Part shown: positions 1 to 64,000 of the stretch, in pieces
Layout: each line of letters begins with the position of its first letter
Position numbering within the stretch: position 1 is the first letter of the stretch
From: Catenuloplanes indicus
GTDB lineage: Bacteria; Actinomycetota; Actinomycetes; Mycobacteriales; Micromonosporaceae
Assembly: GCF_030813715.1 (NCBI RefSeq)
Contig: NZ_JAUSUZ010000001.1
Span: forward strand, 6,634,001-6,698,000
DNA: 64,000 nucleotides
Direction: 5' to 3'
Notes under the pieces: model-generated
The model's database searches: none
The model's input: only the letters and a program-made list of their open reading frames with translations
What the model was told of the DNA's origin: nothing
Made by a program: the position numbers and the translations under genes

Positions 1-770
1 GCGTTTCGGTCGTCCCGGGCCTCGACGCGGCCGGCACGATCACCGCGGTAGGGCCGGGCGAGCGCCGGCTGAGCGTAGGCCAGCACGTCATGGCGATCGT
101 GAACCCGCGTCGGCCCGAGGGCGGCGCGCAGGCGGAAGAGATCGTCGTCCCGGCGGCATCGGTCGTCCCGGTTCCCGGCGGCATCGGCATCACCGAAGCG
201 GCGACGCTGCCCATGACCGGCCTGACCGCGCTGGAGGGCCTCCGGCTGCTCTCCCTGCCCGTCGGCGCCGTCCTCGCCGTCACGGGCGGAGCGGGACTGC
301 TGTCATCGTTGCTCATCCCGCTCGCGAAGCGGCAAGGCCTCCGGGTGATCGCGGACGCGAAGCCCGCGGACGAGGAACTGGTGCGGAGTTTCGGCGCTGA
401 CGAGGTCGTTCCCCGTGGCGAAGCATTCAACGGAGCGGTTCTCCAGCTCGCGCCCGGCGGCGTCGACGCCGTGTACGACACCGCGAACCTGACGCGCGCC
501 GTTCTTCCCGCCATCCGCCCAGGGGGCGCCATCGCAGTGATCCGCGGCTGGGACGACAGCGGGGATCCGGAGCGTGGCATCACCGTCCACCCGGTCAGCG
601 TCGGCAAGGCGTTCTCCGACACGGCGGGACTCGAACTCCTCGCCGCGGAGGCGGCCGCCGGCCGCATTCGTCTGCGCGTCGCTGAGACGTACGCCCCGGA
701 GAACGCACGAGCGGCGTACGAGCGAATGGAAGCGGGCGGGCTGAGGGGCCGCCTCGTCCTCACTTTCTAG
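1..770 (+). CDS. MDR-family NAD(P)H:quinone oxidoreductase-like protein (5' partial)
   Basis: The reading frame is open from the left edge of the window (VVPGLDAAGTITAVGPGE...), so the true start lies outside. The protein is a medium-chain dehydrogenase/reductase of the quinone-oxidoreductase type. It has the N-terminal GroES-like barrel remnant, then a Rossmann segment with an AVTGGAGLLSS nucleotide-binding turn, and a C-terminal part ending ERMEAGGLRGRLVLTF, as in zinc-independent MDRs. No zinc-ligand cysteines are visible. The expected role is NADPH-dependent reduction of quinones or enones in the cytosol; the substrate cannot be inferred. It converges on the HxlR gene. Confidence 0.85.
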   Translation, partial: VSVVPGLDAAGTITAVGPGERRLSVGQHVMAIVNPRRPEGGAQAEEIVVPAASVVPVPGGIGITEAATLPMTGLTALEGLRLLSLPVGAVLAVTGGAGLLSSLLIPLAKRQGLRVIADAKPADEELVRSFGADEVVPRGEAFNGAVLQLAPGGVDAVYDTANLTRAVLPAIRPGGAIAVIRGWDDSGDPERGITVHPVSVGKAFSDTAGLELLAAEAAAGRIRLRVAETYAPENARAAYERMEAGGLRGRLVLTF

Positions 771-855
771 AGGTTTTCCGCACCGGATGCGGGCCCGCGT
801 CGCCGGCTCCCGGCGACATCGCCACGCCGTACTCGTGATTGGCCGCGGGCCCGGA

Positions 856-1239
856 TCAGCCGCCGGTGTTCTCCCGGTGCGCGCGGATCTCAACCTGGTG
901 GTCGCCCGCCCACCGTACGAGCGCGGAAGCCGTCTCCAACAGGCTTTCTCCCAGGGGTGTCAGCGAATACTCCACCCGCGGTGGCACCTCGGCGTAGGCC
1001 TCGCGCCGCAGTAGTCCGTCCTCACCGAGCAGCCGCAACGTGACGGTCAGCATGCGCTGTGAGATCCCCGGCACGATCTGCATCAGTTCGGAGTAACGGC
1101 GAGGGCCGTCGCGCAGGTTGCCGATCACCAGCAGACTCCATTTGTCGCCGACCCGGTCGAGTATTTCACGGACGAATTCACCGTTGTCGGCCAGCAGGTC
1201 ACCGCAATCCTGCGCACGCGCCGCCCCGGTACCGCTCAT
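856..1239 (-). CDS. HxlR-family transcriptional regulator
   Basis: A 127-residue winged-helix protein with the HxlR hallmarks: ILDRVGDKWSLLVIGNLRDGPRRYSEL (recognition region), GISQRMLTVTLRLLGEDGLL and a basic, tyrosine-containing wing (VPPRVEYSLTPLG). Two starts are possible. The ATG at 1239 has AAGGAG about 10 bases upstream, while the ATG at 1248 would sit almost on top of that site, so 1239 is preferred. The gene is divergent from an azoreductase. HxlR proteins commonly control adjacent redox genes in response to quinones or aldehydes, so it probably regulates that gene and itself (inference). Confidence 0.9.
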   Translation of the reverse strand: MSGTGAARAQDCGDLLADNGEFVREILDRVGDKWSLLVIGNLRDGPRRYSELMQIVPGISQRMLTVTLRLLGEDGLLRREAYAEVPPRVEYSLTPLGESLLETASALVRWAGDHQVEIRAHRENTGG

Positions 1240-1240
1240 G

Positions 1241-1291
1241 ACGCACATTCTCCTTCGCTACGCACATGGATGTGCGCGCTGATACGCACAC
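1241..1291. promoter_or_regulatory. Inverted and direct repeats in HxlR/azoreductase divergent promoter
   Basis: A perfect inverted repeat CGCACAT-GG-ATGTGCG lies at 1261-1276. The half-site ACGCACAT also occurs at 1241-1248 and 1260-1267, and ACGCACAC at 1284-1291, giving spacings of 19 and 24 bases. It sits between the divergent starts, where a dimeric HxlR protein would bind. The role as operator is inferred. Confidence 0.5.
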
Positions 1292-1374
1292 GAAAGTGCC
1301 TTTTGTAAGAGCCGAAATTGCGGCGCATGATCTCACCACGCGCCACTCCCGCGCACTCCCACGAGAAGGAAACC

Positions 1375-2019
1375 ATGTCCTATTTGCTCCACATCGACGG
1401 TACCCTGTTCGACTCCGAGTCGATCTCCCGCCAGGTCGCCCGTACCTTCCGCGAGAACTGGAACGGGCGGGTCGTGCACCGCGATCTTGCCGCTTCTCCG
1501 GTGCCACACCTTACTGCTCCCGGCCTCACTGCCCGCCTCACCGATCCGGCCACGCACACGTCGGAGATCGCCGCGGCGCGAGGCATCCAGGACGAACTCA
1601 TCGACGAGTTCCTGGGCGCCGGCGGCTACCTGTTCACGGTGCCGCTGTACAACTACGGCGTACCGTCGGCCTTCAAGGCCTGGATCGACCAGGTTGCCGT
1701 CGTCGGTCGCACCATCGCCATTCCGGATGGCGTTCCGGCGCGGGGACGTCCGGCGCTCGTGGTCTCCTCCCGCGGCGGCGCCTACATGGAGGGAGCGTCC
1801 CACTACGGCCGCGACCACCTGGTCCCGCACCTGGAGACGATCCTCGGCCTGGAGATGGGCCTGGACCTCACCTTCATCACCCCGTCCTTCGGCCTCGCCC
1901 CGGTCGTCCCGCCGATGGCCGACCTGATCCCCATGCACGAAGCCTCCCTGGCCGAGTCCCACGAGCAGGCACGCAAGCTCGGCGAGTCCTTCTCCTTCCG
2001 CCCCGGGGCCGCCGCATGA
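1375..2019 (+). CDS. azoR: FMN-dependent NADH-azoreductase / quinone oxidoreductase
   Basis: 214 residues, a normal length for the AzoR/flavodoxin-like family. It opens MSYLLHIDGTLFDSESIS (phosphate-binding loop for FMN) and contains VPLYNYGVPSAFKAWIDQV, the signature segment around the flavin, then SSRGGAYMEG. It should reduce quinones and azo compounds by two-electron transfer from NADH. The start at 1375 is preceded by GAGAAGGAAACC, a good ribosome binding site; the in-frame ATG at 1318 has none. The stop overlaps the start of the following aldo/keto reductase relic (ATGA), so the two were once an operon. Confidence 0.88.
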   Translation: MSYLLHIDGTLFDSESISRQVARTFRENWNGRVVHRDLAASPVPHLTAPGLTARLTDPATHTSEIAAARGIQDELIDEFLGAGGYLFTVPLYNYGVPSAFKAWIDQVAVVGRTIAIPDGVPARGRPALVVSSRGGAYMEGASHYGRDHLVPHLETILGLEMGLDLTFITPSFGLAPVVPPMADLIPMHEASLAESHEQARKLGESFSFRPGAAA

Positions 2020-2275
2020 CCTCGTTGGGGGACCGGGAGGTCGGGCGGGCCGGCTACGGCGCGATGCGGCTGCAGTGGCCGCTCGACGACCGTGGCCGCG
2101 CCCTTCCCGATGCCGGCCCAGCGACCGGACGAGCTGCGTGCCCAGGTGGAGTCGAACCGCATGGCCCTGGGCGTGGAGCAGCTGCCGCTCGTGTACCTCC
2201 GTCGCTACGACGTCGGTCCCGGCCGGAATCGTCCTCACCCCGGAGGCGGCCGGCCTGCTCGACCGCGCCCTGTGA
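2016..2275 (+). pseudogene. Aldo/keto reductase relic (deleted and frameshifted)
   Basis: The frame starting at 2016 reads MTSLGDREVGRAGYGAMRLQ, the standard N-terminus of aldo/keto reductases. Homology then moves to another frame at about 2125-2210 (DELRAQVESNRMALGVEQLP, compare the family's LGVDRIDLYQLH region). It moves to a third frame near the end (IVLTPEAAGLLDRAL, stop at 2275). A complete AKR has about 280-330 residues, so most of the barrel is deleted. The relic overlaps the azoreductase stop by 4 bases. Confidence 0.7.
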
Positions 2276-2332
2276 CCAGCGGCCGCTCGTCAACGGCAGC
2301 CGGTGAACTCCTCGCGCACCAGTAAACGCAAA

Positions 2333-2364
2333 AGGCCCCATCTTCGTTGCCGAAGATGGGGCCT
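2333..2364 (-). terminator. Rho-independent terminator of the tRNA cluster
   Basis: A perfect 14-bp stem (AGGCCCCATCTTCG paired with 2351-2364) closes a 4-base loop. On the minus strand it is followed by TTTT. It lies directly downstream of the minus-strand tRNA genes. Confidence 0.88.
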
Positions 2365-2368
2365 GAGC

Positions 2369-2443
2369 TGGTGGGCGATACTGGGTTTGAACCAGTGACC
2401 TCTTCCGTGTCAAGGAAGCGCGCTCCCACTGCGCCAATCGCCC
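2369..2443 (-). tRNA. tRNA-Val (GAC anticodon)
   Basis: Read on the minus strand it folds as a cloverleaf: acceptor stem GGGCGAT/ATCGCCC, D arm GCGC-AGTGGGA-GCGC, anticodon arm CTTCC-TTGACAC-GGAAG (anticodon GAC) and a TTCAAAC T-loop. The discriminator A is followed by an encoded CCA (2369-2371), unlike its two neighbours. Confidence 0.96.
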
Positions 2444-2461
2444 TGGGCAAAACTACTGCCG

Positions 2462-2532
2462 AGGTGGAGACGGGATTTGAACCCGTGTACACGGCTTTGC
2501 AGGCCGTTGCCTCGCCTCTCGGCCACTCCACC
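2462..2532 (-). tRNA. tRNA-Cys (GCA anticodon)
   Basis: Minus-strand cloverleaf with acceptor GGTGGAG/CTCCACC, anticodon loop CTGCAAA (GCA), T-loop TTCAAAT and discriminator U, as expected for Cys. No CCA is encoded. It is 71 nt long and is the middle gene of a Gly-Cys-Val cluster, an order common in actinomycetes. Confidence 0.95.
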
Positions 2533-2567
2533 GAGGTGACCCCCGCGTGTTGTGGTGGCCGTCTCCG

Positions 2568-2640
2568 AGCGGACGACGGGATTCGAACCCGCGACCCTCA
2601 CCTTGGCAAGGTGATGCGCTACCAGCTGCGCTACGTCCGC
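2568..2640 (-). tRNA. tRNA-Gly (GCC anticodon)
   Basis: Minus-strand cloverleaf with acceptor GCGGACG/CGTCCGC, anticodon loop TTGCCAA (GCC) and T-loop TTCGAAT. No CCA is encoded. It is the first gene of the three-tRNA transcript that ends at the hairpin near 2333. Confidence 0.96.
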
Positions 2641-2794
2641 GTGCTATTCAGTTGGTTCGTACTGCTTGTCTTTCGTGTCGCTCAGGTCCCGTTTCCGTTC
2701 CCCGCTGACGAAGAGAACTTTAGCGGACCCCGGCGCCCACCTCCAAATCAGGGTCCCCCCGCGCGTCGCGCGGGGGGACGTGGACCGCGGGGAA

Positions 2795-3796
2795 CTATCC
2801 CCCGAGCAGCGTCAACGCCTCGGCGGCGCCGCGGTGGAGGGGGACCGGGTCGGTCTTGCGGGCGTTGGCGACGTTCAGTTCGGCGGCGGCGGGGGAGGCC
2901 TGGGTGATCTGGTCCTTGCGGTCGAAGAGGGCCCTGGTGAGCGCGCAGGCGACGTTCGCGTCGAGGTCGTTCTTCACCAGCAGGACGTTCGGGACGACGA
3001 CGGTCGGGGTGTCGGCGGGCAGCTTGTACGTCGCGGCCGGGATGACGCCCTGCTCGTACACCGGGTTGACCTGCTTCATCGCGGGGAGCAGCGGCGTGAT
3101 GTCGACGAATCGCACGGACGAGGCGGACGTGGTGAACAGGTCGGTCAGGTTGGGGGTGGGCAGGCCGCCGGACCAGAAGAACGCGTCGATGCTGCCGTCC
3201 TTGATGCCGTCGACGGTCTTGGTGAGGTCGAGGCGCTGGGCAGCGATGTCCGTGGCGGGGTCGAGGCCGGCCGCGGTGAGCAGGCGGTTGGCGATGACCT
3301 CGGTGCCGGAGCGCGGGGAGCCGGTGGAGACGCGCTTGCCGCGCATGGAGGCCACGTCCGTGATGCCGGCGGACGTACGCGCGATCACCTGGGTGTAGTT
3401 GGTGTGGATGCGGGAGAGCGCGGCGACCGGCTGGGGCGAGGAGAAGGCGCCGGCGCCGTTGACCGCGTCGGCGGCCGTGTCGGCCAGCGAGAACGCCACG
3501 CCGTACGTACCGGCGACGAGCTGTTGGATGTTCTGCACGGACGCGCCGGTCTCGGCGGCGGTCGCCTTGACGGTGCCGCCGGTGGCGGTCGAGATCTGTT
3601 CGGCGAACGCGTTGCCCATCGTGTAGTAGACGCCGCCGACGTTGCCGGTGGCGATGCCGATTCGGGTCTCGGCCGCGACCTGGCACGTCACCTCGCCGCC
3701 GGTGTCCGTGGCGGCCCGGTCCTGCCGCCCTCCGCACCCGCTGGTCACCAGCAACAATGCCAGAGCAGACCCCACAACCGCTTCGACGGTACGCAT
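2795..3796 (-). CDS. TAXI-family TRAP transporter solute-binding lipoprotein
   Basis: 333 residues. An N-terminal signal ending LLLVTSGCGG has a lipobox-like Cys for membrane anchoring. The mature part is a TAXI-type periplasmic-binding-protein fold (IGIATGNVGGVYYTMGNAFAEQI, YGVAFSLADTAADAVNG, GKRVSTGSPRSGTEVIANRLL). It should capture a carboxylate or similar solute for the adjacent TRAP permease; the ligand is unknown. The ATG at 3796 overlaps the permease stop by one base (TGATG) with GGAGG-rich sequence upstream, so translation is probably coupled. A TTG one codon earlier is less likely. Confidence 0.9.
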   Translation of the reverse strand: MRTVEAVVGSALALLLVTSGCGGRQDRAATDTGGEVTCQVAAETRIGIATGNVGGVYYTMGNAFAEQISTATGGTVKATAAETGASVQNIQQLVAGTYGVAFSLADTAADAVNGAGAFSSPQPVAALSRIHTNYTQVIARTSAGITDVASMRGKRVSTGSPRSGTEVIANRLLTAAGLDPATDIAAQRLDLTKTVDGIKDGSIDAFFWSGGLPTPNLTDLFTTSASSVRFVDITPLLPAMKQVNPVYEQGVIPAATYKLPADTPTVVVPNVLLVKNDLDANVACALTRALFDRKDQITQASPAAAELNVANARKTDPVPLHRGAAEALTLLGG

Positions 3797-5841
3797 CAAG
3801 CCTCTCCTCCCCGTTCGGACGACCCGGCGGACGTTTCAGCAGAAGAACGAGCCGGCACGGCGGTGAGCACCACGGCGGCCACGACGAGCACCGCCCCGGC
3901 CGCGATGCCGGCCGGGTCGAGGTAGAGCAGCAGCAGCCCGCCCAGCGCGGCGCACACCCGCGCGGGCACCCCGGCCGGGCCGGCGCCGAGCACCCACCCG
4001 CCGGTCGCCACGGCCAGCGCGGCCACGCCGGCCAGCGCGGCGGCCGTCGCCCACAGCACGTTCAGCAGTGGGCCGCGGCCGAGCAGGTACGACCCGGCGG
4101 GCGTCAGCACGAACGCGATCGGCACCAGGAACGCGGGCAGCGCGTACCGCAGCGCCTGCCACATGGTGGGCACGATCCGCCCGCCGGTGATCGAGGCGGC
4201 GCCGACCGCGGCCAGTGCGGTCGGTGGCGTCACCTCGGAGAGCACCGAGTAGTAGAAGACGAACATGGCGACGGCCGGTGCGGGCACGCCGAGCTGGAGC
4301 AGCGCGGGGCCGACGATGACCCAGCCGATGATGAACGACGCGGTGACCGGCACGGCCAGGCCGAGCAGGCTGAGCGCCACGGCCGCGGCGAGCACGGTCA
4401 GTGCCAGCACCACGGCCGGGTGGTCCGCGATCGCCTGCGCGGCCCCGATCAGCCAGGCGGCCAGCTTCGTACCCAGGCCGGTCTTGGTGGTGGTGGCGGT
4501 GATGACGCCGGCGGCGGCGCAGACCGCGGCGACCGGCAGCACCCCGCGGGTCCCGGCGGCGAGCGCGGTCGCGGTCGAGCGCACGGTCGGCCGGGTGCGC
4601 GGGTCGAGGAACGCCAGCGCGAACGCGGCGAGCGTGGCGAACACGACCGCGCGGGTGGCGGTGACGCCGGCGGCGAGCAGCACCACGATCAGGATCAGGG
4701 ACGAGAAGTGGTAGCCGAACCGGGCCAGCAGCCGCCACGGCGACCCGGCCTCGACCTCGACCGGGCGGGTGCCGAGCCTGCGGGCGTCGATCTCGACCGC
4801 CAGCAGGATGCCGAGGTAGTACAGGATCGTCGGGATCATCGCCCAGCCGAGCACGGTCAGGTAGGAGACCTGGGTGTACTCCGCGACGATGAACGCGGCC
4901 GCGCCGAGCGTGGGCGGGGACAGGATCGCACCGACGCCGGCCGCGGCGAGCATGCCGCCGGCGCGTTCCGCGGGGTAGCCGGCGCGGCGCAGGATCGGCC
5001 AGGTGACCGCGCCGACGCTGACCGCGGTGGCGGTGCCGGAGCCGGAGACCGTGCCGAGCAGGAAACCGGCGGTGACCGCGGTGCGGCCGGCGGCGCTGCG
5101 CGAGCGGCGGAACGCGGCCACGGACAGGTCGACGAAGAACCGGCCGGCGCCGGACAGGTCGAGAACCGCGCCGTAGAGCGTGAACAGCACGATGTACGTG
5201 GCGGCGACGTCCAGCGGCGTGCCGTAGAACCCGCTGCCGGAGTTGTAGAGCGCGTCCACGATCTGCGCGAAGTCCAGCCCGAGGTGCGCGATCGCGTAGT
5301 CCTGCGGCAGCAGCCCGCCGTAGTAGCCGTACGCCAGGAAGACAAGGCAGACCACGGGCAGGGCCCAGCCGGTGGTACGCCGGGCGGCCTCCAGCACGAG
5401 CAGCAGCAGCGCGGCGCCGAGCAGCACGTCGACCGGGTCGAGCAGGCCCTGCCGGTCGAGGAAGCCGTCGTACCCGCCGCGGAACGGCAGCACCGGGTAG
5501 AGGCAGACCGCGGCCGCGAGTACGGCGAGGACCCAGTCCGCGATCGCGGGCCGGTCGCCGCCGCCGAGCAGGGCGAGGCGCGCGCCGGACCGGTAGGCGA
5601 CGAAGACCAGCGGCAGCACACCGGCCAGGAAGACGATGAGGTAGAACTGACTGCCCTGGGGCATCGGCCGGAACACCTGCCACAGCGCGAGCAGCGAGAT
5701 CGCGAGCGCGACGCCGCCGACCGCCCGCGCGGGACCGCCGCGCAGCTCCCGGGAGGGGCGTTCCTCGTCGTCGAACGCGGGTTCCGGAACGGGGTCGCGC
5801 GCGACGGCGGGACGCGTGGCCGGGCCTCCACCGTCCAACAT
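3796..5841 (-). CDS. TRAP transporter fused permease (DctQM type)
   Basis: 681 residues with about 16 predicted hydrophobic helices. A DctQ-like four-helix N-terminal region is fused to a DctM-like domain containing GSGTATAVSVGAVTWPILRR and GAILSPPTLGAAAFIVAEYTQ. Fused permeases of this type pair with TAXI binding proteins, which is exactly the neighbour here. Together they would form a sodium-driven, binding-protein-dependent secondary importer in the cell membrane. It is divergent from a TetR regulator, a likely controller. Confidence 0.92.
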   Translation of the reverse strand: MLDGGGPATRPAVARDPVPEPAFDDEERPSRELRGGPARAVGGVALAISLLALWQVFRPMPQGSQFYLIVFLAGVLPLVFVAYRSGARLALLGGGDRPAIADWVLAVLAAAVCLYPVLPFRGGYDGFLDRQGLLDPVDVLLGAALLLLVLEAARRTTGWALPVVCLVFLAYGYYGGLLPQDYAIAHLGLDFAQIVDALYNSGSGFYGTPLDVAATYIVLFTLYGAVLDLSGAGRFFVDLSVAAFRRSRSAAGRTAVTAGFLLGTVSGSGTATAVSVGAVTWPILRRAGYPAERAGGMLAAAGVGAILSPPTLGAAAFIVAEYTQVSYLTVLGWAMIPTILYYLGILLAVEIDARRLGTRPVEVEAGSPWRLLARFGYHFSSLILIVVLLAAGVTATRAVVFATLAAFALAFLDPRTRPTVRSTATALAAGTRGVLPVAAVCAAAGVITATTTKTGLGTKLAAWLIGAAQAIADHPAVVLALTVLAAAVALSLLGLAVPVTASFIIGWVIVGPALLQLGVPAPAVAMFVFYYSVLSEVTPPTALAAVGAASITGGRIVPTMWQALRYALPAFLVPIAFVLTPAGSYLLGRGPLLNVLWATAAALAGVAALAVATGGWVLGAGPAGVPARVCAALGGLLLLYLDPAGIAAGAVLVVAAVVLTAVPARSSAETSAGSSERGGEA

Positions 5842-5874
5842 GATCGGACTTTACCGCGCCATTTCCCGTTTGTA

Positions 5875-5907
5875 ACGGTCGATCCCGAGAACACATTTCT
5901 CGACCGT
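5875..5907. promoter_or_regulatory. Inverted repeat between TRAP and TetR genes
   Basis: ACGGTCGA (5875-5882) and its reverse complement TCGACCGT (5900-5907) are separated by 17 bases in the divergent promoter region. A second short dyad, TCCCA-TGG-TGGGA, follows at 5913-5925. Either could be the TetR operator; this is inferred from position only. Confidence 0.35.
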
Positions 5908-5991
5908 GGTAATCCCATGGTGGGAATTTGCGGGCCAACGGTAGCCCGAAAGCGACACGGCGCCGGTATGAGTGACGTAAAGGGGGCATCC

Positions 5992-6627
5992 GTGAACTGG
6001 TATTCATCGGCTACGGTGTGTTTCGTGACCAGACGCCTAGCCGAGGTGCGCCTCGACGCATTACTGCGCACAGCCTGCGACGTCATCGCCGAACGCGGCC
6101 TCGCGAACACGCGGACCGCCGATGTCGCACGTGCGGCCGGTGTCAGTCAGGCACTCGTCTTCTACCATTTCGCCACCAAGGAACGACTGCTCGCTCAGGC
6201 ATTCGCCTATGCGACCGAGCAGGACCTGCAGAAGCTCGATGCCATCCTGAAGTCCGCCGCGCCGCCGCTGGACCGGCTGCGCAAGCTGGTGCGCCTTTAC
6301 ACGCCCGGCACGCGCGCCAAGGCGTGGACCATGTGGATCGACGGCTGGTCCGAGTCCCCGCGCACGCCCGAGCTGGAGAAGATCTCCCGCCGTCGCGTGC
6401 TGCGCTGGCGGGAGGCGGTCCGCGAGGTCATCTCCGACGGCGTCCGGGACGGCTCGTTCACGTGCGAGGACGCGCAGGGCGCCGCCTGGCGCATCACGTC
6501 CCTGATCGACGGTCTCGCGGTCCAGGCCTCCGCGCACCCGCGAATAGTGCCGAAGGCCGCGATCGGCGGCTGGGTCAATGAGGCCGTCGCCCGCGAGCTC
6601 ACCCTCACTCCGGAACAGCTGGCCTGA
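5992..6627 (+). CDS. TetR-family transcriptional regulator
   Basis: A 211-residue TetR protein. The N-terminal helix-turn-helix reads DVIAERGLANTRTADVARAAGVSQALVFYHFATKERLL. The C-terminal part (WTMWIDGWSESPRTPELEKISRRRVLRWREAVREVI) resembles BetI-like ligand-binding domains. The GTG at 5992 has AGGGGG 5 bases upstream, so it is chosen over the ATG at 5968 and the GTG at 6025, which lack such a site. It is divergent from the TRAP transporter genes and probably represses them (inference). Confidence 0.9.
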   Translation: MNWYSSATVCFVTRRLAEVRLDALLRTACDVIAERGLANTRTADVARAAGVSQALVFYHFATKERLLAQAFAYATEQDLQKLDAILKSAAPPLDRLRKLVRLYTPGTRAKAWTMWIDGWSESPRTPELEKISRRRVLRWREAVREVISDGVRDGSFTCEDAQGAAWRITSLIDGLAVQASAHPRIVPKAAIGGWVNEAVARELTLTPEQLA

Positions 6628-6841
6628 CGGTCAGTCCCATCAAAGGCTGTGCGCACCGGTTCCACCGGACCGGCCACATGCCGGTACGGGCGTGCCGGGC
6701 GCGCAGCGTGCACCAGACCGTGTCATGTGTGCCGCGGGGCAGATCGGCGCTGAGCACCGGGACCCCACCGGCCGTGACCGCCTCGCGAATGCCGGTGAGA
6801 CCGAGTCCGCCGAGATCCGCGTGGCCGAGGAGATCGGACAT
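6605..6841 (-). pseudogene. Short ORF resembling the N-terminus of DUF4253 proteins
   Basis: 78 residues starting MSDLLGHADLGGLGLTGIRE and including DTVWCTLRARHARTGMWPV, which resembles the N-terminal portion of DUF4253-type hypothetical proteins. The similarity then stops and the frame ends within about 20 residues. A GGAG sits 8 bases before the ATG. It overlaps the 3' end of the TetR gene by 23 bases. It is probably a decayed remnant, although a real small protein is not excluded; the family match is from memory of the pattern. Confidence 0.3.
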
Positions 6842-6923
6842 TCGCGCGCTCCAGGGCTGGGACCGGCGGATATGCGGCGGCCAGATTAGCGGTCGGGCGC
6901 CGGAGTGGGATAACGATTTACCG

Positions 6924-8156
6924 GTGAGGATCACCCGTACCCGTGCCGTGGCTGTCGGTCTAGTGGTGTTGCTGGCCGCGATCGTGGGCGGGGTAGTGGT
7001 CGCGCGGCAGGAGAGTCGGCCGGTGATCGCCGCGGAACCGTGGGAGGCGGCGGCGCCGACGGTGCTGGACCCGATGCCGGGCGGGGCGTTCCGGCATCCG
7101 GGGGTGCTGGTGGGGGCGGACGACCTGGCGCGGGTCAAGGGAGAGATCGACGGCGGGGCGGAGCCATGGGCGTCCGCGTTCGCGCAGATGGCGGGCACGC
7201 GCTACGGGAACGCGGACTGGCGACCGAGGCCGCGCGCGGTGGTGGAGTGCGGGCCGTACTCGAACCCGGATCTAGGCTGCGTGGACGAGGCGGAGGACGG
7301 CGTCGCGGCGTACACCCAGGCCCTGCTCTGGCAGGTGACCGGCGACGAGAGGCACGCGCGGGCCGCGATCCGGATCATCGACGCGTGGGCGGCCGTGCTG
7401 GAGCGGCACACGAACGTGAACGGCCCGCTGCAGTCGGCGTGGTCGGCGGTGCCGATGGTGCGCGCGGCCGAACTGATCCGGTACGGCTACGACGGCTGGG
7501 ACCCGGCGCCGGCCGCGGCGATGTTCCGGGAGGTCTACCTGCCCGAGGTGATCGGCGGCGCGACCTGGACGAACGGCAACTGGGAACTGATCATGATGGA
7601 GGCGGCGACCGGGATCGCGGTCTTCCTGGACGACCGGGCGTCGTTCGACCGCGCGGTGGACCGCCTCCGCAGCCGGATCAAAGCCTATGTATACCTTGAA
7701 TCCGACGGTCCGCTGCCGGTTGCGCCGCCCGGGGAGACGAACGTGCCGGAGGAGCGGCTGATCTCGTACTGGCACGGGCAGCGCGACCTCCGGGACGGCG
7801 TCACGCAGGAGACCTGCCGGGACTTCGGGCACGCCGGCTGGGGCCTGTCCGCGGCGTCGCACGTGGCGGAGACCGCGCGGCTGCAGGGTGTGGACCTGTG
7901 GTCGGAGATCGCGCCGCGGATGACGGCCGCGCTGGAGCTGCACATGCCGTACGCGCTGGGCGAACCGGCACCGTCCTGGCTGTGCGACGGCGAGCCGGAC
8001 ACCGAGTCCTACGCACCGCTGCCCGAGGCGGCCCGCCACCACCTGGTGGACCGCCTCGGGCTCGAGCTGCCGGCCACCACCGCGTACGTCCGGCGATATC
8101 GCCCCGCGGAGGCGGCCTACTTCTTCGCGTGGGAGACCGTCACCCACGGCGGCTGA
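6924..8156 (+). CDS. Membrane-anchored/secreted alginate-lyase-family protein
   Basis: 410 residues from the GTG at 6924. The N-terminus is a basic start plus a hydrophobic segment (AVAVGLVVLLAAIVGGVVVA), that is, a signal peptide or anchor. The rest has the alpha/alpha-barrel alginate lyase pattern: HPGVLVGADDLARVKGEI, TNGNWELIMMEAATGIAVF and CRDFGHAGWGLSAASHVAE. It should cleave uronate-containing polysaccharide outside the cell, but related actinobacterial proteins are mostly uncharacterised, so the substrate is open. The start is uncertain because no strong ribosome binding site is visible; in-frame ATG codons upstream give non-protein-like sequence. Confidence 0.78.
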   Translation: MRITRTRAVAVGLVVLLAAIVGGVVVARQESRPVIAAEPWEAAAPTVLDPMPGGAFRHPGVLVGADDLARVKGEIDGGAEPWASAFAQMAGTRYGNADWRPRPRAVVECGPYSNPDLGCVDEAEDGVAAYTQALLWQVTGDERHARAAIRIIDAWAAVLERHTNVNGPLQSAWSAVPMVRAAELIRYGYDGWDPAPAAAMFREVYLPEVIGGATWTNGNWELIMMEAATGIAVFLDDRASFDRAVDRLRSRIKAYVYLESDGPLPVAPPGETNVPEERLISYWHGQRDLRDGVTQETCRDFGHAGWGLSAASHVAETARLQGVDLWSEIAPRMTAALELHMPYALGEPAPSWLCDGEPDTESYAPLPEAARHHLVDRLGLELPATTAYVRRYRPAEAAYFFAWETVTHGG

Positions 8157-8330
8157 CTCACGGCTCGGTCACCTCGGCCGGGCCCGGGCCGGATCCTCGC
8201 GGTCGTAGGAGGTGAGGACGGCGGCGAGCTGACCGAGCAGACGGTCCGCGTCCAGGCCGGTGAGGCACTTCTCCAGCAGCCGGCACGTGCGGCGGATCCG
8301 CCGGGGCGGCGTCCCCTGGACGATGGCGGT

Positions 8331-9206
8331 ATGACGGACGTGACGGTGGTGGGTGGCGGGATCATCGGGCTGACCGCGGCGCGGCGGCTGCACGAGGCCG
8401 GTGCGCGGGTGACCGTGATCGCGGCGGATCCGCCGGAGGAGACGGTGTCCACGGTGGCGGCCGCGGTCTGGTACCCGACGCATCAGGACCCGGACCCGCG
8501 CGTGCTGCGCTGGTCCGCGGAGGCCTATGCGGAGTTCACCCGCCAGGCGCACGACGGCGTGCCGGGCGTGCTGCTGCGCCGCACCCGGATGCGGGCCGCG
8601 GCGGAGACGCTGCCGTGGTGGGCGCCCGCGGCCGGTGACGTGGCGTACCGCGACGGCGAGCTGCACTTCACCGCGCCCCTGGTGGAGATGTCGCCCTATC
8701 TCGCCTGGCTGGCCCGGGACCTGCGGATCGTCCGCCGCCGCGTGACACACCTGAGCGAGCTGGACGGCCCGGTGGTCAACGCGACCGGCCTGGCCGCCCG
8801 CGAGCTGGCCGCTGACGACGCGGTGGAGCCGGCCCGCGGCCAGGTCGTGCTGGTGAAGAACCCGGGCCTGGACGTCTCGATCCGCGACGAGTCCCGCTCG
8901 CTCTACATCCACCCGCGCAGCCGGGACGTGGTGCTCGGCGGCACGTTCGAGCAGGGCCGCGGCGACCTGACGCCGGACCCGGCCGAGGCCGCCGCGATCA
9001 GGGCCCGCTGCGTGTCGGTGGAGCCCGCACTGGCCGGGGCCGAGGTGCTCGGCACGAGGATCGGACTGCGCCCCACCCGGCGCGGCGGCCCTCGCCTGGA
9101 ACGGGTCGGCGACGTGATCCACTGCTACGGCCACGGCGGCGCCGGGATGACGATGTCCTGGGGATGTGCACGGGAGGTCACCGAGGCAGCTCTCAGAGTA
9201 TCCTGA
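8331..9206 (+). CDS. D-amino-acid oxidase-like FAD-dependent oxidoreductase
   Basis: 291 residues. The N-terminus has the FAD-binding GxGxxG motif (VVGGGIIGLTAARRLHEAG). The C-terminus has the DAO signature region IHCYGHGGAGMTMSWG preceded by GLRPTR, whose Arg would bind the substrate carboxylate. A Cys occupies the site that is usually Asn, His or Ala in the signature. It is a little shorter than eukaryotic DAOs (about 340). Expected reaction: oxidative deamination of a D-amino acid to a 2-oxo acid, ammonia and peroxide. No catabolic partner is adjacent. Confidence 0.85.
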   Translation: MTDVTVVGGGIIGLTAARRLHEAGARVTVIAADPPEETVSTVAAAVWYPTHQDPDPRVLRWSAEAYAEFTRQAHDGVPGVLLRRTRMRAAAETLPWWAPAAGDVAYRDGELHFTAPLVEMSPYLAWLARDLRIVRRRVTHLSELDGPVVNATGLAARELAADDAVEPARGQVVLVKNPGLDVSIRDESRSLYIHPRSRDVVLGGTFEQGRGDLTPDPAEAAAIRARCVSVEPALAGAEVLGTRIGLRPTRRGGPRLERVGDVIHCYGHGGAGMTMSWGCAREVTEAALRVS

Positions 9207-9246
9207 CGCTTTCCCCAGCCAGGTTGCCCCGGAGCAAGGTGGTGGA

Positions 9247-10293
9247 ATGCGGGTGGCGGGTCCGACGATCAGCATCCGGGACGTGGCACTGCACGCGGGT
9301 GTGTCCGTGGGCACGGTCTCCAATGTGCTCAACCGCCCGGACATCGTCGCACCGAGCACCCGCACCCGTGTGCTGGACGCGATCACCGTGCTCGGCTTCG
9401 TACCGAACGAGTCGGCCAGGCAGCTGCGCCGTGGCCGTGGCCGTTCGCTGGGCCTGGTGGTGCTGGACGTGGCGAACCCGTTCTTCACCGACGTGGCCAA
9501 GGGCGTGGAGGAGGCGACCGGCCCGGCCGGGCTCCCGGTGATCTTCTGCAATTCGGACGGCGACGCGGCCAAGGAATCGGCCTACCTGGACCTCCTGGAG
9601 GAGCAGCGGGTGCAGGGCGTGCTGATCACCCCGGTCGACGACGCGAACGCGCGGCTGCTCCGGCTGCGCGAGCGCGGCGTGCTGGTGGTGCTGCTGGACC
9701 GGGTGTCGCCGCGCGCGGAGCTCTGCTCGGTCTCGGTCAACGACGTGCACGGCGGCGAGCAGGCGCTGCGCCACCTGGTCGAGATGGGCCACGAACGGGT
9801 GGCTTTCGTCGGCGGGCCGTGGGCGCTGCCACAGATGCGGGACCGGTTCCGGGGCGGCGTGCGGGCGCTGGCCGAGGCCGGGCTGCCGGCGGACGCGCTG
9901 CGCCGGTGCGAGACGCCGAGCCCGACCGTGGCCGCGGGCCGGGACGCGGCGGCGCGCATCCTCGGCGTGCCGAAGGGGGCCCGGGCGACCGCGGTGTTCT
10001 GTGCGAACGATCTGCTGGCGCTGGGCGTGCTGCAGGGCATGACGCGGCAGCGCATTCGCGTACCGGAAGAAATCGCGCTTGTCGGATATGACGATATTGA
10101 CTTCGCGGCCGCGGCGGCCGTGCCGATCTCGTCGGTTCGGCAGCCCCGTCAGCGTCTCGGCCGGACCGCCGCCGAGCTGCTGCTCGACGAGGCCACCGAC
10201 CCGGGGTCGCACGTACACCGGCAGGTCGTCTTCGAGCCGGAGCTGGTCGTGCGCGAGTCGAGCCAGTTCACCCGCGGCGCCGGGACGACGTAA
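9247..10293 (+). CDS. LacI-family transcriptional regulator
   Basis: 348 residues. The N-terminal LacI helix-turn-helix and hinge (ISIRDVALHAGVSVGTVSNVLNRP, then FVPNESARQLRRG) is followed by a sugar-binding-protein-like core (LGLVVLDVANPFFTDVAKGVEEA, VVLLDRVSP, FCANDLLALGVLQ, YDDIDFAAAAAVPISSVRQP). It is closely similar throughout to the regulator of the rhamnose cluster at 58716, with an identical recognition helix. The ATG at 9247 follows AAGGTGG. Its target is unclear; the flanking genes are a flavoprotein and a LAL regulator. Confidence 0.9.
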   Translation: MRVAGPTISIRDVALHAGVSVGTVSNVLNRPDIVAPSTRTRVLDAITVLGFVPNESARQLRRGRGRSLGLVVLDVANPFFTDVAKGVEEATGPAGLPVIFCNSDGDAAKESAYLDLLEEQRVQGVLITPVDDANARLLRLRERGVLVVLLDRVSPRAELCSVSVNDVHGGEQALRHLVEMGHERVAFVGGPWALPQMRDRFRGGVRALAEAGLPADALRRCETPSPTVAAGRDAAARILGVPKGARATAVFCANDLLALGVLQGMTRQRIRVPEEIALVGYDDIDFAAAAAVPISSVRQPRQRLGRTAAELLLDEATDPGSHVHRQVVFEPELVVRESSQFTRGAGTT

Positions 10294-10452
10294 TTTAACG
10301 ATCAACGAGTAAGCTGTTCTCAGCCCGCAGACCCGCCGGAACGCCCATAAGGCCCCGGTCGGCCGGCACCGCCGTGACATCGGCTCCCGCTGCGTGTGAG
10401 CTGAAGCGTTACCGGCGGTCGGCCGCTGATAACGGTTGAGGGCGCCCGCCTG

Positions 10453-13275
10453 GTGGGGACGGGCGCCGACAGTTCGGAGATCACGCTGACTACCGACGTC
10501 TCGGCCCACGGTGTCCCCCTGGTGGGGCGCGCGGCGCTGCTCGGTGCGATCGAAAGCCGGCTGCGCGCCGGCGGCGGCGTGGTGCTCACCGGCCCGAGCG
10601 GCATCGGCAAGACCGCGATCCTCGACGCGGTGGCCCAGCGCGGCGACCGCGTGCTGCGGCTGGCCGCCACCGCGGCCGAGCGCTTCCTGCCGTACGCGGG
10701 AATGGCCGAGCTGCTCGCCCAGGTGCCGGACGACGTGGTCGAGCGGCTCCCCGGGCCGCAGCGCGCCGCGTTCGACACCATGCTGGTGCGCCGCGGCGAC
10801 TCCCGCGGCCGGGGCGGGCGTGCCGAGCTGGCCCGCCGGCTGGCCTGGCAGAGCTGCCTCGAGGCGCTCAGCGAGCAACCGGTCCTGCTGATCATCGACG
10901 ACGCGCAGTGGCTCGACGGCGCGTCCGCGGACGTGATCGGCTACGCCAGCCGCCGGCTCGCGGACCGGCCGATCCGCGCCGTGATCGCGCAGCGCTCGCC
11001 GGAGAGCCCGGCGATCCGCGCCCGGGTGGCGCACCTGAGCCCGCCGCCGGTGCAGGAGCTGACCGTGCCGCCGCTGGCCGAGGAGGACGTGACCGCGCTG
11101 CTCGACGCGCACGGCCTGAACTACTGGGCCGCGGCCCGGCTGCACGCGGACAGCGGCGGCAATCCGTACCTGGCGCTGGCGCTGGCCGGCGCGTTCGCGT
11201 TCGACGACCCGCCGACCGGCGACGCCCGGCCGTGGCGCCCCTGGCGGCTGCCGGAACAGGTGCGTGACGCGCTCGTCGACCGGCTCGACGCGCTGCCCGC
11301 CGCGGTCCGCGAGACGCTGTTCGCGGCCGCGCTCGCCACCCGGCCCACCGCGGCCCAGCTGCGGATGGCCGGCCGGCCGGACGCGGACCGCGAGCTGCGC
11401 GCCGCCGAGGCTGCCGGGCTGATCGCGGTCGAGCACGGCGTCGTTCACTTCACGCCGCCCGCGGTCGCGACCGTGCTGGCCGAGGAGGCGCCGGCCGACC
11501 GCCGGTCCGCCACGCACCGGCAGCTGGCCGCGACCGCGTCCGACCCGGTCGAGCGCATCCGGCACCGCGCACTGGCCAACGAACACCCGAACGCGGAGAT
11601 CGCCCGCTCGCTGGTGTCCGCGGCCGAGACCGCGCTCCAGCGCGGCGCACCCGGCCTGGTCGCCGACCTCTACCTGCTGGCCGCCGACCGGACCGGCGGC
11701 GACCTGCACCCGGAACGGACCGAGTGGCTGGTCGCCGCCGCCGAGGCCGCCGCCGCCGCGGGCCGCCGCGAACTGTGCGTGCAGGCCGCCGAGTCGGTCT
11801 TCGCGGCGGACGCGACACCGGCCCAGCGGGTCCGCGCCCGGATCGCCGTGCTGGACGGCTCCGGCCAGGCACTCGGCGGCATGGAGGAGATGCTGGCCGC
11901 CGCGCTGGTCGACGCCGGCGACGACCCGGCACTGCTCGCGCCGCTGCGGCTGCGGCTGGCCTGGCAACGGCACCACCAGGGCAAGACCGAGCTGACCGAA
12001 CGCGAGGCGAAGGCCGCGGTCCGGCTGGCCCGGATCGTCGGCGACACCGCGGTGGAGAGCATGGCCGGCGCGATGCTCGCCCAGGTGACCCGCGCGTCCG
12101 GCCGGCCCGACTACCTCCAGGTGCTGGCCGAGGCGCTGGCCGTACCGGAGGAGGCGGGCCGCGGCCGGCTGCACCACTCGCCGCGCTTCCTGGCCGCCCG
12201 GTTCGCGCTGTTCGACGACCGCCTCACCGAGGCCCGCGCGGAACTGCTCCGCATGTTGCCCGAGGCGGAACGCAGCGGCCTGGAGGAGCTGGTCGACATC
12301 CTGCGCAGTCTGGCCGAGGTCGCCAGCCGTGACGGGCACACCCGGGACGCGCTCGACTACGCCGCCCGCGCCGCCCGCCTGTTCCAGGAGAACGACCTGC
12401 CGCTCGGCCCCAGCTGGTACGCGATGGCCATCGCCGAACTGGCCGGCGGCAGCCCCGCCCGCGGCCTCAACTACGCCGAACGCGGCGTCCGCTCCTCCGA
12501 GGCCGACGCCGACATGATCTACCTGACCCGCAACCTGCACGTGCTCGGCCAGGCCCAGCTGGCCACCGGCGACAACGACGCCGCCCTCGCCACCCTGCGC
12601 CGCCTGCAACGCCTGGAGGCCGACCGCGGCTACACCGACCCGTCCACGCTGCGCTGGCACGGCGACCTGGTCACCGCGCTGGTCAACGCCGGCGAGGCCA
12701 CCGCCGCCGCCGCGGTGGTGACCGAGGCCCGGGAGGCCGCGCAACGCCTGAAACGCTCCCGCGGCGTCCTGGCCGAACTGGACCGTGCCGAGGCCCTGAT
12801 CCTGGTCCACCAGGGTGAGGCCGCCGCCGGGGCCGCGCTCGCGGCCGGCGCCGCGAAGACGTTCGCCGACCTCGGCCAGCCGATCGCCCAGGGCAACGCA
12901 CTGCTGGCCCTCGGCCGCGCCGAACGCCGCCGCCGTCGTTACGCCGCCGCCCGCACCGCGATCGAATCCGCCCGGGACATCTTCAGCCGCGCCCACGCGA
13001 CCCCATGGACCCAGCGGGCCCAGCGCGCCCTCGCCACCCTCACCGTCGGCGCCCAGCGCCGCGCCCCGGAGGAGGAATCCACCGGCGGCGGCGAGGTCCT
13101 GACCTCGACGGAGGCCCGCATTGCCACCCTGGTCCGGCAGGGCGCCAGCAACCGCGAGATCGCCACCCAGCTGTACCTGAGCGTGAAGACCGTCGAGGCC
13201 ACGCTCACCCGTATCTACCGCAAGGTCGGCGTCCGCTCCCGCACCCAGCTCGCCTCCCGCCTGACGGAGGGTTAG
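10453..13275 (+). CDS. LAL-family AAA/LuxR transcriptional regulator
   Basis: 940 residues, the size of LAL (large ATP-binding LuxR) regulators. A Walker A GPSGIGKT lies at residues 47-54 and a Walker B VLLIIDDAQWLDG at about 145-157. A long alpha-helical TPR-like middle and a C-terminal LuxR helix-turn-helix follow (LTSTEARIATLVRQGASNREIATQLYLSVKTVEATLTRIYRKVGV). Such proteins sense a signal through the ATPase/TPR body and activate operons. No biosynthetic cluster is next to it, so its regulon is not evident. The GTG start is tentative. Confidence 0.9.
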   Translation: MGTGADSSEITLTTDVSAHGVPLVGRAALLGAIESRLRAGGGVVLTGPSGIGKTAILDAVAQRGDRVLRLAATAAERFLPYAGMAELLAQVPDDVVERLPGPQRAAFDTMLVRRGDSRGRGGRAELARRLAWQSCLEALSEQPVLLIIDDAQWLDGASADVIGYASRRLADRPIRAVIAQRSPESPAIRARVAHLSPPPVQELTVPPLAEEDVTALLDAHGLNYWAAARLHADSGGNPYLALALAGAFAFDDPPTGDARPWRPWRLPEQVRDALVDRLDALPAAVRETLFAAALATRPTAAQLRMAGRPDADRELRAAEAAGLIAVEHGVVHFTPPAVATVLAEEAPADRRSATHRQLAATASDPVERIRHRALANEHPNAEIARSLVSAAETALQRGAPGLVADLYLLAADRTGGDLHPERTEWLVAAAEAAAAAGRRELCVQAAESVFAADATPAQRVRARIAVLDGSGQALGGMEEMLAAALVDAGDDPALLAPLRLRLAWQRHHQGKTELTEREAKAAVRLARIVGDTAVESMAGAMLAQVTRASGRPDYLQVLAEALAVPEEAGRGRLHHSPRFLAARFALFDDRLTEARAELLRMLPEAERSGLEELVDILRSLAEVASRDGHTRDALDYAARAARLFQENDLPLGPSWYAMAIAELAGGSPARGLNYAERGVRSSEADADMIYLTRNLHVLGQAQLATGDNDAALATLRRLQRLEADRGYTDPSTLRWHGDLVTALVNAGEATAAAAVVTEAREAAQRLKRSRGVLAELDRAEALILVHQGEAAAGAALAAGAAKTFADLGQPIAQGNALLALGRAERRRRRYAAARTAIESARDIFSRAHATPWTQRAQRALATLTVGAQRRAPEEESTGGGEVLTSTEARIATLVRQGASNREIATQLYLSVKTVEATLTRIYRKVGVRSRTQLASRLTEG

Positions 13276-13882
13276 GGCCGACAAGGGTTTCCTCGGTTTC
13301 GCCGCCGGGTTTCCACTACGTAACGTGGTCCTCAGCAAGTCACGAGGTGCCGCCCCGCGGTCCCCGGAACCGCCCGCCGACCAGCGGACGGATCCGCCCG
13401 CGTGTCCGACCAACACCCCGAGTACGGACCGGGAGGATTACCCCGCAAGGGGGACCTGGCCCCATATCCTCGGCACCCCCATATTCCGCACCGCCCGGCT
13501 CCGACCGCACCCCCCGCGGGCAGCCGGGCGTGTGCTCTTTCCAGCCCCCCTCGCGGGCCGCTGAAGACCCGGATCAAATACTTGATCTTCCCGCTTCCGG
13601 CGTGGTGCGGCCCGCATGCTCCCGCGGGCACCGGTCGTCGCTGGCGCTCCTCCCTGCCGGTCGAGTGGGTGGCCGACGGAAACCCCGGACGGCACGCGGC
13701 CGCGTCGAAGCACCCTGCCCGGCCGGTGAAGCATCAGGTCCCGCCGATGCCCGCTGCTGCCGCTGCGGCTCCGCGCGTCCGCGTCCGTGCCACGAGTGGG
13801 TGCGGCGTGAGGTGGTGGATCGAGCCGGCGCATGGGTGGCGGGCGGTGGGGTACGCGGGTGCCACGACGGAAGGGGTGTGTG
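13276..13882. other. 607-base stretch without a confident gene
   Basis: No frame here has convincing homology. A GTG-initiated frame at 13402 begins SDQHPEYGPGGLPRKGDLAP, which looks like the Pro/Gly-rich cytoplasmic tail of a small actinobacterial membrane protein, but it dissolves into low-complexity sequence without membrane segments. It may be a decayed gene. The 3' end should contain the promoter of the small ORF at 13883. Confidence 0.4.
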
Positions 13883-14071
13883 ATGACGAACGTGCAGCAG
13901 CCGGAGTTGCGGCGCAGTGGTGAGACGGCGACGACGAAGCAGCGGATCGAGGACGCGGATCCGGTGGAGGCGCCGGGTGGGGCCCATGACAAGTCGGACA
14001 AGCGGCCGGTGCCGGAGGGGCAGGTGTCGCCGTACGGTCCCGGCGAGAAGACGGCCGGCGACCACTCCTGA
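13883..14071 (+). CDS. Small disordered hypothetical protein
   Basis: 62 residues beginning MTNVQQPELRRSGETATTKQ, strongly hydrophilic (Asp, Glu, Lys, Pro, Gly) and ending YGPGEKTAGDHS, so probably unstructured. A GGAAGGGG precedes the ATG with normal spacing. Similar short proteins with an RRS...RIEDxDP...YGPGEK pattern occur in related actinomycetes; no function is known to me. It converges on the histidine kinase gene with a 9-base gap. Confidence 0.55.
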   Translation: MTNVQQPELRRSGETATTKQRIEDADPVEAPGGAHDKSDKRPVPEGQVSPYGPGEKTAGDHS

Positions 14072-14080
14072 CGGGGGCGG

Positions 14081-15304
14081 CTAGCGATACGGGAGCCGGG
14101 CCGAGACCGTGAAACCGGCCGCGGTGGCCGTGGCGGTGAACGTGCCGCCGAGCGCCTCGGCCCGCTCCCGCATGCCCAGCAACCCGTGACCCGGGCCGCC
14201 CTCCGGCGCGGGCTTCGACGCCGGCCCGTTCGTGACCGTGACCCGCAGATGCTCGCCGGCGCACGACACGCTGATCCGCACCGGAGCCCCCGGTGCGTGC
14301 CGCCCGGCGTTGGTGACGGCCTCCTGGACGATGCGGTACGCGGCCAGTGAGACCGGCTCCGGCGGTTCCGGCCGCACGGGATCCATCGCCAGCGTGATCG
14401 GCATGCCCGCGGCCGAGGCGGCGGTGACGAGGGCGGGCAGGTCGGCCAGCGTGGGCTGCGGCGCGCGTGGCACGTCGTGGGACGTGCGGAGGACGCCGAG
14501 CAGGCGACGCAGGTCGGTGAGCGTGTCGCGGGCGGCGTCGGCGATCGCGGCGAACTCTTCCTTCGACGGGGCGGAGACGTCGGCGACGCGGTACGGGGCG
14601 GTCTCGGCGCGGACCGCGATCATGGACATGTGGTGCGCGACCACGTCGTGCATCTCGCGGGCTATGCGGGCGCGTTCCTCGAGGACCGCGCGCTGCGCGC
14701 GGGCCAGGTCGGTGATCTCCTCCTGCACCTCCAGGATTTTCTCGGCGTGGGTGCGGCGGCGGACCTGGTCGCCGAGGATCAGCACGCCGGCCAGCGGCAG
14801 CCAGGCCTGGACGGCCTGGCCGGCTGGCGCGAGAAGCAGGCAGGGCAGCGCGACCAGCACCCCGATCCAGACGGTGACGCCGGCCGTGGTGCGGGCCGCG
14901 GCGATGCCCAGAACCAGCATCACGACGGTCACCTGGATCACGGTCCACGGCCACGGGTCCGTCGCGTGGTCGAGCCACAGCGTGCTGGTGAACGCGCCGG
15001 CGTAGGCGATCCGGACGGCGATCAGCGGACGCCAGAGGACGAACAGCAGCGGCGCGGTGGCCACCGTCGACAGCAGCGTCGCCTCGGCCGCGCCGGACGT
15101 GTCGCGGCTCGTCTGCAGGTCGGCCACGTTCACGGCGGTCAGTACGGCGACCGCGAGCACGCCGAGCGGGGTGAGCCACGGGCGCAGGCGCGCGAGGCGC
15201 GTGCCCGGCGCGGGCGGCGCGGTGGGGAAGTCCGCGCCGGCCAGCAACCGCGCGAGGTCGCGCAGCGGCGTGAACGAGCGCCGGGATGCGGGCGTTGCGG
15301 GCAT
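14081..15304 (-). CDS. Orphan NarL-type sensor histidine kinase
   Basis: 407 residues. About five N-terminal membrane helices (WLTPLGVLAVAVLTAVNV to LPLAGVLILG) are followed by a HisKA_3 dimerisation helix with the phospho-acceptor His in RIAREMHDVVAHHMSMI. A HATPase_c domain then carries the N-box (IVQEAVTNAGRHAPG) and the G-box (GPGHGLLGMRERAEALGG). Such kinases normally sit beside a LuxR-type response regulator; none is adjacent. It is divergent from an ABC exporter, which may be its regulatory target. Confidence 0.9.
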   Translation of the reverse strand: MPATPASRRSFTPLRDLARLLAGADFPTAPPAPGTRLARLRPWLTPLGVLAVAVLTAVNVADLQTSRDTSGAAEATLLSTVATAPLLFVLWRPLIAVRIAYAGAFTSTLWLDHATDPWPWTVIQVTVVMLVLGIAAARTTAGVTVWIGVLVALPCLLLAPAGQAVQAWLPLAGVLILGDQVRRRTHAEKILEVQEEITDLARAQRAVLEERARIAREMHDVVAHHMSMIAVRAETAPYRVADVSAPSKEEFAAIADAARDTLTDLRRLLGVLRTSHDVPRAPQPTLADLPALVTAASAAGMPITLAMDPVRPEPPEPVSLAAYRIVQEAVTNAGRHAPGAPVRISVSCAGEHLRVTVTNGPASKPAPEGGPGHGLLGMRERAEALGGTFTATATAAGFTVSARLPYR

Positions 15305-15351
15305 TCGCGCAGAGTATCCGCCGGGTCGGCGGGCGTCGTGGCACTCCGGTA

Positions 15352-15369
15352 GTCATACCGGGGTATGAC
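15352..15369. promoter_or_regulatory. Operator-like palindrome GTCATACC-GG-GGTATGAC
   Basis: Two perfect 8-base arms are separated by GG, 47 bases upstream of the kinase start and about 190 bases upstream of the ABC transporter start. Symmetry and position suggest a binding site for a dimeric regulator controlling one or both genes; no such regulator is encoded next to it. Confidence 0.5.
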
Positions 15370-15554
15370 GGCATCCCGGCAGAAGCGGGCCGGAACCCGC
15401 AGAGGACCGCTCCGACGGTACGGGCGGGCGCGTGCTCCGACTTTCGGCGGAGTGAGCCCGGCCGGTTTCTGGCTCCCTGGGGTGATGCGGCCCGGCCACC
15501 ACAGGCGCGAGGCTTCGCCACCGAACAGCCCCGCCACCGAAGGGAAAATCGACG

Positions 15555-16286
15555 ATGATGCTCGCCTGTCAGGCTCACGACCTGGTGAAGGTCTACGGCC
15601 GCGGCGATACCGCCGTCCGCGCGCTGGACGGCGTCTCCGTGGGCTTCGGCCGCGCCGAGTTCACCGCGATCATGGGCCCGTCGGGTTCCGGGAAGTCGAC
15701 GCTGATGCACTGCCTGGCCGGCCTGGACCGCGCGACCAGCGGCGCGGTCATGCTCGGCGACGTGGACCTGACCCGCCAGTCCGACAAGGTGCTGACCAAG
15801 GTCCGCCGGGAACGGATCGGGTTCGTCTTCCAGGCGTTCAACCTGCTGCCGCAGCTGACCGCGGCACAGAACATCACGCTCCCGCTCGACCTCTCCGGCA
15901 CCAAGCCCGACCCGGCCCTGTTCGGCCGCCTCGTCGACGTGCTCGGCCTGCGCGACCGCCTCAAGCACCGCCCGAGCGAACTCTCCGGCGGCCAGCAGCA
16001 GCGCGTCGCCCTGGCCCGCGCGCTCGTCTCCCGCCCGGAGGCGGTCTTCGCGGACGAGCCGACCGGCAACCTCGACTCCCGCACCGGCGCCGAGGTGCTG
16101 TCCTTCCTGCGCAACGCGGTCCGCGAGTACGGCCAGACCGTCGTCATGGTCACCCACGACCCGGTCGCGGCCTCCTACGCCGACCGCGTGATCATGCTCG
16201 CCGACGGCCGGATCTCCGGCGAGATCCTGCACCCGACCCGCGAGTCCGTCACCGACGCGCTGCACCAGCTGGCCGGTGCCCGATGA
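15555..16286 (+). CDS. MacB/LolD-type ABC transporter ATP-binding protein
   Basis: 243 residues. Walker A GPSGSGKS at 41-48, Q-loop [15 protein letters not shown], signature [15 protein letters not shown], Walker [17 protein letters not shown] and switch HD in MVTHDP. This is the ATPase partner of FtsX-like permeases that export peptides, lipids or antibiotics, or drive mechanotransmission. AGGGAA lies 8 bases before the ATG at 15555; the ATG at 15558 is an alternative. Its stop overlaps the first permease start (ATGA). Confidence 0.93.
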
Positions 16287-16361
16287 CCGTGCTGCGCACC
16301 CAGCTCGGTCATCGGGCACCAGCTGGCCGGTGCCCGATGACCGTGCTGCGCACCCAGCTCG
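16262..16361. repeat. 46-bp direct duplication flanking an inverted copy
   Basis: Bases 16262-16307 are repeated exactly at 16316-16361 (period 54). The segment joining them contains 16307-16320 (GGTCATCGGGCACC), the exact reverse complement of 16275-16288, which recurs at 16329-16342. The repeat contains the end of the ATPase gene and the start of the permease gene. Because 54 is a multiple of three, both copies of the permease start remain in frame. The pattern is typical of replication template switching. Confidence 0.9.
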
Positions 16362-18889
16362 CCGGCCTCGCCCGCCGCCCCGCCCGGCTGCTGCTCACCG
16401 GCCTCGCACTCATCGTCGCCGCCACGGTCGTGTTCGGCACCGTGCTCGCCCAGCGGATCATGACGCAGACGATCCTGGACACGTTCAGCGGTACGTCGGC
16501 CGCCGCGGACATCGTCGTCGGCGACGGGACGGGCACCTCGGCCGCGGCGCTGGACGTGGTCCGCCGGACGCCCGGCGTCGAGTCGGCGACCGCGCGCAAC
16601 GAGGCGTTCTACGACGTACCCGCGGTCGCCGGCACCTGGTTGCAGGTCATCGGTGACCCCGGATCCGGGCCGCTGTCCGCGGTAACGCTGGCCGAGGGCG
16701 CCTATCCGTCGGCACCGGGCCAGATCGCGGTCACGCCCCGCACAGCCGAACGGATGGGCCTGGTGGTCGGCGGCACGCTGCGGATCCGGGCCGGCTCCGA
16801 GGCGCCGCACCGCACGCTTACCGTCACCGGTATCGTGCGCCCGGCGTCCGGCGAGGGCTTCGCGGGCAGTGCCTACACCACGAGTGAGCTGGTCGACGCG
16901 ATGCTGGTGGCGGACGGCGCGGCGTCGCTGTCCAGCCGGATCGAGGCGCACCTCGCGCCCGGCGCCGACCCGGCCGCGGTCGCCGGGGAACTACGCCGCA
17001 CGCTGCCGCGGGTGCCGGACCAGGGCGGTGGTCAGACCGTGACCGCGGGCGGGCAGCAGTCGTCCACGATGGTCACACCGGACGTGGTGCTCGGTGCGGA
17101 GCTGCGCGACCGGGAGGCCCGGGCCGCCGCCGACTCGATGGGCGAGCTGTTCTACCTGGTCGGCTTGTTCGTCGCGATCGCGGCCGCGGCGGCCGCGCTG
17201 GTCGCCACGGCCACGTTCCGGATCGTGTTCGCGCAGCGCATGCGGCAGCTGGCGCTGATGCGCGCGATCGGTGCCGGACGCGGTGCGCTGACCCGCGCGC
17301 TCGCGGCCGAGGGTGCGCTCACCGGCCTGGTCGCGGGCGTGACCGGCGTGCTGATCGCCTACCTGCTCGGTCTCGCGGCCGGTCCGGCGGCGCGTGTGTT
17401 CCTGGACGCGCGGCTCGCGTCGCCGGGCCTGCCGGTCGTACCCGCGTTGCTGGTGGTCCTCGGCACGACGCTGATCGCGCTGGTCGCGGTGCTCTCCCCG
17501 GCCGCGACCGCGAGCCGGGTGTCGCCGCTGGAGGCGCTGCGCAGCGCGTCCGTCACCGGGGCGCAGAGCGCGCTCGGCCGGGGCCGGTGGGCGTTCGGCC
17601 TGGTCCTGACGGTGCTGGCGGTGCTGCTGCTCGGGCTCGCGGTCGCGGGCCTGCCGGAGGCGGACGTGCCGGACAGCGGCAGCCCGGAGCTGTCGATGAC
17701 CGCGACCGTCGCGTCCGGCACGGTCGCGTTCTTCTCGCTGATCGTGCTCGGCCCGACGATCCTGCGCCCGGTGCTGTGGCTGGCCGGCCTGCCGCTGCGC
17801 GCGTTCGGGCCGGCCGGGCGGCTCGCGGTCGGCGGCGTCGGCGGCGCGCCGAAACGGGCCGCGTCGGTCAGCGTGGTGGTCGCGCTCGCGGTCACGCTGA
17901 CCGCGGCCGCGCTGATCGCGGTCTCCACCACGCGGATCACGATGGAGCAGGAGCTGGCGCTGAGCGCGCCCGCGGACCTGCAGATCGCGGCGCCGGAGGG
18001 CGAGCCGATCCCGGTCGGTGCGCTGCGGGCCGCGCCGGAACTGACCGGCGTGCTGCCGTTCCGGGTGGCCGAGGTGGCGTCCGGGGCGTCGACGTTCACC
18101 GTGGCCGACCTGTCGCTGGCGTCGCTGCCCACCGGCGACGACATCCGGGTCTCCGCGGGCTCGCTGGCCGACGCCGGGCCGGGGAGGGCGATCGCCTCGG
18201 ACTGGTCGGCCGGTCTTCTCGAGGCCGGTCAGGGCCGGCAGGTCACGCTGAGCCGGAACGGCAGGACCGTGACCGTGACCGTGGTGGCGACGGTCGGCGG
18301 GCTGCCGATGGAGTCGATGTTGCTGCTCGACCCGGCCGACCTGACCGCGCTCGGCACACCGGCGGAGCCGACCGTGGTGCTGGCCGACGCGGCCGGCGAC
18401 CGCAGCGCCGCGGTCCGGGCCGCGCAGGCGATCGTCGCGGGCGGCGGCGTGACCGTGCTCGCGGACGCGCGCGACGATCTCGCGGAGCAGCTGCTGCTGA
18501 TCACGGTGGTCGCGCTCGGTCTGGTCGGGATGACGGTGGCGGTCGCGGTGGTCGGCGTGGGCACCACCACCGCGCTGTCCGTGGTGGAACGTCTGCGCGA
18601 GGCCGGTCTGCTGCGCGCGGTCGGGATGAGCCGCGGGCGGTTACGGGCGACGCTGCTGCTGGAGGCGTCGCTCTACGGCGTGGTCGGCGCGCTGCTCGGC
18701 CTGGCGCTGGCGGTGCCGTTCGCCTGGCTGCTGCTCGCCGCGGCCGGGCTGGACGCGCCGCTCGCGCTGCCCTGGGGTCAGCTGGCGCTGGTGGTGCTGG
18801 TCCTGGGCCTGCTCACCGCGGTGTCCGGGGTGCTCCCGGCCCGCCGCGCGTCCCGGGTCAGCCCGACCGCCGCGCTGGCGATGGACTGA
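16283..18889 (+). CDS. FtsX/MacB-type ABC transporter permease
   Basis: 868 residues from the ATG at 16283, or 850 from 16337; the first 18 residues exist only because of the local duplication, so 16337 is the likely ancestral start. It has an N-terminal membrane helix (LLLTGLALIVAATVVFGTVLA), an extracytoplasmic domain and two FtsX units (FYLVGLFVAIAAAAAALVATATF; LLITVVALGLVGMTVAVAVVGVG). Both copies carry the RxxALxRAxG coupling motif (QLALMRAIGAGRGAL; LLRAVGMSRGRL). It works with the ATPase upstream as an exporter; the substrate is unknown. Confidence 0.92.
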   Translation: MTVLRTQLGHRAPAGRCPMTVLRTQLAGLARRPARLLLTGLALIVAATVVFGTVLAQRIMTQTILDTFSGTSAAADIVVGDGTGTSAAALDVVRRTPGVESATARNEAFYDVPAVAGTWLQVIGDPGSGPLSAVTLAEGAYPSAPGQIAVTPRTAERMGLVVGGTLRIRAGSEAPHRTLTVTGIVRPASGEGFAGSAYTTSELVDAMLVADGAASLSSRIEAHLAPGADPAAVAGELRRTLPRVPDQGGGQTVTAGGQQSSTMVTPDVVLGAELRDREARAAADSMGELFYLVGLFVAIAAAAAALVATATFRIVFAQRMRQLALMRAIGAGRGALTRALAAEGALTGLVAGVTGVLIAYLLGLAAGPAARVFLDARLASPGLPVVPALLVVLGTTLIALVAVLSPAATASRVSPLEALRSASVTGAQSALGRGRWAFGLVLTVLAVLLLGLAVAGLPEADVPDSGSPELSMTATVASGTVAFFSLIVLGPTILRPVLWLAGLPLRAFGPAGRLAVGGVGGAPKRAASVSVVVALAVTLTAAALIAVSTTRITMEQELALSAPADLQIAAPEGEPIPVGALRAAPELTGVLPFRVAEVASGASTFTVADLSLASLPTGDDIRVSAGSLADAGPGRAIASDWSAGLLEAGQGRQVTLSRNGRTVTVTVVATVGGLPMESMLLLDPADLTALGTPAEPTVVLADAAGDRSAAVRAAQAIVAGGGVTVLADARDDLAEQLLLITVVALGLVGMTVAVAVVGVGTTTALSVVERLREAGLLRAVGMSRGRLRATLLLEASLYGVVGALLGLALAVPFAWLLLAAAGLDAPLALPWGQLALVVLVLGLLTAVSGVLPARRASRVSPTAALAMD

Positions 18890-18893
18890 CGGT

Positions 18894-18921
18894 CCGGGGG
18901 CCCGTCGCCCGGGGCCCCCGG
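18894..18921. terminator. Hairpin between convergent permease and GH6 genes
   Basis: A perfect 10-bp GC stem (CCGGGGGCCC with 18912-18921) with an 8-base loop lies between two convergent stops. There is no T-tract; it is a plausible bidirectional terminator for a GC-rich genome. Confidence 0.6.
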
Positions 18922-18929
18922 GACACCGG

Positions 18930-19898
18930 TCAGGCGCCGGTGATCAGGTGCTTCGCGAGCGCGGGGTCGAACGTGCCGGCCGGCGTGGTCGGGGCGATCC
19001 CACACGTACCGTCGGAATTGCCCGGGTTCTTGATCCAGAGTTGCAGCGCGGCCGGGTTGCCGGTCGCGCGCGCGCCGAGGCGGCGGCCGGCCGGGTTGCA
19101 CCAGCCGTCGCCGTAGCCGTTGCCGTTCCGGCTGGTGTCGATCACGTACGGCGTGGTGCTGCCGAGCCGGTCCTGGATCATGCGGGAGTAGTCCGTGGCC
19201 CACGCGGTGTCGATGTAGTTGGAGACGTTGACCGCGAAGCCGTGGACGCGGGAGACCCCGGCCGCCTTCAGCCGCTGCGCGATGACGGTCGGTGTCACCC
19301 ACTTCGGGTTCGCCGCGTCCAGGTACGCCCAGGTGTTCGGTGCCTTCTCGGCGAACATCCGGCCGGCGAAGTTGAGCAGCGTGTTGCGCTCCGCGATCTG
19401 GGCCGCGCTCATGCACTCGAAGTCGCCGAGCGAGTCCGGCTCGATGATCACGATCGCCGGCCGGTTCCCGATCGCGGCCGCGAACGTCGAGATCCACTGC
19501 ATGTACGCCTCGGCGTCCGCGGCGCCGCCGGCCGACTCCTCGCCGCACGCGTCCCGGCCCGGCAGGTTGTACGCGACCAGCACCGGCAGTTTGTTCCCGG
19601 CGTCGACCGCGGTGCCGGTGTAGGCCGCGACGGCCGATCCGATCTGCGCGTCGCTGGTGCCGGTGAACCAGCGGGCCATCGGCGCGGTGGCGATGTTCGC
19701 CCGGATCGACGCGGTGTCCGGGTGAGTGGGGTTGGCGGCGACCCAGCGCGCGGACGGCGACGTGGGATTGACGAACAGCCCGTTCGTGATCGCGAACGGG
19801 TCACCGGCGACCGCGGCGTCCGCGGTCATCAGGGGGCCGGTGGCGAGCGCACCCGCGGCCACTCCGACGGTGACGGCTATCGACATCAATCGGCGCAT
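18930..19898 (-). CDS. Secreted GH6 endoglucanase/cellobiohydrolase
   Basis: 322 residues with a signal peptide (RRLMSIAVTVGVAAGALATG...ADA) followed by a GH6 catalytic domain. Visible family motifs are LPVLVAYNLPGRDACGEESAG (active-site Asp region), AIVIIEPDSLG (general-acid Asp) and YVIDTSRNGNG. It should hydrolyse beta-1,4-glucan with inversion. There is no cellulose-binding module, which is unusual for secreted actinobacterial GH6 enzymes. It lies downstream of a GH5 gene on the same strand, but the hairpin between them suggests separate transcripts. Confidence 0.93.
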   Translation of the reverse strand: MRRLMSIAVTVGVAAGALATGPLMTADAAVAGDPFAITNGLFVNPTSPSARWVAANPTHPDTASIRANIATAPMARWFTGTSDAQIGSAVAAYTGTAVDAGNKLPVLVAYNLPGRDACGEESAGGAADAEAYMQWISTFAAAIGNRPAIVIIEPDSLGDFECMSAAQIAERNTLLNFAGRMFAEKAPNTWAYLDAANPKWVTPTVIAQRLKAAGVSRVHGFAVNVSNYIDTAWATDYSRMIQDRLGSTTPYVIDTSRNGNGYGDGWCNPAGRRLGARATGNPAALQLWIKNPGNSDGTCGIAPTTPAGTFDPALAKHLITGA

Positions 19899-19917
19899 GG
19901 CCGCAGACCCTAACCGG

Positions 19918-19949
19918 CCCCGGGGCCACCGCTGCCGGTGGCCCCGGGG
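19918..19949 (-). terminator. Hairpin downstream of the GH5 gene
   Basis: A perfect 14-bp stem (CCCCGGGGCCACCG with 19936-19949) and a 4-base loop, starting 5 bases after the GH5 stop on the minus strand. It has no U-tract but is very stable. Confidence 0.7.
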
Positions 19950-19953
19950 TAGA

Positions 19954-21429
19954 TCACGCGTTGAGCGCGGTCTGCTTCGCGCGGATCGAGGCGAACATCG
20001 GGTCGGTCAGCCGGCCCTGCAACGGGCACGGATCCTGCGCCGATACCGGGTTGTAGAGCACGACGCCCCAGATGTTGACGCCGGCCACGCCGGTGTAGGC
20101 CAGGTACGCGTTCAGCTTCCGGGTGACCACCGAAGCGCGGGCGGTGAGCGTGGTGCGGCAGCCGGACGCCGCCGCCTGCAGCCCGGACTCGCCGATGATC
20201 AGCGGTTTTCCGATCGACTGCATCTTCGCGAGCGCCGGCGTGAGGTGCCCGGTCACGATCGCGTTGCTGTTCTGCCAGTCGTACTCGTACTCGTGGATCG
20301 AGGCGATGTCGACGTGCGGGCCACTGTGGACGTACGCGAAGTCGGACGTGCCGTAGAACGCCTGGTACATCGTGCCGGTCGCGACCAGATGGTTCGGGTC
20401 GGCGGCCTTGACCGCGGCCGCGGCCTCGTCGAAGAACGCCTTGATGATCGCGTCGGTGTAGGCCGGGTCGGTGAACGAGCCCGGCTCGTTGATCAGCTCC
20501 CACCAGGCCACCGCGGTCGCGTCCCGGAACCGGGACACCACGGACGTCGCCCACGGCAGGTAGTTCGCCCGGAACCCGCCCTGGTACCAGGCGAGCGTCT
20601 TGTCCGCGCCCTCCTTCGAGCCGTTCATGCCGTCGTGCTCGCCGCAGTAGTTGCGCCCGTCCGCCAGTGTGAGGCTGACCCGCTGACCGTGCCGTTCCGC
20701 CGCGGCCACGATCCGGTCCAGCACCGGCAGCCCGTACGGCTGGAACGCCCAGGTCCTGGTCACCGTGTTGGGCGCGAGCTGCCCGAAGTAGGAGTCCAGC
20801 TGCGCGTCGGTCCACGGCACGCTGCCGTTGTCGCAGCCGCTCATGCCGAACGCGTTCAGGCCGGCGAACGTGTAGGGGCGCCCGCCGAGCATCAGCTGCG
20901 CACCGGCGCGGGTGACAAAACCGAGATCCGAGGAGACACGGTACGTGTCCACCTCCAGGAACCGGTCGCAGGTGCCGTCGCCGTACTCGTTGAGGAAGCG
21001 GAACGAGATCGAGTGGCTGCCCGCGGCCCACGACCCGGTCCACTGGTAGCGGCTCCACGCGCCGGTCACCGCGGTCCGGCCGACCACGGTGCCGTCGACC
21101 GCGACCTCCATCCGCGGTGCCGCGTCGGTGCTACCGCAGACGCCGCCCATCGAGCTCACCGACAGCGTGGTGAACGGCGCGGCCGCGGTGAAGCCACCGG
21201 TCGCGGCCGCGTTGTTCCAGATCGCCAGCGCCCAGCCGCCGGACGCGACCGGATCCTGGTAGGCCGATCCGTACGCCGGGTCGATGGTCAGGGTCTCGGC
21301 CTCGAACCGCGTCGCGGCGTGCGCGCCGGGCGCGGGGACGACGACCGCGGCGAGAAGCGCGACACCGAACGCCGCGACCCTGGCCGACAGCCCGCGTGCC
21401 GTCGTACCTGTTCTGATCATGGCGGTCAT
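19954..21429 (-). CDS. Secreted GH5-like glycoside hydrolase with N-terminal CBM
   Basis: 491 residues. A signal peptide ends at about AHA (residue 38). Residues 39-165 form a beta-sandwich carbohydrate-binding module of the CBM35/36/60 kind (RFEAETLTID..., MEVAVDGTVVG, SISFRFLNEYGDGTCDRFLEVD). The rest is a GH5/GH-A TIM barrel with the acid/base Glu in AVAWWELINEPG and the nucleophile Glu in LIIGESG. This suggests a mannan- or glucan-active endohydrolase; the exact specificity is not readable. The ATG at 21420 is an alternative start. Confidence 0.87.
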   Translation of the reverse strand: MTAMIRTGTTARGLSARVAAFGVALLAAVVVPAPGAHAATRFEAETLTIDPAYGSAYQDPVASGGWALAIWNNAAATGGFTAAAPFTTLSVSSMGGVCGSTDAAPRMEVAVDGTVVGRTAVTGAWSRYQWTGSWAAGSHSISFRFLNEYGDGTCDRFLEVDTYRVSSDLGFVTRAGAQLMLGGRPYTFAGLNAFGMSGCDNGSVPWTDAQLDSYFGQLAPNTVTRTWAFQPYGLPVLDRIVAAAERHGQRVSLTLADGRNYCGEHDGMNGSKEGADKTLAWYQGGFRANYLPWATSVVSRFRDATAVAWWELINEPGSFTDPAYTDAIIKAFFDEAAAAVKAADPNHLVATGTMYQAFYGTSDFAYVHSGPHVDIASIHEYEYDWQNSNAIVTGHLTPALAKMQSIGKPLIIGESGLQAAASGCRTTLTARASVVTRKLNAYLAYTGVAGVNIWGVVLYNPVSAQDPCPLQGRLTDPMFASIRAKQTALNA

Positions 21430-21481
21430 GCTGCCACGGCGCGGCCCGCCCTGTCAGTCCCGTTCATCGATGGATCGCGGG

Positions 21482-22609
21482 TCAGCGCGAGTTCGCAATA
21501 TATTGCGGGTGCTCGATCAGGAAGGTGCTGAGCGTGCCGTCCTTCGCGGCCGCGAGCATCTGCAGCGACTCCGCGTCCAGCTGCTCGGCGCCGGTCTCGG
21601 CGGACGTGTTGAACGTACCCGCGTTGGTCTTGATCAGGGTCAGGTCGTTCGCCGCCACACCCTTGAGCGTGAAGAAGAAGTCGGCCACCGGCGTGCCCCG
21701 GGTGTCCAGGATGAATGCCTCGCCGGCCGCCTTGACCAGCTCGTTCAGCTTGCCGAGATCGGTCAGCACGCCGGACGAGGTGGCCTTCTTGACGATCGCC
21801 TTGATCAGCTGCTGCTGGTGCTGCTGCCGCCCGTAGTCGCCGTTGTCCAGGCTCTTGCGGATCCGCGCGTAGTCCAGCGCCCGGGTGGCGTCCATCGACC
21901 GGCACCCCGGCTCGTGCACCAGCGGCCGGCTGCCCGGCGGCAGCCCTTCCAGCCGCGGCGGGAAGACCTGGTCGTTGTACCAGCCCTGGACCAGCTTGCC
22001 CTTCGCGTCGATGCCGAGGTGCGCGGACTCGGCCGGCTCGGCGATGCACATGTCCACGCCGCCGAGCGCATGCACGATGCTGTGGAACCCACCGAAGTCG
22101 ATCACCGCCGCGCCGTTGAACTCGATCCCGGTGTGCTTGCGCAGCGTCGCCGCCAGCACCTCGGTGCCGCGCCCACGCTTCTCCAGCGCCGTGCCGGGCA
22201 GCCGCGAGCCGTAGTAGAACGCCGCGTTGATCTTCTCCGTGGACCCGTCGAACTCGAACTCCTCGTTCGGCGGGATCTCCACCATCCAGTCCCGCGGTAT
22301 GGAGATCAGATAAGCCTGATCATGCGTCTTCGGGATGTGCAGAATGATGATCGTGTCGGCCCGGAAGTCCTGGTCGCCCTCCCGCGCATCGATGCCGACC
22401 AGCAGCAGATTCACCGCCCCGTCGATATCGTTGCCCTCGGCCCGCGCGGCGTCCCCGCCGCCCCCGATGAGGTCGGTCTGCGTGATCGACTCCTCCGCCT
22501 GACCGATCAGCGTTTGCGCCGCCACCAGCGTGCCTCCGCTCGAGACCACCAGCACGGCCCCCGCCACCAGCAACAGCCGCGCCCACAGCGGATCCTTTCT
22601 CCGTCTCAC
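21482..22609 (-). CDS. LytR-CpsA-Psr (LCP) family cell-envelope protein
   Basis: 375 residues with one N-terminal membrane anchor (LWARLLLVAGAVLVVSSGG) and an extracytoplasmic LCP domain: VNLLLVGIDAREGDQDFRADTIIILHI, YLISIPRDWMVEI, KINAAFYYG, IDFGGFHSIVHALGGVDMCI and ALDYARIRKSLDNGDYGRQQHQQQL. LCP enzymes attach phospho-linked glycopolymers to peptidoglycan at the cell surface. It starts with GTG. The QW-repeat gene lies 48 bases upstream on the same strand, so they may be co-transcribed. Confidence 0.93.
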   Translation of the reverse strand: MRRRKDPLWARLLLVAGAVLVVSSGGTLVAAQTLIGQAEESITQTDLIGGGGDAARAEGNDIDGAVNLLLVGIDAREGDQDFRADTIIILHIPKTHDQAYLISIPRDWMVEIPPNEEFEFDGSTEKINAAFYYGSRLPGTALEKRGRGTEVLAATLRKHTGIEFNGAAVIDFGGFHSIVHALGGVDMCIAEPAESAHLGIDAKGKLVQGWYNDQVFPPRLEGLPPGSRPLVHEPGCRSMDATRALDYARIRKSLDNGDYGRQQHQQQLIKAIVKKATSSGVLTDLGKLNELVKAAGEAFILDTRGTPVADFFFTLKGVAANDLTLIKTNAGTFNTSAETGAEQLDAESLQMLAAAKDGTLSTFLIEHPQYIANSR

Positions 22610-22657
22610 ACCCCGAAGACCCCGCGGGGGTACGTCCGGTGGCAGCTGAGACTCGGG

Positions 22658-23845
22658 TCACAGCGCCCCGCGGACCAGCAGCCCGGCCAGGATGACCAGC
22701 TGGAAGACGATCGAGACCAGCACCGCGAACCGCCCGAGGCCGGGCCGCGGGGTGCGGTGGCGCGGCTCGGAGAAGACGCGGTAACGGTCGAGGAGGTCGA
22801 GGATCTCCTCGACCCAGTAGAAGGACACCTGCGTCACCAGCCGGTGGCTCCTGGTCCGTGCGACGGCCGCCGCGGTCATCAGCCTGGCGACCAGCGGTTC
22901 GTCGAGCGAGTAGGTCCGGACGAACCAGTCCGTCCCCCGCGCCGCGGACTCGTGACCACCGTCGCCGCCGAGCAGGCACAGCGCCTCGATGGCCTGCAGC
23001 GTGCAATAACAGGTCGTCTCCCACGGCCCGGGCCCCCAGCTCCCGTCCGTGGACTGGGTTCTCGCGAGCCACGCGTACGCCCGCCTCACCCGGTCCGGCG
23101 CCAGCGGGACCGGCCCGGACGACCGGAGGCCGGACAGCGCGCAAGCGGTCTGCCAGACGGCCGGCGCGGAGCTGTCGTAAAGATTCGCCGGGGACCGGAA
23201 GCAGGCCAGGTCGTCGTCCCAGAACTCCCAGATCTGATTGCAGGTGCGGAACGCCGACTCACTGTCACCGAACCGGTTGAACGCCTGCATGGCGGCGCCG
23301 AGGAAACCGGCACCGAACCAGTACGAGTCCCGGTCCGGCCACCCGTGCGCGACGTTGAACCGCAGCCGGCCCAGCCCGCGGTCGATGCAGGGGTCGCCCG
23401 CGCGGTAGCCGCAGAGGTGCAGAGCGAGCAGCACGTGCGAGGTGTCCCAGGCGTCCTCGCCCCAGCCCCCGTCGGCCCGCTGCACGGTCTCCAGCCACGC
23501 CGCGGCGCGCTGGACGATGTGCCCGGGGCCGAGCGTCTCCCGGCCGCCGTCGGCCGTCCGGCAGTACCGGATGCCCACGCGGGCCAGCATGACTATCGTC
23601 TGCGCGGTGAAGCTCGGCTTCTGTCGGGGCACGTCGTCCGGGCCCCAGGAGCCGTCCGGGTGCTGGGCGGACAGCGCATCCGCCATGATGCGGAGCAGCG
23701 CGTGCGGTTCCGCACCGGTGTGCGGCGGACATACGGCCGCGAAGAAGCCCCGCACGCGGGTGGCCCGCTCCCGGAGTGCGGCGGCGGTCGCCGCGGGATC
23801 GTGACCGGCAGGGCGGATGCCCGTGTGCCGTACGCCGGGATGCAT
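22658..23845 (-). CDS. Prenyltransferase/squalene-cyclase-like QW-repeat protein with C-terminal anchor
   Basis: 395 residues. Repeated QW-type motifs (HPDGSWGPDDVPRQK, QRADGGWGEDAWDTSHVLLA, QSTDGSWGPGPWETTCYCTL) predict an alpha/alpha-toroid like terpenoid cyclases and protein prenyltransferases. It is shorter than squalene-hopene cyclases (about 630) and no DxDD catalytic motif is seen. The C-terminus is a membrane helix (FAVLVSIVFQLVILAGLLV), so the toroid is probably held on the cytosolic face. GGGAG lies 5 bases before the ATG. The function is unknown; it could be a degraded-cyclase-like or binding protein. Confidence 0.8.
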   Translation of the reverse strand: MHPGVRHTGIRPAGHDPAATAAALRERATRVRGFFAAVCPPHTGAEPHALLRIMADALSAQHPDGSWGPDDVPRQKPSFTAQTIVMLARVGIRYCRTADGGRETLGPGHIVQRAAAWLETVQRADGGWGEDAWDTSHVLLALHLCGYRAGDPCIDRGLGRLRFNVAHGWPDRDSYWFGAGFLGAAMQAFNRFGDSESAFRTCNQIWEFWDDDLACFRSPANLYDSSAPAVWQTACALSGLRSSGPVPLAPDRVRRAYAWLARTQSTDGSWGPGPWETTCYCTLQAIEALCLLGGDGGHESAARGTDWFVRTYSLDEPLVARLMTAAAVARTRSHRLVTQVSFYWVEEILDLLDRYRVFSEPRHRTPRPGLGRFAVLVSIVFQLVILAGLLVRGAL

Positions 23846-24018
23846 GGCGACTCCCTTTGCCGGGAGTGACTTCCGGATCAGGGGCCGAATCGCGGTGACA
23901 CTCGTGGTCCATCAGGCCGTCTTCCGCCGGGCCTGCTTCGTCGATGCGGCTACTGTAGGCGACGACCGTCGATGCGCCCCGGTTCACTCATTCATCACTC
24001 CCGGCGCGCGGCGCCGGG

Positions 24019-24837
24019 TCAGGAGAGGGCGAGGATGCGGGCCGGGCCGCCGGAGCCCTGTTCCCACGGGATCAGGCCGACCACGAGGGTGGCGCCGCGG
24101 GCCGGGACGGTTTCCAGGTGGGCCAGGTTCTCGACGCCGTAGCGGTCGGCGCCGAGCAGGGTGAAGTGGACCGGGTACGTGGTGGAGCGGCCCGGGTCGA
24201 GGCTGAGCGTGTCGATGCCGAGGCAGCGGACGTGGCGGGCGCTGAGCAGCCATTCGCAGGCGTCCGCGCCGAAGCCGGGGAAGTGCATGGTGCCCTGTGC
24301 GTCCGGGTTGCGGTAGTGGGCGGCGGAGGTGGCGCGGCGGTCCCAACCGGTGTGCAGCAGGACGGCGGCACCGGTGGGGATGCGGCCCCACTCGCGTTCC
24401 CAGGCGCGCAGGTCGGCGACCGTGAGGACGGTGTCGGCGTCCCGGGTGGCGCGGCGCGCGAGGCTGATCGTGACGGCGGGCAGGATCAGCTCGTCCGGGG
24501 TGAGCTGGGTGGCGGTGCGGCCGCCGGGGACGAAGTGGACCGGGGCGTCGACGTGCGTGCCGGTGTGTTCGACGATCCGCCACTCCTGCATGTAGTAGCC
24601 GTCGTCCGGGATGGTCTTGTACGGGCCGCGGCGTGCCTCCTCACCCGGTGCGAACGTGGGGAACGCGGTGCTGAACGGGTGCGTCAGGTCCCGTACCGTG
24701 TGCTGCCTCCGGGAAGCGACCGCGGGCTGGGACGGGCCGAGGGTGAGCGCGGCCGCGGCGAGACCGGTGAGCGCGGCCCGGCGGGAGACCTCGGCCTGTG
24801 GGGATGCGGCGTGACGCAGGCATTCCTCGGTGCACAT
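24019..24837 (-). CDS. Exported cyclase-family metal-dependent hydrolase
   Basis: 272 residues. The metal-binding signature HTGTHVDAPVHF (residues 91-102) is that of the cyclase/kynurenine-formamidase family, with LLHTGWD and HFPGF as further family segments. Before it lies SRRAALTGLAAAALTLG, a twin-arginine-like signal, preceded by a Cys-rich leader (MCTEECLRHA). Known relatives hydrolyse N-formylkynurenine or cyclic amides/esters with a divalent metal. No tryptophan-catabolic genes are nearby, so the substrate is open. GGGAGAG supports the ATG at 24837. Confidence 0.85.
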   Translation of the reverse strand: MCTEECLRHAASPQAEVSRRAALTGLAAAALTLGPSQPAVASRRQHTVRDLTHPFSTAFPTFAPGEEARRGPYKTIPDDGYYMQEWRIVEHTGTHVDAPVHFVPGGRTATQLTPDELILPAVTISLARRATRDADTVLTVADLRAWEREWGRIPTGAAVLLHTGWDRRATSAAHYRNPDAQGTMHFPGFGADACEWLLSARHVRCLGIDTLSLDPGRSTTYPVHFTLLGADRYGVENLAHLETVPARGATLVVGLIPWEQGSGGPARILALS

Positions 24838-24868
24838 GGTGACTCTCCCATCGTCGGGTCCTCACTCA

Positions 24869-24911
24869 ATGTGGCGCACCGTGTTAGCAGCGCGGGCACG
24901 ACACGCCACAT
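24869..24911 (-). terminator. Possible hairpin after the EEP gene
   Basis: ATGTGGCG (24869-24876) pairs with CGCCACAT (24904-24911) across a 27-base loop in the 91-base gap downstream of the EEP-family gene. The long loop makes this a weak terminator; it may instead belong to the promoter of the cyclase gene. Confidence 0.3.
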
Positions 24912-24928
24912 CCCGACAGAGTGAAACG

Positions 24929-25798
24929 TCAGTCGACCGAGACGCTGTAGATCACCACGTGGTGGTCGGAGTAGGCGGAGTCGCCGACCGCGCACCAGCG
25001 CTTCGTCTCCGTGCTGAACACGTAGTCGAGCTTGCCGCTCTGGTTGTTCCCGGTCCAGGTATCCCGGCCGTCCCGGACCGCGCCGGTCTGGTCGCACTCG
25101 CGGTAGCCGGGCGTGCCGGCGTCGGTGGCCCAGAAGCCGTCGGCCCACAGCCACTTCCGGGCGTTACCGGGCCGGTCCTGCGGCTGCACGTTGAAGTCGC
25201 CGCCGACCACCAGCGTGGGGAACGCCGCGACGATGGTCTGGATGTCCTTCATCTGATCGTCGGCGTACTCCCAGTCGGGCTGGTCGGGGTTGTTCTTCGC
25301 CGGGTCGAGGTGCACGTTGCAGAGCCGGGTGTCCCAGTACGTCGCGGTCACGCAGTGGAACGGCCGGGCGAGACCGTTCCAGGCGTGCGTGATCTCGTAG
25401 TTCTGCGGGCTGGACATGCCGGCCTTGACCACGATCGCGGTGCCGATCCGGTCGGTCCGGGTACCGCCGCAGACGCTGGTGCGGCGCACGCCGTCCGTCG
25501 AGTGCTGGTACGGCGCGAACGACTTGCTCCAGCCGCTGCCGAGCTGGTTCATCAGCAGCGTGAGGTCGTTCTCGCAGACCTCCTGCAGCAGTGCGGCGTG
25601 CACGTAGTTCGTCTCCACGTGGTACTTCACCACGTCGATCTTGTCCTGCGGGCCGCCGTAGGCGTCACATCCCCAGTTCAGCGACCCGCACATGTTCCAC
25701 GACATGACCTGCAGGTTCTTCGGGGCGGCCGACGCCGCGGTGGCGGGGGCGAGCACGGCGATCAGGACGGCGGCCAGTAGCGAGGCCAGTCTGCGCAC
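24929..25798 (-). CDS. Secreted endonuclease/exonuclease/phosphatase-family protein
   Basis: 289 residues with a GTG start and a signal peptide (RRLASLLAAVLIAVLAPATAASA). The EEP fold motifs appear in order: VMSWNMCG, ALLQEVCEND (metal-binding Glu), CNVHLDP, LVVGGDFNVQP (Asp/Asn), KLDYVFST and the terminal SDHHVV catalytic Asp-His. Several Cys residues suggest disulfides outside the cell. Likely a secreted metal-dependent nuclease or phosphodiesterase; nucleic acid, phospholipid and phosphate ester substrates cannot be distinguished. Confidence 0.88.
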   Translation of the reverse strand: MRRLASLLAAVLIAVLAPATAASAAPKNLQVMSWNMCGSLNWGCDAYGGPQDKIDVVKYHVETNYVHAALLQEVCENDLTLLMNQLGSGWSKSFAPYQHSTDGVRRTSVCGGTRTDRIGTAIVVKAGMSSPQNYEITHAWNGLARPFHCVTATYWDTRLCNVHLDPAKNNPDQPDWEYADDQMKDIQTIVAAFPTLVVGGDFNVQPQDRPGNARKWLWADGFWATDAGTPGYRECDQTGAVRDGRDTWTGNNQSGKLDYVFSTETKRWCAVGDSAYSDHHVVIYSVSVD

Positions 25799-25825
25799 GG
25801 TGGGACTCCTTCACACGGAGCGGAA

Positions 25826-25854
25826 CGGGCCCGGCGGCAGCACCGCCGGGCCCG
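25826..25854 (-). terminator. Terminator hairpin of the FG-GAP protein gene
   Basis: A perfect 12-bp stem (CGGGCCCGGCGG with 25843-25854) and a 5-base loop, 15 bases downstream of the minus-strand stop at 25870. Confidence 0.72.
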
Positions 25855-25869
25855 CAGGACGAACGAGAA

Positions 25870-28800
25870 TCAGGCGAGGGCCTTGAACGTGCTCACGTTC
25901 ACCGGCAGGACGATCTTGACCTCACCGTTGGTGTTGACCTTGCTCGGGTAGTAGACGCGCACCTGGCCGTCGCTGGCCCGGCGGACCCACATGTCCGGGA
26001 TGGCGTCGCCGTTCTGGTCCGGGATCGAGACGACCGCGGTGATCGCGGCCTCGGACCAGCCGGTGCCGTACTGCACGTCGCCCTGGCGGGACGCCGCGGC
26101 GGACTTCAGCGAGGCCAGGTCGACGCTCTTCGCGATCGTGCCCGGCTTGCCGTGCCGGATCGACATGATGCCGGTGTCCAGGTGGCGGAAGAGCAGGTCG
26201 GGCGTGCCGTCGAGGTCGATGTCCGCGACGTTGACGATCTCCCGGCGGTCCCAGCCGGTCGTCTCCATCTGCACGGCCTCGGCGAAGCTCGCGCCGGTGT
26301 ACCCGGTGAGCGTCCAGAACGCGGTGCCGGACCGGACGAACAGGTCGGGGCGGCCGTCGCCGGTGACGTCACCGACCGCCTTGATCTGCGTCCAGGTGGA
26401 CGGCGCCGGCGTGCCGGACGGCAGCATCACCGAGATCCGGTCGTCGACGTCGAAGCTGCCGTACCCGTCGCCGGGGTAGAGCCAGAACTTGCCGTCCGGG
26501 GTACGGGCGAACACGTCCGTGATGCCGTCGCCCGGGTACGCGTCGCCGAACTTGGCGATCAGCGCGGCCTTGCCGGACGAGTCCGTCCAGTGCCCGGCCG
26601 GGTTCAGCTCGGTGCCGTTGCGGTAGCCCGCGGCCAGCGACGAGTCCACCTCGCCGGTCATGCCGCCGGGGTAGCTGCGCAGGTTGCCGCCGCCGTCGAT
26701 GACCAGCAGGTCGGCGCGCCCGTCACCGGTGACGTCACCCGGGCCGTCCGCCTCCGGGCGCGGCGGCACGTAGAACGAGTAGACCGTTGGCTGGCTGGGG
26801 TTGCCGACCGAGTCGTACGCCTTGACCGTCATGTTGATCGGCCCGGCGTGCGGCGGCTTCAGGTCCGTGACGGTGACCGCGTTCGCCGACGTCTTGGAGA
26901 CCTCGGTGACGCCCTCGAACGCGTACGTGAACCGGGCCGCGCCCTGCGAGGTGAACGTGACCGTACCGGCCTGGCCGAACGGCTTCGTGGCCCAGGTGGC
27001 GCCGTCGTCGGTCGCCTCCGGGAAGTCCACGCTGGTCACCTCGGGCGCCGGCGGGCCGGACGCGTCGATGGTCACCTTGCACGGCGTGCCGGGGGTGGCG
27101 AAGTTGGGGGACTTGGCCGGCGTCGAGTTGCTGTCCTCCGCGTACGCGTCCCAGAGGTAGACGGTCTTGTCGACGAGCGTGGTCGAGGCGATGGTGACGG
27201 AGGCTTTTCCGCTGCTCAGGGCCGTGTGCGGGGTGCCGGCCGTGGGCATGGTCGAGCCCGACTTCCAGAAGCGGAAGTACACCGTCTTGAGGTTGCCGTC
27301 CGGGTCACTCGCGGTCGCGTTCAGCACCAGGTTGGTGCGGGCGACCGTGATACCGGCCGTGGAGCAGCTGCCGCCCGGCGTGCTGGCGAGCGCCGAGGGG
27401 TTGGCCGGCGGCCGGTTGTAGACCGCGGACAGCGAGGCCGACTTGGCGGTGAACTTGCGCCAGGTCTGCGTGTCCCCCTCGGAGGTGGCCCGCATGCCCA
27501 TGGTCAGGTTGTTCGCGCCCGCGTTCGCGGCCTGCTGGGCGAACGCCTTGGCGTCGAACGAGGCGTAGTCGTCCTTGCAGGCGTCGCGGCCGTGTGCGAA
27601 GTTGCGCTTGTTCGCACCGGGGCTCGTGTTCCAGGTCGGCTGCTTGTTCCAGGTGGTGGCCGTGGAGATCGGGCCGGTCCACGCCAGCTGGAACTCGCGC
27701 GTGGTGCACGACCAGGAGTGCACGTTGAGCACCTTGAACGTGGCCGACTCGATGGTCGCGCCCTTGATCGCGGCGTCGAAGCCCATCCGCCAGAACGAGC
27801 GGGCGGTCATGCCGGTCTCGTCCTCGTGGCCGACGCGCGCCTCGGACGTACCGTTGTTGAAGTTCGTGCCGTTGTTGAAGTTGCTGTTCGGGTGCTGCTT
27901 GGAGACGAGCGTCCAGGCCAGCGTGGCGGTGTTCATGGTCGGGTCGAGGAAGACCGGGAAGCGCACGTCCTTGCCGGTGAGCAGGCCGGTCGCGCCCGCG
28001 TCGAGCCGGAGCGTGGCGTTCCCGGTGTTGTCACCGTCCAGCTTCACCGGCAGCTGCGCCGACTTCGCGCCCGGCTCGATGCCGCTGAGGCCGGAGAGAC
28101 GCAGCACGTCCGCGCTGGTCGCGACGGAGGTGCGGGCCGCGGCGCCGGGCGGCAGCTCCGGGTCGGTGCCGGCCGAGTCCCAGCCGAACGGCGTCGGGAT
28201 CGCGGTGATTTCCTTGCCGGCCTTGTCCAGCACCTGCACGCCGCCGGTGACCTTGTCGGACTTGAAGACCGCGGTCGTCGAGCGCAGGCCGTAGGTGACG
28301 GTGCGCACCGCGGCCTGCTTCGCGGCCTCGGGCGTCTTGACGATCAGCAGGTTCGCGAAGCCGCCCTCCTCGCGCGCGACCAGCAGCAGGTCCGCACCGG
28401 GCAGCACCTCGGGGTAGAGCGCGCGCGGCCCGTCCAGCACCGCCTTCGGCAGCGGGCCGGGCCAGGTGTACGTGATGGTGTGCTCGCCGACCTCCGCCTC
28501 GGCGAGCACACTCTCCGTGCCGCTGGTCCCGCCCTCGGCGAACCGCACCGGCGCCGGCGCGTTCGCGGGCCGCACGACGCCGCCGGAACCGGCCAGCGTG
28601 ATGTCGATCGGCGCCCACTGGCCCGAGGCGTTCTTCGCCCGGGCCGGCACCGCGGTGATATCGGTGCGCAGCTTGCCGGTCGGCAGTGCCCAGGTCTGCG
28701 AGGTCTGCGTGGTCGCGGTCTCGACCAGGACGTCAGTGCCGGTGCTGGCCGCCTCCGCCATCGCGGCCTGCTCGTCGCGGGGCGCGGGGACCGGTGGTGC

Positions 28801-28929
28801 CGGCGGGGCGGCCACCGGTGTCTCGTCTCGATGTATCCACAGTGGTGACAAGGCGGCGACGAGCACCGCGGCGAGCGCGCCCGCGGTCAATGTTCGCCGC
28901 GTGCGCGTGCGCACGAAAGGGACGGTCAC
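25870..28929 (-). CDS. Secreted DNRLRE / FG-GAP (VCBS) repeat protein, RHS-associated
   Basis: 1019 residues, GTG start, signal peptide (LTAGALAAVLVAALSPLWI). Residues about 60-330 resemble the N-terminal head of actinobacterial RHS proteins (WALPTGKLRTDITAVPARAK...). Residues about 335-500 form a DNRLRE-type domain (SFWRMGFDAAIKGATIESATFKVL, TTWNKQPTW). Ig-like segments follow. The last 270 residues form FG-GAP/VCBS beta-propeller blades with calcium-type loops (DVTGDGRADLLV, DVTGDGRPDLFV, DIDLDGTPDLLF, DQNGDAIPDMWV). It is divergent from the large RHS toxin, suggesting a surface partner of it; this is inference. Confidence 0.85.
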   Translation of the reverse strand: MTVPFVRTRTRRTLTAGALAAVLVAALSPLWIHRDETPVAAPPAPPVPAPRDEQAAMAEAASTGTDVLVETATTQTSQTWALPTGKLRTDITAVPARAKNASGQWAPIDITLAGSGGVVRPANAPAPVRFAEGGTSGTESVLAEAEVGEHTITYTWPGPLPKAVLDGPRALYPEVLPGADLLLVAREEGGFANLLIVKTPEAAKQAAVRTVTYGLRSTTAVFKSDKVTGGVQVLDKAGKEITAIPTPFGWDSAGTDPELPPGAAARTSVATSADVLRLSGLSGIEPGAKSAQLPVKLDGDNTGNATLRLDAGATGLLTGKDVRFPVFLDPTMNTATLAWTLVSKQHPNSNFNNGTNFNNGTSEARVGHEDETGMTARSFWRMGFDAAIKGATIESATFKVLNVHSWSCTTREFQLAWTGPISTATTWNKQPTWNTSPGANKRNFAHGRDACKDDYASFDAKAFAQQAANAGANNLTMGMRATSEGDTQTWRKFTAKSASLSAVYNRPPANPSALASTPGGSCSTAGITVARTNLVLNATASDPDGNLKTVYFRFWKSGSTMPTAGTPHTALSSGKASVTIASTTLVDKTVYLWDAYAEDSNSTPAKSPNFATPGTPCKVTIDASGPPAPEVTSVDFPEATDDGATWATKPFGQAGTVTFTSQGAARFTYAFEGVTEVSKTSANAVTVTDLKPPHAGPINMTVKAYDSVGNPSQPTVYSFYVPPRPEADGPGDVTGDGRADLLVIDGGGNLRSYPGGMTGEVDSSLAAGYRNGTELNPAGHWTDSSGKAALIAKFGDAYPGDGITDVFARTPDGKFWLYPGDGYGSFDVDDRISVMLPSGTPAPSTWTQIKAVGDVTGDGRPDLFVRSGTAFWTLTGYTGASFAEAVQMETTGWDRREIVNVADIDLDGTPDLLFRHLDTGIMSIRHGKPGTIAKSVDLASLKSAAASRQGDVQYGTGWSEAAITAVVSIPDQNGDAIPDMWVRRASDGQVRVYYPSKVNTNGEVKIVLPVNVSTFKALA

Positions 28930-29329
28930 AGCGTTTTACTCCCCAGGGGCCAGGCGACGAATTGGACAGCCCGAGCGGTCCCGGCCGGGTCCGCGGGGCA
29001 GAGAGCGGGCACACGATCGCATACCCAGTGTGTTCTCAGGGTGTTATGAGGCCGTTATATAGCTCCATGAATCGATTGCGTGACGACCGGTTATATCCGC
29101 TCTGGCCGTTTTGTGCGTGGGATTTGCGCCTACAACGTTGAGTACCCCTTTTGGGCGCTCCGTCGGTAAGGTCCAGCTTTGGAGCCAAACATCGTGTGAT
29201 CTAAATCTCTCGACCGAACGTTCGGTGACTGTCCGTGTACTTGTCCGGATGATCGTCGTGCCGCACAGTGCCCAGGCACGCGCCTTGAGTGGCGTGTCTT
29301 TTGTGGTGCCTACACGGGGAGACGCACCG
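28930..29329. promoter_or_regulatory. 400-base divergent promoter region of FG-GAP and RHS genes
   Basis: It has no coding signal and is distinctly more AT-rich than the flanks around 29035-29110 (TTATATAG, GGTTATATCC), consistent with promoter elements. A perfect palindrome ACCGAACGTTCGGT lies at 29213-29226, about 105 bases before the RHS start, and looks like an operator for a dimeric repressor. ACGGGGAG lies 8 bases before the RHS ATG. Confidence 0.6.
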
Positions 29330-32300
29330 ATGCATGGTGGTATGGGTCCATTGTGGCCGCGGAAACGCGGTCGACGCTGGTCAAGGCCGGCACGCGCGAC
29401 ACTGATCGCGCTCCTGTCGACCACGCTGGTGGTCGCCGGGACGGGAACGCAGGGACTGGCGGTGCCGCCGTCCGGCGCCGACCGCAATCAGCAGGTCGAC
29501 CTGCCGCCGCTGCCGGAGACCGCACCGGTCGACCAGGACGAGTCCGCGGACCAGACGCTCGAACCCGCGCCCGAGGTGCCGGTCGACCCGTACGCGCCGA
29601 CCAACGTCGCGCCGTGGAGCGAGGGCACCGGCACGGTCGACCTGACCGACGTCGACCCCGGTGAGCTGGTCAAGGTCGCGGACCTGCCGGTGTCGCTGGG
29701 TGTGCCGCAGGGCGTCGAGCCGGAGGCGCTGGACGGACAGTGGACCGTCGACCTGGCCGCGCCCGAGGCGTCGCAGGACGCCGGCGTACCCGGTCTGATC
29801 ATGAAGCTTTCGGCGCCGGCCACGGCGGACCCGGCGGCGTCCGTCGCGCTGAGCGTCGACTACACCACCTTCGCCGACCTGTACGGACCGCAGGCCGCCG
29901 ACCGCTTCGGCCTGATGCTGCTGCCCGACTGCGTCTACGACGCGGTCGGCACCGGCGACTGCGCCCCCAGCGAGGGCGAGGAGGAGCCGGCCGAGCCGAC
30001 TCAGCTGCTCTCCAGCGAGGTCACGGTCGCCCCTGCTGCCGCGAATGCTCGCTCCGCTTCGGGTTCGTCGGCCGAGCGCCGGATCGTGACCGGCACCGTG
30101 CCGGTCTCCGGCCTGCTCGCGGCGCCCGCTCCCAACGCCGGCGCGCGCGCCGCCGCCGCGGCCGACGCCGGCGGGGTCGTCGGCGCGCTGGACACCGGTG
30201 CCTCGGTCTCCGGCGACTTCACCGCGACGCCGCTGCTCTCCTCCGGCTCCTGGGCCGCCGGCTCGTCGTCCGGCGCGTTCACCTACTCGTACCAGGTCAC
30301 GGTCCCGCAGACCGGCGGCGGCATGGCGCCGCAGATCAACCTGGGCTACTCGTCGCAGTCGGTCGACGGCCGCACCTCGTCGACGAACAACCAGGCCTCC
30401 TGGATCGGCGACGGCTGGGACTACAGCGCCGGCCAGATCACCCGCACGTACGCGGGCTGCCGGCACGACTCGAAGAAGGCCGGCTCCAACAACGCCAAGC
30501 ACAAGACCGGCGACATGTGCTGGGGCTCGCAGAACGCCACGCTCTCGCTCGGCGGCACCACCACCGAGCTGGTCTACGCGAACGGCACCTGGACCACCGC
30601 GAACGGCGACGGCTCGAAGATCGAGCAGAAGTTCGACACCAGCCGCGGCAACGGTGACAAGAACGGCGAGTACTGGATCGTCACCACCCGCGACGGCACC
30701 CGCTACCACTTCGGCCTGAACAAGCTCCCCGGCTGGACCGACGGCAAGGCGGTCACCAACTCGGTGCTCACCATGCCGGTCTACAGCAACCACGCCGGCG
30801 AGCCCTGCTACAACAGCGAGTGGACGAAGTCCTGGTGCACCGAGGCGTGGCGCTGGTCGCTCGACTACGTCGAGGACCTCCAGGGCAACGCGATGAGCTT
30901 CTGGTGGACCAAGGAGGACAAGGGCTACTACGCCCGTAACTTCAACTGGAAGGCCCCGGTCTCGTACGACCGCGCCGGCTACCTCTCGCGTATCGACTAC
31001 GGTCAGCGCAAGGACTCCATCTTCACCGCGACCGCACCGGCCAGCGTCTCGTTCAGCGTGGCCGAGCGGTGCTACGCCGAGGGCAGCCTCACCTGCTCCG
31101 CGGAGAACTTCAAATCCAAGGACCCGGGCAAATACCGCATCTGGTACGACACGCCGGCGGACCTTCGCTGCGAGGCGAAGAAGATGTGCTGGAACGCCGC
31201 ACCCACCTTCTGGTCCACCAAGCGTCTGGACAAGATCACCACGTCCGCGCTGCGGGTCTCCGGCAGCACCACCCGCCAGGTCGTCGACGAGTACAAGCTC
31301 GACCAGACCTTCCCGGTCCTGAAGACCGGCCCGAACACCGCGCTGTGGCTCAAGTCCATCACGCGCACCGGTTACGGCCTGAACACGGCCGCGAACGAGC
31401 ACATCACGCTCAACGCGGTCAAGTTCGAGTCCAACACCGAGGACATGCCGAACCGGGTCAAGAACGACAACCGGCCCGGCTTCTCCCGTCTCCGCATCGG
31501 CCGTGTGATCAACGAGTACGGCGGCGAGACGGTCATCAACTACAAGAAGCCGGAAGGTGACTGCGCCACCGGAACCGGCCTGCCGGGTAAGACGGACACG
31601 GCCGCGCTGAAGAACAACACGCGGTTGTGCTACCCGTCGTACTGGCACCCGGATCCCGAGGCCGAGCAGATCGACTGGTTCCACAAGTACGTGGTCGACT
31701 CCGTCGAAGAGCTCCCGAACGTCGACGGCAGCTCGAACACGGTCACCCGCTACCAGTACAACGGTGCCGGCTGGAAGCTCGCCGAGCAGGAGTTCACCAA
31801 GAAGTCCACCCGGACGTACTCCCAGTTCGCCGGATTCCAGCAGCTCACGGTGCTGACCGGCGCGGATGAGCCGGACTTCGGCGGCAAGGCCAGCAAGTCG
31901 GTCACCCGCTACTTCCGCGGCATGGGCGACGACGTCTCGATGAAGGACATCGCTGGCGTCGAGATCGCCAAGGACCGGGAGCCGTTCGCCGGCCGGATCG
32001 CGGAGGAACTTACCTACCCGACCGCCACCTCGGACACGGCGACGGAGTGGCTGACCCGCTCGGTCACCGTTCCGGCAGCGCAGGAACTGGCCCGGCGTAA
32101 CCGCGACGACGGGCTCAGCCCGCTGATCGCGTGGCGGGTCACCGAGCCGCGTGCGATCTCCTACACCCGCTCCTCCGGCACCGGCGACGACACCCGCACG
32201 CTGCGCGTGCTCGAGACCAAGACCACCTACGACACGGTGTACGGGCTGCCGACGCTGGTCGAGTTCGCCGGGGATACCGGCAAGGCCGGCGACGAGACCT

Positions 32301-35300
32301 GCACGAAGCTGGAGTACCTGCACCGTGAGGACAAGAACCTCATCGGTCTCTCCAAGCAGGTGCTCGTGCTGCCGACGCTCTGCGGTGCCAGCCCGGACTT
32401 CTCCGATCTGAAGAAGCTCAGCTCCGCGGCCCGCACCGCCTACGACAGCGCCGGTTACGGGGTCGCACTGACGGCGACCACGCGCGGCCTGGCCAGCCAG
32501 ACCTTCTCCCTGAAGGCGGACAGCACCGGCTTCCAGTCCGACGGCACCACCGGCTTCGACGCTATGGGCCGGGTCACCTCGACGACAGACGTCGACGGCA
32601 AGACCTCGACCATCACCTACGAGCCGGCCTCCGGGCAGGCCTTCAAGATCACCGAGAAGAACTCGCTCGGGCACGAGCAGATCAAGGAGATCGAGCCCGG
32701 CCGCGGCGTCAGCGTGCGCGTCACGGACGCGAACAAGCTGGTCAGCGTCTCCTCCTACGACGCACTCGGACGGCTGGTCAGCGGCTGGGCGCCTGGCCGT
32801 ACGCCGAGCGCCACCACGCTGCCGGACTTCCAGGCGACCTACAGCACAAAGGCGGGCGAGATCCCGTACGTGACCACGCTCACTCGCGGCCACGACAACA
32901 AACTACAGAGCTCGATCACGTTCTTTGACGGTCTCGGGCGCGAACGCCAGTCGCAGGAGGAGGCGATTGGTGGCGGTCGGCTGATCACTGACACGCTGTA
33001 CAACGGCTCAGGTGAGGTCTGGCAGACCAACAACGCGTACTACACCACCAGGAGCCCCGAGCCGAAGCTGTTCTGGCCGGACGCGGACACGGCCGTGCCG
33101 AATGCGACTCGTTACACCTACGACGGTCTCGGGCGAGTGCTCACCGAGATGCCGGTACTGAACGGTGCCGACAAACCGGACCGGGCCACCCGGTACGAGT
33201 ACGGCGCTGACTGGTCGACGGTCATCAACCCGGCCGGCGCCCCGTCCTACCGTGTATTCAGTGACGCGAACGGGCTGACCACGCGGATCGACACTTTCAA
33301 GGACGGCAACCGGGCGGCGTTCACCAGCCTGCGGTATGAGTTCGACGACCGCGGCCAGATGGTGAAGGCGTCGCACGGGAGCAACGCTGGCAAGCAGTGG
33401 TCCTGGACGTACGACCAGCGCGGCCGCATGGTCACCGCCACCGACCCGGAAACCGGCACCACGACCACCACGTACGACCACCAGGACCGCCCCCTCACCA
33501 CGACGAACGCGCGCGGCGTGACGCTGTGGAATGGGTACGACCAGCTGTCCCGGCCGACTCAGCAGCGGCTCGGCGACGCCAATGGCACGCTGCTGGCGTC
33601 GTACACCTACGACACCGCGGCGAGGGGCATCGGCCTGCCGGCATCGGTCACGCGGTATACCGACGGGCTGCCTTACACGCAGGCGATCGGCGGGTTCACC
33701 ACCGACTACCAGCCGACCTCCACCACGCTGACACTGCCGGAGAGCATTGCCAACGAGTGGGGCCTCAAACCCACCTACACGTATAGCTACGACTACACCG
33801 ACACGGGTCTGCCGGAAACGATGCAGATGCCGGCGGTCGGCGGCTTCCCCGCCGAGAAGCTGCTGGTGCGCTACACCAAGGACGGTCTGCCGCTGACCGT
33901 GTCCGGCCAGGACTGGTACGGCAGTGAGACCGCGTACTCGCCGTACGGGCAGGTGCTCCGCTCGACGATGGGCACGCATCCGTACCGGGTCTGGGCGCAG
34001 TCGACCTACGACGAGGCAAGCGGCGCGCTGACCGCGCAGCAGGTCTACCGGGAGAACGCCGGAAACAAGGCGCTGGTCGGTGGCAATCTCGCGAGCAACC
34101 GTGAGTACAGCTACGACCCGGCCGGCAACGTCACCGCGATCCGCGAGCGCGCGGACGGCATCGCGGAGCGGCAGTGCTTCACCTATGACGGGATCGGGCA
34201 GCTCACCAAGGCCTGGACCGCGAAAGATCAGCAGGCATGTCACGCCGGTCCGGCCAACGCGGACGGCACGAACAACATCGCGCCCGGGCAGGATCTCTCC
34301 GGCTACTGGCAGGAGTACGGCTACGACGATCTCGGCAACCGGAAGTGGGTCGCCAACAAGGACATCACCGGCGACCGGGCCAAGGACGTCGCGACCGAGT
34401 ACTCGTACGGCAAGGCCGACGGCAGCCAGCCCGGCACGCTGACGAAGATCAAGAAGCGGTACACGACGCCCGAGGGTGCCGAGGTCGCCGCGGAGGCCGA
34501 GCGGCTCTATGAGGTCACCGGCGAGACGAAGACTGTCACCTCGCTGGACACGGGTGACAAGCAGGAGCTGTCCTGGACGTACGACGGGCAGATCGAGCGG
34601 ATCACCGGTCAGGGCGAGAGCGGCAAGACCGCCTACTACGGGCTGGGCGACAAGTGCTTGGACCTGCAGTCCGGGCTGGCTCAGGCTGGTCAGCCGCTTC
34701 AGCTGTACGCGTGCAACGCCTCCATCGCGCAGAAGTGGACGTTCAAGGCCGTACCAAATCAGAACGACCCGAACCTGGGCACGCTGTCCGGCTACGACTC
34801 GTGGTGCGTGCAGCCGTCCGCGAACACCGCCGGCTCGGCCGTCGGCATGCAGAAGTGCGACAGGTCGGCGGCGCAGCGGCTGAAGCGGAATGCGTCGGGG
34901 CAGCTCACCCACGTTGCGTCCGGGCTGTGCCTGGCGGTCAAAGACGGCACCAACGCCAACAGCACGCCGATCGTGCTGGCCGCCTGTGATGCGGCGGCGG
35001 CCGGCCAGAAGTGGGACCCGCAGAACCACACCCGGTACATCTACGGGCCGAGCGGGACCCCGCTGCTGAGCATCCAGGGCAAGCAGGCCACGCTGGACCT
35101 GGGCGAGGCTCAGGTAACGGTGAACCGCGGCGGCGGGCTGGTCAAGACGCACCGCGGTTACGCCACGCCGGGTGGCAGCATCCTCCGATACGCGTACGGC
35201 GCGGGCGGATCGTCGCTGGTGGCCATCGCAACAGATCAGCAGGGTACGCCGTCAGCGGAGATCGTGCTCAAAGAGGGCATGGAGACGCGGATCCGCAAGC

Positions 35301-37051
35301 AGGATCCGTTCGGCAACCCGCGTGGTTCCGCCGCGATGACCGCCAACATGCAGACCGGCGCCGGGTTCGTCGGTGCCGGAAGGGACGACGCATCCGGTTA
35401 CACCCGGCTCGGGGCGCGGCTCTACGATCCGGCGATCGGACGCTTCATGTCCGCTGACCCGATCGTCGACCTGCAGGATCCGATCCAGTCGAACGGATAC
35501 GCGTACGCGCACAACAACCCGGTTACCTACTCGGACAAGTCCGGGCTGTCCGTCTCGCTGACCCCGTCGGAGATGGCGGCGGCGCTTGCCGGCGCCGGGC
35601 TGTCCGCAGCCCAGGTCTCCCAGGCTCAGGCGACGATGAACCAGTCGCTGATGTCGGTGATCCTCTCGGCCGCCTGGGGCGTCCTGGCCGAATTCATCGG
35701 CATCAATGACGCGATCGGCTGCTTCGGCGGCGACATGTGGGCCTGCGGGAGCCTGATCATCGGGGCCATCCCGTGGGGCAAGGTCGCGAAGATCCCGGGT
35801 GTGATCAAGGCGGTCAACCGGACCATCAACGCCATCCAGGCGTGGATCACGGCCAAGAAGACGGCCGAACGGGTGCTGGCCGCGGCGAAGATCGCCACCA
35901 ACCAGGCGCTCGCCGCCAAGAAGGCGGCGATCGAACGAGCGAAGAAGGCCGCGGAGGCGGCTCGCAAGAAGGCCGCCGAGAAGGCCAACACGACGAGCAA
36001 CAAGGCGGTCAACGAGGCCAAGAAGACCGGTGCGCCCGTCCACAAGGACGCCCAGGCGAAGGCGGCGCCGAAGTCGTCGTCCGCAGCCGGCGCAAGACCC
36101 GCCGCTGGCAAGACCCAGTCGTCGAAGCCCAGCGGCAGAGAAGGCGGTGCTTCCCGGGCAAAGGGCGGCACCAGCGGCGACAGCGGCGCGGGCCGGGCCG
36201 GTGGCGGCAGCTGTAAGACCAATAGCTTCATCCCCGGCACCCAGGTGCTGATGGCGGACGGATCGGCAAAGCCGATTGAGGACGTCAGGCCCGGCGACGA
36301 GGTGCGTGCCACCGACCCGAACACGGGTGAGACCACGACCCGGACGGTCACGGCCACCATCACCGGCGAGGGGGTCAAAAAGCTGGTCAAGGTCGTCGTC
36401 GACACCGACGGTGACCGGGGCACGGCGAGTGCTGAGGTCACCGCGACCGACGGCCACCCGTTCTGGGTGCCGGAACTCGGCGAGTGGATCGATGCGGCCT
36501 CCCTGCAGACCGGTCAGTGGCTGCAGACAGGCTCGGGCTCATGGGTGCAGATCGCCGCGGTCGAGCGCTGGACGGTGCCGGACGCCACCGTGCACAACCT
36601 GACGGTCGGCGAGGTCCACACCTATTACGTGCTCGCCGACGCCGAATCGGTCCTCGTACACAACTGCGGGCTGGCGGAGATCGCGGCGGACCATCGCACC
36701 AATGCGAACGGCGGGCTGGGTGTCAAGGAAGGTAAGAACATCGCCGTCATGCACACGCAGATCGACGGGCAGTCGCCAACGGTGGGAGTGGCGACCAGCG
36801 GCAAGCATGTCAACCCCGGTGAGGTGGGCATGCCCAAGACCAGGCAATTCGTGCCGCCGAACCCGTCGAGGCAATTCGATTCCGAGGTGTTCCTCTTCGA
36901 GGATCTTGCCACCCGTCTCACTCCGACATCTACCGGAACCGTCAATCTCTACTCGGAGCGGATAGTCTGTCCCAGTTGTGGAGACGTCATCGATCAGTTC
37001 AAGGCGAGATTCCCTGGCATCAAGGTCAATATCACGACCGGGCAGGACTGA
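29330..37051 (+). CDS. RHS-repeat polymorphic toxin: ricin-B insert, Hint domain, deaminase-type toxin
   Basis: 2573 residues. In order: signal peptide (about 1-45); SpvB/RHS head including VTVPQTGGGMAPQINLGYSS near 320; a long series of YD repeats; an inserted ricin-B lectin-like unit at about 1765-1900 (KCLDLQSG, WCVQPSA, LCLAVKDG); and the RHS core end LGARLYDPAIGRFMSADP near 2030. A hydrophobic/pretoxin stretch and a Lys/Ala-rich helix (about 2165-2235) follow. A Hint autoprotease runs from C2295 (CKTNSFIPGTQVLMADG) to VHN before C2446. The C-terminal 128 residues carry DSE (2517-2519) and CPSC (2547-2550), matching BURPS668_1122-like toxin deaminases. The RHS shell should encapsulate the toxin and Hint cleavage should free it. 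GGGGAG supports the ATG. Confidence 0.9.
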   Translation: MHGGMGPLWPRKRGRRWSRPARATLIALLSTTLVVAGTGTQGLAVPPSGADRNQQVDLPPLPETAPVDQDESADQTLEPAPEVPVDPYAPTNVAPWSEGTGTVDLTDVDPGELVKVADLPVSLGVPQGVEPEALDGQWTVDLAAPEASQDAGVPGLIMKLSAPATADPAASVALSVDYTTFADLYGPQAADRFGLMLLPDCVYDAVGTGDCAPSEGEEEPAEPTQLLSSEVTVAPAAANARSASGSSAERRIVTGTVPVSGLLAAPAPNAGARAAAAADAGGVVGALDTGASVSGDFTATPLLSSGSWAAGSSSGAFTYSYQVTVPQTGGGMAPQINLGYSSQSVDGRTSSTNNQASWIGDGWDYSAGQITRTYAGCRHDSKKAGSNNAKHKTGDMCWGSQNATLSLGGTTTELVYANGTWTTANGDGSKIEQKFDTSRGNGDKNGEYWIVTTRDGTRYHFGLNKLPGWTDGKAVTNSVLTMPVYSNHAGEPCYNSEWTKSWCTEAWRWSLDYVEDLQGNAMSFWWTKEDKGYYARNFNWKAPVSYDRAGYLSRIDYGQRKDSIFTATAPASVSFSVAERCYAEGSLTCSAENFKSKDPGKYRIWYDTPADLRCEAKKMCWNAAPTFWSTKRLDKITTSALRVSGSTTRQVVDEYKLDQTFPVLKTGPNTALWLKSITRTGYGLNTAANEHITLNAVKFESNTEDMPNRVKNDNRPGFSRLRIGRVINEYGGETVINYKKPEGDCATGTGLPGKTDTAALKNNTRLCYPSYWHPDPEAEQIDWFHKYVVDSVEELPNVDGSSNTVTRYQYNGAGWKLAEQEFTKKSTRTYSQFAGFQQLTVLTGADEPDFGGKASKSVTRYFRGMGDDVSMKDIAGVEIAKDREPFAGRIAEELTYPTATSDTATEWLTRSVTVPAAQELARRNRDDGLSPLIAWRVTEPRAISYTRSSGTGDDTRTLRVLETKTTYDTVYGLPTLVEFAGDTGKAGDETCTKLEYLHREDKNLIGLSKQVLVLPTLCGASPDFSDLKKLSSAARTAYDSAGYGVALTATTRGLASQTFSLKADSTGFQSDGTTGFDAMGRVTSTTDVDGKTSTITYEPASGQAFKITEKNSLGHEQIKEIEPGRGVSVRVTDANKLVSVSSYDALGRLVSGWAPGRTPSATTLPDFQATYSTKAGEIPYVTTLTRGHDNKLQSSITFFDGLGRERQSQEEAIGGGRLITDTLYNGSGEVWQTNNAYYTTRSPEPKLFWPDADTAVPNATRYTYDGLGRVLTEMPVLNGADKPDRATRYEYGADWSTVINPAGAPSYRVFSDANGLTTRIDTFKDGNRAAFTSLRYEFDDRGQMVKASHGSNAGKQWSWTYDQRGRMVTATDPETGTTTTTYDHQDRPLTTTNARGVTLWNGYDQLSRPTQQRLGDANGTLLASYTYDTAARGIGLPASVTRYTDGLPYTQAIGGFTTDYQPTSTTLTLPESIANEWGLKPTYTYSYDYTDTGLPETMQMPAVGGFPAEKLLVRYTKDGLPLTVSGQDWYGSETAYSPYGQVLRSTMGTHPYRVWAQSTYDEASGALTAQQVYRENAGNKALVGGNLASNREYSYDPAGNVTAIRERADGIAERQCFTYDGIGQLTKAWTAKDQQACHAGPANADGTNNIAPGQDLSGYWQEYGYDDLGNRKWVANKDITGDRAKDVATEYSYGKADGSQPGTLTKIKKRYTTPEGAEVAAEAERLYEVTGETKTVTSLDTGDKQELSWTYDGQIERITGQGESGKTAYYGLGDKCLDLQSGLAQAGQPLQLYACNASIAQKWTFKAVPNQNDPNLGTLSGYDSWCVQPSANTAGSAVGMQKCDRSAAQRLKRNASGQLTHVASGLCLAVKDGTNANSTPIVLAACDAAAAGQKWDPQNHTRYIYGPSGTPLLSIQGKQATLDLGEAQVTVNRGGGLVKTHRGYATPGGSILRYAYGAGGSSLVAIATDQQGTPSAEIVLKEGMETRIRKQDPFGNPRGSAAMTANMQTGAGFVGAGRDDASGYTRLGARLYDPAIGRFMSADPIVDLQDPIQSNGYAYAHNNPVTYSDKSGLSVSLTPSEMAAALAGAGLSAAQVSQAQATMNQSLMSVILSAAWGVLAEFIGINDAIGCFGGDMWACGSLIIGAIPWGKVAKIPGVIKAVNRTINAIQAWITAKKTAERVLAAAKIATNQALAAKKAAIERAKKAAEAARKKAAEKANTTSNKAVNEAKKTGAPVHKDAQAKAAPKSSSAAGARPAAGKTQSSKPSGREGGASRAKGGTSGDSGAGRAGGGSCKTNSFIPGTQVLMADGSAKPIEDVRPGDEVRATDPNTGETTTRTVTATITGEGVKKLVKVVVDTDGDRGTASAEVTATDGHPFWVPELGEWIDAASLQTGQWLQTGSGSWVQIAAVERWTVPDATVHNLTVGEVHTYYVLADAESVLVHNCGLAEIAADHRTNANGGLGVKEGKNIAVMHTQIDGQSPTVGVATSGKHVNPGEVGMPKTRQFVPPNPSRQFDSEVFLFEDLATRLTPTSTGTVNLYSERIVCPSCGDVIDQFKARFPGIKVNITTGQD

Positions 37052-37054
37052 GCA

Positions 37055-37498
37055 ATGCACTCAATTTCTGAGCTGGCGGATCTGATTCGTCGCGAGGATC
37101 CCGAAGCTGTGCGAGGTGTGACGGCGCAGCAGGTCGCCGAGATCCAGGAGGCGTGGGGCGTCCCGCAGCTGCCGGCGGTGTATGTGGATTTCCTTACCCA
37201 CATGGGGTTCGGAGCGGGCAGGGTGCTTCGCGGTACCGACGCGTTCTTCCCGGCCGTGCGCCAGATGAAAAAGTGGGGAGACGATTTCTTCCACGAGAAC
37301 TCAGGAATTTCGCGGCCGGGCGAGGCAGTTGTGTTCGCAATGCATCAGGGCTATCTCGTCTACTGGATGTCGGATATTTCATCGCCCGACCCTGAAGTTG
37401 TGCTCTGCGCGGAAGGCGACCCGTCGCCATCGCGCGTCTGGCCTTCTTTCACGGCTTTCCTCAACTCGCACTACGAGGATGAGCCGGGGGTGAAATAG
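37055..37498 (+). CDS. SMI1/KNR4-family immunity protein
   Basis: 147 residues, starting 3 bases after the toxin stop. The pattern fits SMI1/KNR4 (SUKH) proteins: an N-terminal helix, EIQEAWGVPQLPAVYVDFLTHMGFGAG, then GEAVVFAMHQGYLVYWMSD and the C-terminal WPSFTAFLNSHY. SUKH proteins are common immunity partners of contact-dependent toxins and would bind and neutralise the deaminase domain in the producer. Together with the toxin tip its codon use is visibly less GC-biased than its neighbours, as expected for an exchanged toxin-immunity cassette. Confidence 0.85.
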   Translation: MHSISELADLIRREDPEAVRGVTAQQVAEIQEAWGVPQLPAVYVDFLTHMGFGAGRVLRGTDAFFPAVRQMKKWGDDFFHENSGISRPGEAVVFAMHQGYLVYWMSDISSPDPEVVLCAEGDPSPSRVWPSFTAFLNSHYEDEPGVK

Positions 37499-37538
37499 GC
37501 GCCTTCCCGGTTGGTCGTCCGGAAGGATTGATATTGTG

Positions 37539-37572
37539 AGCGGGAGCCGGATCGCGAGATCCGGCTCCCGCT
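37539..37572. terminator. Strong hairpin after the toxin-immunity pair
   Basis: A perfect 15-bp stem (AGCGGGAGCCGGATC with 37558-37572) closes a GCGA tetraloop. It is 40 bases after the immunity stop and upstream of the convergent GNAT gene end; it probably terminates from both sides. Confidence 0.75.
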
Positions 37573-37736
37573 GTCGTTCGTCAACAGTGCAGCGAGGCAC
37601 GCTGGAGGGAATCGACGGCAGTCGTGTGCATGACGACCCTCGGGCTGCCCTGTCGACTCTGTTCGCCTTTCCTCCGGACGGTCAGGAGAGGCGACGGATA
37701 GATACGAACGATTCGGCCGTAGTAGTTCTCCGAGCG

Positions 37737-38297
37737 CTACTCCATCGGCGAGAGGGGAATTGCCGGACGTGCATCGGTTGGGGCGGAATGGAGGTCCCGC
37801 TCGAAGAAACGCCAGTGCTGCCGCATGTGCGCCGGGATCTCCGTCTCCTCGTAGGGGCCGCGCTCGACGAAGCCACGCGACAGGTAGAGGCGCTGTGCGT
37901 CGGTCATGAAACGGCAGGTGTCGAGCCGGATCGTGGTCGCGCCGAGCGTGCCGTGGGCCTCGGTGAGCAGCCGATCCAGCAGCGCGGCGCCGAGTCCGAG
38001 GCCGCGGCCGCGCGGGTCCACGTACATCCGCTTGACCTCGGCCATCTCAGGGGTGAGCGTGCGCAGCGCGGCGACGCCTACCGGCTCACCGTCGCGTTCC
38101 GCGACGATCAGAAGCCCTTTCGGCGGTACGAACGAGGGCAGCGATTCCCGGATGGCGCTCAGGTCGGTGGGGGAGTCCTCGACGCCGTACTCCTCGCGCA
38201 GCCGTCCCACGGCCCAGCTTAGATAGTCGCTCATCAGTGCGGTTACCGCGTCCGAGTCGGTGCTGAGATCTGCGTGGCGAAGGATGGTGGCGCTCAT
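37737..38297 (-). CDS. GNAT-family N-acetyltransferase
   Basis: 186 residues. Acetyl-CoA-binding motif A is clear (EVKRMYVDPRGRGLGLGAALLDRLL), followed by TIRLDTCRFMTDAQRLYLSRGF, typical of GNATs acting on small molecules or amino-terminal groups. The substrate is unknown. The gene lies 21 bases downstream of a universal stress protein gene on the same strand. Confidence 0.88.
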   Translation of the reverse strand: MSATILRHADLSTDSDAVTALMSDYLSWAVGRLREEYGVEDSPTDLSAIRESLPSFVPPKGLLIVAERDGEPVGVAALRTLTPEMAEVKRMYVDPRGRGLGLGAALLDRLLTEAHGTLGATTIRLDTCRFMTDAQRLYLSRGFVERGPYEETEIPAHMRQHWRFFERDLHSAPTDARPAIPLSPME

Positions 38298-38318
38298 GAC
38301 CCGAAGCCTAGAACGGTC

Positions 38319-38765
38319 TCAAGGTACGACGGTGACCGGCCATTTCGCGGTCCGGACCAGCCGTATCGCGACCGACCCGGCCAGCCGGCGCCCGAGCCCG
38401 GCGGAGGCGCCCACGATGATCCCGCTGGCCTTGACCTCCGTGGCGACCTCGCCCAGCACGCGCAGCGGATCGCCCGGCCGGACCACCAGGCGTGCGTCGA
38501 CGCCCCACTCGCGGGCCTGCTGGTCGAGCATCTCCAGTAGCTCGGACTCGACCTCGCCCTGCGCCTCGACCAGGGCCTGCACGGCCGTCCCGCCGAAGGT
38601 GAGGAACGCGCCGGGCTCGCGCCGGACGTAGACCGCGAAGAGCCGCGCGCGCTGCCGCCGGGCGAGACCGAGGGCGTAAGCGGCGGCGCGCAGTGAGCTC
38701 TCGGAGCCGTCGACGCCGACGACCAGGGCCGACGGGCCGTCGGTGCCGAGTTCGAAAGCGCCCAC
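38319..38765 (-). CDS. Universal stress protein (UspA family)
   Basis: 148 residues, one Usp domain. It has the N-terminal strand ALVVGVDGSESSLRAAAYALGLA and the C-terminal nucleotide-binding loop IIVGASAGLGRRLAGSVAIRLVRTAKWPVTVVP, close to the ATP-binding G-2x-G-9x-G(S/T) pattern. GTG start. Such proteins are induced in dormancy, oxygen limitation or stress; the exact role is not known. Confidence 0.9.
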   Translation of the reverse strand: MGAFELGTDGPSALVVGVDGSESSLRAAAYALGLARRQRARLFAVYVRREPGAFLTFGGTAVQALVEAQGEVESELLEMLDQQAREWGVDARLVVRPGDPLRVLGEVATEVKASGIIVGASAGLGRRLAGSVAIRLVRTAKWPVTVVP

Positions 38766-38811
38766 GATCGCGGCCTCCTGGCTGTGCCGAAAGTAGGCGC
38801 GATTCTATGGC

Positions 38812-38845
38812 GACGGCCCGGGGAACGCGATATCCCCGGGCCGTC
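38812..38845 (-). terminator. Terminator hairpin after araA
   Basis: A perfect 13-bp stem (GACGGCCCGGGGA with 38833-38845) and an 8-base loop, 13 bases downstream of the araA stop on the minus strand. No clear T-tract. Confidence 0.7.
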
Positions 38846-38858
38846 ACCGAAACAAGAC

Positions 38859-40349
38859 CTACAGCGCCCGCGCGAGGCGGTAGTAGGCGCTGTTCCAGCG
38901 GACGCGGTCGGCGAAGTCGTGCGTGGTGGTGTTGCCGTCGATCAGCAGCAGTTCGGTCTGCAGCATCGTGGCGAAGTCGCGCAGCGTCTCCGTACCGATG
39001 GCCTGGGTGAGCACCGTGTGGTGCGGGCCGCCCGCGGTCAGCCAGCACTCGGCGGAGGTGGACAGCGACGGCGCCGGCTTCCAGACCGCGCGGGCGACCG
39101 GCAGCTTGGGCAGCGGCTCGTCCGGCGCGGTCACCTCGATCTCGTTCGCGACCAGCCGGAAGCGGTCGCCGAGGTCGGCCAGGCCGACCACGATGCCGGC
39201 GCCGGGGGCGGCGTCGAAGACCATCCGGACCGGGTCCTCGCGGCCGCCGATGCCGAGCGGGTGGATCTCCAGGCGGGGCTTCGCGGACGCGATGGTCGGG
39301 CAGACCTCCAGCATGTGCGCACCGAGGATCTTCGGCTCGCCGGGGCCGAAATGGTACGTGTAGTCCTCCATGAACGAGGTGCCGCGGCCGGTGCCGGTGC
39401 CCATCGCCTTGAACGTGGCGACCAGCACGGACGTCTTCCAGTCGCCCTCGCCGCCGAAGCCGTAGCCGTCCGCCATCAGCCGCTGCACCGCGAGGCCGGG
39501 GAGCTGGCGCAGGCCGCCGAGGTCCTCGAAGTTCGTGGTGAACGCGCCGAAGTCACCCTCGGTGAGGAACGTGCGCAGACCGGCCTCGATCCGGGCCGCG
39601 TAGCGCAGCGACTCGTGCCGCTCGCCGCCGACGGCCAGCTCCGGCGCGATCTCGTAGGTGTCGGCGTACTCGCCGATCAGCGCGTCGATCTCCTTGTCCG
39701 AGGCGCCGTCGACGACCTCGACCAGATCGTTCACACCGTACGTGTTGACCGAGACACCGAACTGCAGCTCGGCCTCGACCTTGTCACCCTCGGTCACCGC
39801 GACGTTGCGCATGTTGTCGCCGAACCGGGCCAGCCGCAGGCTGCGCAGCTTCGTGACACCGGCCGCGGCCCGGATCCACTCGTCCACCCGGCGGACCACC
39901 GTCGGGTCGGACGCGTGCCCGGCGATCGTCTTGCGCGGCACGCCGAGCCGGGCCTGGATGAAGCCGAACTCGCGGTCGCCGTGCGCGGCCTGGTTCAGGT
40001 TCATGAAATCCATGTCGATGGTCGACCACGGCAGCGACACGTTGTGCTGGGTGTGCAGGTGCAGCAGCGGCTTGCGCAGCGTGTCCAGCCCGGTGATCCA
40101 CATCTTGGCCGGCGAGAACGTGTGCATCCAGGCGATCACGCCGATGCAGTCGCGGTCCGCGTTCGCGTCCAGCATCACCTGGCGGATCGCGCCGGAGTCG
40201 GTCAGGACCGGCTTGCCGACGATCTCGGCGCTCAGCCCGCCGGCGGTCAGCTGGTCCTGGATGTCCCGGCTCTGCGCGGCCACCTGCTCCAGGGTCTCGG
40301 GTCCGTAGAGATGCTGGCTGCCGGTGAGAAACCAGATCTGATGCGTCAT
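38859..40349 (-). CDS. araA: L-arabinose isomerase
   Basis: 496 residues, the family length. It begins [23 protein letters not shown], with [49 protein letters not shown] and [22 protein letters not shown], all highly conserved in AraA; the metal and catalytic Glu/His residues fall in these blocks. It converts L-arabinose to L-ribulose in the cytosol with a divalent metal. AGGAA precedes the ATG. No ribulokinase or ribulose-phosphate epimerase gene is adjacent, so it depends on genes elsewhere. A GTGAGCGCTCAC palindrome lies about 120 bases upstream. Confidence 0.97.
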
Positions 40350-40468
40350 CGCAGGTTCCTGTCTGCCGTGATCGTGTGGATGGTGGGCTTTCCGCGGAAC
40401 GATACGCACTCCCCGTCGCCGTCCGCAGGGTCATCGGCGGAGGACGCACCGACCCGCGCACGGCGAAA

Positions 40469-40480
40469 GTGAGCGCTCAC
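40469..40480. promoter_or_regulatory. LacI-type operator upstream of araA
   Basis: The perfect 12-bp palindrome GTGAGCGCTCAC is centred on AGCGCT, the usual core of LacI-family sugar-regulator sites. It lies in the 161-base gap between araA (starting at 40349) and the S24-like gene. It is probably the arabinose repressor site; the regulator is not in the adjacent genes. Confidence 0.6.
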
Positions 40481-40510
40481 ATCTTGGATCATGGCACAGC
40501 CCCGTGCGGC

Positions 40511-40858
40511 TCAGGGGGTCCGCGTCTTCCCCGCGGTGCGCGGCCGCCCCCGGCCCGCCACCGCGACGCAGATGCCGTAGACGCGGGCGTGGTTCGTCCA
40601 GCCGTTCACCCGGCCCCGGTTGTTGCCGATCTGCACCCGCCCGTTCGCCGCGTCGACCGCGGACACGAGGTGCAGATAGACCGCGCCGGCCACCCGGGCC
40701 AGCACGATGTCACCGATCTCCACGCGCGCCGGATCCACCGGCGCCACGGTGACCAGGTCGCGGCTGTGGATCAGCGGCACCATCGAATTGCCGGCCGGCC
40801 GGAAGCTCACGGTCGCACCGGCGGCCACCCGCGCAGCCACGCCGTCCAGAACACCCAT
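40511..40858 (-). CDS. Small S24/S26 signal-peptidase-like protein lacking the catalytic Lys
   Basis: 115 residues. It has the S24/S26 beta-fold start with the nucleophile segment FRPAGNSMVPLI (Ser-Met), then VTVAPVDPARVEIGDIVLARVAGAVYLHLVSAVD and RVQIGNNRGRVNGW. In active peptidases a Lys general base lies on the strand that here reads YLHLVSAV, without Lys. There is no membrane segment and no DNA-binding domain. It starts 6 bases after the stop of the response-regulator relic, so it belonged to the kinase-regulator operon. Possibly a non-catalytic binding protein. Confidence 0.7.
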   Translation of the reverse strand: MGVLDGVAARVAAGATVSFRPAGNSMVPLIHSRDLVTVAPVDPARVEIGDIVLARVAGAVYLHLVSAVDAANGRVQIGNNRGRVNGWTNHARVYGICVAVAGRGRPRTAGKTRTP

Positions 40859-40864
40859 CGCGGG

Positions 40865-41547
40865 TCAGCGTGCGCCTCCCGGCCCGGCCGCGCCACCGGA
40901 TGTCGGCGCCACGACCCCACTGCGAAGAGCGATGACCGCCAGCTGGGTACGGTCGCGAGCGCGGAGTTTCGCCAGCAGGCGGCTGACGTAGGTGCGAGCG
41001 GTGGCCGGGCTGATGAACAGCGCGGCCGCGATCTCCGGGTTCGTCTCGCCGAGGCCGACCCGGCCAGGACCTTCAGCTCCCGCTCGGTCAGGCCGGCCAG
41101 CCGCGGGTCCGGCGGCGGGGGCGGGTCCTGGGCGGCCAGCCGATCCATCACGTGCCGGGCCACCGTCGGTGACAGCAGGTTCCCGCCGGCCGCGACGGTG
41201 TGCACGGCGCGGCCCAACTCCTCGGCGCCGGTGTCCTTGAGCAGATAGCCGGCCGCGCCGGCCCGGACCGTGGTGTCGATCTCGCCGGGCTCGTCGAACG
41301 TGGTGAGCACCAGCACGCGCGTGCCGGGCAGCCGGGCGGTGATCTCGGCAGTCGCCTCGACGCCGTCGCCGCCCGGCATGCGCAGGTCCATCAGCACCAC
41401 GTCCGGGCACAGCCGGCAGGCCTCGGTCACGGCCCGGCGCCCGTCGGAGGCCTCGCCGGCCACCTCGATGCCGGAATCGTTGCTGAGCAGCGCGCGCAGC
41501 CCGGCCCGCACCAGAGCCTGGTCGTCGACGATCGAAACCTGGATCAT
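40865..41547 (-). pseudogene. NarL-type response regulator, frameshifted in the HTH linker
   Basis: Starts MIQVSIVDDQALVRAGLRALL; the receiver domain is intact (phospho-Asp in DVVLMDLRMP, Lys in YLLKDTG). After LTERELKVLA the frame breaks near 41055-41070 and the LuxR helix-turn-helix continues in another frame (NPEIAAALFISPATARTYVSRLLAKLRARDRTQLAVIAL) to the stop at 40865. A single-base loss explains it: either a true pseudogene or a sequencing error. The start overlaps the stop of a histidine kinase remnant (ATGA). Confidence 0.8.
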
Positions 41548-41716
41548 GCGGTACGCCCCAGCGGCAGCTCGGCCTGGACGGTGAAGCCCGCGGCGGTGTG
41601 CGCGGTCCGGAGCGTGCCGCCGAGCGCCCGGGCCCGCTCCGCCATCCCGGCCAGCCCGGCGCCGGCACCGGCGATGCCGTGCGGCGGGCCGGCGTCGCCG
41701 TGTCCGGTGTTTCTCG
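41544..41716 (-). pseudogene. C-terminal remnant of a sensor histidine kinase
   Basis: Only the last 55 or so codons remain: the HATPase G-box and C-terminus (RNTGHGDAGPPHGIAGAGAG, LAGMAERARALGGTL, then GFTVQAELPLGRTA). It overlaps the response regulator start by 4 bases, a normal kinase-regulator arrangement. Homology ends abruptly near 41710, exactly where an RHS fragment begins on the opposite strand, so the kinase was truncated by rearrangement. Confidence 0.75.
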
Positions 41717-42529
41717 AAGGCGGACCACGCCACCGCCGACATCGCCTACCACGCGCCGAGCGGCTTCACCGCGACGTTCGTCAACGACGGCGCCGGGAAG
41801 TGGCGCACGCCGCCGGCCATCGACGCGGACCTGACCCGGGACACCGGAACCGGTGAGCTGCGGCTCAAGTTCGACAAGAGCGAGGGCAGCTTCTACTTCG
41901 CGGACTCGACCGGGCGCCTGCTGCGCAGTGTGCACAAGAACAACAACAAGATCACCTTCGGGTACGACGGGGGCGGCAACGTCACCACGGCCACCGACAC
42001 CCAGGGGCGCGTGGTCCGGTTCGCGTACGCGAACGACCGGCTCGCCACGATCACCGACCCGGCGGGGCGCGAGGTCGGACTGACCTACACCACCGCGAAC
42101 AACCTGCAGACCGTCACGGACGCGGCCGGTGGTGTGACCCGATACGACTACACGTCGGACCGGCTGTCGAAGATCACCACGCCGGAGGGGCGGGTCGTCG
42201 ACCTCGGGTACGAGCCGGACACCTCGCGGATGCTCGACTACTACGAGCAGACCAACCCGGGCGGTACGCCGAGCGTGGCGCGGTACACCTTCACGTACCA
42301 CGCCGGGCGGACCGAGGTGACCGACCCGAACGGCTCGGCCACGTCCTCGACCACGGACGGGATCACGACGCATACGTACGAGGTGCGGGACCGGGTCAAG
42401 GAGGTCAAGGACGCGCTCGGGCATAAGCAGGAGCGGAACGCGGCAGGCGACTCGTCGAGGCCGGGCGCGGAGACGCCGGGGGCACCCTCGTGCTACGGCG
42501 GGGCGGCGTGGACGAAGCCGGCTTCCTGA
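41702..42529 (+). pseudogene. Orphan internal fragment of an RHS protein
   Basis: An open frame of about 275 codons without a proper start. From about 41711 it encodes RHS/YD-repeat sequence (SGFTATFVNDGAGKWRTPPA, NNKITFGYDGGGNVTTATDT, GVTRYDYTSDRLSKITTPEG, THTYEVRDRVKEVKDALGHK). Recognisable homology ends near 42435 and the frame runs into unrelated sequence to the stop at 42529. It lacks the core-terminating motif, Hint and toxin. It is not a direct copy of the large RHS gene at 29330, so it derives from a second RHS gene. Confidence 0.8.
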
Positions 42530-42777
42530 CGTGGATAAAGGTGAAGGTCGACGGGAATCTGGTGGCGTTGCTCGCCTTCGCTGCCGAAACCTCTGTGCAT
42601 CTCGCACCGGGGGAGTACGAGATTTCCGCCGAGTTCAGCCGTTACCACGGCGGGCCGTTGCGGATCGCGGTGAACGAGGGCGAGACGGACGCCGTGCGCC
42701 TGCAGACCGAGATGCCCATGGACCTCGGATTCGGGTACGGGTCACGTCGTGACGTGATTCGGGTGGAGCGGGAGTAG
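42490..42777 (+). CDS. Small hypothetical protein behind the RHS fragment
   Basis: 95 residues from the GTG at 42490; GTG at 42508 or 42541 are possible starts. The body WIKVKVDGNLVALLAFAAETSVHLAPGEYEIS, then FSRYHGGPLRIAVNEGETDAVRLQTEM, predicts a small beta-sandwich of the PEGA/carboxypeptidase-regulatory kind. It overlaps the 3' end of the decayed RHS frame. Position suggests an orphan immunity gene or a passenger of the rearrangement; there is no family evidence for either. Confidence 0.5.
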   Translation: MLRRGGVDEAGFLTWIKVKVDGNLVALLAFAAETSVHLAPGEYEISAEFSRYHGGPLRIAVNEGETDAVRLQTEMPMDLGFGYGSRRDVIRVERE

Positions 42778-42783
42778 CGCGGT

Positions 42784-43605
42784 TCAGGCGCCCAGCGCGG
42801 CGGCCTCCGGCGGGGTCAGCGTGCCGTCGGCGACGACGGCGGTGTGGCGGCGGGAGATGGTGCCACCGGCCGGGATGAGCAGCGGCTTCTCCCAAGCCAG
42901 CGCGACGCAGACGCCGGGGTAGATGCCGGTGCGGGCGAACCAGTGGTCGCCGTCGCCGAGGCCGGAGAAGACCAGGGTGTGGTCGGCGGCGGCGAACGCG
43001 ACCCAGGGGGCGGTGCCGCCGTTGACCACGGTCTCGCCGCGAGCGCCGGAGGCGTCGAAGACCTCGGCGGGGCCGGGGGCGCAGCGCCAGAAGAAGCCGC
43101 CGTAGCCCGCGGCGTCCGGCCGGCCGTTCGTGGCGGGGCTGCCGAGCGGAATGTCCCGGGACGGCGGCGCGGCCAGCGTGTAGGCCACCTCCAGCGCCCA
43201 CGCACTGTCCGACACCGGCCGTACGGAGATCGTGCGGTCCTCGGTGATCAGTAGTGTGCCGTCGCGATCGAGCCAGTGCAGCGTCGAGGTGAACGCGTCC
43301 TCGGCGGCAGTGGGGGAGAGCCGAGAGGTGACGATCCGGCCGTGGTCGTCGAGCCAGGTGTAGCCCTGGCCGCGGACGTACGTGCGGCCGCCCCACAGGT
43401 TGGTGCCGGCCACGTCCTGCATGGCGACGGACGCGCCGAGGTGCCAGCGGTGGTCCTCCGGGAACGCGTCGGTGACCGGGACGCCGGTGAGCGTGGTGAC
43501 GGGGTGCAGGTAGGGGCGGGGGCCGAGTGTCGGGTCCACGTCGGTGCCGTCCTGGAGGCGGGCAACCACGGTGCCGCCGACGGTGAGCCGGGCTGATTCG
43601 GCCAT
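42784..43605 (-). CDS. DUF6807 (PmoA-like) family protein
   Basis: 273 residues. The pattern PRPYLHPVTTLTGVPVTDAFPEDHRWHLGASVAMQDVAGTNLWGGRTYV is typical of DUF6807, a beta-rich family historically mislabelled PmoA and usually found with sugar-catabolic genes. GGAGG 7 bases before the ATG at 43605 fixes the start. An AGCGCT-centred operator lies 25 bases upstream, supporting carbohydrate-responsive control. The biochemical role is unknown. Confidence 0.78.
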   Translation of the reverse strand: MAESARLTVGGTVVARLQDGTDVDPTLGPRPYLHPVTTLTGVPVTDAFPEDHRWHLGASVAMQDVAGTNLWGGRTYVRGQGYTWLDDHGRIVTSRLSPTAAEDAFTSTLHWLDRDGTLLITEDRTISVRPVSDSAWALEVAYTLAAPPSRDIPLGSPATNGRPDAAGYGGFFWRCAPGPAEVFDASGARGETVVNGGTAPWVAFAAADHTLVFSGLGDGDHWFARTGIYPGVCVALAWEKPLLIPAGGTISRRHTAVVADGTLTPPEAAALGA

Positions 43606-43629
43606 GAGTGCCACCTCCGGACATAGGTG

Positions 43630-43643
43630 GGAAAGCGCTTGCC
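43630..43643. promoter_or_regulatory. LacI-type operator upstream of the DUF6807 gene
   Basis: GGAAAGCGCTTGCC is a near-palindrome (one mismatched pair) centred on AAGCGCTT, immediately upstream of the minus-strand DUF6807 ribosome binding site. It matches the general GAAAGCGCTTTC class recognised by LacI-family regulators. Confidence 0.6.
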
Positions 43644-43719
43644 ACACCCTAGCGGTCGTCGATGGGCGCCGTCACCCTTCTCAGGTTCGTCACAGCGGGC
43701 GACGGCCAGGATCGGTCGC

Positions 43720-44589
43720 ATGTTGCAGCGGTCTCGCGTGCGTACCCATCGGGCGGTCGTTCTCGCGGCGGTGTCGCGGCCGTGGTTCTGGCCGGTGTCC
43801 TGGGTGCCGGCCTACCTCGGGCTGGTGCTGGCCAGCGGCGAGCTGTCGCCCCGCGACCCGTGGCGGGCCGGGCTGACGCTGCTGGTGCTGGGGCCGCTGA
43901 TCTGGGGTGCGGTGCTCGCCCACAACGATCTGCACGATCTGCCGACCGACCGGCTCAATCCGCGTAAGACGAGCGCGGGTGCGGTGTCGCCGCGGAACCT
44001 GCGCGTTTACTCGGCGATCGCGGCTCTTGCGGCCCTGGGGACGGCCGCGCTGGTCGGGCCGCTGTTCGTGCTCGGTGTGGCCGGGGTGCTGGCGCTCGGC
44101 TGGGCCTACAGCGCGCCGCCGCTGCGACTCAAGGCCCGAGCGGGCGCGGACGTGCTGGTCAACGCGTTGGTCGTGGGCGTGGTCGCGCCGCTCGGTGGCT
44201 GGTCGGTGGCACGCGAGCCGTGGGATTTCCCGTGGCAGATGGCGTTGCTCGGGCTGCTCTTCGCGGCCGCGTTCTACATCCCGACCACGGTCGTGGACCG
44301 GCCCGCTGACCTGCGGGCCGGATACTCCACGATCGCGGTGCGGTTCGGTGCGGGTGGCGCCTACCGGCTGGGGCTGTCACTGTGGACGCTCGCGCTCGGC
44401 CTGTCGCTCGCCTGCGCCAGCGCGAACGTGTTGATCCCCGCCGCGACGCTGCCCTACCAGCTGGTGATGGTGCCGGTGCTGCTCGGTGCCTACGCCTGGC
44501 TGACCAGATCACCGTCGATTCCCCGGCTTGCCGTGCTCGCGCTGCTCTTCGCGCTCCCGTCGACCGGCTTCGCCCTGTCGATCACCTGA
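43720..44589 (+). CDS. UbiA-family prenyltransferase
   Basis: 289 residues, about eight hydrophobic helices. First Asp-rich motif: AHNDLHDLPTDRLNPRKTSAG; second: TTVVDRPADLRAGYSTIAVRFGAG. These coordinate magnesium and the prenyl diphosphate. It should transfer a prenyl chain to an aromatic or similar acceptor in the membrane. No quinone, chlorophyll or natural-product pathway gene is adjacent. AGGA lies 8 bases before the ATG at 43720. The stop codon falls inside the first unit of an 18-bp tandem repeat. Confidence 0.88.
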   Translation: MLQRSRVRTHRAVVLAAVSRPWFWPVSWVPAYLGLVLASGELSPRDPWRAGLTLLVLGPLIWGAVLAHNDLHDLPTDRLNPRKTSAGAVSPRNLRVYSAIAALAALGTAALVGPLFVLGVAGVLALGWAYSAPPLRLKARAGADVLVNALVVGVVAPLGGWSVAREPWDFPWQMALLGLLFAAAFYIPTTVVDRPADLRAGYSTIAVRFGAGGAYRLGLSLWTLALGLSLACASANVLIPAATLPYQLVMVPVLLGAYAWLTRSPSIPRLAVLALLFALPSTGFALSIT

Positions 44590-44654
44590 GCGCCGCCGGT
44601 CACCTGAGCGCCGCCGGTCACCTGAGCGCCGCCGGTCACCTGAGCGCCGCCGGT
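44583..44654. repeat. Four perfect 18-bp tandem repeats at the UbiA stop
   Basis: The unit CACCTGAGCGCCGCCGGT is repeated four times without change (44583, 44601, 44619, 44637), then decays into related GC-rich sequence to about 44720. Since 18 is a multiple of three, each unit carries an in-frame TGA. No gene is seen in the remaining 130 bases before the response regulator stop. Confidence 0.95.
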
Positions 44655-44850
44655 CGCCGGGGCCGACGCCGGTTGCCGGGGCGACGCCCGGTTGTCGGGG
44701 CGTTGGTCGCCTGAGCGACGCCACCAACGTCCGCCGGGAGGTCCAGAAGATCGAGGCGCTCCAACGACTTGAATGACGCCTCGCTCACCAATAGTCGCTG
44801 GTCAGGCGACTGAAGCGCCGCCGGCCACGGGAGGCTCGGCGCGGTGGCGG

Positions 44851-45324
44851 TCACCAGCGTACGGATGTGTTTCGTGGGCCGGCCGGTGTCGCGAAGCGGT
44901 GCGGGCGGGCGTGCGTCGGGACGCGGCGGCGGGCGGGGGCCTCGTGGTGCAGCAGCTCGGCCAGCCGGGTGCGGAAGCGGCGCGGAGAGAACGGCTTGAC
45001 CAGGTAGTCGGTCGCGCCGGCCGCGTAGCCGGCCTCGATGTCCGCGTCGTCGATCGCGGCCGACACCATGATCACTGGCAGGTCCCGGAGCTGCGCCTGC
45101 GAGCGCACCAGGCGGCACAGCTCCAGGCCGGTCATGGCCGGCATGCCGACGTCCGTGATGATCGCCCGTGGCGTCGCGGTCTCCAGGATGCGCGCGGCGG
45201 TGATCCCGTCCGTGACACAGACCGCGCGCAGCCCCGCGCCCTCGACCGACATGGCGATCAGCTCACGCAGATCCGGGTCGTCCTCGGCGACGAGGACGAG
45301 GTCGGTGGCGGGTGCGTTGATCAT
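44851..45324 (-). CDS. Single-domain (CheY-like) response regulator
   Basis: 157 residues. Acidic pocket VLVAEDDPDLREL, phospho-Asp in AIITDVGMPAMTG, conserved Ser in IMVSAAIDD and Lys in YLVKPFSPRRFRTRL; the receiver ends there and the tail is an Arg/Pro-rich stretch without an output domain. It would act by protein-protein contact or in a phosphorelay. AGGAG 5 bases before the ATG at 45324 favours it over the GTG at 45330. No kinase is adjacent. Confidence 0.88.
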   Translation of the reverse strand: MINAPATDLVLVAEDDPDLRELIAMSVEGAGLRAVCVTDGITAARILETATPRAIITDVGMPAMTGLELCRLVRSQAQLRDLPVIMVSAAIDDADIEAGYAAGATDYLVKPFSPRRFRTRLAELLHHEAPARRRVPTHARPHRFATPAGPRNTSVRW

Positions 45325-45392
45325 CTGCACTCCTGGTCTCGGTGGGCGGTGCGGGTCTCATGCTGTGCGCCCGCCGGAGCAGCCGCGGGCCG

Positions 45393-45953
45393 CTACGGGT
45401 TGCCGTTGAGGTGCTTGCGGCTCCGGTGGGCGATCATGTTCATCCGGTTGCCGCACCGCACGCTGCAGAACCGCTTGGACCCGTTCTTGGACAGGTCGAC
45501 GAAGACGCCGGTGCAGTCGGTCGCGCCGCAGACCCGCAGCCGGCCGGTCTCGTCCATCCGGATCACGTCGATCAGCGCGAGCGCGGCCTCGACCCGCATG
45601 CGCACGGCCAGCGGCGCGTCCGGGTCGGTGGCGTGCAGGTGCCAGTCCAGGTCGTCGTGGCGGGCCAGGTAGGGCAGTGCCTTTCCCTCGCGCAGCATCC
45701 GGTTGACCACCTCGACCGCGGCGTCCCGGTCCAGCGTCCACACCTCGCGCAGCAGCTCCCGGGTGCGCCGCACCGCGCGCAGCTCCGCCTCGTCGTAGTC
45801 GATCCGCCCGGAGTAGGTATAGCGCCCGATCAGCGCCCGCAGCTGTGCGATCGTGGCCAGCTCGTCGGTGCCGGACCGGGACGCGCCGGCCTCGGTGTTC
45901 ATCAGCGCCACGATGAAGTCCAGCGCCTCCTCGGTGTCAGGGGCAAAAAGCAA
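45393..45953 (-). CDS. CGNR zinc-finger / ABATE-domain regulator
   Basis: 186 residues. The N-terminal ABATE-type helical domain (TEEALDFIVALMNTEAG... IAQLRALIGRY) is followed by a C-terminal CGNR zinc finger, CGATDCTGVFVDLSKNGSKRFC then SVRCGNRMN, with four Cys ligands. Such proteins are thought to be stress-related transcription regulators. The start is TTG, supported by GAGGAG 5 bases upstream. It is divergent from an EamA transporter with only 69 bases between, so it probably regulates it. Confidence 0.85.
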   Translation of the reverse strand: MLFAPDTEEALDFIVALMNTEAGASRSGTDELATIAQLRALIGRYTYSGRIDYDEAELRAVRRTRELLREVWTLDRDAAVEVVNRMLREGKALPYLARHDDLDWHLHATDPDAPLAVRMRVEAALALIDVIRMDETGRLRVCGATDCTGVFVDLSKNGSKRFCSVRCGNRMNMIAHRSRKHLNGNP

Positions 45954-46022
45954 TTTGACTCCTCACGGGTACGGGCCTAGCGTCAGGGTCATACGAACGT
46001 TAACCCATGACAGGGGTGCATC

Positions 46023-47033
46023 GTGAAGCAGTCCACCGGCCTGGTCGCCGCGCTCGCGTCGGCCGCGTCCTTCGCCACGTCCGGCGCCTTCGTCAAACCA
46101 CTCCTGGAAGCGGGCTGGTCCCCGGCGGCCGCGGTCTCCGCCCGTACCCTCTCGGCCGGTCTGCTGCTGTTGCCGTTGGTGGTGTGGTCGCTGCGCGGGC
46201 GCTGGGGCACGCTGTGGGCGGGGCGGTGGCGGGTGCTCGGCATGGGCGCGATCGCGGTGGCGTTCACCCAGTTCGCGTACTTCGCGGCGATCTCCCGCAT
46301 CCCGGTCTCCACCGCGCTGCTGGTCGAATATCTCGCGCCGCTGCTGCTCGTGCTCTGGGCGTGGGTGAGCACCCGGCGGGCGCCGCACGCGATCGTGCTG
46401 CTCGGCTCGGTGCTCGCGATCGGCGGCCTGGTGCTGGTGATCGGGCCGGGCGCGGTGCGGGCGGTGGACCCGGCCGGGCTGACGCTGGCGTTCGCGGCGG
46501 CGGTGGGGTGCGCGGTCTACTTCGTGGTGGGTGCGCGCCCGTCCGCCGGACTGCCGCCGGTGGCGCTGGCCGGTGCCGGGCTGCTGCTCGGCGGGCTGAC
46601 GCTGGCGCTGATCGGGGCGGTGGGGCTGCTGCCGTTCACGGCGGACTTCGGAGACGTGACGCTGCTGGGCTCCGCGGTGCCGTGGTTCGTGCCGCTGGCG
46701 GTGGTGGCCGTCTTCGGCACCGCGATCGCGTACGCAACCGGGATCTTCGGCGCGGGGCGGCTGGGGTCGCGACTGGCGTCGTTCATCGGACTGCTGGAGG
46801 TGGTGTTCGCCTCGATCTTCGCGTGGCTGCTGCTCGGTGAGAATCTCACGGTCATGCAGATGGCCGGTGGTGTGCTGATCCTCTTCGGGATCGCGGCCGT
46901 GCACGCGGCCCCGCCGCAGACCGTTCCGGCCACCGTCGGCACCGAGGCGGGCGGTGCGGCTCAGGTCGCCGAGACCGTCCCGGCCGGCGGCGAGACGGAG
47001 GCCGCCGGCATCGCTCCGGCCGCGCTCGGGTAG
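46023..47033 (+). CDS. EamA/DMT-family transporter
   Basis: 336 residues with about ten membrane helices in two EamA repeats (QSTGLVAALASAASFATSGAFVKPLL; FAAAVGCAVYFVVGARPSA; SFIGLLEVVFASIFAWLLLGENLTVMQMAGG). The C-terminal 40 residues are a hydrophilic tail. DMT proteins export amino acids or other metabolites; the substrate is unknown. GTG start with AGGGG upstream. It is paired with the divergent CGNR regulator. Confidence 0.88.
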   Translation: MKQSTGLVAALASAASFATSGAFVKPLLEAGWSPAAAVSARTLSAGLLLLPLVVWSLRGRWGTLWAGRWRVLGMGAIAVAFTQFAYFAAISRIPVSTALLVEYLAPLLLVLWAWVSTRRAPHAIVLLGSVLAIGGLVLVIGPGAVRAVDPAGLTLAFAAAVGCAVYFVVGARPSAGLPPVALAGAGLLLGGLTLALIGAVGLLPFTADFGDVTLLGSAVPWFVPLAVVAVFGTAIAYATGIFGAGRLGSRLASFIGLLEVVFASIFAWLLLGENLTVMQMAGGVLILFGIAAVHAAPPQTVPATVGTEAGGAAQVAETVPAGGETEAAGIAPAALG

Positions 47034-47048
47034 GCGTGCGGCTTCGTG

Positions 47049-47096
47049 ATCAGGGCGTCCCTCGCTCTGTGTGAACAGCTTGCGGGGCGCCCTGAT
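47049..47096. terminator. Possible terminator after the EamA gene
   Basis: ATCAGGGCG (47049-47057) pairs with CGCCCTGAT (47088-47096) over a 30-base loop, 15 bases past the stop. Weak because of the loop size. Confidence 0.35.
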
Positions 47097-47151
47097 GGCG
47101 CCACGGAATATGTCCGCGCGCCCGTGAGCGCCGCCGCGTAACCTGGCGCGC

Positions 47152-47670
47152 ATGGCGAAGCGGGAGGACGGCGACGGGCGCACGCTCGTCGCGTCGAACA
47201 AGAAGGCCCGGCACGAGTACACGATCGTGAAGACCTACGAGGCCGGGCTCGTGCTGTCCGGCACCGAGGTCAAGTCGTTGCGTGCCGGCCACGTCTCGCT
47301 GAACGAGGCCTTCGCCCAGGAGCTGAACGGCGAGATCATGCTGCACGGCATGCACATCGCCGACTGGGGCTTCGGCGACTGGACCCGGCACGCGCCGCGC
47401 CGCACCCGAAAGCTGCTGCTGCACCGCGTGGAGATCGACCGCATCCTGACCAAGCTGCGCGAGGGCGGCGGCCTGACGCTGGTGCCGCTGTCGCTCTACT
47501 TCGCGAACGGGTGGGCCAAGGTCGAGCTGGCGCTGGCGAAGGGCCGCCGGTCGTACGACAAGCGGCAGGCGATCGCGGAACGCGACGCGAACCGGGAGAT
47601 CGCCCGCAACCTGGGCCGGCACCTCAAGGGTCAGCTCAACGATCGGCGATCCGCACCGCGGCCTCGATGA
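47152..47670 (+). CDS. smpB: SsrA-binding protein SmpB
   Basis: 172 residues. Hallmarks: [99 protein letters not shown]. It binds tmRNA and delivers it to stalled ribosomes (trans-translation). The C-terminal basic tail is retained. The 3' end overlaps the convergent oxidoreductase by 35 bases. No tmRNA gene follows, although smpB and ssrA are often neighbours. Confidence 0.97.
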
Positions 47671-48658
47671 TCTCCAGCCCGGCCAGCGACTCGGCCGGGT
47701 CGACCGGCATCGGCGTGCCGCCGGTCAGCGCGGCCGCCACGCCCGCGTAGAAGCTCGGGTACGCTCCGGCCTCGGTCGGCACCGGCTCGGTGGCGTCGCC
47801 GGCGCCGAGCAGGCCCCAGCGGGACGACGGCTCCGTGCCCCAGTCCGGCGCGGCCGGGTCGCCGTCGGCCGCGAGCGCCGGCTCCTGCCCGTCCAGCCCG
47901 TGCTTGACGAACGCACCCGCGGAGCCCAGCACCCGGAAGCGCGGCCCGGGCTGCGCGGCGAGGCGGCTCATCCACAGGTGCGAGCGCACGCCGGTGAGGT
48001 GCCGCAGCGCCACGAACGCGTCGTCCGGCACGGCCGAGCCGGACCGGACCACGCCCAGCTCCGCGTGCTCCACCTCGGCCGGGCCGAAGAGCAGCAGCGC
48101 CTGATCGATGACGTGCGAGCCGAGGTCGTAGAGGACGCCGGCGCCGGGCGCGGTCTCCTCCTTCCAGGAACCCTCCTTCAGCGCGGGCTTCCACACCTCG
48201 AACCGCGACTCGAAGCGGTGCACCGTGCCGAGCGCGCCGGAGTCCAGCAGCTTCCGCACGGTCAGCAGGTCGCCGTCCCAGCGCCGGTTCTGGAACACGG
48301 TGAGCGGCACGCCCGCGGCCTCGGCCGCCTCGATCAGGTCCCGGCCCTCCGCGGACGTGGGCGCGAACGGCTTGTCCACCACCACCGGCAGCCCGGCGTC
48401 GATCGCGGCGCGCGCCTGCGGCACGTGCTGCGCGTTCGGCGAGGCGACCACGACCAGGTCGACGGCGCCGGAGGAGAGCAGCGCGGGCAGGTTCGGGACG
48501 ATCTCGGCGCCGGGATGCGCGGCCCGGGCCTGCGCCGCGCGGTCCGGGTTCCCGGTCACGATCGCGGACAGTTCCAGGCCGGGCGTGGCGGCGATCAGTG
48601 GCGCGTGAAACACCCGTCCACCGAGTCCGAAACCGACCAGACCCACGCGAATCGCCAT
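47636..48658 (-). CDS. Gfo/Idh/MocA-family oxidoreductase
   Basis: 340 residues. The N-terminal Rossmann domain has [19 protein letters not shown], then the family EKP-type motif, here [14 protein letters not shown], with the Lys that contacts NAD(P) and substrate. The C-terminal sheet domain has [21 protein letters not shown]. It probably oxidises a sugar or inositol-type substrate; specificity is unknown. It has no sugar genes next to it. Confidence 0.9.
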
Positions 48659-48697
48659 GAAAGCCGCCTTACGTCGTACCGTCGGATGATCTTGATC

Positions 48698-49192
48698 TTA
48701 GAGAGGGAACTCCTGCGGCGTGCCGGAACCACCCGCGGCCGAGTGCGGGGGTGGCGGGCGCTCGACACCACGCGCGAACACGCCCGGACGCGGCCTGGTC
48801 ACCGCGAGCGGCACCAGGTGCACCGGCGGACCCGGGTCCTTGATCGCGCCCGGCGACCAGCGCACCCAGAGCGCGACCCGGCCGGCCGCGGCCTCGGCGC
48901 GCAACTTGTCCACGGTACGGCGGCGATCCGTGTGGTCCACCTCGATCGCGATCGGCAGCGCGCCACCGGGCCGGGCGCAGGCCACGTCCAGCACCGACTT
49001 CTGCCGGTCGAGCGGCGGCGGCAGCGACACCACGCTCGGCGCCCGGCGGTAGACCCGCCAGCCCTGCTCGGCGGCCCACGCCACGATCTCGTCGATGACC
49101 AGCGCGGTCACCTGATCCGCACCGAGGCCGTCGAAGGTCACGCCGTCCAGGCGCGCGCCGAGCGCGGCGGCCAGCTCCACCCCGTCGTCCAT
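48698..49192 (-). CDS. Actinobacterial hypothetical protein, possibly nuclease-like
   Basis: 164 residues from the ATG at 49192. A conserved core SVLDVACARPGGALPIAIEVDHTDRRRTVDKLRAEAAAGRVALWVRW is followed by a Pro-rich tail. The spacing of Asp and ExD with a downstream Lys recalls PD-(D/E)XK folds, but no family can be named with certainty. Proteins of this pattern are widespread as hypotheticals in actinomycetes. It is divergent from a small membrane protein. Confidence 0.6.
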   Translation of the reverse strand: MDDGVELAAALGARLDGVTFDGLGADQVTALVIDEIVAWAAEQGWRVYRRAPSVVSLPPPLDRQKSVLDVACARPGGALPIAIEVDHTDRRRTVDKLRAEAAAGRVALWVRWSPGAIKDPGPPVHLVPLAVTRPRPGVFARGVERPPPPHSAAGGSGTPQEFPL

Positions 49193-49241
49193 GGCGACCA
49201 AGCCTAGTTTCCTCGGTGGCCGGCGAAGCGTTCACCCATAC

Positions 49242-49565
49242 GTGAACGAGACCTACACGGTACGGGTAGGACAGTTCGGGCATCCGGCGCACGCGCTGCA
49301 CCTGGCGCTGTCGTTCCTGACGCTCGGCTGGTGGGTGGCGGTCTACGCGGTGCACGGCCTGGTCTGGTCGCACCGCCGGGAGAGCGTGACGATCACGGTG
49401 CCGGAGGGGTGCCGGGTGGAGTGGCGCGGCGGCTACCCCGAGGTGCTCGAACCGGACGAGTGGCTGGAACCGCTCACCCCGGCCGAACGCCGCCGCGTCC
49501 TGCGCCCCTACCTGCTGCCGGCCGCGATCGCGGCCGTGGTGATCGCGGTGCTGCTTCTTCGGTGA
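49242..49565 (+). CDS. Small membrane protein of unknown function
   Basis: 107 residues from the GTG at 49242. It has a membrane segment ALHLALSFLTLGWWVAVYAVHGLVW, a hydrophilic middle with VTITVPEGCRVEWRGGYPE, and a C-terminal helix YLLPAAIAAVVIAVLLL. An ATG at 49191 would overlap the divergent gene, so the later start is preferred. Not recognised beyond being a two-helix membrane protein. Confidence 0.6.
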   Translation: MNETYTVRVGQFGHPAHALHLALSFLTLGWWVAVYAVHGLVWSHRRESVTITVPEGCRVEWRGGYPEVLEPDEWLEPLTPAERRRVLRPYLLPAAIAAVVIAVLLLR

Positions 49566-49573
49566 CCGGTGGA

Positions 49574-49860
49574 TCACGGAGCCTGGGGTGCGGCCGCGGC
49601 CACCCGTTCCAGCAGCAGCGTGCGCTCGCCCCGGGAGACGCGCTGGCCGATCGTGGGCGACGGCACCAGGAACGCGCGGGGCGATCTCGTCCGTGCTGAG
49701 GCCGCCGAGCAGCCTGAGCGTGAGCGCGGTGCGGGATTCCCGGGCAGCACCGGGCGACAGGCCGTGAAGATCAGCGCCAGCAGGTCGTCTCCGATCTCCC
49801 GTCCGCCAGCGCTCCGGCGACCCTAGCCGCCGGCCGCGCGCTCTCATGCTCCTCGAACGG
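49574..49860 (-). pseudogene. Decayed ECF sigma factor (DUF6596 type)
   Basis: Homology to the C-terminal part of ECF sigma factors with a DUF6596-like region is spread over three frames: DDLLALIFTACRPVLPG, then ESRTALTLRLLGGLSTDEIA, then ARAFLVPSPTIGQRVSRGER and LLLERVAAAAPQAP, stop at 49574. Upstream pieces (VEERVPPFEEHESARPAARV) hint at more. At least two, probably three, frameshifts; not functional. Confidence 0.65.
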
Positions 49861-49967
49861 CGGGACACGCTCTTCGACACCGGCGAAGTTCTTCCAGAGG
49901 ATTCCCTGGACCGAGTGCTATGCCACGAAATTTCGGACATGGTCGCCTCGCTCCCGGCAGGGTCAGA

Positions 49968-49992
49968 ATCCTTTCATAACGTATGAAAGGAT
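49968..49992. promoter_or_regulatory. Perfect 11-bp inverted repeat
   Basis: ATCCTTTCATA and TATGAAAGGAT flank ACG. It is AT-rich in a GC-rich context and lies 84 bases before the start at 50076. It could be an operator for that operon or a relic of the sigma locus; no T-tract follows, so a terminator is less likely. Confidence 0.45.
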
Positions 49993-50075
49993 CTTTCGCC
50001 CCTAGGACGGCGATGCCGGTGCGAGGCCCGTTTCCGGCATCCGGCGGGGACGACGGAGGGGCGTAGGCTGCGGCC

Positions 50076-50555
50076 GTGGTCGATGGGGAGTGGGCTGATC
50101 AGCGGAGACGGGCGATCCAGGCGCATGCGACGGCGGCGGAGGCGAAGCGGGAATCCGAAGTGGCGGAGGCCCGCGAGCTGATGCGGCAGTTCGTCGGCGA
50201 GGCCGAGGCACGGGGGATTCCGGCGGAGGACCTGACCGCGGTGCCGTTCGGCGGCGGAAAAGGACGGCTGCGAACCGGGTTGCGCGGCTGGTACCTGCGG
50301 GCCGACCGGTCGGTGGCGGTCGGTACGGACGGCGAGTTCTACTCGCTGACCGCGCCCGGCGGGCTGCTGGCGCGGCTGACCGGCGTGACCGTCACCCCGT
50401 CGCGCCCCCGGCTGATCGTGGGCGAGGGCGGCCGGGACGGTGAGTCGATGCCGCTGGCCGAACTCCTGCGGCGACGGCTGGGCGAGCGCCGTGACGCCGG
50501 CGAGCGCCGTGACCTCGGCGGGCACGGCCGGCACGGCGTAGGGTGGGACGGATGA
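50076..50555 (+). CDS. Conserved actinobacterial hypothetical protein
   Basis: 159 residues, GTG start. An N-terminal charged helix (RRRAIQAHATAAEAKRESEVAEARELMRQFVGEAEARGI) is followed by a compact beta region GRLRTGLRGWYLRADRSVAVGTDGEFYSLTAPG and VTVTPSRPRLIVGEGGRDGESM. This pattern recurs in actinomycetes as a hypothetical; I know of no function. Its stop overlaps the next start (ATGA), so it heads an operon with the two membrane proteins that follow. Confidence 0.7.
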   Translation: MVDGEWADQRRRAIQAHATAAEAKRESEVAEARELMRQFVGEAEARGIPAEDLTAVPFGGGKGRLRTGLRGWYLRADRSVAVGTDGEFYSLTAPGGLLARLTGVTVTPSRPRLIVGEGGRDGESMPLAELLRRRLGERRDAGERRDLGGHGRHGVGWDG

Positions 50556-51124
50556 TCGAGCTCGACATCACCCCCGGCAACGACGGCAGCGACGGCCGGG
50601 CGAAGCGGGAGCCAGGGCTGCGGGAGCGGCTCTCCGCGTACCCGCGGCCGGTGGTCGTCATGGGTTTCGTTCTGGCCCTGGTCGCGGCGAGCGGCGTGGG
50701 CTATCTGGGGCTGCGCGACACCGGCGGCGCCCGCGGGCAGGACCTGACCGCGCACGTCGCGGTCGGTGATGACGAGATGGCGATACTCGGTGACGAGGCG
50801 CGGCTGCGTGGTATCGCGACCGTGACGAACGTGGACGACGAACCGGCCGTGGTGCACGCGGTGAGCGCGGAGTGGCCAGGCGTGCGGATCACGGTGACCG
50901 ACGAGCGGGTGCACCGGGTGGCGCCCGGCGCGACCGCGCCGATGGGCGTGACCATCACGTTCACGTGCGCGTACGACGCGCTGCGCGGCTTGCACGGCCG
51001 GGCGCTGGTGGACACGCCGGACGGCGGCCGGGGCGAGGTCGAGCTGCCGATCACGGCGGTGCGGCCGTGGCACGCGATGCGGCACGGCGCCTGCGAGACG
51101 ATCCAGAGCCGCCCGGCGAACTGA
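50552..51124 (+). CDS. Single-pass membrane protein, MIELD paralogue 1
   Basis: 190 residues. MIELDITPGNDGSD at the N-terminus, one membrane helix (PVVVMGFVLALVAASGVGYLGL), then an exported beta-rich domain resembling a small Ig-like fold (IATVTNVDDEPAVVHAVSAEWPGVRITV). It shares opening residues and architecture with the next gene, so the two are tandem duplicates. Function unknown. Confidence 0.65.
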   Translation: MIELDITPGNDGSDGRAKREPGLRERLSAYPRPVVVMGFVLALVAASGVGYLGLRDTGGARGQDLTAHVAVGDDEMAILGDEARLRGIATVTNVDDEPAVVHAVSAEWPGVRITVTDERVHRVAPGATAPMGVTITFTCAYDALRGLHGRALVDTPDGGRGEVELPITAVRPWHAMRHGACETIQSRPAN

Positions 51125-51162
51125 CCCCCGCGAACCGGCCCGCGCGGGAGTAGGGTGGCCCG

Positions 51163-51753
51163 GTGATCGAGCTGGACGTCACCCCGGAGCGCGCCGCCGA
51201 GCCGTCGCCGCGTTCCGGCTGGCTGGCCTATCAGCGTGGCCGGATCGGCGCGGTCCCGTTCCTGATCGCGGCCTTCGTCGCCGGGCTGCTGGTGGGCGGC
51301 GGCGGCGTGTACTACGCCGGGGTGCTGCGCCCGCAGGTGGTGGCGGCCCAGGAGGCGGAGGCGCAGGCCCGCGCGGCGCCGCAGCTGCTGGTCGCACGCG
51401 ATCCGAACGTCTTCGAGACCACGCCGGCCGTGCACGCGGTCCGCGCGGCGAGCCGGATCCTGGTGTCGAACACCGGGCAGTCCGACGTCGTGGTGCACGC
51501 GGTGTCCGCGCAGTCCGGCGGCATCCGGATGACGACGGACGTGGAGAAGCCGCGCTGGCTGCAGCCCGGCGGCACGACCGCGCTGGACGTGACGATCGTG
51601 TTCGACTGCGACGTCGAGGCACCGGCGCCCCCGGCCACGCGCGTGCTGGTCGAGGCCGCGGACGGCACCCGCAGCGAGATCACCTCCGCGGTGGATCTGA
51701 CGTCCGCGGACTGGCCCCTGACCTACCTGTCGACGTGCAAAGAGGCCGAGTAG
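51163..51753 (+). CDS. Single-pass membrane protein, MIELD paralogue 2
   Basis: 196 residues, GTG start. MIELDVTPERAAEPS, a membrane helix (VPFLIAAFVAGLLVGGGGVYYAGVL), a short coiled segment, then SRILVSNTGQSDVVVHAVSAQSGGIRM, parallel to paralogue 1 (VVHAVSA is identical). Each extracytoplasmic domain ends with a single Cys. It starts 38 bases after paralogue 1 and ends 3 bases before a GNAT gene. Confidence 0.65.
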   Translation: MIELDVTPERAAEPSPRSGWLAYQRGRIGAVPFLIAAFVAGLLVGGGGVYYAGVLRPQVVAAQEAEAQARAAPQLLVARDPNVFETTPAVHAVRAASRILVSNTGQSDVVVHAVSAQSGGIRMTTDVEKPRWLQPGGTTALDVTIVFDCDVEAPAPPATRVLVEAADGTRSEITSAVDLTSADWPLTYLSTCKEAE

Positions 51754-51756
51754 CGG

Positions 51757-52290
51757 ATGTTCTCGCTGGATCTGGGCGACGGGCTGCGGCTGACGCTGGC
51801 CGAGGAGCGGCACGCCGGGGCGATCACCGAGCTGATGGTGCGCAATCAGGCGCGGCTGGCGCTCTGGCAGCCGTGGGCCGCGTACCGGCCGACCGTGGAG
51901 AGCACCCGGTCGTACATCCGCGGTGGTCTGGACCGGTTCGCGGAGGGGCGCGAGCACTACCTGATCATCGAGCACGCGGGCGTGCCGGTCGGCGCGTGCG
52001 GCATGCGGCGGGACCCGCAGACGCTGATCGCGGACGTCGGCTACTGGCTGGACGCGGCCGCCGAGGGGAAGGGCCTGGTCACCCGCGCGGTGACGGCGCT
52101 GACCGAGGCCGCGTTCGGCACGTACGGCATGCGGCGGGTGGAGATCCGCACGATGGTGGCGAACGCGCGGGCCCGGGCGGTAGCGGAGCGCTGCGGTTAC
52201 GAGTTCGAGGGTGTCATGCGGCGGGCGATGCGGTTCGCCGACCGCAACGAGGACGTGGCGCTCTACGCTGCCGTAGAGCGCCACCCGTAG
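51757..52290 (+). CDS. RimJ/RimL-type GNAT N-acetyltransferase
   Basis: 177 residues. Family blocks: LRLTLAEERHAGAITELMVRNQARLALWQPWA, GVPVGACGMRRD, DVGYWLDAAAEGKGLVTRAVTALTEAAF (acetyl-CoA site), VEIRTMVANARARAVAERCGYEFEGVMRRA. It probably acetylates a protein N-terminus or an aminoglycoside-like small molecule. It follows the preceding gene by 3 bases and converges on the rhamnose operon. Confidence 0.9.
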   Translation: MFSLDLGDGLRLTLAEERHAGAITELMVRNQARLALWQPWAAYRPTVESTRSYIRGGLDRFAEGREHYLIIEHAGVPVGACGMRRDPQTLIADVGYWLDAAAEGKGLVTRAVTALTEAAFGTYGMRRVEIRTMVANARARAVAERCGYEFEGVMRRAMRFADRNEDVALYAAVERHP

Positions 52291-52293
52291 GAA

Positions 52294-53457
52294 CTACGCG
52301 CCCCAGCCGGCCTGCTGGCCACCGACCCGGTCGGCGACGATCTTCTTCTGGTAGCCGCTGCGCTTGTACGCCGCGATCGGGTCCGGGTCCAGGCCGGCGT
52401 CCTCGCGGACCTCGCGGAGCAGCGGCCGGACGTCCGTGTTGTACGCGTCCATCAGCACCGAGTTCGCCTCCAGCACGTCCCCGGCGGCCTGCGCGGCGAA
52501 CAGCGCGTCCCGGTCCACCAGCAGCGCCTTCGCGGTCGCCTCCTGGATGTTCAGCACCGACCGGATGATCGCCGGGATCTTCGCCTCGATGTTGTGGCAC
52601 TGGTCGAGCATGAAGTTGATACCGGCGGCGGTCAGAGCGTCGGCCCGGACGATCTCGTACATGATCCGGAACAGCTGGAACGGGTCGGCCGCACCGGCCA
52701 TCAGGTCGTCGTCCGCGTAGAACCGGCTGTTGAAGTCGAACGCGCCGAGCTTCCCCTGCCGGAGCAGGAACGCCACGATGAACTCGATGTTCGTGCCCGG
52801 CGCGTGGTGGCCGGTGTCGATGCACACCGTGGCCTTCGGGCCCAGTTCCACGCAGTGCGCGTACGACGTACCCCAGTCCGGCACGTCGGTGGCGTAGAAC
52901 GCCGGCTCGAAGAGCTTGTACTCCAGCAGGATCCGCTGGTCGCCGCTCAGCCGGTCGTAGGCCTCGCGCAGCGCCGCCGCGAGCCGGTCCTGACGCAGCC
53001 GCAGGTCGTCCTGGCCCGGGTAGTTGAGTCCGTCGGAGAACCACAGCTTCAGGTCGCGCGAGCCGGTCTGGTCCATGATGTCCACGGCTTCGAGCAGGTG
53101 GTCGGTGGCCTTGCGCCGGACCGCCGGGTCCGGGTTGGTGACCGAGCCGAGCTTGTAGTCGTCGTCCTGGAAGACGTTCGTGTTGATCGCGCCCAACTGG
53201 ATGCCGTTCTCCGCGGCGAAAGCGGACAACTTCGAGTAATCCGCGACCTTGTCCCACGGGATGTGCAGCGCCACGCTCGGCGCCACCCCGGTGAACCGGT
53301 GCACCGTGGCCGCGTCCGCGATCTTCTCCTCCGGCGTGCGTGGCACCCCGGCCTGCGCGAACACCTTGAACCGGGTGCCGGAGTTGCCGAACGCCCAGGA
53401 CGGGGTCTCGATCCGCTGCTCGCGAAGTGCCTGCTTCACCGCGTTCAGGTCAGCCAT
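52294..53457 (-). CDS. rhaI: L-rhamnose isomerase
   Basis: About 387 residues, the size of the RhaI (Pseudomonas-type) branch rather than E. coli RhaA. Family blocks: IETPSWAFGNSGTRFKVFAQAGVPRTPEEKIADAATVHRFTG, APSVALHIPWDKV, ILLEYKLFEPAFYATDVPDWGTSYAHC, ATVCIDTGHHAPGTNIEFIVAFLL, FDFNSRFYADDDLMAG; the metal-binding Glu, Asp and His residues lie in these. It converts L-rhamnose to L-rhamnulose. The ATG at 53457 and the GTG at 53466 (GTGA overlap with rhaM) are both possible. Last gene of the operon. Confidence 0.94.
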   Translation of the reverse strand: MADLNAVKQALREQRIETPSWAFGNSGTRFKVFAQAGVPRTPEEKIADAATVHRFTGVAPSVALHIPWDKVADYSKLSAFAAENGIQLGAINTNVFQDDDYKLGSVTNPDPAVRRKATDHLLEAVDIMDQTGSRDLKLWFSDGLNYPGQDDLRLRQDRLAAALREAYDRLSGDQRILLEYKLFEPAFYATDVPDWGTSYAHCVELGPKATVCIDTGHHAPGTNIEFIVAFLLRQGKLGAFDFNSRFYADDDLMAGAADPFQLFRIMYEIVRADALTAAGINFMLDQCHNIEAKIPAIIRSVLNIQEATAKALLVDRDALFAAQAAGDVLEANSVLMDAYNTDVRPLLREVREDAGLDPDPIAAYKRSGYQKKIVADRVGGQQAGWGA

Positions 53458-53462
53458 GTCAC

Positions 53463-53810
53463 TCACTTCTCCGTGATGGACGCCAGTTGGTCGTCCAGGT
53501 TGAACACCTCGGTCAGCAGCACGAACCCCTCGTCCGGCGGGCGCCCGTCGATGCCGGTGAAGAACTCCGACATCTCCGCCTGCCAGCGCGCGTTGACCTC
53601 GGTCCGTGCCATCGCGGCCTGCGCCGCGGCCAGGTCGTCCGCCTCGACGTATCCGATGAGGAGCCCGTCCGGGCGCAGGAACAGGGAGTAGTTGCGCCAG
53701 CCGGTGTCCCGCAGCGCGGCCAGCATGTCCGGCCAGACGGCGCGGTGGCGCGACACGTACTCGTCGATGCGATCCGGCTTGACGTGCAGTTCGAAGCAGT
53801 ACCGCGGCAC
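53463..53810 (-). CDS. rhaM: L-rhamnose mutarotase
   Basis: About 115 residues with RhaM blocks: RYCFELHVKPDRIDEYVSRHRAVWPDMLAALRDTGWRNYSLFLRPDGLLIGYVEADDL and ARWQAEMSEFF. The conserved His and Tyr/Trp pair lie in these. It interconverts alpha and beta anomers of L-rhamnose, feeding the isomerase encoded next. AGGGAG lies 5 bases before the GTG at 53810; the GTG at 53816 is too close to it. Confidence 0.92.
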   Translation of the reverse strand: MPRYCFELHVKPDRIDEYVSRHRAVWPDMLAALRDTGWRNYSLFLRPDGLLIGYVEADDLAAAQAAMARTEVNARWQAEMSEFFTGIDGRPPDEGFVLLTEVFNLDDQLASITEK

Positions 53811-53831
53811 AACCACTCCCTGATCAGATGG

Positions 53832-54902
53832 TCAGAAGTCGAACTGGTCGATGTTCTGCGCGGTGAACTCGGTGGGCGGGCCGAGCACGATCTCGCCGTT
53901 CGCCGCGATCGTGTACTCGCCGAGCTTGCCGGCCGTGAACGTCTCGCCCTCCGCGCCGGTGATCCGGCCGGACGCGAGCGCCGCGCCGGCGTACGCGGCC
54001 AGGTAGCCGATGTCCGACGGGACCCAGAGCGCGAACTTCGAGACGGTGCCGTCCTTGACGTACTCGCGCATCTGGTTCGGCAGGCCCAGGCCGGTGATCG
54101 CGACCTTGCCCTTGTAGCTGGAGGAGGAGACGTACCGCGCGGCCGCCGCGATGCCCACCGTGGTCGGCGAGACGATCACCTTCAGGTTCGGGTACGACCG
54201 GAGCAGACCCTGCGCCTCCTGGAACGACTTCTGGTCCTCGTCGTTGCCGTAGACGGTCTTGACCAGCTTCAGCTTGCTGTACTCCGGCTTCTTCAGCTCC
54301 TCCTCGACGACCTTGATCCAGGCGTTCTGGTTGGTCGCGTTCGGCGTCGCGGACAGGATCGCGATCTCGCCCTCGCCACCGGCCAGCTCGTTCGCCATCG
54401 TCGCCAGGCTCTCGCCGATGCCCTGTGTGGTGGCCTGGTTGATGAAGACGTCCCGGCAGTCCCTGGACGCGTCCGAGTCGAACGAGACGATCTTGATGCC
54501 GGCCTGGCGGGCCTGCTGCAGCGACGGGCAGACCGCGTTCGGGTCGTTCGCCGCGATGCCGATCACGTCCTGCTGCTGCTGGATCAGCGTATTGATGTAG
54601 CTGACCTGACTGGACGCGGCCGCGTCGTTCGGTCCGACCAGCTTGTACTCGCCCTTCAGCTCGCCGACCGCGACCTCGCCGCCACCGGCCAGCACGTCCG
54701 AGTACGGGTTGTTCAGCTGCTTCGGCAGGAAGGCGATCTTCAGGCCCTCCTTGAGCGCGGCGTTCGGGTCCGCGGTCGCGGTGGACGCCGGTCCGGCCGC
54801 GCCGCTGTTGTCGCCCTTGCTGGTGCCACCGCACGCGGCGATCCCCAGCGTCAGCAGCGACGCGGTGGCCACGGCCAGCGCGCGCGTGGTGTGAGTCCTC
54901 AT
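53832..54902 (-). CDS. rhaS: Rhamnose ABC importer substrate-binding lipoprotein
   Basis: 356 residues. A lipoprotein signal (LLTLGIAACGG) is followed by a sugar-binding type 1 periplasmic domain: KIAFLPKQLNNPYSDVLAGGG, INTLIQQQQDVIGIAANDPNAV, IVSFDSDASRDCRDVFINQ, VYGNDEDQKSFQEAQGLLRSYPNLKVIVSPTTVGIAAAAR. This matches the RhaS group. It captures L-rhamnose outside the membrane for the two permeases upstream in the operon. Confidence 0.93.
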   Translation of the reverse strand: MRTHTTRALAVATASLLTLGIAACGGTSKGDNSGAAGPASTATADPNAALKEGLKIAFLPKQLNNPYSDVLAGGGEVAVGELKGEYKLVGPNDAAASSQVSYINTLIQQQQDVIGIAANDPNAVCPSLQQARQAGIKIVSFDSDASRDCRDVFINQATTQGIGESLATMANELAGGEGEIAILSATPNATNQNAWIKVVEEELKKPEYSKLKLVKTVYGNDEDQKSFQEAQGLLRSYPNLKVIVSPTTVGIAAAARYVSSSSYKGKVAITGLGLPNQMREYVKDGTVSKFALWVPSDIGYLAAYAGAALASGRITGAEGETFTAGKLGEYTIAANGEIVLGPPTEFTAQNIDQFDF

Positions 54903-54939
54903 GGGTGCCCTTCCTCTGTTGCCACGGGAGATGTGAAGA

Positions 54940-55935
54940 TCAAGAACTTTTCGCGGGTACGGCCCGGAGGCGCCGCCGGCGCAGCGAGTCGCGGACGCCG
55001 GCGATGACGTTGGGGAGCAGGACGGACGCGATCAGCAGCACGCCGGTCACGATGTTCAGCGCCTGGCCGGACACGTCCCGCAGGCGCAGCGCGTTCTGCA
55101 GCGTGGCCAGCAGCAGCACGCCGGAGAGCACGCCCCACAGGCTGCCCCGGCCGCCGAAGATCGAGACACCGCCGAGCAGCACCGCGGCCACCACGGCCAG
55201 TTCCAGCCCGGCGCCGTTGTCGGCCCTCGCACTGGAGTACCGGAGCGTCCACAGCACACCGGCCAGGCCGGCGATCGCGCCGCTCACCACGTACAGCCAG
55301 AACTTGGTCCGGGTGACGTTGATCCCGGAGAAGCGGGCGGCCCGGTCGTTCGCGCCGATCGCGAACAGCGACCGGCCGACCGGCGTGGCGTGCAGCACCA
55401 GCCCGAACAGCACCGCGAGCACGACCAGCACGATCAGCACGTTGGGGATCGGGCCACCGCCGATCGTGCCGGTGACCCAGCCGGTGAACGTCCACGGGAA
55501 GTCCGCGACCGCGGCGTCGCCGAGCACCACCAGCGCGAGCCCGCGGTAGAGCGCGAGCGTGCCGATCGTGACCGCCAGCGACGGCAGGCCGAGCCGGTTG
55601 ATCAGCACGCCGTTGACGGCGCCGAGCAGCGCGCCGATCAGCACGCAGAGCGGGATGATCGTCTCGATGGTCAGCCCGCGGTTCCACAGGTCACCCATGA
55701 TCGCGCTGGTCAGGCCGAGCGTGCTGGCCACGCTCAGGTCGATCTCACCGGTGATCACGATCAGCGTCATCGGCAGCGCGATCAGCGCGATCGGCAGCAG
55801 ATCCAGGATCAGGAACGTGAAGTTCGTGCTGTTGCCGAAGTTCTCCACGCCGATGCTCGCGGCGACGACGACCACCGCCGTGACTGCGATGATCACGCTG
55901 TCCCAGCTCGCGAGCCGGCCCCTCAGCTCAGACAT
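54940..55935 (-). CDS. rhaQ: Rhamnose ABC importer permease (second)
   Basis: 331 residues, RbsC/BPD_transp_2-type membrane protein with about nine helices (VIIAVTAVVVVAASIGVEN; LLPIALIALPMTLIVITGEIDLSVASTLGLTSAIMGDL; VVAAVLLGGVSIFGGRGSLWGVLSGVLLLATLQNALRL). The ITGEIDLSVAS segment is characteristic of sugar permeases of this class. It overlaps the upstream permease gene by 8 bases. The rhaP/rhaQ naming is by gene order only. Confidence 0.9.
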   Translation of the reverse strand: MSELRGRLASWDSVIIAVTAVVVVAASIGVENFGNSTNFTFLILDLLPIALIALPMTLIVITGEIDLSVASTLGLTSAIMGDLWNRGLTIETIIPLCVLIGALLGAVNGVLINRLGLPSLAVTIGTLALYRGLALVVLGDAAVADFPWTFTGWVTGTIGGGPIPNVLIVLVVLAVLFGLVLHATPVGRSLFAIGANDRAARFSGINVTRTKFWLYVVSGAIAGLAGVLWTLRYSSARADNGAGLELAVVAAVLLGGVSIFGGRGSLWGVLSGVLLLATLQNALRLRDVSGQALNIVTGVLLIASVLLPNVIAGVRDSLRRRRLRAVPAKSS

Positions 55936-56938
55936 GCGAGTCCCTCTTCCGAAGCGTCCGGGCGATGCGCACCGCGACCAGCCGGTCCGCGCCGATGGCC
56001 AGCACGATCAGCGCGCCGACGATGGCCTGCTGCCAGAACTGGTTGATGTCCAGCACGGCGAGCGCGCTGCCGATCACGGTGAGCAGCAGCGCGCCGAGGC
56101 CCGCGCCCCAGATCGTGCCGCTGCCGCCGAACACCGCCACGCCGCCGACCACCACGGCCGCGACCACCTGCAGCTCGAAGCCGTTGCCGGTGGCCGCGTC
56201 GACGGTGCCGAACCGGGACGCGTGCAGCACGCCGCCGAGCCCGGCCAGTGCACCGCTGATCATGAACGCGATCAGCGTGTTCCGGGCGATCCTGATCCCG
56301 GCCAGGCCGGCCGCCTGCGGGCTGGAGCCCATCGCGTAGAGCTCGCGGCCGATCCGGTAGTTGCGCATCATCAGGCCGGCGCCGGCGATCACCACCAGCG
56401 CGATCAGGACCGGCCACGGTACGCCGAGGAACGCGCTGTTCGCGAAGGCCAGGAAGTGCCGGGGCACCTCGTCCGCGGTGACCTGCCGGCCGCCGGCCCA
56501 CGAGTAGGTGAGGCCGCGGTAGGCGTACATCGTGCCGAGCGTGACGACCAGCGCGGGCACGTTGCCGAAGTGCACCAGCACGCCGTTGACCACGCCGGCC
56601 ACCGCGCCGATCAGCAGGCCCAGCCCGAGCGCGGCGACCATCGGCAGGCCCGGGTTGCCCTGCATCACGGTCGCCACCGTGAACGCGCTCAGGCCGAGCA
56701 CCGAGCCGACGCTCAGGTCGATGTGCCGGGTGATCACCACGACCGCCGTGCCGGCCGCGAGCACGGCCAGGATCGCGGTGTTGAGCAGGATGTCCGTGAT
56801 GCTCTGTGTCCCGAGGAAGCGCGGCTGGTTGATCGCGGTGTAGGCGACCAGGAGCAGCAGCGCGAGCACGATGCCCATCTCGCGCTGCCTGAGTGGATTG
56901 CCCAACCTCGGGGGCCTCACTGCGGTCACGGACGTCAC
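55928..56938 (-). CDS. rhaP: Rhamnose ABC importer permease (first)
   Basis: 336 residues, homologous in layout to the next permease: ILLNTAILAVLAAGTAVVVITRHIDLSVGSVLGLSAFTVATVMQ, MYAYRGLTYSWAGGRQVTADEVP, VVAAVVVGGVAVFGGSGTIWGAGLGALLLTVIGSALAVL. GTG start. The two permeases should form a heterodimeric channel served by the RhaT ATPase. Confidence 0.9.
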   Translation of the reverse strand: MTSVTAVRPPRLGNPLRQREMGIVLALLLLVAYTAINQPRFLGTQSITDILLNTAILAVLAAGTAVVVITRHIDLSVGSVLGLSAFTVATVMQGNPGLPMVAALGLGLLIGAVAGVVNGVLVHFGNVPALVVTLGTMYAYRGLTYSWAGGRQVTADEVPRHFLAFANSAFLGVPWPVLIALVVIAGAGLMMRNYRIGRELYAMGSSPQAAGLAGIRIARNTLIAFMISGALAGLGGVLHASRFGTVDAATGNGFELQVVAAVVVGGVAVFGGSGTIWGAGLGALLLTVIGSALAVLDINQFWQQAIVGALIVLAIGADRLVAVRIARTLRKRDSHV

Positions 56939-57011
56939 GATGCCGGGCTCCCGTCTGTACTGCGGTTCCAGCGCGGTCGGCGCTGAGCCGATGATTCAGT
57001 GGCAAGCTCCC

Positions 57012-58532
57012 TCATGACACCCGCTGTCCCATCGCGGCGTACATCACGGACTCCTCGGTGGCCTCGGCGCGGGCGAGCTCCGCGACCAGGTGGCCCTCGC
57101 GCAGCACCAGCACCCGGTCGGCCATGCCGAGCACCTCGGGCAGCTCGGACGAGACCATCACCACGGCCATGCCGTCCGCGGCCAGCTGCGACATCAGCCG
57201 GTGCACCTCGGCCTTGGTGCCGACGTCGATGCCGCGGGTCGGCTCGTCCACGATCAGCAGCTTCGGCGCGGTGGCCAGCCACTTGGCCAGCACCACCTTC
57301 TGCTGGTTGCCGCCGGAGAGCGTGCCGACCAGGTCGGAGAGCCGGCCGAACTTGGTCTGCAGCTTCCGCGTCCAGTCGGTCGCCTCGCGCCGCTCCGCGC
57401 CGCCGAACAGCAGGCCCAGTCGGGCCAGCGCGCCGGAGCGGGGGAGCGTCACGTTCCGCTCGATCGACAGGTCCATCACCAGACCCTGCTGGCGGCGGTC
57501 CTCCGGGACCAGCGCCAGGCCCGCGGTCATCGCGGCGCGCGGGTTGCCCGGCCGGAGCCGCTTGCCGAGGAACGTGACGGTGCCGCTGTCGTACGGGTCG
57601 ACGCCGAACACCGCCTGCATCACCTCGGAGCGGCCGGAGCCGACCAGCCCGGCCAGCGCCACGATCTCACCGGCCCGCACCTCGAACGAGATGTCGCGGA
57701 AGACGCCGGCCCGGGTGAGCCCGTCGACGGTCAGCACCACGTCGCCGGCGGTCACGTCCTGCTTCGGGAAGAGCGCGGAGAGGTCGCGGCCGACCATCCG
57801 GCGGATCATGTCGTCCACCGTCAGGTCCTCGACCCGCTCGGTGCAGACGTGCCGCCCGTCCCGCATGATCGTGACGCGCTGGCAGAGCGCGGTGATCTCC
57901 TCGAACCGGTGCGAGATGAACATGATCGCGGCGCCCTCGTCGCGCAGCGACCGGACCACGGAGAAGAGCCGGCCGACCTCGACACCGGAGAGCGCCGCGG
58001 TCGGCTCGTCCATGATCAGGACTTTGGCGTGCGTGGCGAGCGCCTTGGCGATCTCGACGATCTGCTGGTCCGCGATGGAGAGGCCGCGGGCCGGCCGGTC
58101 CGGGTCGATCCGCACGCCGAGCCGGGCGAACAGTCGCTCGGCCGTGGCCCGCATGGCCTTCCGGTCGATCTGGCGCAGCCGGGTCAGCGGCGCGTTGCCC
58201 ATCGCGATGTTCTCCGCGACCGAGAGGTCCGGGAACAGCGTGGGCTCCTGGTAGATGACCGCGATGCCGGCCGCCTTCGCGTCGGCCGGGGAACCGAACG
58301 CGACATCCGTGCCGCTCGCGCGCAGCGTGCCGGTGTCCGGCCGGTGCACACCGGCCAGCATCTTGACGATCGTGGACTTGCCGGCGCCGTTCTCCCCGAC
58401 GAGCGCGTGCGCCTCACCGGCGTGCAGCGGGAAGGAGACGCCCTGCACGGCGGCGACCGCGCCGAAGGACTTGCTCACGTCCAGGGCCTCTAGTAACGCC
58501 GGGCCTGACGACGTGCTTCGATCTGTCGTCAC
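57012..58532 (-). CDS. rhaT: Rhamnose ABC importer ATP-binding protein (two ABC domains)
   Basis: 506 residues with tandem ABC domains as in sugar importers (RbsA-like). Domain 1: Walker A GENGAGKS, Walker B VLIMDEPTAAL. Domain 2: degenerate Walker A GLVGSGRSEV, signature LSGGNQQKVVLAKWL, Walker B LLIVDEPTRGIDVG. GGAGG lies 6 bases before the GTG at 58532, so the in-frame ATG at 58574 inside the operator is rejected. First gene of the six-gene rhamnose uptake and isomerisation operon. Confidence 0.93.
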   Translation of the reverse strand: MTTDRSTSSGPALLEALDVSKSFGAVAAVQGVSFPLHAGEAHALVGENGAGKSTIVKMLAGVHRPDTGTLRASGTDVAFGSPADAKAAGIAVIYQEPTLFPDLSVAENIAMGNAPLTRLRQIDRKAMRATAERLFARLGVRIDPDRPARGLSIADQQIVEIAKALATHAKVLIMDEPTAALSGVEVGRLFSVVRSLRDEGAAIMFISHRFEEITALCQRVTIMRDGRHVCTERVEDLTVDDMIRRMVGRDLSALFPKQDVTAGDVVLTVDGLTRAGVFRDISFEVRAGEIVALAGLVGSGRSEVMQAVFGVDPYDSGTVTFLGKRLRPGNPRAAMTAGLALVPEDRRQQGLVMDLSIERNVTLPRSGALARLGLLFGGAERREATDWTRKLQTKFGRLSDLVGTLSGGNQQKVVLAKWLATAPKLLIVDEPTRGIDVGTKAEVHRLMSQLAADGMAVVMVSSELPEVLGMADRVLVLREGHLVAELARAEATEESVMYAAMGQRVS

Positions 58533-58560
58533 GGGCCACCTCCGCGTCTCGTCGATGTAG

Positions 58561-58574
58561 TTGAAACATTTCAA
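58561..58574. promoter_or_regulatory. Rhamnose repressor operator, transport operon side
   Basis: TTGAAACATTTCAA has 6-base perfect arms (TTGAAA/TTTCAA) around CA. It sits 28 bases upstream of rhaT on the minus strand and matches the TGAAACGTTTCA sites at the other two promoters. Confidence 0.72.
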
Positions 58575-58680
58575 GCGAGTTAGGGTGACGCTAGGTGGCG
58601 TCGGTCACACGTGTCAAGGCTGCGCGGGAAATCGTTAGGAAACATGACGTCCGTGTGGAGGTGCGTACCGTAGGGTGTCT

Positions 58681-58694
58681 CTACAACGTTTCAA
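58681..58694. promoter_or_regulatory. Rhamnose repressor operator, autoregulatory
   Basis: CTACAACGTTTCAA keeps the right half and centre (AACGTTTCAA) of the rhamnose operator but has a degenerate left arm. It lies 21 bases before the LacI gene start, fitting weak autorepression. Confidence 0.55.
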
Positions 58695-58715
58695 AGTCCC
58701 CAGGAGTTCGCCTTG

Positions 58716-59759
58716 GTGAGCCAGCAGCGTGCCCGGCCGGGTTCCCGCACGCCCTCGGTCAAGGACGTGGCGGCCGCCGCGGACGTGTCGCTCGGCACCG
58801 TCTCCAATGTGCTCAACCGCCCGGAGCGGGTCAGCCCGTCCACCCGGGAGCGGGTCGAGCGCGCCATGGCCGAGCTGGGCTTCGTGCGCAACGAGTCGGC
58901 CCGGCAACTGCGTGCCGGGACCAGCCGCACGCTGGCGTACGTGATGCTGGATGCCACCAACCCGTTCTTCAACGACGTGGCGCAGGGCATCGAGCTGGCC
59001 GCGGAGGACGCGGACCTGTCGCTGTTCATCTGCAACAGCAACGGCCGCGCCGAACGCGAGGAGGCGCACCTCGACCGCCTGCTCCAGCAACGCGTGCAGG
59101 GCATCCTGATCACGCCGGTCAACGCGGACGCGCCGTACCTGGACGAGATCTCCCGTCGCGGCATCCCGGTAGTGATCGTCGACCGGCACCGCGACTCCGG
59201 CGGCTTCTGCTCGGTCGGCGTCGACGACGTGCTGGGCGGGCGGATCGCGGTCGAGCACCTGATCGAGCAGGGGCACCACCGGGTCGCGTTCGTCGGTGGG
59301 CCCGACTCGATCGGCCAGGTGCGCGAGCGGCTGGAGGGCGCCCGGCAGATCTGGGCCGAGTTCGGCCGCGACCCCGCCGACCTGGTTCACCTGCCCACCG
59401 AGGCGGTCACGGTCAGCGAGGGCCGGTCCGCCGGCGAGCGGCTCGCCGGGCTCGCGGCCCGCCGTCGGCCCACGGCCGCGTTCTGCGCGAACGATCTACT
59501 GGCGCTGGGCCTGCTGCAGCAGGCCGTGAGCGCGGGCGCGCGGGTGCCGGAGGACCTGGCGATCGTCGGCTTCGACGACATCGAGTTCGCCGCCGCGGCC
59601 GCGGTGCCGCTCACCTCGGTGCGCCAGCCGCGCCAGGAGCTGGGCCGCGCGGCCGCGAAGCTGCTGCTGGACGAGGCGATCAACCCGCAGCACCGGCACG
59701 AGCAGGCCACGTTCATCCCGGAGCTGGTCGCCCGCGCGTCCACCGCGAACCGCTCCTGA
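58716..59759 (+). CDS. LacI-family regulator of the rhamnose cluster
   Basis: 347 residues. HTH PSVKDVAAAADVSLGTVSNVLNRP, hinge FVRNESARQLRAG, and a PBP-like effector domain (LAYVMLDATNPFFNDVAQGIELA, VVIVDRHRDSGG, FCANDLLALGLLQ, FDDIEFAAAAAVPLTSVRQPRQELG). AGGAG lies 9 bases before the GTG at 58716 and 6 before the TTG at 58713; both are possible starts. It lies between the uptake operon and the kinase/aldolase operon, with shared operators at all promoters, so it is the likely L-rhamnose repressor. Its paralogue is at 9247. Confidence 0.9.
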   Translation: MSQQRARPGSRTPSVKDVAAAADVSLGTVSNVLNRPERVSPSTRERVERAMAELGFVRNESARQLRAGTSRTLAYVMLDATNPFFNDVAQGIELAAEDADLSLFICNSNGRAEREEAHLDRLLQQRVQGILITPVNADAPYLDEISRRGIPVVIVDRHRDSGGFCSVGVDDVLGGRIAVEHLIEQGHHRVAFVGGPDSIGQVRERLEGARQIWAEFGRDPADLVHLPTEAVTVSEGRSAGERLAGLAARRRPTAAFCANDLLALGLLQQAVSAGARVPEDLAIVGFDDIEFAAAAAVPLTSVRQPRQELGRAAAKLLLDEAINPQHRHEQATFIPELVARASTANRS

Positions 59760-59878
59760 CCGGGTGGGCGACGTGATGGGACCGGTGATGCCGGCTGCCG
59801 GCGCCGCGTCCACCCGCCGGGGCGTCCGGCGTCGCTCGCGAGCGCGGCAGCGGCCGGTCGAGGATGCGATATGGCGAA

Positions 59879-60074
59879 ATGCCGGTCGCGGTGCGCCGTG
59901 ATGCCGGTCGCGGTGCGCCGTGATGCTGGTCGCGGTGCGCCGTGATGCTGGTTACGGTGCGCCGTGATGCCGGCGCGGAGCAGCGAAACGCCGAGCCTGG
60001 AGCGGCGAAACGCCGGTCGCGGAGCGCCGAAATGCCGGCGCGGAACGGCGAGACGCCGGGAGCGGAGCGCCGGG
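59879..60074. repeat. 21-22-bp degenerate tandem repeats
   Basis: Four near-identical 22-bp units (ATGCCGGTCGCGGTGCGCCG plus TG) start at 59879, 59901, 59923 and 59945, then about five more divergent 21-22-bp units with an A(C/T)GCCG(G/A) start run to about 60074. They fill the gap between the LacI gene and the rhamnose catabolic promoter. No reading frame here looks protein-like. Otherwise 59760-60120 holds nothing recognisable. Confidence 0.88.
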
Positions 60075-60124
60075 TGCCGATGCCCGCGCGCGCGACCGTG
60101 TGCCGGTCGGCAGCGGCCGGCTCG

Positions 60125-60137
60125 TTGAACGTTTCAT
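60125..60137. promoter_or_regulatory. Rhamnose repressor operator, distal catabolic site
   Basis: TTGAACGTTTCAT contains TGAA-CGT-TTCA, one base shorter at the centre than the perfect site 69 bases downstream. Paired sites could allow looping; inferred. Confidence 0.5.
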
Positions 60138-60193
60138 CCGATGCGCCGGGGTTGACCCGGCCCAGTCGCGCGACGTAGCCTGTCCGTGACTCA

Positions 60194-60205
60194 TGAAACG
60201 TTTCA
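60194..60205. promoter_or_regulatory. Rhamnose repressor operator, proximal catabolic site
   Basis: TGAAACGTTTCA is a perfect 12-bp palindrome, 63 bases upstream of the aldolase/dehydrogenase start. It is the best match to the shared motif of the cluster. Confidence 0.75.
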
Positions 60206-60268
60206 CGTCGGCCGGACCATCGGCACGGCGTGTCCGGAAGTCCCGACCACCTCCGCGAGAAGGACACC

Positions 60269-62326
60269 ATGACGAACCCCGCAGTGCGTGACCTGCTGGA
60301 CCGCAGCAACCGGCTGGGTGCGGACCCGCGCAACACGAACTATGCCGGTGGCAACACGTCCGTGAAGGCCGCCGGCACGGATCCGGTGACCGGTGCGCCG
60401 ACCGAGCTGCTCTGGGTGAAGGGGTCGGGAGGGGACCTCGGCACGCTGCGGGAGGAGGGGCTCGCGGTGCTGCGGCTGGACCGGCTGCGGGCGCTGGTGG
60501 ACGTCTATTCGCGGGGTGCCGGCGGAGGCGGCCCGGTCGGCTCGGCGCGCGAGGACGAGATGGTGTCCCTTTTCGACTACTGCCTGCACGGGCGTGGTGG
60601 TGCGGCGCCGTCGATCGACACGGCGATGCACGGTCTGGTGGACGCGGCGCACGTCGACCACCTGCACCCGGACGCGGGTATCGCGATCGCGACCGCGGCG
60701 GACGGGCCGGCGCTGACCAAGGAGATCTTCGGTGACCGGGTGGTCTGGGTGCCGTGGCGGCGGCCGGGGTTCCAGCTGGGGCTGGACATCGCGGCGGTGC
60801 AGGCGGCGAACCCGCAGGCGATCGGGTGCATCCTCGGCGGGCACGGGATCACGGCGTGGGGGGCGACCAGCGACGAGTGCGAGCGCAACTCGCTGACCAT
60901 CATCGAGACCGCGGCGGCGTACATCGAGGCGAACGGGCGGCCGGAGCCGTTCGGGCGGCTGATCGTCCCGGCGCTGGGCGAGGAGGAGCGGCACGCCCGG
61001 GCGGCCGCGCTGTTCCCGGTGCTCCGTGGGCTGGTGTCGACCGACCGGCCGCAGGTCGGGCACTACACGGACGTACCGGAGGTGCTGGACTTCGTGGGCC
61101 GGGAGCGGCTGGCCGAGCTGGCGGAGAAGGGGACGTCCTGCCCGGACCACTTCCTTCGTACCAAGGTCAAGCCACTGGTGCTGGATTGTGGTCCGGACGT
61201 GTCGATCGAGGACACCGTCGCGCGGCTGACGGAGCTGCACGAGGCGTACCGGGAGGACTACCGCGCCTACTACGAGCGGCATGCGACCGGCGACTCGCCG
61301 GCGATGCGCGGTGCGGACCCGGCGATCGTGCTGGTGCCGGGCGTGGGCATGTTCTCGTTCGGGGCGAACAAGCAGACCGCGCGGGTGGCCGGTGAGTTCT
61401 ACGTCAACGCGATCAACGTGATGCGCGGCGCGGAGGCGCTGTCCGGCTACGCGCCGATCGACGAGTCGGAGAAGTTCCGGATCGAGTACTGGGCGCTGGA
61501 GGAGGCGAAGCTGCGGCGCATGCCGAAGCCGAAGCCGCTCGCCACCCGGGTCGCGTTCGTGACCGGCGGCGGGTCCGGCATCGGCCGGGCGATCGCGCTG
61601 CGGCTCGCGGCCGAGGGCGCCTGCGTGGTGGTCGCGGATCGCAACGTCCGCACGGCGCGGACGGTGGCGCACGAGATCGGCGGCACCGATCAGGCGATCG
61701 CGGTGGAGGCGGACGTGACGGACGGCGCCGCGGTGGCCACGGCGCTGGCCGTCGCGACCCGGGCGTTCGGCGGCGTCGACCTGGTCGTCAACAACGCCGG
61801 CCTCTCCGTCTCCAAGCCGCTGCTGGAGACCACCGAGGCGGACTGGGACCTGCAGCACGACGTGATGGCGAAGGGTTCGTTCCTGGTCTCCCGGGAGGCC
61901 GCGCGGATCATGGTCGCCCAGGGCATGGGCGGCGACATCGTCTACATCTCCTCGAAGAACTCGCTGTTCGCCGGGCCGAACAACGTGGCGTACGGCGCGG
62001 CCAAGGCCGATCAGGCGCACCAGGTCCGGCTGCTCGCGGCCGAGCTGGGCGGTTACGGGATCCGGGTCAACGGCATCAACCCGGACGGCGTGGTCCGCGG
62101 GTCCGGCATCTTCGCCGGTGGCTGGGGCGCGAAGCGGGCCGCGGTCTACGGCGTGCCGGAGGAGGAGCTGGGCGCCTACTACGCGCAGCGCACGCTGCTC
62201 AAGCGCGAGGTGCTGCCGGAGCACGTGGCGAACGCGGTGTTCGTGCTGACCGCGGGCGAGCTGTCGCACACCACCGGCCTGCACGTCCCGGTCGACGCCG
62301 GCGTCGCCGCGGCCTTCCTCCGATGA
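60269..62326 (+). CDS. rhaD: Bifunctional rhamnulose-1-phosphate aldolase / short-chain dehydrogenase
   Basis: 685 residues. The N-terminal class II aldolase domain (about 1-400) has NYAGGNTSVKA, ELLWVKGSGGDLGTL, HVDHLHPDAGIAIA (zinc-ligand histidines) and GCILGGHGITAWG. The C-terminal SDR domain (about 420-685) has VAFVTGGGSGIGRAIALRLAAEG, VVNNAGLSVSKPL, IVYISSKNSLFAGPNNVAYGAAKAD (Ser-Tyr-Lys). The aldolase splits rhamnulose-1-phosphate to DHAP and L-lactaldehyde, and the SDR should oxidise the lactaldehyde. GAGAAGGA supports the ATG at 60269. Confidence 0.94.
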   Translation: MTNPAVRDLLDRSNRLGADPRNTNYAGGNTSVKAAGTDPVTGAPTELLWVKGSGGDLGTLREEGLAVLRLDRLRALVDVYSRGAGGGGPVGSAREDEMVSLFDYCLHGRGGAAPSIDTAMHGLVDAAHVDHLHPDAGIAIATAADGPALTKEIFGDRVVWVPWRRPGFQLGLDIAAVQAANPQAIGCILGGHGITAWGATSDECERNSLTIIETAAAYIEANGRPEPFGRLIVPALGEEERHARAAALFPVLRGLVSTDRPQVGHYTDVPEVLDFVGRERLAELAEKGTSCPDHFLRTKVKPLVLDCGPDVSIEDTVARLTELHEAYREDYRAYYERHATGDSPAMRGADPAIVLVPGVGMFSFGANKQTARVAGEFYVNAINVMRGAEALSGYAPIDESEKFRIEYWALEEAKLRRMPKPKPLATRVAFVTGGGSGIGRAIALRLAAEGACVVVADRNVRTARTVAHEIGGTDQAIAVEADVTDGAAVATALAVATRAFGGVDLVVNNAGLSVSKPLLETTEADWDLQHDVMAKGSFLVSREAARIMVAQGMGGDIVYISSKNSLFAGPNNVAYGAAKADQAHQVRLLAAELGGYGIRVNGINPDGVVRGSGIFAGGWGAKRAAVYGVPEEELGAYYAQRTLLKREVLPEHVANAVFVLTAGELSHTTGLHVPVDAGVAAAFLR

Positions 62327-63747
62327 CCGCACGGACCTTCGCGGCTGTCGACCTCGGCGCCTCCTCGGGCCGGGTGATCAAGGCGACGCTCGACGGGGCG
62401 ACGCTGAGCCTCGACGAGGTGCACCGCTTCCCGAACGAGCCGGTCCGGGTCAACGGCACGCTGCACTGGGACATCCTCGCGCTGTACCGCGGCGTACTGG
62501 ACGGGCTGCGCAAGGCCGGGCCGGTGGACAGCATCGGCATCGACTCGTGGGCGGTCGACCACGGCCTGCTGGACGCGACCGGCGCGCTGCTCGGCAACCC
62601 GGTGCACTACCGGGACGCGCGCACCACCGGCGTCTGGCGGGACGTGGCCGAGGCGATCGGCGAGGAGCGGCTCTACGGCATCACCGGGCTGCAACAGCTG
62701 AACTTCAACACGCTCTACCAGCTGTCGGCCGCGCGTGGCACGCCGGTGCTGGCCGCGGCCCGGCACGTCCTGATGATCCCGGACCTGATCGCGTTCTGGC
62801 TCACCGGCGAGATCGGCGCGGAGATCACCAACGCGTCCACGACCCAGCTCTACGACCTGAACAAGCGCGCCTGGTCCACCGAGCTGATCACCGAGGCCGG
62901 CCTCGACCCGGGCCTGTTCCCGCCGCTGCGCGAGCCGGGCACGGTGATCGGCCGGGCCCGGGACCTGGCCGGGCAGCCCGCGGTCGTCGCGGTCGGCTCG
63001 CACGACACCGCGTCGGCCGTGGTCGCGGTGCCGGCCGCGGACCCGCACTTCGCGTACATCTCCTGCGGCACCTGGTCGCTGGTCGGCGTGGAGCTGGACC
63101 GGCCGGTGCTCACCGAGGCCAGCCGCGCCGCGAACTTCACCAACGAGGGCGGCGTCGACGGCACGATCCGCTATCTGCGCAACGTGATGGGCCTCTGGCT
63201 GCTCCAGGAGTCCTGCCGCACGTGGGGTTCGCCGGATCTCGCGGAGCTGCTGGACGCCGCGGCCGCACGGGAACCGTTCGTCTCCGTGGTCGACCCGGAC
63301 CACGAGGACTTCCTGGCGCCCGGTGACATGCCGGCCCGGATCGCGGCGTTCTGCCGCCGCACCGGCCAGCCGGTGCCGGCCGACCGGCCCGCGGTGGTGC
63401 GGACCGTCATGGACAGTCTCGCGCTCGCCCACCGGCGGACGGTCCGGGAGGTCGCCGCGCTCTCCGGCACGCGCGTCGACGTGGTGCACATGGTCGGCGG
63501 CGGCGCCCGCAACACGCTGCTCTGCCAGCTCACCGCGGACGCCACCGGCCTGCCGGTGCTGGCCGGGCCGGTCGAGGCAACCGCGCTGGGCAACGTGCTG
63601 GTCCAGGCGCGGGCTGCCGGTGCCGCCGGTCCGGACCTGGCCGCGCTGCGCGCGCTGCTGCGCGACACGCAGCGGCTCACCCGCTATCAGCCGGCCGGCG
63701 ACCCGGCCGCGTGGGCCGCCGCCGTCGCGCGTCTGGGCTTTTCCTGA
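62323..63747 (+). CDS. rhaB: Rhamnulokinase
   Basis: 474 residues of the FGGY kinase family, RhaB branch: FAAVDLGASSGRVIKATLDG (phosphate 1), IGIDSWAVDHGLLDATGALLGNPVHYRDART, GITGLQQLNFNTLYQL, VGSHDTASAVVAVPA, FAYISCGTWSLVGVELDRP, HMVGGGARNTLLCQLTADATGLPVLAGPVEATALGNVL (adenosine region). It phosphorylates L-rhamnulose at C1. The start overlaps the aldolase stop (ATGA), indicating coupled translation. Confidence 0.96.
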   Translation: MTARTFAAVDLGASSGRVIKATLDGATLSLDEVHRFPNEPVRVNGTLHWDILALYRGVLDGLRKAGPVDSIGIDSWAVDHGLLDATGALLGNPVHYRDARTTGVWRDVAEAIGEERLYGITGLQQLNFNTLYQLSAARGTPVLAAARHVLMIPDLIAFWLTGEIGAEITNASTTQLYDLNKRAWSTELITEAGLDPGLFPPLREPGTVIGRARDLAGQPAVVAVGSHDTASAVVAVPAADPHFAYISCGTWSLVGVELDRPVLTEASRAANFTNEGGVDGTIRYLRNVMGLWLLQESCRTWGSPDLAELLDAAAAREPFVSVVDPDHEDFLAPGDMPARIAAFCRRTGQPVPADRPAVVRTVMDSLALAHRRTVREVAALSGTRVDVVHMVGGGARNTLLCQLTADATGLPVLAGPVEATALGNVLVQARAAGAAGPDLAALRALLRDTQRLTRYQPAGDPAAWAAAVARLGFS

Positions 63748-63868
63748 CCTGCCCCGGTACGAACGGCGACCGCGGCCCGCCCGGCACCGAGACCGAGCGA
63801 GCCGCGGTCATTTCATCGACGTCTGCCGTTGCGTAGGCGAAGGGCGCGTTCTATAAACAACGTTATGT

Positions 63869-63880
63869 GAAAGCGCTCTC
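63869..63880. promoter_or_regulatory. LacI-type operator before the terminal secreted gene
   Basis: GAAAGCGCTCTC is a near-palindrome (one mismatched pair) centred on AGCGCT, 28 bases upstream of the start at 63909. It is of the same class as the sites at 40469 and 43630 and suggests sugar-responsive expression. Confidence 0.55.
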
Positions 63881-63908
63881 TCGTTACCCCACCACTGGGA
63901 GCAGGCCG

Positions 63909-64000
63909 ATGAAGAAGGTCCTGACCTGGCTGGCGACCGCCGTCCTGGCCGCCGGTTCCGCGATCCTGATGTATCCCGGCGCCGCGAACGCCGCGTACAT
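63909..64000 (+). CDS. Secreted protein, N-terminus only (3' partial)
   Basis: The visible 30 residues are a Sec signal peptide: MKKVLTWLATAVLAAGSAIL, then MYPGAANAAY with a likely AxA cleavage at about residue 29. GGGAG precedes the ATG by 6 bases. The mature part lies outside the window. The LacI-type operator upstream and the neighbouring sugar genes suggest a secreted carbohydrate-active enzyme, but no domain is visible. Confidence 0.75.
   Translation, partial: MKKVLTWLATAVLAAGSAILMYPGAANAAY

What the first reader, a model, noticed from the sequence alone, without database searches (positions are those of the whole stretch)
29330..37498. RHS polymorphic toxin with Hint-released deaminase domain and SUKH immunity
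The RHS shell ends in LGARLYDPAIGRFMSADP, followed by a Hint domain (C2295 to VHN) and a 128-residue tip with DSE and CPSC motifs, resembling BURPS668_1122-type toxin deaminases. The first metal ligand would be Asp rather than the His or Cys of classical deaminases. An SMI1/KNR4 gene follows after 3 bases. A signal-peptide-bearing actinobacterial RHS protein carrying this tip, with no secretion-system genes nearby, is a good candidate for an unstudied intercellular or developmental weapon.
Basis: partly seen in the sequence, partly recalled or inferred. Interest (0 to 1): 0.78.

Follow-up and report, generated by a model that had tools for sequence, protein, structure and literature searches.

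The report
Swappable bacterial toxin with cysteine-bracketed cutter
A soil actinobacterium carries a large shell protein ending in a predicted base-altering toxin with its own antidote gene, an ordinary kind of weapon, but the self-cutting part that should free the toxin is bracketed by two cysteines, a pattern seen in most sampled relatives and suggesting that the toxin stays tied on until it meets a reducing cell interior.

Summary
The Asp of DSE is the rule: 15 of 19 aligned actinobacterial domains (window included) have D there, and [HCD]xE is in print. In three congeners the same shell, with the same downstream flank, carries other tips and other downstream genes: an exchangeable cassette. 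As a system: a new member of a known kind.

What looks new: C2295 is not Hint residue 1 (that is Ser2299). C2295 and C2446 bracket the Hint. Of 86 unrelated tips sampled in the family, 84 have a Cys within 12 residues before the Hint and 83 one at the tip's start or very end; the 119 Hints parsed hold no Cys in 17,003 residues. I read this as a disulfide that keeps the Hint-cut toxin tethered until reduction in the target cytosol.

The parts
29330..37051 (+). RHS polymorphic toxin gene, 2573 aa
   Evidence: GGGGAGA 7 bases upstream
29330..29464 (+). signal-peptide-like N-terminus (basic stretch, hydrophobic core, GLA)
   Evidence: read by eye from the translation; no predictor was run
34649..35014 (+). 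ricin-type beta-trefoil lectin domain embedded in the shell (residues 1774-1895)
   Evidence: Pfam PF00652 E 3.5e-17
35303..35548 (+). RHS repeat-associated core (residues 1992-2073)
   Evidence: TIGR03696 E 2.9e-17
35636..36025 (+). hydrophobic hairpin (about 2103-2162) and Lys/Ala-rich helix (about 2171-2232), candidate membrane-entry segment
   Evidence: sequence only; hairpin also read in L043, helix in L043-L045
36212..36214 (+). Cys2295, N-side bracket cysteine
36224..36664 (+). PT-HINT domain, Ser2299 to Asn2445 (TDGH from 2373, VHN 2443-2445)
   Evidence: Pfam PF07591 E 2.5e-16
36665..36667 (+). Cys2446, tip-side bracket cysteine
36665..37048 (+). deaminase toxin tip, PF14424 (residues 2446-2573)
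   Evidence: E 1.3e-16
36878..36886 (+). DSE motif: predicted metal ligand Asp2517 and catalytic Glu2519
36968..36979 (+). CPSC motif: predicted metal ligands Cys2547, Cys2550
37055..37498 (+). SUKH-1 (SMI1/KNR4) immunity gene, 147 aa
   Evidence: PF09346 E 1.1e-10
36665..37797 (+). exchangeable cassette: tip, immunity gene and about 300 bases
   Evidence: homology with three congeneric loci stops at 36200-36683 and resumes at 37797-37805

Best explanation
It is an exported RHS polymorphic toxin used against neighbouring bacteria. The RHS shell, helped by its ricin-B lectin, holds and targets the toxin. The Hint domain cuts after Asn2445 and frees the tip as a separate chain. The tip, a BURPS668_1122-family zinc deaminase (D2517, C2547, C2550 as metal ligands, E2519 as catalytic acid/base), most likely deaminates cytosine in DNA or RNA of the target. 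The SUKH protein made from the next gene protects the producer and its kin. A disulfide between Cys2295 and Cys2446, one on each side of the Hint, keeps the cut toxin tied to the shell outside the cell, and reduction in the target cytosol lets it go. Shown by sequence: the architecture, the family matches, the cassette exchange, the cysteine bracket. Inferred: export, cleavage, the disulfide and its role, the substrate, the immunity interaction.
For: Domain matches. E of DxE and both Cys of CxxC are invariant in 19 of 19 aligned domains (window included), while the D position is D in 15, E in 2, H in 1, G in 1. Tips 72-77% identical in the three closest relatives; in the two named ones the SUKH protein is 59 and 65% identical. 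Of the downstream proteins of 10 of the 19 other PF14424 loci, 6 are SUKH-1 above cut-off, 1 just below, 2 ankyrin, 1 without match. Cassette exchange beside the same downstream flank in 4 of the 5 genus genomes, window included. Bracket: N-side Cys within 12 residues in 84 of 86 tip clusters, Cys in tip residues 1-12 in 74 of 86 (expected 6.6; 1000 shuffles mean 14.0, maximum 26), 9 of the other 12 with Cys in the last five residues against 2 of the 74, no Cys inside 119 Hints; with the N-side window widened to 25 residues, 119 of 119. The shell of G003, 87% identical over 1000 aa, has no Hint, neither Cys and a Cys-free tip. In the window protein the other Cys can be grouped into 12 neighbouring pairs 6 to 27 residues apart, leaving 2295/2446 and the CxxC (the pairing is my grouping).
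Against: No structure, activity, cleavage or redox measurement. PF14424 is matched only over its C-terminal part (85-143 of 146). Half of the tip-side signal (43 of 86 clusters) is a Cys exactly at +1, which could be inherited with the Hint. 5 of 86 clusters do not show the bracket within the set windows (L093, L115, L129, L153, L186; L093 has no tip Cys at all). Oscillatoria, Nostoc and Undibacterium Hints lack the separate N-side Cys. 4 of the 19 other PF14424 loci showed no convincing immunity ORF in my listing (L010, L012, L016, L022). No secretion machinery was found among the neighbours scanned, so export rests on the N-terminus alone.
Confidence: 0.75

Rival explanations
1. The tip-side Cys is a relic of the intein +1 nucleophile, carried along because recombination of tips happens just downstream of VHN-C; there is no functional disulfide.
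For: 43 of 86 clusters have Cys exactly at +1; Hint and intein share ancestry (recalled; the weaker PDB matches include intein-containing proteins).
Against: Of the 43 clusters without Cys at +1, 31 have one at 2-12 and 9 have one in the last five residues of the tip, 3 neither, which inheritance of +1 does not explain; the N-side Cys lies outside the Hint and persists beside a Cys at residue 1 in L201, L206, L207 and L220 and L105.
Confidence: 0.2
2. The bracket disulfide does not tether a cut toxin but holds the Hint inactive outside; reduction in the target cytosol starts cleavage.
For: Same cysteine pattern; a bond across the Hint could strain or block the C-terminal step (inference).
Against: Nothing here separates it from the tether reading; C-terminally placed cysteines (9 clusters) fit a tether better than a block at the cut site.
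Confidence: 0.25
3. The tip deaminates free nucleotides or another small molecule instead of nucleic acid.
For: No measured substrate for PF14424 was seen in the listings or the passages.
Against: Deaminase tips in the same role act on DNA: SsdA (PMC7901873, passages) and UmbC1 (PMC11062931, passages).
Confidence: 0.2
4. The locus is decayed or works in development rather than competition.
For: Short or remnant tips exist in relatives (L007, L013, L021).
Against: Here the frame is open over 2573 aa, motifs are present and the immunity gene is adjacent; tips differ between congeners, as expected of conflict genes.
Confidence: 0.1

Closest known systems
Classical polymorphic toxins with RHS, HINT and BURPS668_1122 deaminase, SUKH immunity (Zhang et al. 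2012, PMC3482391; passages and section 30 seen)
   Same: RHS and HINT listed with deaminase tips, [HCD]xE and CxxC, SUKH listed with BURPS668_1122, RicinB embedded among RHS repeats
   Different: The cysteine bracket was not in the passages seen; 'disulfide' does not occur in the held part of the text (first 300,000 of 357,715 characters)
Streptomyces umbrella toxin UmbC1 (PMC11062931; passages; its PDB entries 8w20/8w22 give the best sequence match to the Hint, E 2.5e-20, but the paper says the HINT domain was not resolved)
   Same: exported actinobacterial toxin, HINT and C-terminal deaminase, tip shown to cause C-to-T mutations
   Different: ALF-repeat proteins with partner proteins instead of an RHS shell; whether its deaminase belongs to PF14424 was not checked
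Bacterial intein-like domain 2lwy_A (PDB, E 1.4e-12)
   Same: Hint-type domain ending in VHN
   Different: stand-alone domain entry; not examined further
DddA and SsdA deaminase toxins (PMC7901873; passages)
   Same: interbacterial deaminase toxins; SsdA seen in complex with its immunity protein
   Different: other deaminase subgroups (SsdA DYW-like; DddA SCP1.201, recalled), delivered by Gram-negative systems (DddA by T6SS, abstract)
Salmonella STY_RS01505 Tox-deaminase with SUKH_5 (PMC10469887; passages)
   Same: BURPS668_1122 tip followed by a SUKH gene
   Different: 86-aa stand-alone protein in a T6SS region, no RHS shell or Hint
CdiA-CT regions with PF14424 (Yersinia intermedia, PMC9424206, passages; P. 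aeruginosa LESB58, table row in PMC4725963, passages)
   Same: PF14424 named as the predicted toxin domain
   Different: CDI carriers; the disulfide studied in PMC9424206 lies inside the entry domain, not across the release site

Membership tests
BURPS668_1122 / Toxin-deaminase (PF14424) | profile score above the curated cut-off | tested here: met
   61.5 bits against 29.6 for the tip
BURPS668_1122 / Toxin-deaminase (PF14424) | [HCD]xE and CxxC motifs | tested here: met
   DSE and CPSC; E and both C invariant in 19 of 19
BURPS668_1122 / Toxin-deaminase (PF14424) | deaminase fold with bound zinc, and deaminase activity | not testable with these tools
   structure prediction off
PT-HINT | profile match, TDGH-type block and C-terminal HN | tested here: met
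   E 2.5e-16; TDGH and VHN
PT-HINT | autocleavage | not testable with these tools
   needs bench work
RHS polymorphic toxin | RHS core followed by a variable tip; same shell with different tips | tested here: met
   TIGR03696; three congeneric shells 85-87% identical over 1000 aa with other tips
SUKH immunity | SMI1_KNR4 profile match next to a toxin tip | tested here: met
   E 1.1e-10, 3 bases downstream
SUKH immunity | binds and neutralises the tip | not testable with these tools
   no complex prediction possible
Umbrella toxin (UmbC) | ALF repeats | tested here: not met
   no ALF family among the 13 Pfam rows for the whole protein

The most novel reading that the evidence does not exclude
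Actinobacterial Hint-type polymorphic toxins share a redox lock: a cysteine just before the Hint and one at the start (or the very end) of each unrelated toxin tip form a disulfide, so that Hint-cut toxin stays tied to its exported shell and is let go only in a reducing cytosol, much as nicked, disulfide-linked AB toxins are (that comparison is recalled). Residue 1 of the Hint is Ser in the 119 parsed family members (one unparsed member, L105, has Cys), perhaps so that it cannot mispair.
Probability: 0.65. Interest if true: 0.75.

Novelty: new member of a known kind. Interest (0 to 1): 0.57.

Why it matters
As a toxin it adds a clean actinobacterial example of a deaminase family for which no measured substrate was seen in the library searches made here, with an immunity gene to make it workable in the laboratory. 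The cysteine bracket, if it is a disulfide, answers how a self-cutting toxin stays on its carrier after cleavage and where it is let go. It would apply to dozens of unrelated toxins at once, can be tested with one gel, and gives a sequence rule for finding the true start of toxin tips.

Tried and rejected
Considered and dropped: a non-deaminase reading of the tip (no other Pfam family reached its cut-off); the Asp ligand as a novelty (D in 15 of 19 domains; [HCD]xE in print); C2295 as Hint residue 1; secretion genes among ten neighbouring ORFs (matches: cyclase, Exo_endo_phos, FG-GAP, AraA, LuxR-type GerE, UbiA; four ORFs without match; the rest of the window was not scanned); PADLOC models (no hit for toxin or immunity protein); plasmid relatives of the tip (2 weak records); viral contigs (none); a single-protein search for the tip in 396 genomes drawn from the phylum (only the window itself).

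Led nowhere: PDB search with the tip gave only weak matches (best E 0.14, a different enzyme; APOBEC-3F E 1.1); PDB search with the SUKH protein gave none; Pfam scan of nine other tips of the genus matched one (Deam_C, just above its cut-off); the paper listing was mostly unrelated.

Of the 14 dropped, 9 were then read by eye: all 9 have Cys at tip position 1-7, and the 8 whose N-side is in frame have the N-side Cys; 5 (L078, L122, L139, L145, L178) stayed unread. In a second set of 24 loci fetched from other families (L189-L212), 9 parsed and show Cys on both sides in 9 of 9; 15 did not parse. Of ten plasmid loci chosen from 60 listed, the five Streptomyces and the Sinomonas show both; the Paenibacillus locus does too, though my script set its Hint/tip boundary wrongly; Oscillatoria has Cys at residue 1 only and no tip Cys; Nostoc and Undibacterium have Cys at residue 1 plus a tip Cys and no separate N-side Cys. 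The bracket in injected or cytosolic Hint proteins was not compared as a group. The Hint-less control is a single locus (L043).

Full report
The gene. The ORF at 29330-37051 encodes 2573 residues. The ATG at 29330 has GGGGAGA seven bases upstream; an in-frame TTG at 29111 is possible but less likely. The N-terminus reads as a signal peptide by eye. Pfam and NCBIfam find a ricin-B lectin domain (1774-1895), RHS repeats, the RHS core (1992-2073), PT-HINT (2308-2445) and PF14424 Toxin-deaminase in the tip. The gene starting 3 bases after the stop is SMI1_KNR4.

The deaminase. The tip alone scores 61.5 bits against a cut-off of 29.6, and the genome gave only this one PF14424 match. PF14424 is sparse: 12 of 354 genomes of the family, 8 of 394 of the class, 1 of 5 of the genus, the own genome included each time. 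In an alignment of 19 domains, the window's included, the catalytic Glu and the CxxC cysteines are invariant; the first-ligand position is Asp in 15, Glu in 2 (L009, L018), His in 1 (L022) and Gly in 1 (L021, a short remnant) (L013, which lacks that part, was left out). So Asp is the normal state here. The published table for toxin deaminases gives [HCD]xE (PMC3482391, passages). No substrate assay of a PF14424 toxin was seen in the listings or the passages.

Immunity. Zhang et al. list SUKH with BURPS668_1122 deaminases. Of the 19 other PF14424 loci, I scanned the downstream protein of 10: 6 SUKH-1 above cut-off, 1 just below (24.5 against 25.4), 2 with ankyrin matches, 1 without match. Of the 9 not scanned, L007, L013, L018 and L021 look SUKH-like and L003 ankyrin-like by eye, and L010, L012, L016 and L022 showed no convincing ORF. 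The two named relatives, Paractinoplanes ferrugineus and Micromonospora rubida, carry a tip 74 and 72% identical and a SUKH protein 65 and 59% identical. Their contig lengths equal those of G030:C96 and G231:C23, which places the window in their family, Micromonosporaceae (family name recalled).

Cassette exchange. A 1000-aa shell query gives 7 matches in the own genome (the window among them) and shells of 87, 87 and 85% identity in G003, G004 and G001; G002 has only distant ones. DNA identity with these three loci runs to window 36200 (G003), 36667 (G004) and 36683 (G001) and resumes at 37805, 37797 and 37800, at 80-94% identity. Upstream flanks were not compared. Between lie different tips and different genes starting 2 or 3 bases after them; G003 has also lost the Hint. 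The tip and its immunity gene are therefore swapped as a unit at a fixed site. The G001 tip has a HAEE ... CRDIC pattern that looks deaminase-like but has no Pfam match; a related shell in G003 (70% identical) carries a Deam_C tip (27.3 bits against 27).

The cysteine bracket. C2295 lies four residues before Ser2299, which aligns with the start of the Hint block in 8w20_A and 2lwy_A. C2446 follows VHN directly. I sampled PT-HINT/tip junctions in the family; 119 of 133 parsed. Hint residue 1 is Ser in 119 of 119, and there is no Cys in 17,003 Hint residues; L105, which did not parse, has Cys at residue 1. Grouping the tips by blastp at E 1e-3 gives 86 clusters. An N-side Cys within 12 residues is present in 84 of 86 clusters (116 of 119 junctions; the window -25 to -14 holds one in 1 and 2, of 83 and 116 with that much sequence); within 25 residues it is present in 119 of 119. 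A Cys in tip residues 1-12 is present in 74 of 86 (expected 6.6 from the tip interior; within-tip shuffles gave a mean of 14.0 and a maximum of 26 in 1000). Of the 12 without, 9 have a Cys in the last five residues, against 2 of the 74 with (Fisher p 2e-8). Both sides are present in 81 of 86 (113 of 119); the five exceptions are L093 (no tip Cys), L115 and L129 (tip Cys at 20 and 15), L153 and L186 (N-side Cys further upstream). Trp, His, Met, Phe, Tyr, Asn and Gly show no comparable excess. The Hint-less shell of G003 has neither Cys and a Cys-free tip, a single case. The remaining cysteines of the window protein can be grouped into 12 neighbouring pairs plus the CxxC.

Reading. Two cysteines at variable short distances on either side of a cysteine-free self-cutting domain, in a protein that looks exported, are best explained as a disulfide across the cut. 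It would hold the freed toxin on its carrier outside and release it on reduction. The relic-of-intein reading explains Cys at +1 (43 clusters) but not the 31 shifted and 9 C-terminal ones, nor the N-side Cys. The pattern extends beyond the family: 9 of 9 parsed loci among L189-L212 (15 not parsed), five Streptomyces and one Sinomonas plasmid loci and a Paenibacillus one; Oscillatoria, Nostoc and Undibacterium lack the separate N-side Cys. Whether it tracks the delivery route was not tested.

Literature on the bracket. Four searches combining Hint, polymorphic toxin, intein-like or Rhs with disulfide returned 2, 0, 2 and 11 papers. I saw passages of two of these, PMC7738311 and PMC9424206; neither describes it, and PMC3482391 does not use the word disulfide in its held text. 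The other listed papers were not opened for this. The library holds open-licence papers only, so the pattern may be known elsewhere.

Verdict. The finding is right in its main points and ordinary as a system. The new value lies in the cysteine bracket, a statistical result with an inferred mechanism. In checking this report I corrected counts outside the family (9 parsed, not 11; five Streptomyces, not six) and the status of 8w20, whose HINT domain the paper says was not resolved; the odds did not need changing.

Noticed in passing
window 35636-36025 (residues about 2103-2232): Hydrophobic hairpin followed by a Lys/Ala-rich helix between RHS core and Hint; the hairpin is also in L043, the shell that lost its Hint, and the helix in L043-L045. 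Candidate membrane-entry segment.
   Followed up: partly
L045 (G001) and L046 (G003): Related shells carry other deaminase-like tips: HAEE...CRDIC without a Pfam match, and a Deam_C tip just above cut-off.
   Followed up: partly
L009, L018: PF14424 tips in long open frames with Glu in place of the Asp ligand (EPE, ETE).
   Followed up: no
L043 (G003): Shell of the same site without Hint, with a Cys-free tip and a different downstream gene.
   Followed up: partly
L007/L054, L013, L021: Stand-alone or shortened PF14424 tips next to SUKH-like genes, looking like stored or decaying cassettes.
   Followed up: no
G003:C1:9150803-9151426: Fragment of an RHS shell with an internal stop, near the intact related shell at 9121070.
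   Followed up: no
window 25870-28926 (-): Large FG-GAP repeat protein beside the toxin gene; link to the toxin unknown.
   Followed up: no
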